This document shows positions 1 to 23,049 of a stretch of 23,049 nt of DNA, piece after piece. The position numbers were made by a program, and so were the translations under genes. Each line of letters starts with the position of its first letter. Position 1 is the stretch's first letter. Origin of the DNA: a virus; the IMG/VR virus record IMGVR_UViG_3300042385_000662, positions 1 to 23,049 of that record. One strand, given 5' to 3'. Under the pieces are notes generated by a model. It made no database searches. It saw nothing but the letters and a program-made list of their open reading frames with translations, and was not told the origin of the DNA.

Positions 1-156
1 ACTAGACTTGATAAAGGTAAAAGTGAAATTCAAGCAACTTATCCATATGCTACACGTTTGGATGAAGGATATAGTCAACAAGCACCACAGGGTATGACTA
101 AGCCTACTGAAGATTTCATTAAGAAGCGTGTTAAACAAATATTGAGGAAGAAATAA
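1..156 (+). CDS. C-terminal end of a gp10-like tail completion/neck protein (partial)
   Basis: An open frame enters from the left edge and stops with TAA at 154-156, giving the last 51 residues. The segment with YATRLDEGYSQQAPQGM followed by a basic helix matches the C-terminal pattern I know from HK97 gp10-like tail-component proteins, where an aromatic-alanine-x-x-(L/I)-(D/E)-x-G-(Y/W)-S-x-Q-A-P-x-G-M stretch recurs. In that family the protein sits at the head-tail or tail completion interface and its gene lies a few genes before the tape measure gene. Its stop overlaps the tape measure start by one base (TAATG), and GAGGAAG inside its last codons is the ribosome binding site of the next gene. 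The family call is from motif memory on a fragment. Confidence 0.6.
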   Translation, partial: TRLDKGKSEIQATYPYATRLDEGYSQQAPQGMTKPTEDFIKKRVKQILRKK

Positions 157-2669
157 TGGCAGATCTAAATTATACAGTTGGCTTAACCGACACTGCTAGT
201 GCAAAATTAAAAACATTAGAAAACAATGTAAAGAAAGTTTCTGATAAATTTGCAGGATTAAAAAGCGCAGTAGCGGGTGTTGCATTTGGCGCAATGATTA
301 ACAATGCATTGCAGTATGCAGATGCAATACAAGACATTGCCAACGCAACTGGTATCGCTACACAAAACATTCTTGGCTTTAGTAGTGCTGTTGCAAATAA
401 TGGTGGTCAAGCCGATGACGCACAAAAGGCTATACTAAAATTAGCAACAACAATTAATGATGCGGCATCTGGTAGCAAGTCTGCACAATCTGCATTTGCT
501 GACGTAGGTGTAACATTAAAAGACCTTAGTACATTAAGTGAACAAGACATTCTTAAGAAAACAATTGATGGTCTTGCTAATATTGAAGATGCAAGTAAAC
601 GTGTTTCATTATCAGCCGAATTGTTAGGAAAAAGTTTTCGTGGTGTAGACGTAAAAGGTTTAAGTAAAGAATACGCTAACGCTGTTATACAAAGTCGTGA
701 ATACGCGGCATCAATAAAAGCAGCCTCTGAAGCACAAGACAGATTAGATAGAACAATAAATCAATTTAGACTTAGTTTGCTTCAATCACTGAAGCCATTA
801 CTTGATTTTATGGCTACATTGAAGCCAGAAGATATCAAACGATTCACAGATGCATTAGTACAAATTGGGGGCGCAGCCGCAGGCCTCGTTGTAGTAGTAA
901 AAGCATTCCAAGCATTAAGTATAGCAATTGCCGCGATTGCATCATACTTTACTTTAGCCGCTGCTGGCGTACTAAGTTTACAAAAAACATTAAGTGTATT
1001 AGGATATCAAGTAGGTAAATTTGTAGCAGCCTTTGCAGCCGCGATAGGCGTGATGGGCAAATTTAAAGAAGTTGGTGTATTCATCTTTACACTACTAACT
1101 AAGAGATTAGGTTTCTTGCTAGTCGGTTTAGCAAAACTTACACCAATTATGGCTGCTGTATCAACAGCCATATGGGCAGTAAATGAAGTTGTAAGAATCG
1201 CATTTGGTGTAGACTATATTGACAAGTTTACAACTGGTGTTGGTAAGGCTTACGATAAATTTAAACAATTTATTGGGTTAGGAGACGATAAGCCTAAGTT
1301 GCCATCAGGTCCAACTGGTGGCAGAAGCATGACCAGTGAGCAAATTAAAGAAATTCAGGCTTATGGTCAAGCACAGATGGATCAGTTCAACCAAGAACAG
1401 ACCATTAAACGTCAAGCCACTGATGCATGGGCAAAACAAACACAAGAGATTGTAAAACAAACACAAGCATACAAAGATCAAAATAACGAACTTATCAAAG
1501 CAGTAGGTATAGAAGCCAAGTACTTGGGAATGAATGAAGATGTAGTTGAAGTACTACGTGCCCAAGCAGAATTGATGATTCGTACTCAACAAGCGGTAAA
1601 ACAATTACAAGATCAAAAGGCTGCACTAGCAGAAGAAGATAAGAAACTAATTCCTATCATTGATGCACAAATAGCCGCAATTCAGAAACAGTCCGTCGTA
1701 GATAAAGAACGGTTAGCCGTTGCAATTAGTGGATTACAAGCCGCACGTATATTAGAAAAAGATAGACTAAACGCTATTGAAGCAATCACTAAGCAAATGG
1801 AACGCCAAGCAATGTTGGGCGATCAACTACGTGCCGCTAATGACAAGATGCGTGATGTAATGTACGAAACAAGTACAATGAATCTTGCACCATTGCAAAA
1901 ACAATATGCAGACATTAATGAAGAAGCACGTAAAGGTGCATTAGAAGCAAGTCGTGCATTTGCAGCCGGATTTGAAGATGGTGGTGATGGTTTAAGCCCA
2001 GAAAGGGCTAAAGAATTAGCAGATGGTTTAGATCAAATTCAAAAAAGATATAAAGCAATTGCCGATCAACAGATTAAAAACTTAGAAGTATCACGTTCAT
2101 TTGAATATGGTTGGAAGCAAGCATTCAATAGTTATGTTGATAGTGCTACAAATGCTGCCAATCGTGCAAGAGATATATTCAGTTCAGTGACAAGCAACAT
2201 GAATTCATTAATTGATAATTTTGTTGAGACTGGTAAATTTAGTTTCGGTGACTTTGCTGAATCAGTTATCAAAGACTTGTTAAAGATTGAATTGAAAGCA
2301 GCCACTATGGACTTATGGAGAATAATGAGTGGCGGCGGAGGTGGCGGCGGAGGTGGCGGCGGAGGTGGTGGCGGCAGTATATTAGGCACCCTATGGGATT
2401 GGGGAAAGGGATTGTTAGGATTCGCTAATGGTGGCAATCCCCCAATTGGTCGTGCAAGTCTTGTTGGTGAGAATGGTCCTGAGTTAATCACACCACGCGG
2501 TGCTACAACAATCACACCAATGGGTGCAGGTGGTGGCGCAACATATTACATAACAAACAACATCAGTGCTATAGATTCTAAAGGTGTTGCTCAATTGTTT
2601 GCAGAGAATCGTAAAATATTATTGGGTAATGTTCGTATGGCTGAAAAAGAAATGCCATCACGCAGATAA
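156..2669 (+). CDS. Tail tape measure protein
   Basis: 837 residues. The protein sets tail length inside the tail tube and is thought to pass into the host envelope during DNA injection. Visible layout: a polar alpha-helical N-terminus; hydrophobic segments at roughly residues 238-275 and 287-345, typical of tape measure proteins; a long charged, glutamine-rich helical region at about 400-640; a segment with TGKFSFGDFAESVIKDL near 695-712, which resembles the lambda tape measure C-terminal domain; a run of 15 glycines at 726-740; and the common C-terminal block with FANGGNPP, GRASLVGENGPELITPRG. At about 0.15 nm per residue it would fit a tail of roughly 125 nm, close to lambda (gpH is 853 residues). 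The start overlaps the upstream stop (TAATG) and is preceded by GAGGAAG. Confidence 0.95.
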   Translation: MADLNYTVGLTDTASAKLKTLENNVKKVSDKFAGLKSAVAGVAFGAMINNALQYADAIQDIANATGIATQNILGFSSAVANNGGQADDAQKAILKLATTINDAASGSKSAQSAFADVGVTLKDLSTLSEQDILKKTIDGLANIEDASKRVSLSAELLGKSFRGVDVKGLSKEYANAVIQSREYAASIKAASEAQDRLDRTINQFRLSLLQSLKPLLDFMATLKPEDIKRFTDALVQIGGAAAGLVVVVKAFQALSIAIAAIASYFTLAAAGVLSLQKTLSVLGYQVGKFVAAFAAAIGVMGKFKEVGVFIFTLLTKRLGFLLVGLAKLTPIMAAVSTAIWAVNEVVRIAFGVDYIDKFTTGVGKAYDKFKQFIGLGDDKPKLPSGPTGGRSMTSEQIKEIQAYGQAQMDQFNQEQTIKRQATDAWAKQTQEIVKQTQAYKDQNNELIKAVGIEAKYLGMNEDVVEVLRAQAELMIRTQQAVKQLQDQKAALAEEDKKLIPIIDAQIAAIQKQSVVDKERLAVAISGLQAARILEKDRLNAIEAITKQMERQAMLGDQLRAANDKMRDVMYETSTMNLAPLQKQYADINEEARKGALEASRAFAAGFEDGGDGLSPERAKELADGLDQIQKRYKAIADQQIKNLEVSRSFEYGWKQAFNSYVDSATNAANRARDIFSSVTSNMNSLIDNFVETGKFSFGDFAESVIKDLLKIELKAATMDLWRIMSGGGGGGGGGGGGGGGSILGTLWDWGKGLLGFANGGNPPIGRASLVGENGPELITPRGATTITPMGAGGGATYYITNNISAIDSKGVAQLFAENRKILLGNVRMAEKEMPSRR
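2331..2375 (+). repeat. 12-bp tandem repeat encoding a poly-glycine run
   Basis: GGCGGCGGAGGT occurs three times in a row (2331-2366), followed by GGTGGCGGC. It encodes 15 consecutive glycines in the tape measure protein, between the helical region and the C-terminal block. The unit is a multiple of three, so slippage would change the linker length without breaking the frame. Its GC content stands out against the AT-rich surroundings. Confidence 0.9.
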
Positions 2670-2679
2670 GGAAACATAA

Positions 2680-3363
2680 ATGAGTATTCAAACAATTATA
2701 AACAACTGTACGGGTATCGCAATTGACCGTAGAAAAATGGTTGGTATACAAATTACTCGCAGTGAAATACCGCGTGTGAGTCTAACTCCTACAACTAATC
2801 CATGGCGCTTTACATTAACAATGCCAAATAGTTTGCGCTATAGCGAAGCACGTGAAGTTATTGAAAGTCTAGATACATTAGATCGTGTGGGTAGTGAAGT
2901 AATTACATTTAACAATGCACCACAAATGAGATGGATCTTTCGTTATCAAGGACAAGCATTGACAAGTCAATTAGCAAACATTCGTGTTGTAAGTTTTATT
3001 GGCAATCAATTGACATTGAACGCATTACCTATCATGGGTGCAACACAAACATTGTTCGCACCTAACGATTTGATTCAGATTGGTAACTATCCTTATCCAT
3101 TCACCAGTACTACAACAGTTTTGCGTGGTACTGGATCATCAGTAATAGTAACAACAAGTCGTCCAAACATCTTAACAAACGATGTCACTGCATCAGCAAT
3201 TACAGTAGGAGCAGGATGTCAGTTCAGAGTATTCAGTCCTAACATGCCAACATATAAATTGTTCCCTGGTGGCGCACTTTATCAAAACGGTAGCGTTATC
3301 AATAACGCTTATATAGAATGGTCAGATGACTTTCAACTTTATGAATATGTGAGTTTAGCATGA
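2680..3363 (+). CDS. Distal tail-like protein
   Basis: 227 residues, directly downstream of the tape measure gene behind AAGGAAACATAA. The N-terminal third has an arginine-rich beta pattern (IDRRKMVGIQITRSEIPRV, then a strand with NPWRFTLTMP). A later part with LTLNALP and APNDLIQIGNYPYPFT looks like a beta-barrel insertion of the kind that anchors to the tube, and the end is tyrosine-rich. Position and size match the protein that follows the tape measure protein in siphophages (lambda M, or DUF2460-like gp12 in gene transfer agents), which caps the tube and carries the hub. The assignment rests mainly on gene order and beta-rich composition, since no single diagnostic motif is recognised. 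Its stop overlaps the start of the next small gene (ATGA). Confidence 0.65.
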   Translation: MSIQTIINNCTGIAIDRRKMVGIQITRSEIPRVSLTPTTNPWRFTLTMPNSLRYSEAREVIESLDTLDRVGSEVITFNNAPQMRWIFRYQGQALTSQLANIRVVSFIGNQLTLNALPIMGATQTLFAPNDLIQIGNYPYPFTSTTTVLRGTGSSVIVTTSRPNILTNDVTASAITVGAGCQFRVFSPNMPTYKLFPGGALYQNGSVINNAYIEWSDDFQLYEYVSLA

Positions 3364-3539
3364 TAGAAGAAACAACACAAGTACAAGCATTACAACGTAG
3401 TGAGTTTAAAAATACTCAACCGCGCACAAACAAATCGCCAGCAAAACTACATGAGTTGCATTCAAAAGATTGCACTAAGTGTGGTAAGAAAATGGTTAAT
3501 GGCGAATGCGTAGATTGCAATAAAGTACCTACACTATGA
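3360..3539 (+). CDS. 59-aa four-cysteine (zinc-ribbon-like) protein in the tail tip operon
   Basis: A small frame filling the gap between the distal tail and hub genes, with ATGA overlaps at both ends (start 3360 over the stop at 3361-3363; stop 3537-3539 over the next ATG at 3536). Residues 1-35 are polar and probably unstructured. Residues 36-55 carry CTKC and, nine residues later, CVDC (cysteines 38, 41, 50, 53), the spacing of a small zinc ribbon or another metal site. The double overlap implies translation coupled to its neighbours. Lambda gpL, the protein in a comparable position, holds an iron-sulfur cluster in its C-terminal domain, so a metal-binding role at the tail tip is a reasonable guess. 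The protein could instead be an unrelated regulator. Confidence 0.75.
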   Translation: MIEETTQVQALQRSEFKNTQPRTNKSPAKLHELHSKDCTKCGKKMVNGECVDCNKVPTL

Positions 3540-4156
3540 CAACAGTAATTCCACAAGTAGAAAATCAACCATATGTTTACAACGCAGAGTTTGTAAAGAT
3601 GGTCGTTACCAAAATGGACAACACTACAGAAACTTATACATTCAGTTCAAGTTATAAGGTTGAAACTATTGATGGTGTTGAGTATACGCCATTAGGTGGT
3701 TTGATGAGTGTTGGTTTACAACAACGTGATATGCGTGTGTCAACGTTTGATACCACAATTGCTATTAGTGGCATTGGTCCCGAAAACATCTATGCAGTAT
3801 TAGCAACAAAGATTAAGGGCAGTTTAATTACAATATATCGTGGGTTCTATACAAACAACTATATATTAGATAACACTGTACTTAGATTCAATGGGATCAT
3901 TACAAGTTATGCAATTACTGAAGATATTGATTTTGATGAAAAATCTGATACATTTACAATTTCATTAAATTGTAGTGCATTTAAAAGTGTGTTAGAACAA
4001 CGTATTGCAGGTAGACTAACAAGTCCTAACTATTGGAATCAATATCCTGATGCACCAACATTATCTGTAGACAGTTCAATGATAAATGTACCTAATTTAG
4101 TTAACGCATTCTTTGACTTTGGTAAGCAAGTTACCAATTCAGGAACATCATCTTAA
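3536..4156 (+). CDS. Tail hub/minor tail protein (DUF2163- or lambda-L-like)
   Basis: 206 residues, all beta in appearance. Features I associate with the small distal hub proteins of siphophages and gene transfer agents are YTPLGGLMSVGLQQRD near residues 51-66, LITIYRGFYTNNY around 98-110, LRFNGIITSYAITED with an acidic turn around 117-131, and the C-terminal block RIAGRLTSPNYWNQYPDAP with an aspartate-serine-x-met motif near 180. The last block resembles the conserved end of this family, in which a short pattern of arginine, proline-aspartate and D-x-S-M precedes a phenylalanine-rich tail. It contains a single cysteine (in SLNCSAFKS), so it lacks the family's cysteine cluster. The four-cysteine protein encoded just upstream may supply that function. 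No ribosome binding site is visible; translation is probably coupled by the ATGA overlap. Confidence 0.65.
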   Translation: MTTVIPQVENQPYVYNAEFVKMVVTKMDNTTETYTFSSSYKVETIDGVEYTPLGGLMSVGLQQRDMRVSTFDTTIAISGIGPENIYAVLATKIKGSLITIYRGFYTNNYILDNTVLRFNGIITSYAITEDIDFDEKSDTFTISLNCSAFKSVLEQRIAGRLTSPNYWNQYPDAPTLSVDSSMINVPNLVNAFFDFGKQVTNSGTSS

Positions 4157-4166
4157 GGAATAACAA

Positions 4167-7100
4167 ATGAGTTTTTTTGATTGGGTATCAGACAAAATAT
4201 CAGACGCATTGGAAATTGAAAATCCAATACTAAGAGCCGGCGTAGGACTTGCAACACGTTTAGTTGCTACGACAGCAGTTAGTAGTTTGATTGGTAATCG
4301 TGCGTCACAGAATAAACCCTCAGGTAGTCCGCCTGCAGGTTCACAAAGTGTAAGAGCAACAACAGGTAACAGAGTACAGTTATCAGCAAGTACCAATAAT
4401 AAAATCAGTGTACTATATGGTTCTGCATGGGTAAGCCCTGCATTAACTGATGCAAAGATTTCAACAGACCAACAAGTTACATGGTACGTAATGACGTTGG
4501 CAGAAGCAACTGATAATGGTGTATATACCATGGGTAACATTGACAGTCCAACTACTACTGATATCTATTGGGGCGATAAACAATTGATATTTGGAGATGG
4601 TGGAAATAGAAGTAAAGTCACTAAATGGATTAACGGCAATGGTGATGAAGATACAAAAGTAAATGGATTTATGAATGTATATTTGTTCCCAAGTGGTTCG
4701 TACTCAGGTGTTAATACAGGTGGATTATCAGCAATTCAAATTATGAGTGATCCAAGTATTCCTGCTGAACAACGTTGGAATGGTTCTAGATATAGTACAG
4801 GTATCAACACACCTAACATGTACAAGACTGCATTTGCAATCGTCAAGTTAACATACAACCAAGACGCAGGTATTATTGGATTAGATCAATTCAAAATGAA
4901 ATTGACTAATGATTTAACAAAGCCTGGTTCAGTTATACTTGATTACTTTACTAACACACGTTATGGTTGTGCAGTACCAGAAGAACAAATTGATTTGGCT
5001 GCATTGATAGAGTTAGACAATTACAGTGATGAGTTGATTACATACACACCAGTAGGTGGTGGTAGTGCAACACAACCAAGATATCGTATCAATGGCCCAA
5101 TTGACACAGGTACAAACTGTTTGACTAACTTACAGTTTATGGTTGATAGTTGCGACAGTTGGTTGCAATGGAATGAAGCATTGGCAAAATGGTCAGTTAT
5201 TCCAAATAGAAGTTACTTAGATTATACAACATACGATGATTTGTTCCAAATCAATAGCAATAATATAGTTAGTGGTATCACAATCAGCCCTGTTGATTTA
5301 AACAGTACATACAACACAATGGAAGTTCAGTTCCCTAATACTAAAATTAGAGATGAACGAGATTTTGTATTTGTCACATTGGATGAAGAAGATGAAAATC
5401 CAAATGAACCTGTTAACAAACTTATCATTGAGTTACCAATTGTAAGTAGTAGTGTTCAAGCCAAGTATCTTGCAACACGTAGATTGATTCAAAGTCGTGA
5501 AGATTTAGTTGCAACATTTGAAATGGATTATTCTGGAATACAAATCAATGCTGGTGATGTAGTTCGTATCAGACACGAAGCATATGGATGGGGACCAACT
5601 GATGTTGATCCACTAGCATTAGACAAACTATTTCGTGTTGACCAAGTACAAGAAGAAAAGAAAAGTGACGGTACATTAGGTGTACGTATCAGTGCGTTTG
5701 AGTATAACAATCAAGTATATGAAAACATTGACATAAGTGATTACGATCCAGCAGAAAATACAGGATTAAGTGATCCAACAATTGTTGGCACACCAGACGC
5801 ACCAACGATTACAGACATAAATGAAGAATCAGGAACATTTACTGTACAAGCAATAGTACCAAGTCCCGGCCAAGTGATCGCATTAGAATTTTGGTATGGG
5901 CCTACCCCAACAATCGTAGACAACAATTATTTGTTATGGGATACACAATTGAATGGTACAACGCCTGTGTATCCTGCAGGCACTGTTGAATCTACAGGCG
6001 TTGTAGGATTTCAACCCGGTGATTACTATTGGGCAGTTCGTGCATTGACACAAACAACAAAAAGTAGTTTTAGTAACTCAACAAGTCAAGCATGGAGTCC
6101 AGCACAACCCGCAAGTCGTACAGTGTGTGAATCATTACCATCAGCGGCAATAAGTTTTAGTAATTTATATAAACTATGGGCAACTGATAGTAGAGGAACA
6201 GTATTGAATTGTGATTATACACCAGTGCAAACAGGATCAGACGCAGGTGGACAACCAACAAGTCAAATAGATTTAGCAATGGGTATAACAAACTATACTG
6301 CAGGAACTAGCACAGGCTTAGTTGCTGAAATATGGCAAGCAACAGATAGTTGGTCATATCCTATTCAAGCCATGGCGTACGGTGGACCTGCAGGATTTGT
6401 ATTTGCTACTGGTACAGAATTACACTCAACCGGCAACATAGAAGGTGAAGATAGTGCTAACCCAATAACATATGAACAATTTGTTGATCAATCCACCGAG
6501 GTCGTTAATGGTATCGTGTATGGTGGTGGAAAATATGTAGCAGTTTGTAATAATGGATTGATTTATTACAGCACAACAGGATATGATGGTTGGACAGCGG
6601 CTACTGTGCCCGGCAGTGCAAGTTCAAATACTTTTTGGGCAGTAGCGCATAATGGAACTATATTTGTAGCAGTTGGTGGAACATTTAGTTCTGTAGGAGC
6701 AGGTACAACATATATTTGTTCAAGTACTGATGGTATAACATGGACACAAAGAAATAGTACAGCACCTAATGAGTTGTATTGTGTTGCATGGAATGGTTCA
6801 TATTTTACTGCTTTAGGTGCAGGGTTCACACAAGCCATAAGTAGTGATGGTATAACATGGACAGTAAGTCTTGTGGCTGGCGGTAGTAGTTACAGCATTA
6901 ATGGAGTAACGTATAATAGTACCAGTGGATTATGGATTGCAGTTGGTCGTACCGGTAGCAATAGCGTTATATTAACTAGTCCAACTACAGTTACATGGAC
7001 ACTTAGGTATACAGGATTCGCCATTGGCGAATTCCTTGGGGTTGCTACTAACACAGCATCATTTAATCATACAGTGGCTGCGGGTTCAAAATCTGAACTA

Positions 7101-7517
7101 GTAACGAGTAATGATGGTGGACTATCATGGGTTGATTCAGGACTAACTGGAACACATACATGGTACACTGTACAGAATTTAAATGGTGCATTCTATGTTA
7201 TGGGTGATGGTTCAGTTACTAATTACATTGCACCAATCGCATCATCATTAGCATTTGATATAATTAATATTTGGGAAACGTTTCGTATATTTACATATGG
7301 TGCAAGTCCATCAAGTGCATATGACTTGACAATTCAACCAATACAAGATCAAATGCCAAATAATATTCCTTTCAATTACACATTTAGAACGGGATCATAT
7401 CTAGCAGGTGTTCCATTGAAATATCTACTAGTAGCAGGTAATTTAAACAATCCTGCAACACCAAGCACGACATATTCAACTCGCAAGAGTATTGCGATTA
7501 CGGAATTCAGAGGTTAA
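4167..7517 (+). CDS. Central tail tip/attachment protein (J-like) with C-terminal Asp-box beta-propeller
   Basis: 1116 residues behind AAGGAATAACAA. The first 150 residues include a short amphipathic N-terminus and a block (SASTNNKISVLYGSAWVSP) typical of phage tip proteins. Residues about 310-515 look like the phage-tail_3/tip-J hub domain (VQAKYLATRRLIQSREDL, then INAGDVVRIRHEAYGW and LFRVDQVQEE). A fibronectin type III-like domain follows at about 540-650. Residues about 765-1015 form several blades of roughly 45 residues, each with an Asp-box or remnant: STDGITWT, SSDGITWT, SNDGGLSW, alternating with GKYVAV, GTIFVAVGG, GLWIAVGR. The C-terminal 80 residues are a separate beta domain. The hub would close the tube and the propeller would face the host. 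Asp-box propellers occur in sialidases and adhesins; no catalytic set was identified, so binding is more likely than cleavage. Confidence 0.85.
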   Translation: MSFFDWVSDKISDALEIENPILRAGVGLATRLVATTAVSSLIGNRASQNKPSGSPPAGSQSVRATTGNRVQLSASTNNKISVLYGSAWVSPALTDAKISTDQQVTWYVMTLAEATDNGVYTMGNIDSPTTTDIYWGDKQLIFGDGGNRSKVTKWINGNGDEDTKVNGFMNVYLFPSGSYSGVNTGGLSAIQIMSDPSIPAEQRWNGSRYSTGINTPNMYKTAFAIVKLTYNQDAGIIGLDQFKMKLTNDLTKPGSVILDYFTNTRYGCAVPEEQIDLAALIELDNYSDELITYTPVGGGSATQPRYRINGPIDTGTNCLTNLQFMVDSCDSWLQWNEALAKWSVIPNRSYLDYTTYDDLFQINSNNIVSGITISPVDLNSTYNTMEVQFPNTKIRDERDFVFVTLDEEDENPNEPVNKLIIELPIVSSSVQAKYLATRRLIQSREDLVATFEMDYSGIQINAGDVVRIRHEAYGWGPTDVDPLALDKLFRVDQVQEEKKSDGTLGVRISAFEYNNQVYENIDISDYDPAENTGLSDPTIVGTPDAPTITDINEESGTFTVQAIVPSPGQVIALEFWYGPTPTIVDNNYLLWDTQLNGTTPVYPAGTVESTGVVGFQPGDYYWAVRALTQTTKSSFSNSTSQAWSPAQPASRTVCESLPSAAISFSNLYKLWATDSRGTVLNCDYTPVQTGSDAGGQPTSQIDLAMGITNYTAGTSTGLVAEIWQATDSWSYPIQAMAYGGPAGFVFATGTELHSTGNIEGEDSANPITYEQFVDQSTEVVNGIVYGGGKYVAVCNNGLIYYSTTGYDGWTAATVPGSASSNTFWAVAHNGTIFVAVGGTFSSVGAGTTYICSSTDGITWTQRNSTAPNELYCVAWNGSYFTALGAGFTQAISSDGITWTVSLVAGGSSYSINGVTYNSTSGLWIAVGRTGSNSVILTSPTTVTWTLRYTGFAIGEFLGVATNTASFNHTVAAGSKSELVTSNDGGLSWVDSGLTGTHTWYTVQNLNGAFYVMGDGSVTNYIAPIASSLAFDIINIWETFRIFTYGASPSSAYDLTIQPIQDQMPNNIPFNYTFRTGSYLAGVPLKYLLVAGNLNNPATPSTTYSTRKSIAITEFRG

Positions 7518-7523
7518 TAAATA
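7516..7523 (+). promoter_or_regulatory. T4-late-like promoter motif AATAAATA
   Basis: ATAAATA overlaps the stop codon of the tip protein (TAA 7515-7517) and lies 20 bases before the ATG at 7544. Transcription would start near 7529-7530, just before the CAGGAG ribosome binding site. T4 late promoters are TATAAATA and some cyanophage late promoters are NATAAATA. The reading depends on the recurrence of the motif elsewhere in the window. Confidence 0.4.
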
Positions 7524-7543
7524 CATACAGGAGACAATAAATT

Positions 7544-8014
7544 ATGAGTCTATTATTAAATGGATCAAAGACAGCAATAGTTGCAGGTACCGTACTACAA
7601 TTAGTTGAAATTTACAATGGTGAAGCATACACTTTTCCATTCACATTCAAAGACGCAAACGGAGACCCAGTTAACATTACAGGTTGGACATTGACGCCAA
7701 CATGCAAATGGTATACTGCAAATATTTCATATGCAAACAATGGATCACCAGTTGATGTTGTGTTAAGTAATTTAGCATTACTAGCAACGCAGCCGGCTGC
7801 TCCCGCGGGATTGGCAGCGGCTATTGTTAGTGGTGCAGGCGGTACAGGTTATTTGTACATACCAACAACAATTAACGGTGGACAAACATTTACAATTGAT
7901 GCGGCTCCTGCATTGATTGCAATTGTAACATTGTCTGTTAGCAGAACAGACGGTATAAGCGGAAGTACAGATATTAATAAAGAACCAATCGGTCTAATCA
8001 TAAGGTACATTTAA
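7544..8014 (+). CDS. Ig-like adaptor protein preceding a fibre gene (BppU N-terminus-like)
   Basis: 156 residues behind CAGGAGACAATAAATT. After a polar lead, AYTFPFTFKDANGDPVNITG followed by WTLTPTCKWY has the strand-turn-strand pattern (D-x-x-G-x-P-(V/I)-(N/D)-(I/L)-T-G) seen at the N-terminus of baseplate upper proteins and similar receptor-binding-protein adaptors. The middle is alanine- and glycine-rich, and the C-terminus returns to beta strands with SVSRTDG. It opens the first fibre operon, one base before the 487-residue shaft gene, so a role joining fibre to tail tip is likely. The 253-residue gene at 10840 has the same D-L/I-T-G element and also precedes a shaft gene. Function is inferred from that pattern and the gene order. 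Confidence 0.55.
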   Translation: MSLLLNGSKTAIVAGTVLQLVEIYNGEAYTFPFTFKDANGDPVNITGWTLTPTCKWYTANISYANNGSPVDVVLSNLALLATQPAAPAGLAAAIVSGAGGTGYLYIPTTINGGQTFTIDAAPALIAIVTLSVSRTDGISGSTDINKEPIGLIIRYI

Positions 8015-8015
8015 A

Positions 8016-9479
8016 ATGAGTGAAGTCAATTTACAATTTACTGTAAATGAATTCTCTACGGCATTTACAGCCAACACTAATGAAATTAGTTTTAATCCTG
8101 TACCTACCGAACTGAGCATTTACACAGGGTACACTACGTTTGCCCCAGGTGGTTCTGCTAATAGCGATCAGGTATTATACAACTTTAGTGGTGCTGTACA
8201 AAGCAATATTAACTTTACATACACACAATCAACAAGTACACTTGAAGTAGTTAACTTGATAGTTAACAGTGATACTAATTTGGGTGCAGTAGGCAATGTA
8301 ACAATTACAGGTGGTAACGCTGGACAATATCTAACTACTAACGGCAGCGGTGACTTAAGTTTCACAACATTAACACCTGGTGGTAACGCTGGACAATTGC
8401 AATATAATAACGCTGGTGTGTTCGCTGGAGTACCAAATGTATTGTTTACTGCAAGCAATCTATCATTGGGTAACATTGCAAACGTAAAAATAGGTGGTGG
8501 TTTTAATAATTATGTTGCAGCAACCGATGGCGCAGGTAATTTATCATTTACTAATGTTATACCTGCTAATGGTTCACCTTACACACTTCAATTTAACAAC
8601 AGCGGTATCTTAGATGGCATTCCATTCACATTATACGATGCTGGAAGTGGAAAATTATCACTAGGTTCAACTAGTAATATAGAAATAAGCGGTGGCACAA
8701 ACGGTTACGTACTACAAACTGATGGTACAGGTAACTTAACATGGACAGCACAATCAGGTGGAAGTGGTAATGGATCACCTGGTGGAGCAAACACACAAGT
8801 GCAATACAATGATGCAGGCGTGTTTGGCGGAGACGCTGGATTTACATATGATGCTTCAACTGATACCATGGCTGTTGTTAATGCAAACGTTGGCAATGTA
8901 AAAACAAATAATTTATTGTACGCAAATGGTACTGCATGGAATTTTGTAACACCTGCAGGTGGTGCTAACACTGAAATACAATTTAACAATAGTGGTGCAT
9001 TTCAAGGTAATTCATATCTGACATTCAACAATTCTACATTAACGTTGAACGCACCTAATGTAAATATTACTGGTACAACCACATTACAACAAGGTAGAGA
9101 AAAAACAACTGAATTAACAACTACTAGTGGTTCAGTTAATTTTGATTATTTAAATAATGGTGCAATACTATATGCTTCAGGTAATCTTTCTGGTAACATC
9201 AGTTTGAACGTTCGTGGAAATAGCACGACTACATTCTTGTCAACAATTAATAATTTTCAAACTGTTAACTTAGTAGTAGTAACTCAAGTTGGTGCTGCCC
9301 CATATTACATTAATAATTTTGCAATTGACGGCGTAACTAAGACAGTTAAATGGGCTAGTAACGTAGCACCATCAATTACAACAATTTATACCTATAGCAG
9401 TACTTGCTTTACATATACAATTACTAGAACTACACTTGACAATTATGTAATTTTAGGTACTTTCACAGGATACGTTTAA
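8016..9479 (+). CDS. Repetitive tail fibre shaft protein 1
   Basis: 487 residues. Residues 1-40 are a unique N-terminal anchor. From about 43 to 350 there are five imperfect repeats of 55-70 residues, each with a GGN-x-x-Q-(L/V)-Q-(Y/F)-N-(N/D)-(A/S)-G-x-F-x-G core (for example GNAGQLQYNNAGVFAG and GANTEIQFNNSGAFQG) and linkers such as TDGTGNLTW and TDGAGNLSF. The C-terminal 120 residues start at QGREKTTELTT and form a cap with GSVNFDYLNNGAILY, ASGNLSGNISLNVRG and a final VILGTFTGYV. This glycine, asparagine and threonine-rich beta architecture is typical of trimeric fibres in aquatic phages. The stop overlaps the next start by one base (TAATG at 9477-9481), so the partner is probably made by coupled translation and binds to the cap. 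Confidence 0.8.
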   Translation: MSEVNLQFTVNEFSTAFTANTNEISFNPVPTELSIYTGYTTFAPGGSANSDQVLYNFSGAVQSNINFTYTQSTSTLEVVNLIVNSDTNLGAVGNVTITGGNAGQYLTTNGSGDLSFTTLTPGGNAGQLQYNNAGVFAGVPNVLFTASNLSLGNIANVKIGGGFNNYVAATDGAGNLSFTNVIPANGSPYTLQFNNSGILDGIPFTLYDAGSGKLSLGSTSNIEISGGTNGYVLQTDGTGNLTWTAQSGGSGNGSPGGANTQVQYNDAGVFGGDAGFTYDASTDTMAVVNANVGNVKTNNLLYANGTAWNFVTPAGGANTEIQFNNSGAFQGNSYLTFNNSTLTLNAPNVNITGTTTLQQGREKTTELTTTSGSVNFDYLNNGAILYASGNLSGNISLNVRGNSTTTFLSTINNFQTVNLVVVTQVGAAPYYINNFAIDGVTKTVKWASNVAPSITTIYTYSSTCFTYTITRTTLDNYVILGTFTGYV

Positions 9480-10747
9480 TGACTTTCGTTACTACATTTG
9501 GAGCCTTCTCAGTTAGAGGATTTGGTGGTATGGGGGCTAATCCTCCTCCACCAAGTGGATCTGGATATCTTGGATATAGTGATGGTATCATTGTTGATTG
9601 TGTTTTAGATTCAAGCAACAACTTGATTGGTATGTTCCGTCTTTCTGATAACACAGCAAAGTATAAATTTTCATTTCAACCAAATACTGTGTTGAATTAT
9701 TGGGTATCATATAGTAATGATATTCCTGTTACTATGATAATTGATGATAGTGATAATGTAATCGTCGGTGGTTCAATCTTCAGCGGTATTGGTGGTAGAC
9801 TTCAATATTATGGTAGCAGTATATACAGATCCAATTATACATATACAGATCCAATTGCTGGCACTGCGTTTAGAACATTTTCTCAAATAGGATTGAATAC
9901 TAGTGGGCAAATAATTGCTATATCACCTAATACATCTGCATATACATACATTGCAACTGTACAAGCCAGTACTGGTAATATAACGGCTGCTAGAAGAATG
10001 CTTGCACCATATATTTGTCCATTTAAAATAAGAAATTTTTCTACTGGATTTTATCATTTATTAACTACTGGTTCTGGCGCCGGCACAACGGCTAGCGTTC
10101 AAATTGGTGTAGCAAATTCAACATTAACCAATGGTACATATAAATTATCAAATTCTACAATATATCAATTAGTAGTTGGTGATAGTGATTTATTATATTT
10201 TGCAGGTAGTGTTGGTAATTATGTTAATTTAACTTGTATGAATAGTTCATATACTATATCATATACAATCAGTAGCAACGTCGCTGGTGGACAACCAACT
10301 GGTATTGCAGTTGATGATGCAAACGAATTTATATATGTTTCATATACACAAGGTGGAGCCGGAGCAAAAGATAGAATTAGCAAATTTACTATAACTGGCA
10401 CACACGTATGGACAAGATCATTAGCACAGACTAGTGGAGTAGCATTGGGTGTTAAAAAATTATTAGTTAACAGTTATGGAACGATATTGTATTTGATTAC
10501 TAATACTATCATATTTGAAATATCTACTGATGGTGAGATACCCGGTGATGGAACATATACCGCAGGTGGTATAGATTACACATATGCAATCGCACCATCA
10601 TGGGCAACAACAAGCGTAGGTGCATTAACATTGGGTGCGTCTACAAGTACATGGACAACTCAAATAGTATATGGGACAGGTCAACAAGTTACAGCAATGA
10701 CACCCACAATCGCAAGTCAACTCATTAATTGGGTTGGGCTAGTTTAA
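9479..10747 (+). CDS. Fibre tip/adhesin 1, beta-propeller type
   Basis: 422 residues. The N-terminus carries FGAFSVRGFGGMG followed by a proline-glycine linker (NPPPPSGSG), a short F-x-(A/V)-R-G element also found at the start of the tip genes at 15357 and 16627. The rest is repeated short beta strands with turns: DCVLDSSNNLIGMF, MIIDDSDNVIVGGSIF, GIAVDDANEFIYVSY, LLVNSYGTILYLIT. These D-(D/S)-x-N-x-(I/V) turns recur about every 45-60 residues, as in NHL or SBBP-like beta-propellers. It has no signal peptide and starts inside the stop codon of the shaft gene. I infer a receptor-binding propeller mounted on the end of shaft 1. The propeller call rests on strand periodicity. Confidence 0.65.
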   Translation: MTFVTTFGAFSVRGFGGMGANPPPPSGSGYLGYSDGIIVDCVLDSSNNLIGMFRLSDNTAKYKFSFQPNTVLNYWVSYSNDIPVTMIIDDSDNVIVGGSIFSGIGGRLQYYGSSIYRSNYTYTDPIAGTAFRTFSQIGLNTSGQIIAISPNTSAYTYIATVQASTGNITAARRMLAPYICPFKIRNFSTGFYHLLTTGSGAGTTASVQIGVANSTLTNGTYKLSNSTIYQLVVGDSDLLYFAGSVGNYVNLTCMNSSYTISYTISSNVAGGQPTGIAVDDANEFIYVSYTQGGAGAKDRISKFTITGTHVWTRSLAQTSGVALGVKKLLVNSYGTILYLITNTIIFEISTDGEIPGDGTYTAGGIDYTYAIAPSWATTSVGALTLGASTSTWTTQIVYGTGQQVTAMTPTIASQLINWVGLV

Positions 10748-10761
10748 TATTTTTGGTAAAC

Positions 10762-10769
10762 GATAAATA
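10762..10769 (+). promoter_or_regulatory. T4-late-like promoter motif GATAAATA
   Basis: GATAAATA followed by C lies in the 92-base gap before the gene at 10840. A start site about 6 bases downstream (near 10775) would give a leader of roughly 65 bases containing the hairpin at 10780-10808 and the AAAGGAG ribosome binding site. Confidence 0.45.
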
Positions 10770-10779
10770 CATCTAATAC

Positions 10780-10808
10780 ACTTACAACGCAATGAGGTGC
10801 TTGTAAGT
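10780..10808 (+). promoter_or_regulatory. Leader hairpin upstream of the second adaptor gene
   Basis: ACTTACAA (10780-10787) and TTGTAAGT (10801-10808) are perfect inverted repeats. GCA/TGC inside extends the stem to 11 pairs with one bulged C, and the loop ATGAGG contains an SD-like GAGG. There is no T-run after it, so it is more likely a leader element than a terminator. Confidence 0.45.
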
Positions 10809-10839
10809 CATATGCGAGACAGCAAAGGAGCAATAGACT

Positions 10840-11601
10840 ATGGCAAAATTCGCCAACAATACCTTAACACAAGTAGCAGGATTTGACGGACAAATCTTAG
10901 CGCAAGAACTAGTATACGATCAAAAAGATTTCTGGAACATGACATGGAGTACACGAATCGGTACTACAGTCACTCCAGTTGATTTAACCGGTGTCACTAT
11001 TGACGCACAAATCATTCGCAGAACAATCACAAACTTAACTGATGGTCGTTATGGACTAGAGTTTGAAATCTATGACTATAGTGGTCAAACATGGGAAACA
11101 AATGGTAGTGACGTAACTGCTTCTGTATCATCTACTAATACTATTGAAGTCTCGTATGCAGAAAAATTACCAGTAGGTACTGCTATTCAATTTACTGAAG
11201 CATTAGGTACTACAGTATTTCAGGATACAACATACTATGTAGTTTATACAAATAATTTTGATGAAATAAAAATCAGCAAAACATTAGGTGGAAGTCCAAT
11301 GTTTGTGACTGATACTGCAAGTGGAACAAATAGTATTCTTGTATTAACAAGTTCAGTTCCTGTTCCAGTCAATCTAACAATTACAAATCGTATTGATGCA
11401 GAAGGTAAATTCACATTAGAATTTGATGATGACACATGGGATGTGTTAGCAGAAGATCCAGAATTAAATATCGCAATCAACGACCCAGTATGTTTCAGTG
11501 GTCGTATTAAATTAAGTTTTCCGGCAGCAGGAACAACACCAGCATATGATGAATCAATCTTCTTGTTGTTCTTGATCCGTAGTGATGGAGTGGTGAACTA
11601 A
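10840..11601 (+). CDS. Structural adaptor protein with Ig-like and beta-barrel domains
   Basis: 253 residues behind AAAGGAGCAATAGACT. Residues 25-85 contain VYDQKDFWNMTWSTR and VDLTGVTIDAQIIRR, the adaptor-type Ig fold pattern shared with the 156-residue protein at 7544. Residues about 105-170 (LPVGTAIQFTEALG, TTYYVVYTNN, FDEIKISKTLGG and SPMFVTD) form the small beta domain often inserted in phage structural proteins, recognisable by a glycine-threonine-x-(I/V)-x-F lead and a K-I/L-S-x-T-x-G-G turn. The Ig-like part resumes after about 180 (NRIDAEGKFTLEFDDDTW) and ends with FLLFLIRSDGVV. It begins the second fibre operon, immediately before the 1075-residue shaft gene, and probably links that fibre to the tail tip. 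The exact family name is not certain. Confidence 0.6.
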   Translation: MAKFANNTLTQVAGFDGQILAQELVYDQKDFWNMTWSTRIGTTVTPVDLTGVTIDAQIIRRTITNLTDGRYGLEFEIYDYSGQTWETNGSDVTASVSSTNTIEVSYAEKLPVGTAIQFTEALGTTVFQDTTYYVVYTNNFDEIKISKTLGGSPMFVTDTASGTNSILVLTSSVPVPVNLTITNRIDAEGKFTLEFDDDTWDVLAEDPELNIAINDPVCFSGRIKLSFPAAGTTPAYDESIFLLFLIRSDGVVN

Positions 11602-11602
11602 A

Positions 11603-14600
11603 ATGGCTAGACAAATAATTGTAAACACTGATAACAAATCTATTGACGTTAACGTAGAGGCTCGCAGTAATATTGAACTAGTAGTTAGTCGTACAGTTAG
11701 TCCTGGCGTAACTGAAATATATGCTGGTAACAACATCTCTGTAAGTGGTCACACAGGCAACGTTACAGTTAATTTTACTAGTCCTAATGGCTTTACTAGT
11801 GGTGGCAACATCACAGCACCGTACTTCTTAGGTAACGTTGTAGGTAACATTAGTGGTAACATCGTTGTACCAGGCTTGCAATGGGACGTATTGTATAACA
11901 ACAATGGTAACGTTGGTGCTAATGATAACTTTAAATTTGATGCAGGTAATGCAGTATTGACTGTTGTTGGTAATATTGTTGCGACTAATCTATTTGGTAA
12001 TTATGCAGGTGACGTAACAGGTAACATCAGTCCACAGTTTGTTACTGGTAACTTGATTCCAAATGCAAACGTAACATACAATTTAGGTAACAACACAAAT
12101 CGTTTCAATGACTTGTTCTTAAGTGGTAACACAATTTATCTAGGTCCACAGACTATTGAAGCAGACGCAAATGGTATTAGTCTTTCTGGTAACTTAAGTT
12201 TCTCAGGTGGTATATCTGGTAACGGTGCGTTACTAACAAACTTAACAGGTGCTAACGTAACTGGCACTGTAGCCAATGCAACACATGCAACTGTATCTAA
12301 TTCAGCAAATAGTGTAGCAGGTGCAAACGTAACTGGTACTGTAGCAAATGCAACATTCGCAACTACATCCGGCACAGCAACTTCAGCAACTACAGCGGCT
12401 ACTGTAACAACAAATGCTCAACCTAACATTACTAGTTTAGGCACGTTGTCAGATTTAAGTGTAACAGCAAACGTTACTGCTGGTAATATAAAAACAAATA
12501 ATTTATTGTATGCTAATGGTAGCCCATATCAATTTACTACCAATGCAGGTGGTACAAATACTCAAGTACAGTTTAATGATGGTAATATTTTTGCTGGTAA
12601 TGCATCATTTACTTTTAATAAAACAACTGGTGTTGTAACTGCTACAGGATTCAGTGGTGATGGTGCATTGTTGACAAACTTAACAGGCGCAAATGTAACT
12701 GGTACTGTAGCAAATGCAACATATGCAACCAGCGCTGGCTCCGCTACAACCGCAGGCACTGTGACAACTAATGCACAACCCAATATCACTAGTGTTGGTA
12801 CATTAACTAGTTTAGATGTGAGTGGAAACGCTACGATTGGTAACATTACTAGCGTTGACTCAGTTACTTTTGACACAGCAAACATTGGTCCTGGTGCAGT
12901 TGCACAACTTACATGGAATGATGGTCAAGGCACATTAGATTTAGGATTAAAGGGCGGTAATGTTACTGCTACAGTTGGTCAACAACAATATGCAAGAGTT
13001 TATAACAGTGAAGCAACTACATTAAACAAAGGTGAGATTGTTTATGTATATGGTGCTCAAGGTAATTTAATTAGTGTTAAAAGAGCGCAAGCAAATAATG
13101 ATGCAAACAGTGCTGGTACATTAGGTATGGTTGCTGAGACTATTGTCGCAGGTGGTGAAGGATTTGTACAAAATAGTGGTGCTATATATAAATTAAACAC
13201 AAATGGTTTAATTGCTGGTGGCGCAGTTTATCTTAGCCCAACTACACCGGGTGCTTATACACAAACTAAACCAGTTGCTCCTGACCACTTAGTTGTGTTG
13301 GGTTGGGTAGAACGTGTTAGTGCTACTGTTGGTAGTATATATTTAAAAGTTGATAATGGATATGAACTTGATGAGTTACATAATGTATTAATTACTAGTC
13401 CAGTTGCAGGACAAGCACTTGTTTATAATTCAAGTAATATATGGGTCAATGGTACACCAGCAAATGCAAATACTGCAGGCACGGTGACAACTAATGCACA
13501 GCCTAACATAACAAGTACAGGCACACTAACTGGGTTAGACGTATCTGGTAATGCAACTATTACAGGCAATTTAACTGTTAGTGGTAATACAAATTATGTT
13601 AACGTTACACAATTAGTTGTTCAAGATCCAATCATTGAGCAAGGTGGAGGACCAAATGGTGCACCACTAACAACTAACGATGGCAAAGATCGTGGTAGTC
13701 TATTACATTACTATACTACAACACCTGTTGATGCTTTCATGGGTTGGGATAACAGTAACGCTGAATTTGCATTTGGTAGCAATGTAACAGTAACAAATGA
13801 AGTAGTTACATTCAATACATTGGGTAATGTACGTGCTAATCTATTCTTAGGCAATGGTAGTCAATTAACTTCAATCACAGGTGCTAACGTAACCGGTACA
13901 GTAGCAAATGCAACACATGCAGCCACATCTGATACCGCAAATAGTGTAGCAGGTGCAAATGTATCTGGTACAGTAGCAAATGCAACACATGCAGCCACAT
14001 CTGATACCGCAAATAGTGTAGCAGGTGCAAATGTATCAGGTCAAGTATCTAATGCATTAGTAGCAGGTACTGTGTATACAAATGCACAACCCAATATTAC
14101 TAGTACTGGTACATTAACTGGTTTAAATGTTTCTAGTTCAATTAATGCAACAAGTTTTACAAGTAATGTTGCAACAGGTACTGCACCATTCGTGATATCA
14201 AGCACAACTGAAGTTGCTAATTTAAATGTTGCACAATCAAATTTTGCAAATACAGCAAATAGTGTAGCAGGTGCAAATGTATCTGGTCAAGTCGCTAACA
14301 GTCTAGTTGCAGGTACTGTGTATACAAATGCACAACCTAACATAACAAGTACAGGTTCATTGACAGGGTTAACTGTTTCAAACGCAACCGGTGTAGTTAA
14401 CTTTACAACGACAGCAAATGTTACATTAGGATCAGTAAGTAATTTACACATCTCAGGTGGAACTAATGGTCAATTATTAACTACAGATGGTTCAGGTGGC
14501 TTAAGTTTCACAACTGTGTCAGGTGGAGGTGGTACACCAGGTGGTAACACAACTGAATTACAATTTAACAATGCAGGAACTTTTGGTGGCATTGCAAATG

Positions 14601-14830
14601 TAACATTTGCTAGTGGTAACTTAACTTTAGGTAATGTTGCTAATGTTAAGATGACAGGTGGTTCAAGCAATTTGTTTGTTAGAACAGATGGTTCTGGTAA
14701 CTTAAGTTTTCAAGCAATTACAAGTAATTTAACTGTTGCTACTCGTTCAGTAGCAGTAAATATAGGTATAAGTAATTATCAGATGAATGTTGCCGCAAGA
14801 ACAGGCAATGTAACTGTTAATGTAAATTAA
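11603..14830 (+). CDS. Long repetitive tail fibre shaft protein 2
   Basis: 1075 residues. Residues 1-45 form an anchor (ARQIIVNTDNKSIDVNVEAR). The body is built of recurring modules: YNLGNNTNRFNDLFLSGN near residue 155; GDGALLTNLTGANVTGTVAN-type segments; five copies of AQPNITS-x-GTL followed by a (D/N)-V-S strand, with DNA near 12418, 12772, 13495, 14084 and 14329; and TNTQVQFNDG-like motifs shared with shaft 1. Residues about 455-600 are a non-repeat beta domain (QQQYARVYNSEATTLNKGEI, then TLGMVAETI and VLGWVERV) that interrupts the shaft. Two perfect 24-residue units sit at about 765-812. The C-terminal 30 residues differ from the cap of shaft 1. There is no signal peptide or catalytic motif. 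It is probably the main long fibre, perhaps continued by the products of the next genes. Confidence 0.8.
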   Translation: MARQIIVNTDNKSIDVNVEARSNIELVVSRTVSPGVTEIYAGNNISVSGHTGNVTVNFTSPNGFTSGGNITAPYFLGNVVGNISGNIVVPGLQWDVLYNNNGNVGANDNFKFDAGNAVLTVVGNIVATNLFGNYAGDVTGNISPQFVTGNLIPNANVTYNLGNNTNRFNDLFLSGNTIYLGPQTIEADANGISLSGNLSFSGGISGNGALLTNLTGANVTGTVANATHATVSNSANSVAGANVTGTVANATFATTSGTATSATTAATVTTNAQPNITSLGTLSDLSVTANVTAGNIKTNNLLYANGSPYQFTTNAGGTNTQVQFNDGNIFAGNASFTFNKTTGVVTATGFSGDGALLTNLTGANVTGTVANATYATSAGSATTAGTVTTNAQPNITSVGTLTSLDVSGNATIGNITSVDSVTFDTANIGPGAVAQLTWNDGQGTLDLGLKGGNVTATVGQQQYARVYNSEATTLNKGEIVYVYGAQGNLISVKRAQANNDANSAGTLGMVAETIVAGGEGFVQNSGAIYKLNTNGLIAGGAVYLSPTTPGAYTQTKPVAPDHLVVLGWVERVSATVGSIYLKVDNGYELDELHNVLITSPVAGQALVYNSSNIWVNGTPANANTAGTVTTNAQPNITSTGTLTGLDVSGNATITGNLTVSGNTNYVNVTQLVVQDPIIEQGGGPNGAPLTTNDGKDRGSLLHYYTTTPVDAFMGWDNSNAEFAFGSNVTVTNEVVTFNTLGNVRANLFLGNGSQLTSITGANVTGTVANATHAATSDTANSVAGANVSGTVANATHAATSDTANSVAGANVSGQVSNALVAGTVYTNAQPNITSTGTLTGLNVSSSINATSFTSNVATGTAPFVISSTTEVANLNVAQSNFANTANSVAGANVSGQVANSLVAGTVYTNAQPNITSTGSLTGLTVSNATGVVNFTTTANVTLGSVSNLHISGGTNGQLLTTDGSGGLSFTTVSGGGGTPGGNTTELQFNNAGTFGGIANVTFASGNLTLGNVANVKMTGGSSNLFVRTDGSGNLSFQAITSNLTVATRSVAVNIGISNYQMNVAARTGNVTVNVN
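13895..14036 (+). repeat. Nearly perfect 72-bp tandem duplication inside the long fibre gene
   Basis: The segment starting GGTACAGTAGCAAATGCAAC is repeated with a period of exactly 72 bases (copies starting at 13895 and 13967), encoding two 24-residue units with TVANATHAAT and NSVAGANVSG. The copies are identical until the last codons (TCT versus TCA). Partial related copies occur near 12240-12360 and 14260-14300. The sequence conservation implies recent duplication in frame. Confidence 0.9.
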
Positions 14831-14841
14831 AGAGAAAATAT

Positions 14842-15357
14842 ATGACATCAAGATTCCCACTTATTATTAATTCTGGAGTACAACAAATACAAGAATTGCC
14901 TTCAGGTGATGACCTAGATTTAACTGGTAGTAATATCAGCAATGTAGGTAATATTACAGTCGCTACAGTCGCAACCATGGCAATAGGTAATATAACAACT
15001 GTAAATATGACAACTGCTAATCCAGCAAATATTAATTTAGTTAAATTTGGTGAAACAGTAATTTCAGGTGGCTCTACAGGTGCAGTAACACTTACACCAA
15101 ATGCAGCCGCAGGTACAATCTATAAGTATACTTTGACTGGCAACATTACACTTAGTACTTTATCAAATGCTGTCGCTGGTACAAGTATGACAATCATTTT
15201 AAATCAAGATGCTACAGGTAATAGAATATTGACAAGTACAATGAAATTTAGCGGTGGAGTAAACGTATTAACAACTACTGCAAATGCAATAGATGTTATG
15301 AGCGTGTTTTACGATGGCACAACTTATTATGCAACATTAAGTAAGGGATATGCATAA
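14842..15357 (+). CDS. Short fibre shaft/cap protein 3
   Basis: 171 residues. It begins with SRFPLIINSG and IQELPSGDDLDLTGSNISNV, an attachment-type N-terminus that I recognise from aquatic phage fibres, then a short strand-rich stem (residues 35-72). From residue 74 there is a cap domain (ISGGSTGAVTLTPNAA, YTLTGNITL, DVMSVFYDGTTYYATL) that ends the protein. The gene at 16079 has the same architecture and very similar sequence, including a 53-base identical block. The cap also resembles the end of shaft 1 in its NGAILY/NGNISL-type strands. Its stop overlaps the next gene's start by one base, pairing it with the lectin-type tip at 15357. No strong ribosome binding site precedes it (AAAGAGAAAATAT). 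Confidence 0.75.
   Translation: MTSRFPLIINSGVQQIQELPSGDDLDLTGSNISNVGNITVATVATMAIGNITTVNMTTANPANINLVKFGETVISGGSTGAVTLTPNAAAGTIYKYTLTGNITLSTLSNAVAGTSMTIILNQDATGNRILTSTMKFSGGVNVLTTTANAIDVMSVFYDGTTYYATLSKGYA
15062..15114 (+). repeat. 53-bp exact repeat, copy A
   Basis: Bases 15062-15114 are identical to 16332-16384, at the beginning of the cap domain in two paired fibre genes 1270 bases apart. Flanking DNA is similar but not identical. Confidence 0.9.
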
Positions 15358-16058
15358 TGTTTAGTGCAAGAGGTGGATTTTTAGGCAGTGCAACAACTGG
15401 TGATCCATATTGGTCTAATGTTGAAATGTTACTTACTGCTAGAACGGGTACTTTAGTTGACGCGGCAAAAAGTGCGGCAATAGGTGCTTCAACTGGTGCT
15501 GGGGTTACTATATATGGTAGTCCCGTAAATTACAATCCATATAGTTTTGGTCAATCAAGCACTGCAAGATGGAACGTAGCGGCATATGCTCCTAGAAGTG
15601 CCGCAGGTGTTTTTACACATGAATTTTGGTGGCGTAGTATGGGATTATCTGCCGCATCAGCATTTGAAGTTGCATGGATGATTAATCCGATTGATCCAGC
15701 CGCCGGTGGTATTATTGGACAGATCGGTACAACAAATACTAATAGATGGAGTATTAATAACATTGGTGGTACTAATTATATTTTCACTACTTTAAATGTA
15801 TATGACCAACAATGGCATCATGTATGCTTTACTAGAAATGCTAGTAATCTAATGACTTTTTATTATGATGGTATTGCAGCCGCAAATACGGTGACTAGTT
15901 CACTTACATTTACATTTGGTAATCAAATGATTTTTGGTGGTAGTGGTGGTGCAGATAATTTTTCAAATAGTTATTGGGATGATATAAGATTAACAATAGG
16001 TGTATGTAGATATACAAGTAATTTTACACCACCAGTAGGACCATTACCAATTGGATAA
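15357..16058 (+). CDS. Fibre tip/adhesin 2, single LamG-like lectin
   Basis: 233 residues. The N-terminus MFSARGGFLG repeats the F-x-A-R-G element of the other tip genes, followed by TGDPYWSNVEMLLTAR, the usual entry of concanavalin A-like/LamG domains in phage proteins. The domain shows WHHVCFTRNASNLMTFYYDG around residues 147-166, the strand pair that defines LamG folds, and closes with IRLTIGVCRYTSNFTPP, a widespread signature of this group. It starts in the stop codon of the cap gene (TAATG 15355-15359). LamG-type domains bind carbohydrate or protein ligands, so a receptor-binding role at the fibre end is inferred. One domain is present, against three in the gene at 16627. Confidence 0.75.
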   Translation: MFSARGGFLGSATTGDPYWSNVEMLLTARTGTLVDAAKSAAIGASTGAGVTIYGSPVNYNPYSFGQSSTARWNVAAYAPRSAAGVFTHEFWWRSMGLSAASAFEVAWMINPIDPAAGGIIGQIGTTNTNRWSINNIGGTNYIFTTLNVYDQQWHHVCFTRNASNLMTFYYDGIAAANTVTSSLTFTFGNQMIFGGSGGADNFSNSYWDDIRLTIGVCRYTSNFTPPVGPLPIG

Positions 16059-16078
16059 AATAAAGATAGGATACATAT

Positions 16079-16627
16079 ATGGCAACAAGTAGATTTCCGC
16101 TAGTAGTTAATACAGCAACAAGTAGAATTGCAGAACTTCCTGCAGGAGATGATTTAGATTTATCTGGCAGTGACATTAGTAATGTAGGTAATATTACCAT
16201 CGCCGGTACTATATTTGGTACATTAACAAGTTTATCTGTGTCTGGAACTATATCCGGTGGTAATATTACTATTAGTACTGGTACAGCAAATCTAGCAAAT
16301 TTAGTAACTATTAAATACAATGAGACAGTAGTTTCAGGTGGCTCTACAGGTGCAGTAACACTTACACCAAATGCAGCCGCAGGTTCTATTTACAATTATA
16401 CATTGACTGGCAACATTACACTTAGTAGTTTAGCAAATGCCGTGGCCGGAACAAACATGACAATTATACTAACACAAGATGCCACTGGTAATAGAACTTT
16501 AACAAGTACAATGAAATTCCTAGGTGGCACAAAAACATTATCAACTGCCGCAAATAGTATAGATATAATGAGTGTGTTCTATGACGGAACAACTTACTAT
16601 GCTTCACTAGGAAAAGGATTTGCATAA
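16079..16627 (+). CDS. Short fibre shaft/cap protein 4 (paralogue of 14842 gene)
   Basis: 182 residues behind AGGATACATAT. N-terminus SRFPLVVNTATSRIAELP with GDDLDLSGSDISNVGNITI aligns residue by residue with the protein at 14842. A slightly longer stem (GTIFGTLTSLSVSGTISGG) follows, then the same cap (VSGGSTGAVTLTPNAA, YTLTGNITL, DIMSVFYDGTTYYASLGKGF). The cap is the best conserved part at DNA level, which suggests that it is the shared docking surface for different tips. The stop overlaps the start of the triple-lectin tip gene by one base. This is the clearest paralogue pair in the window and shows that the adhesin cassette was duplicated as a unit. Confidence 0.75.
   Translation: MATSRFPLVVNTATSRIAELPAGDDLDLSGSDISNVGNITIAGTIFGTLTSLSVSGTISGGNITISTGTANLANLVTIKYNETVVSGGSTGAVTLTPNAAAGSIYNYTLTGNITLSSLANAVAGTNMTIILTQDATGNRTLTSTMKFLGGTKTLSTAANSIDIMSVFYDGTTYYASLGKGFA
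16332..16384 (+). repeat. 53-bp exact repeat, copy B
   Basis: Identical to 15062-15114, covering the first part of the cap domain of the second short fibre gene. Confidence 0.9.
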
Positions 16628-18663
16628 TGTTTGCATTCAGAGGTAATTACATAAGTTACAATGGTGGTGTTACGCCTCCACCCGGTGGAGATCCATATTG
16701 GACAAATGTCTCAGTATTGATAAACAATGAAAACCCCACCGGGGCTTTTAATGACTCAAGTACTAATAAATTTTTAGTTACCGTATCTGGAACTGCTAGA
16801 CCAAATGAACGAACACCATTTGCTAGTGGTGCAGGTGGAAGTATACGAATTGATGGAACAACTGCTAGCCAAGTTATAATTCCACAAAATGTAGATTTTA
16901 ATGCGGCGAGCAATAATTTTACATTAGAAGGTTGGGTATTCATACCTAGTTTTCCTGGAAACAATTTAGAATTTTTTGCTATTGCTACCAGTGCAGCCAG
17001 TATTGGACAGGCAACTGCTCGTATTGTTAGCACTAATGCTGGTGCAGTTTTCTTTTTATGTAACAATGCAAGTAATGGTTGGATTAATACTAGCACTACT
17101 ACTGCAGGTACGTTAACAACAAATACATGGTATCATCTTGCCGGCGTAAGGAATGGTTCGTCTTTTGTTTTATATGTTAATGGTGTAAGCAGATTAAGTT
17201 ATACTTATGCTGGCGTAGTAGGATATTTAGGTACTAATTCAACGCACATAGGTAATTTACCAGTTGGTACAGGTTTTACTGGCGCAAATAACTGTTTTAT
17301 ATCTAATGTAAGATGGGTTAATGGAACTGCCATTTATACTAGTGCATTTACTCCACCCACAAGTCCATTGACTGCTGTTACAAACACTAAGTTATTACTA
17401 ACATTTACTGGGCAAGCGTCACAATCCACTACTACTACCATTGGTGCAGCAAATTATTCTATAGTAGACACCGGGCCTAATGGATACCCACTTTTAATGA
17501 CTACAAGTCCAGGACATAGTGGTATAAGTCCATTTGGAAATGAATATCCTGGTAGTGTGGCATATACTGGTTCACAAGGTATGTGGATAGGTGCAACTGC
17601 TAGTGCAAATTTTGCATATGGTACACAAAATTTTACTATTGAATGTTGGGTGCAATTTACTAGTGTAGGAACATTACAATATATAATTGACCAACGAAGC
17701 GCCAGCACAAGTATTTGTCCATCAATATATCTTAACACTGATAATAAAATATATTATTATGTAAATGGTTCAAATGTAATTACTAGCACTAATACAGTTA
17801 CAACTGATACATGGTATCATATAGCAGTTTCCAGATCTAGTAGTAATACAAAAATGTTTATAAATGGTGTGCAAGAAGGATCTACCTATAGCGATAGTAA
17901 TAATTATGCTAATGCAAATGCTAGATTTGGTGTTGAATTTACAGCCAATTCAAATTATTTGAATGGCTATCTTAGTAATATTAGATTAAGTAGAGGCTTT
18001 AGTTATTACACTAGTGATTTTACACCGAGTACTATACCATTAACGATAAGCACTTTATATACATTGGCTTTTATATCAGGACAAAATGCTGCAACATATA
18101 ATCTTAGTAATTATCCTAAACCTTACGTAGGTGCCAGTTCAATATTAAGTAATACACAAAGTGCATTTGGCACACAAAGTTTATTTTATAATGGCGCAAC
18201 TACTACAGCAATTATAGATGATATAAGCGTGCGATTTGGTACTGGTGATTTTACAATTGAGGGTTGGGTCTATAGAAGTAGTGCAGGGGTACAACATGGA
18301 CTATTGAGTAAGGGAACTGCAACACCAAGTTGGGAACTTAGAGTTAATACTAGTAATCAACTACAATTTTTTTCTAATACGTCATTGTTGTTAACAGGTG
18401 CTACAACTACTATTCCAGCAACAACATGGACATATTTTGCAGTAACTAGAAGTGGTACAACATCGTACTTATTTGTAAATGGTACATTACAGGCTAGTGC
18501 TACTGATAGTACTGATTATTCACAAACTAATAATATTTTTATGGGAAATACCACAGCAGGTGGATACTTAACAGGATATTTAGATGAAGTACGAATTACT
18601 AAAGGTATCGCTAGATACACTGCAAGTTTTACAGCACCCACAAGTGCTTTTCCAACTGATTAA
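16627..18663 (+). CDS. Fibre tip/adhesin 3, three tandem LamG-like lectin domains
   Basis: 678 residues. It starts MFAFRGNYIS (the shared tip element), then a short linker TPPPGGDPYW leads into three concanavalin A-like domains. Domain 1 (about 22-250) has FTLEGWVFIP, WYHLAGVRNGSSFVLYVNG and the closing IYTSAFTPPTSPL. Domain 2 (about 255-475) has FTIECWVQF, WYHIAVSRSSS, MFINGVQEG and YYTSDFTPSTIPL. Domain 3 (about 477-678) has FTIEGWVYR, WTYFAVTRSGTTSYLFVNG and ITKGIARYTASFTAPT. Each domain has the F-T-(L/I)-E-x-W and W-x-x-(L/I/F)-A-V-x-R signatures of the LamG fold. It overlaps the preceding shaft gene by one base. Three different lectin domains on one tip suggest multivalent or multi-ligand binding. 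Confidence 0.8.
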   Translation: MFAFRGNYISYNGGVTPPPGGDPYWTNVSVLINNENPTGAFNDSSTNKFLVTVSGTARPNERTPFASGAGGSIRIDGTTASQVIIPQNVDFNAASNNFTLEGWVFIPSFPGNNLEFFAIATSAASIGQATARIVSTNAGAVFFLCNNASNGWINTSTTTAGTLTTNTWYHLAGVRNGSSFVLYVNGVSRLSYTYAGVVGYLGTNSTHIGNLPVGTGFTGANNCFISNVRWVNGTAIYTSAFTPPTSPLTAVTNTKLLLTFTGQASQSTTTTIGAANYSIVDTGPNGYPLLMTTSPGHSGISPFGNEYPGSVAYTGSQGMWIGATASANFAYGTQNFTIECWVQFTSVGTLQYIIDQRSASTSICPSIYLNTDNKIYYYVNGSNVITSTNTVTTDTWYHIAVSRSSSNTKMFINGVQEGSTYSDSNNYANANARFGVEFTANSNYLNGYLSNIRLSRGFSYYTSDFTPSTIPLTISTLYTLAFISGQNAATYNLSNYPKPYVGASSILSNTQSAFGTQSLFYNGATTTAIIDDISVRFGTGDFTIEGWVYRSSAGVQHGLLSKGTATPSWELRVNTSNQLQFFSNTSLLLTGATTTIPATTWTYFAVTRSGTTSYLFVNGTLQASATDSTDYSQTNNIFMGNTTAGGYLTGYLDEVRITKGIARYTASFTAPTSAFPTD

Positions 18664-18670
18664 ATAGAAT

Positions 18671-18892
18671 ATGATAAACTTTTCAACAGAACAATTATCT
18701 TGGATAGTAGTCGGAGCACTAGGACTTGGTGGAACCGGCTACATGACTATGAACGACAAAATAGATAACTTAAATACAACAGTAGGAATAACTAATGCAA
18801 ATCTTAACAATACTCAAAAACATTTGGAACAAATGCAAGACCAACTTATTAGAATTGAAAATAAAATTGATAGAAAAAATGAAAAGAGATAA
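18671..18892 (+). CDS. Small membrane protein with coiled coil (holin- or i-spanin-like)
   Basis: 73 residues. After ten residues there is one transmembrane segment (WIVVGALGLGGTGYMTM, about 11-27), followed by a predicted coiled coil with leucine/isoleucine heptads (NLNTTVGITNANLNNTQ, then HLEQMQDQLIRIENKI) and a basic end. Small proteins of this build downstream of tail fibres are often holins or inner-membrane spanin subunits in phages, but neither is proved here and no endolysin is seen in the window. Its start lies 7 bases after the previous stop, without a clear ribosome binding site. Its stop codon (TAA 18890-18892) falls inside the promoter-like motif GATAAATA. Confidence 0.6.
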   Translation: MINFSTEQLSWIVVGALGLGGTGYMTMNDKIDNLNTTVGITNANLNNTQKHLEQMQDQLIRIENKIDRKNEKR

Positions 18893-18895
18893 ATA
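18888..18895 (+). promoter_or_regulatory. T4-late-like promoter motif GATAAATA
   Basis: The motif overlaps the stop codon at 18890-18892. No + strand gene follows. A start site about 6 bases further (near 18901) coincides with the first base of the hairpin arm beginning at 18900, so the product would be the structured intergenic RNA. Confidence 0.4.
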
Positions 18896-18899
18896 AATT

Positions 18900-19035
18900 T
18901 GTAGAACAAGTATAGATGTAACTAGTGCCAACAATTACAAATATTCCTTTAATACGCTTGTTCTACACATTTTTCGCAGGGGTGCTAGCAGTTCCTAAGT
19001 CATATTCCGTTTATTCCTAATGCTAGCATCTCTGC
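18900..19035 (+). ncRNA. Candidate small structured RNA (two long-armed hairpins) or terminator region
   Basis: TGTAGAACAAG (18900-18910) pairs perfectly with CTTGTTCTACA (18957-18967), 11 pairs, with an inner TGTAA/TTACA pair, followed by five T at 18970-18974. GCAGGGGTGCTAGCA (18976-18990) pairs with TGCTAGCATCTCTGC (19021-19035) over 15 positions. The two non-Watson-Crick positions are G-U on the + strand RNA but would be C-A mismatches on the other strand, which favours transcription from the + strand. The loop of 30 bases repeats TTCCTAA twice. It lies between convergent genes and starts at a GATAAATA motif. It could be a noncoding RNA or the transcription end of the tail operon. Confidence 0.45.
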
Positions 19036-19039
19036 ATCC

Positions 19040-19369
19040 TTATTTCAATAACTCTCTTAACAAAACATAATCATCATAAACTTTTTGTAAGTTTGGATGT
19101 TTCTTTCTAAGTGCCAAATCAGTTTTGTATTCATCAATGATTTTGGACATCTCGTTAAAATCTTCAGTTTGCATACGTATCTCTATACCATGTGTTTCAT
19201 TTTTTGTACTTGGTTGTGATGGTACAGCCATAGTAGGTATAGTTGTGGTATAACTCAAAACTACATTACATTCACTGATGTAACTGGTTCTGTAGTTTTT
19301 CATAAACTTAATTTCATCTTCAGTTTTGTTATGAAAACCCTGATGCATTGTTGCTGTTATTTGATTCAT
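19040..19369 (-). CDS. Hypothetical protein, paralogue of the gene at 19372-19671
   Basis: 109 residues; last gene of the minus-strand cluster, starting 2 bases after the stop of its neighbour. The C-terminal half (THGIEIRMQTEDFNEMSKI, then LRKKHPNLQKVYDDYVLL) aligns with the C-terminal half of the 99-residue neighbour: G-(I/V)-x-I-x-M-x-x-E-D-F-(N/D), a charged helix, then L-x-x-x-Y-x-x-Y. The N-terminal half differs. The composition is helical and acidic-basic, and no membrane segment or known domain was recognised. No ribosome binding site is visible, so it is probably translated by coupling. Confidence 0.6.
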   Translation of the reverse strand: MNQITATMHQGFHNKTEDEIKFMKNYRTSYISECNVVLSYTTTIPTMAVPSQPSTKNETHGIEIRMQTEDFNEMSKIIDEYKTDLALRKKHPNLQKVYDDYVLLRELLK

Positions 19370-19371
19370 AA

Positions 19372-19671
19372 TTATTTTTTAAGATTCAACCAAGTGATAT
19401 ATTCAATATACAATCTGTCTAATTGACTATCACGATATCTTAATTCTTTCTCAATCTCTAAGTCATATAATGTTTGACACAACTTGTCAAAATCTTCACG
19501 TGACATATTAATCTGCACACCCTCAATTTCAAGTACTTGTAGTCCTGCTTGTACTTCATCTATAGTGCCAGACACATTAACATGCACACCAGATACTTGG
19601 CGAAATATATGTTTGCTTCTACTAGTATAAGCATTGTATTTTTTAATAAAAAGTTGTGTTGGATCATTCAT
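19372..19671 (-). CDS. Hypothetical protein, paralogue of the gene at 19040-19369
   Basis: I take the ATG at 19671 (MNDPTQLF) as the start, giving 99 residues; a TTG at 19686 would add five residues but overlaps the lipoprotein stop. The C-terminal part (IEGVQINMSREDFDKLCQTL and LDRLYIEYITWLNLKK) parallels the downstream gene. The N-terminal part has ARRVSG-like beta character (KHIFRQVSGVHVNVSG) and is not shared. No domain was recognised. A GATAAATA motif sits directly upstream of the ATG, so it might also be expressed separately as a leaderless or short-leader transcript. Confidence 0.6.
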   Translation of the reverse strand: MNDPTQLFIKKYNAYTSRSKHIFRQVSGVHVNVSGTIDEVQAGLQVLEIEGVQINMSREDFDKLCQTLYDLEIEKELRYRDSQLDRLYIEYITWLNLKK

Positions 19672-19676
19672 TATTG

Positions 19677-19684
19677 TATTTATC
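19677..19684 (-). promoter_or_regulatory. T4-late-like promoter motif GATAAATA on the minus strand
   Basis: GATAAATAC is read on the minus strand, fused to the TGA stop of the lipoprotein gene (TGATAAATAC), 5 bases before the ATG at 19671. Such spacing would give an almost leaderless mRNA for the hypothetical gene, so the promoter reading is tentative. Confidence 0.3.
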
Positions 19685-19931
19685 AATTAATGAAATAACG
19701 ATTCCCAGATTTTGTTATATGAATAACTTTACCACGACTTGCACCACAGAAGTTTGGAAATGTGTAACCTTCAGTTTTACCTGTCATTTGACATGGGTCT
19801 TGTGTGTCTGCATGTTTAGCATAACTGTCAAACATACTATTGCCTGGACCTATTCCAAACACACATGCCTCACGACAACTACTTGCACAACCCGTGAGGA
19901 ACAACATACTTAATAGCAAAACTTTAATCAT
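19683..19931 (-). CDS. Small cysteine-rich lipoprotein
   Basis: 82 residues. The N-terminus MIKVLLLSMLFLTGC is a lipoprotein signal peptide with lipobox L-T-G-C (Cys15 lipidated). The mature part is short with four further cysteines (19, 23, 47, 62), and GIGPGNSMFDSYAKHAD and FCGASRG are distinctive segments. It would be anchored in a membrane facing the periplasm, presumably the outer membrane of a Gram-negative host (residue +2 is Ala, not Asp). The start overlaps the end of the membrane protein gene by 8 bases, with GAGG upstream. A lipoprotein overlapping a membrane-protein gene recalls o-spanin/i-spanin pairs. The cysteines and lack of proline-richness are unusual for a spanin, so superinfection exclusion or another envelope role is also possible. 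Confidence 0.7.
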   Translation of the reverse strand: MIKVLLLSMLFLTGCASSCREACVFGIGPGNSMFDSYAKHADTQDPCQMTGKTEGYTFPNFCGASRGKVIHITKSGNRYFIN

Positions 19932-20160
19932 GTTTATCCTCTGTGATAATTTCAGTAATGTCTTGTGTAATAACTTCCGCTGGAGTTGGTTGAGGTATAT
20001 ATTTCATTACCCAACAATCATGATTGTAGTCCCAATACATGTTACCAACATCATTCATTCTACGCAATGTTTTTGCACGATTTAATTCTTCATTAATTCT
20101 ACTGATTAATAAAGGTGCACCTATGCAGATTACCAATATCCAAAATATAAATTCATACAT
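19924..20160 (-). CDS. Small membrane protein preceding the lipoprotein gene
   Basis: 78 residues. An N-terminal transmembrane segment (FIFWILVICIGAPLLI, about 4-19) is followed by a short basic amphipathic helix (NEELNRAKTLRRMNDV), an aromatic stretch with MYWDYNHDCWVMKY, and an acidic tail. The membrane domain plus soluble tail, with 8-base overlap into a lipoprotein gene, gives a possible inner-membrane/outer-membrane pair. The soluble part is shorter than usual for an i-spanin. It is the first full gene of the minus cluster, downstream of the 12-codon leader reading frame. Confidence 0.6.
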   Translation of the reverse strand: MYEFIFWILVICIGAPLLISRINEELNRAKTLRRMNDVGNMYWDYNHDCWVMKYIPQPTPAEVITQDITEIITEDKHD

Positions 20161-20166
20161 ACAATT

Positions 20167-20202
20167 TTACTTATAAAAGGTAAGAAACAAAACTTTAATC
20201 AT
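20167..20202 (-). pseudogene. 11-codon frame beginning like the lipoprotein gene
   Basis: ATG at 20202 begins with 15 bases (20188-20202) identical to the start of the lipoprotein gene (19917-19931), encoding MIKVL then diverging to FLTFYK and a stop at 20167. It is probably a remnant of a duplicated lipoprotein start, or a coupling segment. It overlaps the 12-residue leader stop by ATGA. Confidence 0.35.
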
Positions 20203-20237
20203 AACCAAATCACAATCAACAAAGCAACAAGTAACAT
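20199..20237 (-). CDS. 12-residue hydrophobic leader peptide
   Basis: Starting at 20237 on the minus strand, ATG follows GGAG (20247-20244) by 6 bases, which is the best ribosome binding site of this cluster. It encodes MLLVALLIVIWL and stops with TGA, which overlaps a second ATG (ATGA at 20202). It lies 33 bases downstream of a consensus-like sigma70 -10 element. The peptide could be an uptake or attenuation leader, a tiny membrane peptide or a byproduct. The sequence of ribosome site plus start is the evidence; function is not known. Confidence 0.4.
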   Translation of the reverse strand: MLLVALLIVIWL

Positions 20238-20269
20238 AAGATTCTCCGAAAAGTTAAGAAAGAAAACAT

Positions 20270-20298
20270 AGTATACATCAAACGTGATTTATTGTCAA
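20270..20298 (-). promoter_or_regulatory. Sigma70-type promoter of the minus-strand cluster
   Basis: On the minus strand, TTGACA (20298-20293), 17 bases, then TATACT (20275-20270). All six -35 bases and five of six -10 bases match consensus. It drives the leader peptide and the membrane/lipoprotein/paralogue cluster. Confidence 0.75.
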
Positions 20299-20362
20299 AT
20301 ATATACGGGTTGTCGTAAAATAACAACAAATAAATGCTTTTGTACATATTTTGCCCAAAATG

Positions 20363-20391
20363 TTGACATTTGTTTTCAATTAGTGTACTAT
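20363..20391 (+). promoter_or_regulatory. Sigma70-type promoter of the 69-aa gene, leaderless start
   Basis: TTGACA (20363-20368), 17 bases, TACTAT (20386-20391). The expected start of transcription, about 7 bases further, falls at or next to the ATG at 20399, and there is no ribosome binding site. It is divergent from the promoter at 20270-20298, with 64 bases between the two -35 boxes. GTTGT/ACAAC inverted repeats at 20309-20327 could be an operator. Confidence 0.65.
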
Positions 20392-20398
20392 ATACAAC

Positions 20399-20608
20399 AT
20401 GTATGAAAAAATATTGACTAAAACAGAAAAAAGACTTGTAGACATTGCCATTGTACGCAACAACTACAAGACCTTTGACCGTTCTATTTTTATTAATGCT
20501 TGTCAAACATTTATGCCCAAAAAACGCTGTGAACAATTACTTGTTGATAATCAATTGGCTTACATTGATTACGTAAAAGATTTATATCGTTCTATAAAGA
20601 AAAGATAA
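20399..20608 (+). CDS. Small basic hypothetical protein
   Basis: 69 residues, helical and basic (MYEKILTKTEKRLVDIAIVR, then AYIDYVKDLYRSIKKR). No known domain is recognised; size, charge and predicted early-type promoter fit an early phage protein or small DNA-binding factor, but this is only inferred. The start is fixed by the promoter, whose expected start site coincides with the ATG. The stop codon (20606-20608) lies inside a GATAAATA motif. Confidence 0.6.
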   Translation: MYEKILTKTEKRLVDIAIVRNNYKTFDRSIFINACQTFMPKKRCEQLLVDNQLAYIDYVKDLYRSIKKR

Positions 20609-20611
20609 ATA
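20604..20611 (+). promoter_or_regulatory. T4-late-like promoter motif GATAAATA ahead of the large RNA
   Basis: GATAAATA overlaps the stop of the 69-residue gene. Transcription about 6 bases downstream would start near 20617, the first base of the first RNA stem (GTGTG 20617-20621 with CGCAC 20640-20644). Confidence 0.45.
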
Positions 20612-21258
20612 ATACTGTGTGAAACATTTGAACTTGTGACGCACAATACTCTCAATCAGTATAGAAGCCCCGGGGAAGACGAGCCCCGGGCTTCGCTTAT
20701 CGTCAAAGAAAATGATTGAGAATGGTAACTGATTGATGAGTTTACTATGTACTTTACAACATAGCGAGATTCCGTTCTGATGTGTGACGGTTGCGAAGTG
20801 AAGGTCAGCACTGATTTTACAAGACATATAACCACATGAAGTTGTGGATGCCTTAAACTAACTTCTCACTTGAAGAAAAGTTTCTTGTAATCTTAATGGT
20901 AATGATGTAGAAATACACTTCAAGTATGCCGAGTCATAGTAATAGCGATAGAGGGCTCGGGCTAGTTAAATGAATCCCAATGATTCAATCATTTAACAAT
21001 AGCGAATACGGTAACTTCTCGTAAGAGTTTGTGAGATATAGTCAATCCTCCACAGTCATAGTTATGAATCATTGTCGCACCCAGATCTGGGCCTCAAGAA
21101 AAGTATTTTTCAGCCGAGTAGATTTTATATCTACTCGCCTGTGCCTAAGAAATGTATATAACAACACCGAACAAATAAACAATTATAGTCTTTCCTAAAT
21201 AGCACGAACAAACGAAGTTTGTGATGTGCTAGTCCTGAGCGAAGCGATTAGGACTTTA
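20612..21258 (+). ncRNA. Candidate large structured noncoding RNA (about 640 nt)
   Basis: No credible protein gene lies between 20609 and 21329. Instead there are dense inverted repeats: TCTCAATCA/TGATTGAGA (20650-20658 with 20713-20721) enclosing GAAGCCC and GGGG paired with CCCC and GGGCTTC (20664-20694); CTATGT/ACATAG (20745-20764); CCACA/TGTGG (20832-20847); ACTTGAAG/CTTCAAGT (20868-20925); CCGAG/CTCGG (20929-20960); GTTAAATGA/TCATTTAAC (20965-20997); CCCAGATCTGGG (21080-21091); CGAGTAGAT/ATCTACTCG (21115-21137); AGCAC plus ACAAAC paired around a GAA loop (21201-21230); AGTCCT/AGGACT (21231-21255) followed by TTT. Size, phage context and ornate local folding resemble large phage RNAs such as GOLLD and ROOL, but I cannot match a family consensus by eye. 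The strand is inferred from the upstream GATAAATA motif. Confidence 0.65.
21231..21258 (+). terminator. Terminal hairpin of the large RNA
   Basis: AGTCCT (21231-21236) pairs with AGGACT (21250-21255), and GC-GAA-GC can form inside the loop. It is followed by a short T run only (TTTAATAA), so it is a weak intrinsic terminator or simply the 3-prime stem of the RNA. Confidence 0.35.
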
Positions 21259-21329
21259 ATAACCAAAAACATATCCTTATTTGATACTTTTATTCATTTA
21301 TCATTAAATATTTTATGTAAGGAACAATT

Positions 21330-21758
21330 ATGCATAAAATACTATACGATGTCAAAAATACAAGTGCAACTACCACATATATGTCAATAAGTAAAACAAA
21401 TCTTGACTATCTACAAAGTCAAATTATATCAATTCAAAGTTACATGAGTGAACTAAGTCTATGTCCAAATCAAGACGTTAAAGATTTACTTAAGTGGTAT
21501 CAAAAGCCATCAAAGACATTACCTTTTCATAGTAAATGGAAGAAACACAATAGTCCTCAAAGTTTTATTGCAGGTACACTAAACAATCTCATGTACAATG
21601 GACAACAAGATTTAAGTCTAATGCAAGCAGAACATTTACAAAACATCATCAACAACTTTGTAGCATTAATGGACGCATTACGTGAGATGAAGATAGACTT
21701 ACAAAAGAACAACATAATGGACACGATTATGTTTACAGAAAATTTATGGACAACATAA
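21330..21758 (+). CDS. Hypothetical protein
   Basis: 142 residues with TAAGGAACAATT before the ATG. Mixed polar helices; segments include YLQSQIISIQSYMSEL, DLLKWYQKPSKTLPFHSKW, and a C-terminal helical stretch with LMQAEHLQNIINNFVALMDA. No transmembrane segment, catalytic motif or known domain was recognised. A TTAAATA sequence 20 bases before the start (21304-21310) is a one-base variant of the late-like motif. It begins a run of small + strand genes with short spacing. Confidence 0.6.
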   Translation: MHKILYDVKNTSATTTYMSISKTNLDYLQSQIISIQSYMSELSLCPNQDVKDLLKWYQKPSKTLPFHSKWKKHNSPQSFIAGTLNNLMYNGQQDLSLMQAEHLQNIINNFVALMDALREMKIDLQKNNIMDTIMFTENLWTT

Positions 21759-21759
21759 C

Positions 21760-22194
21760 ATGAGCAACACAGAAAAAGAATTTCATTTACATATAACAAC
21801 CAATAGTGAAAATAAACAGGCATTCTTGTTTACTATCAAACGCAATGAACAAAACAAAACTATTGAATTATGCGACATTCATATCATCACACAATTCAAT
21901 GGTATTGAAAATAAAACTACGCTTAAAATGAAAGAACTAACACACTTAATGGGTATGCATCGTGGTGGCAATGTGTTACCAGAGGGACTTAATGAATTGC
22001 GTGAAGTTTTCCACGACAGCATGAACACTGAAGATCAGGATCATTTAAATCAACTGATTAACATGTTTGAACTTAAACAATTAAATCTAGCAGAACAATT
22101 GATTGTCGCTGGAGAAATTGCGTTGAATAGTCACCCAGTAAATCAATCCATAGAGGAAATAGTCAATGATAAACTTAACGGAAATAAGAGTTAA
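21760..22194 (+). CDS. Hypothetical protein
   Basis: 144 residues beginning one base after the previous stop. The N-terminal half is beta-like (EFHLHITTNSENKQAFLFTI) with a charged turn; the second half is helical (LNELREVFHDSMNTEDQDHL and LNLAEQLIVAGEIALNSHPV). It contains one HRGGN segment but no recognised domain. No ribosome binding site is clear, so translation is probably coupled to the upstream gene. Its last 29 bases overlap the next small gene. Confidence 0.6.
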   Translation: MSNTEKEFHLHITTNSENKQAFLFTIKRNEQNKTIELCDIHIITQFNGIENKTTLKMKELTHLMGMHRGGNVLPEGLNELREVFHDSMNTEDQDHLNQLINMFELKQLNLAEQLIVAGEIALNSHPVNQSIEEIVNDKLNGNKS

Positions 22195-22327
22195 CAACAA
22201 GTTCTCATTAGAAACATTATATGATGTATTGAAAGCCTACAAGCCCGGCAGATACAAACTTATATTTAAAAACAATTGGGAATGCAAAGTACGTTGGAAT
22301 GGCACTGACTTCACTGACATACATTAA
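22166..22327 (+). CDS. Small hypothetical protein overlapping the previous gene
   Basis: 53 residues, start ATG at 22166 behind GAGGAAATAGTCA, overlapping the upstream coding sequence by 29 bases. The sequence MINLTEIRVNNKFSLETLYD is followed by AYKPGRYKLIFKNNWECKV, a compact alpha-beta pattern with tryptophans in NWECKVRW. It stops at TAA 22325-22327. A strong ribosome site and uninterrupted frame support it; function is unknown. Confidence 0.6.
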   Translation: MINLTEIRVNNKFSLETLYDVLKAYKPGRYKLIFKNNWECKVRWNGTDFTDIH

Positions 22328-22363
22328 TTAGTGACACTACCCCTAATCTACTAAGTATAGATT

Positions 22364-22840
22364 ATGGGTAATAACAAACAAAGAAATTATAAAGAACTAG
22401 ACCAAGACTGGACACCACATCCCGGTCAAAAACGCTTTGCCAGAGTTAAACGTATCATGGCTACAACCGACACAAGACATATCAACAAAATGAGAAACAT
22501 GGACTCAATACCTGAAGTACTACCACCTAACAACATGAGTAAGATATTTGGGTTAGATGACAACAACAAGTTTAAACTGATAGGTTATCAATGTCGTGAT
22601 TGCGGCAAATCTATGAGCAATCAAACGGTAGCAATAGAACATCCGTTAATTTGCAATGAAGTAATAAAGATAAATAAACTAGAGGAGAAACACAATATGC
22701 CTATACACAAAACAGAAAAAGGATACTATTGGGGAACTAAAGGTCCTTATACTACTAAAGAAAAAGCAGAACAAGTACAACGTGCAGCATATGCAACTGG
22801 ATACAAAGAAAAACAAACAGAAACAAAAAAGAAAGATTAA
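22364..22840 (+). CDS. Hypothetical protein with a possible half zinc-ribbon and a C-terminal YYWGxKGPY module
   Basis: 158 residues. The first 70 residues are basic and low in structure (MGNNKQRNYKELDQDW). A YQCRDCGKSMS segment near residue 75-85 with a later cysteine (ICNEV, about 97) and a histidine could bind a metal. The last 45 residues (GYYWGTKGPYTTKEKAEQ, then RAAYATGYKE) form a small domain of the kind found as separate short proteins in phages. A GATAAATA motif, a strong AGAGGAG site and an in-frame ATG at 22697 lie just before that domain. The start at 22364 has no visible ribosome site. TAGTG-A-CACTA (22329-22339) is a palindrome upstream that may be regulatory. Confidence 0.55.
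   Translation: MGNNKQRNYKELDQDWTPHPGQKRFARVKRIMATTDTRHINKMRNMDSIPEVLPPNNMSKIFGLDDNNKFKLIGYQCRDCGKSMSNQTVAIEHPLICNEVIKINKLEEKHNMPIHKTEKGYYWGTKGPYTTKEKAEQVQRAAYATGYKEKQTETKKKD
22669..22676 (+). promoter_or_regulatory. T4-late-like promoter motif GATAAATA inside the 158-aa gene
   Basis: The only copy of the motif that lies well inside a gene. It sits 20 bases before the in-frame ATG at 22697, whose ribosome site follows directly, so it could drive the nested product. Confidence 0.35.
22697..22840 (+). CDS. Probable nested small protein (internal in-frame start)
   Basis: ATG at 22697 is codon 112 of the 158-residue frame and is preceded by AGAGGAG (22681-22687) with a 9-base spacer, a better ribosome site than that of the full-length start. 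The resulting 47-residue product (MPIHKTEKGYYWGTKGPY and so on) covers exactly the C-terminal module. Both products may be made, or the upstream part may be a separate gene fused in frame. Not proven. Confidence 0.45.
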   Translation: MPIHKTEKGYYWGTKGPYTTKEKAEQVQRAAYATGYKEKQTETKKKD

Positions 22841-22843
22841 CAA

Positions 22844-23049
22844 ATGAATTATAAACTAGTTAAAGGTCCAGACAACATCACATGGGTTTCAATAGAACCA
22901 TTACGTGATGATGTGTTAGACAGTTTAGTTAAACTTGAACAAGTGAACATTGAAGGATTAAGCACAATAGATAAAGATATTATGAATTTTAATATCTTGG
23001 GAATGAAAGCAATTGCTACATTCTTAAACAGTTTAGTACAGGAGTCAGA
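22844..23049 (+). CDS. Hypothetical protein (N-terminal part, runs off the window)
   Basis: ATG at 22844, three bases after the previous stop, open to the right edge (68 residues). The sequence MNYKLVKGPDNITWVSIEPL followed by DDVLDSLVKLEQVNIEGL and a helix with MKAIATFLNSLVQES is a small alpha-beta protein of unknown function. The complete gene cannot be assessed. Confidence 0.5.
   Translation, partial: MNYKLVKGPDNITWVSIEPLRDDVLDSLVKLEQVNIEGLSTIDKDIMNFNILGMKAIATFLNSLVQES

Follow-up and report, generated by a model that had tools for sequence, protein, structure and literature searches.

A predicted bistable leader and a large structured RNA with covarying helices at an early-gene junction of a phage

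The window analysed here is a stretch of 23,049 bases that makes up the whole of the virus record IMGVR_UViG_3300042385_000662, from an uncultured phage. Its genes comprise a tail module, running from the tape measure to fibre-like proteins, a spanin, small minus-strand genes and, after the segment described here, small plus-strand genes. That this segment contains no protein gene, as an earlier note on the sequence had claimed, was borne out by inspection of the open reading frames (ORFs), which found no credible protein gene in 20609–21329 and short overlapping frames only. Upstream, a 69-aa ORF (20399–20608) without a family match lies between a promoter candidate and the leader (Table 1). 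Downstream, ORF 21330 (21330–21758) follows the junction in the window as well as in the relatives L180, L181, L205, L387 and L370; its family has no assigned function (no Pfam match, a weak match to phrog_9615). The inverted repeats that had been pointed out are present, as are the nested stems and the hairpins that close the segment (21200–21231 and 21231–21255). The segment folds with an energy of −175.7 kcal/mol against −150.3 ± 7.5 kcal/mol for dinucleotide shuffles (z = −3.4), more stably than 20 of 20 of them, and its complementary strand gives z = −2.7 by the same measure. A search of the window against Rfam 15 returned no family at the gathering level and matched neither of the RNAs described below; with relaxed E-values the segment gave chance-level matches to unrelated eukaryotic and viral families only, and blastn against phages and plasmids returned chance-level matches only.

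The collection of homologues was built on exact seeds. Queries with the LamG-type and fibre-like tail proteins retrieved unrelated phages only, and the small protein encoded downstream gave no locus when used alone and three loci as a profile. The long tail-tip protein (4167–7517) led to sister phages, whose early-gene junctions carry a homologue of about 130 nt to 20604–20740 and no large RNA. A conserved 16-mer of this leader led to L205, in which a second, separate match covers window positions 20726–21161 (77% identity, E = 9e-84) and a DUF5710 gene (PF18974) lies between the two. With a 16-mer from the second element 23 matching loci were found, including L205 and two duplicates, and the final set holds 22 distinct sequences with the window, or 19 once near-duplicates of more than 97% identity are dropped. 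Other approaches were less productive: a pattern on the 3′ arm of hairpin P3 gave mostly chance matches, and a genome scan with an 18-mer of the large RNA gave 11 matches, none homologous. The model of the large RNA found no match in 398 genomes of one bacterial phylum, a weak test limited to eight scored candidates per genome. The open-access literature yielded no previous account of this RNA.

The segment is made up of two elements, referred to as RNA A (the leader) and RNA B (the large RNA), because relatives carry the leader alone (L179, L180, L181), RNA B alone (large phages) or both separated by a gene (L205, L387, L349, L370). The proposal of a single RNA of about 650 nt was therefore right in that the RNA is structured and wrong in treating it as one unit, since a leader of ~137 nt, a core of ~430 nt and two further 3′ hairpins can be told apart.

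Table 1. Predicted features of the junction, in window coordinates
Feature	Position	Strand	Basis
Promoter candidate TTGACA-N17-TACTAT, upstream of the 69-aa ORF and the leader	20363–20391	+	consensus match, 10/12
RNA A, predicted bistable leader, GATAAATA to end of copy 2	20604–20740	+	homologues in seven relatives
RNA A hairpin P1, UGUGUG/CGCACA, loop with GAACUUGUG	20616–20645	+	conserved in window, L179, L181, L205
RNA A 5′ switch strand CUCAAUCAGU	20651–20660	+	pairs with copy 1 or copy 2, 8/8 leaders
RNA A hairpin P3, apical loop GACGA (20678–20682)	20664–20694	+	leader alignment
RNA A small hairpin P4, loop UCGUC (20700–20704), kisses P3 loop	20696–20708	+	loop complementarity
RNA A copy 1 UGAUUGAG, closes three-way junction	20713–20720	+	cis pairing energies
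RNA A copy 2 ACUGAUUGAUGAG	20728–20740	+	cis pairing energies
RNA B, large structured RNA with 3′ hairpins, roughly 430–540 bases	20724–21255	+	homologues
RNA B core	20724–21154	+	22 distinct sequences with window; covariation
Helix PA (20729–20733/20804–20808), encloses pseudoknot and hairpin	20729–20808	+	5/5 pairs with two-sided changes
H-type pseudoknot inside PA	20738–20741/20751–20754 and 20745–20750/20759–20764	+	pseudoknot search
Hairpin inside PA	20772–20790	+	
Helix C (20818–20823/20885–20890) and inner hairpins	20818–20890	+	6/6 pairs two-sided; 83% of cells paired
Long-range helix UCUUA-AU-GGU (20891–20900)/GCC-UAAGA (21143–21150), closes 3′ domain	20891–21150	+	87.5% of cells paired, changes mostly one-sided
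Helix I, loop AGUAAYAGCGAUAGAG (20938–20953)	20929–20960	+	6/7 pairs two-sided; 100% of cells paired
Helix J	20961–21003	+	8/11 pairs with two-sided changes
Hairpin L, loop AUAUAGUCAAUCC	21029–21055	+	4/7 pairs with two-sided changes
Hairpin O, GCCGAGUAGAU/AUCUACUCGCC	21113–21139	+	93.9% of cells paired, sequence mostly conserved
Two 3′ hairpins, UAGCAC/GUGCUA and AGUCCU/AGGACU, probable 3′ end	21200–21255	+	predicted in window fold

RNA A was examined in a hand-made alignment of eight leaders, those of the window, L179, L180, L181, L205, L387, L349 and L370. Where P1 is missing, other hairpins take its place. All eight leaders contain a strong P3 followed by a small P4, and the loops of the two hairpins are complementary over 5–9 bp, a fit equalled by 12 of 40,320 permutations. 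The predicted kissing pairs include GACGA/UCGUC, UUGCGG/CCGCAA, UUAGCGU/ACGCUAA, AUUGCA/UGCAAU and UCUGACGG/CCGUCAGA, among others. RNA A thus takes the form of two kissing hairpins enclosed by a closing helix. A mechanical descriptor of this anatomy, drawn up when five leaders were available, recognised four of these and about 17 other places in 8.6 million bases (both strands counted). The first gene behind the leader varies among relatives: in the sister phages it is a gene of 517 aa after short frames, one of 248 aa, or a DUF5710 gene. The 517-aa and 248-aa genes (L180 2472–4025 and L181 1337–2083, both on the minus strand) have no family match.

Two sequence copies further downstream are each complementary to the strand on the 5′ side of P3. 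Pairing in cis has a mean energy of −12.1 kcal/mol for copy 1 and −13.4 kcal/mol for copy 2, against −5.7 and −5.75 kcal/mol respectively when the partners are swapped between phages. In a permutation test with the windows of the two copies explicitly separated, the true assignment of partners was the best of 40,320 for copy 1 and again for copy 2. Folds in which one or the other copy is blocked differ in energy by −2.7 to +1.9 kcal/mol. In most relatives the purine-rich ribosome-binding region of the first early gene lies within copy 2 or directly next to it (GAUUUUAGAGGAG in L181, ACAUUUAGGA in L370, CGACUAAAGGAU in L349); L387 is the weakest case, its copy 2 not clearly covering a ribosome-binding site. 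A translational switch is recognised by two mutually exclusive helices, one of which hides the ribosome-binding region. The leaders are predicted to form such helices at nearly equal energies, with an overlap that is clear in most relatives, weak in L387 and without a gene behind it in the window. As judged from its predicted pairings, RNA A is a new bistable leader with the anatomy of a translational switch, and it probably functions as one. In the switching direction that we infer, the 5′ strand and copy 1 would close the kissing-loop three-way junction in the on state and leave the ribosome-binding region free. The off state would have the 5′ strand paired with copy 2 and the region hidden. 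RNA A would act in cis, at the start of the block of early genes.

The put sites of phage HK022 provide the comparison for a leader that acts on transcription, by antitermination or attenuation, and not on translation. The leader heads the early block whatever the first gene may be, as an antitermination site would, and such a role is a serious minority possibility. It is made less likely by the position of copy 2, which in most relatives lies on or next to the ribosome-binding region, and by the compensatory change that has kept the copy 2 pairing; both argue for the translational switch. The purine riboswitch resembles RNA A in its closing helix, two hairpins and kissing loops, and translational riboswitches, of which it is an example, also share a switch helix that competes with a second pairing. 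The junctions of RNA A differ, being only 0–5 nt long, and therefore leave it without a purine-type pocket. With these junctions and no Rfam match, the purine riboswitch was rejected as the identity of RNA A.

Among the forward matches close to the leader in the window, the promoter candidate in Table 1 scores best; the scan as a whole gave no more matches than shuffled sequences do. The 69-aa ORF that follows it appears to be inserted, because in L387 a TTGACA box directly precedes the leader. The sequence GATAAATA (20604–20611), which the earlier note had taken to be promoter-like, is conserved at the 5′ end of the leader in several relatives and is at most a putative promoter element. In L180 and L181 a −10-like TATAGT occurs just upstream, so that GATAAATA would sit at about the start of transcription. 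A scan for terminators found none with a clear U-run.

RNA B has an elaborate structure for which the covariation is overwhelming. Over the central 142 columns of the 19-sequence alignment 96.8% of cells form standard pairs and 21 of 30 pairs show two-sided changes. None of 500 shuffles reaches any of five measures, and sliding the partners by 1–3 columns reduces pairing to 36–46%. For the whole core (482 columns, 100 pairs) the corresponding values are 91.2% of cells paired and 52 pairs with two-sided changes, again with 0 of 500 shuffles as good. An automatic search gave an H-type pseudoknot solution in 19 of 19 sequences with a register that agrees in most; L397 and L379 count for less here, because their best-scoring solution differs. 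The loop of helix I served as the search seed, so that its invariance follows from how the sequences were found; the covariation comes from helices outside this loop. Some pairs are U-G throughout or nearly throughout the alignment, and read from the opposite strand they would become A-C; this identifies the plus strand as the RNA. The two 3′ hairpins are near-identical in L387, and hairpins of other sequence are found at this place in several members. On the plus strand of RNA B the longest stop-free stretches encode 32–64 aa and are not the same between homologues. Conservation of reading frames in place of base pairs had been named beforehand as the result that would speak against an RNA; it is the base pairs that are kept, which favours one. 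The suggestion of a large ornate phage RNA is thereby strongly supported, by homologues as well as covariation.

The 21 other distinct homologues of RNA B come from two unrelated groups of phages, with one copy per record, always intercistronic and on the gene strand. In small siphovirus-like phages it follows the DUF5710 gene (L205, L387, L349, L370, L354) and in most precedes the ORF 21330 family. In large phages, with records of up to 239 kb, its usual place is between mazG (PF03819) and a neck gene, the head-tail adaptor Ad2 (phrog_211), and the alignment core usually starts 12 or 25 nt past the stop codon of the preceding gene. No match was found in the searched sister records G001–G014, several of which are fragments whose lack of a match is not proof of absence, or in five cultured jumbo phages whose neck gene is homologous (Atu_ph07, XaC1, PA5oct, Phosso and Munch). 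ARAGORN detected no tRNA or tmRNA in the window or in 26 loci. Two of the records with RNA B contain other known RNAs, all on the minus strand: a freshwater-2 RNA in L355 (9274–9351; RF02980, 56.5 bits), and group I introns at 76814–77005 and 82180–82414 in the L418 record (G027; 69.3 and 56.1 bits, over the Rfam cut-off).

The covariance-model comparison proposed in the earlier note (GOLLD, ROOL, group I intron, Rfam) gave no match to RNA B. In a gathering-score search of 17 loci with RNA B against Rfam 15 no family was found at either RNA. The models of GOLLD (RF02032) and ROOL (RF03087) did not match RNA B at E 10 in four records, nor by cmscan, and their sole hit (4.6 bits) was a chance one elsewhere; no hit exceeded the cut-off in the control genomes, so that these searches exclude ordinary members, not very remote ones. 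The group I intron model (RF00028) found none at RNA B in four records and detected the two L418 introns, which served as an internal control. An intron that interrupts a gene was rejected as RNA B lies between complete genes, and a tmRNA or tRNA as ARAGORN did not recognise one. The alternative of a divergent GOLLD or ROOL member or a new class is thus decided, as far as covariance models can tell, for the second: RNA B represents a new class of large structured phage RNA that is not in Rfam.

GOLLD, from lake metagenomes, and ROOL, which contains pseudoknots and measures 659 nt for env-120, are large, ornate, phage-encoded RNAs of unknown function that are frequently located near tRNA genes and assemble into RNA-only nanocages (PMC12286853). 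RNA B shares with both the phage setting, the large size and the ornate structure, and with ROOL also the presence of a pseudoknot. It differs from both in having no model match and no location near tRNA genes, from ROOL also in its length and helices, and from GOLLD in that the latter often exceeds 800 nt. The ~800-nt RNA of ICP1 and the long noncoding RNAs of phage K are abundant and without ORFs, and have been compared with GOLLD and ROOL by their authors (PMC7567579, PMC9241854). RNA B is similarly predicted to be a large phage transcript without an ORF; it differs in that model R1 finds no match in ICP1 and a chance-level match only in phage K (12.1 bits, E 1.7).

On balance it is likely that the locus combines a bistable leader acting in cis with a new, intercistronic and probably trans-acting large RNA. 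Both RNAs would be transcribed, RNA B being freed from the operon transcript by processing or termination and then kept as a stable RNA. By analogy, it most likely works like GOLLD and ROOL as a member of neither. Its flanking genes differ and RNA B is kept, which favours the role in trans. RNA B could instead be a cis-acting intercistronic element for the expression or stability of a neighbouring gene, and not a free RNA, as its place between genes, on their strand and in large phages at the distances from the stop codon given above, would fit. We consider this rather unlikely, because the genes on both sides differ between phage groups, its size and complexity are far above those of known intercistronic elements and it has 3′ hairpins of its own.

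A mobile element of the ribozyme or intron type, capable of self-cleavage or splicing, would account for the intricate fold with its pseudoknot and for a patchy occurrence in unrelated phages combined with absence from the close relatives of the window phage. It is nevertheless improbable: the model that finds both introns of L418 does not find its RNA B, no intron or ribozyme family in Rfam is matched, and neither an interrupted gene nor a linked endonuclease is seen beside it. Remote membership of GOLLD or ROOL, suggested by the similar size, phage setting and ornate structure with a pseudoknot, is very improbable given no model match at E 10 in four records and no tRNA genes at 26 loci. The reading as a decayed protein gene or as structure arisen by chance, for which the 248-aa and 517-aa genes found there in two relatives before the homologue of ORF 21330 might be cited, is refuted by the covariation and also has the homologues and the lack of a conserved open frame against it.

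The arrangement in the window brings the leader and the large RNA together. The DUF5710 gene is missing between them, copy 2 coincides with the 5′ strand of helix PA and the pseudoknot of RNA B, and there is no gene for copy 2 to control directly. A frame of five codons from ATG 20747 lies inside the pseudoknot, and its start codon is not conserved (CUGUGU in L387). The leader duplex has an energy of −16.7 kcal/mol with copy 2 against −12.2 kcal/mol with copy 1, and in the unconstrained fold of the segment the leader is paired with copy 2. As copy 2 also forms the 5′ end of RNA B, the first helix and pseudoknot of RNA B can face competition from the leader, which, going by overlap and energies only, may delay or permit the folding of RNA B. 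That a riboswitch-like leader, its gene gone, has come to gate how a large ornate noncoding RNA folds is a speculative and doubtful reading; were it true, the switch would control a noncoding RNA directly. Few large ornate RNAs are known from phages (GOLLD, ROOL), none with an assigned function. RNA B offers a defined structure, 22 distinct sequences, two unrelated phage groups and a clear operon position, which make comparison and genetics possible. The leader has comparative evidence for two competing helices, each maintained by compensatory change, and so lends itself readily to tests of RNA switches in phages.

Elsewhere in the window, 14842–16058 and 16079–18663 contain two tandem gene pairs that resemble a duplication. 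ORFs 14842 and 16079 are alike at their start (SRFPL..ELP.GDDLDL.GS.ISNVGNIT), and the proteins that follow them match the same PHROG families (3545, 24074 and 13163). The proteins of a contig from another sample, L150 (6126 bases, sample 3300034117), are 99.8–100% identical to those of window 156–6050, and it therefore represents the same phage seen twice.
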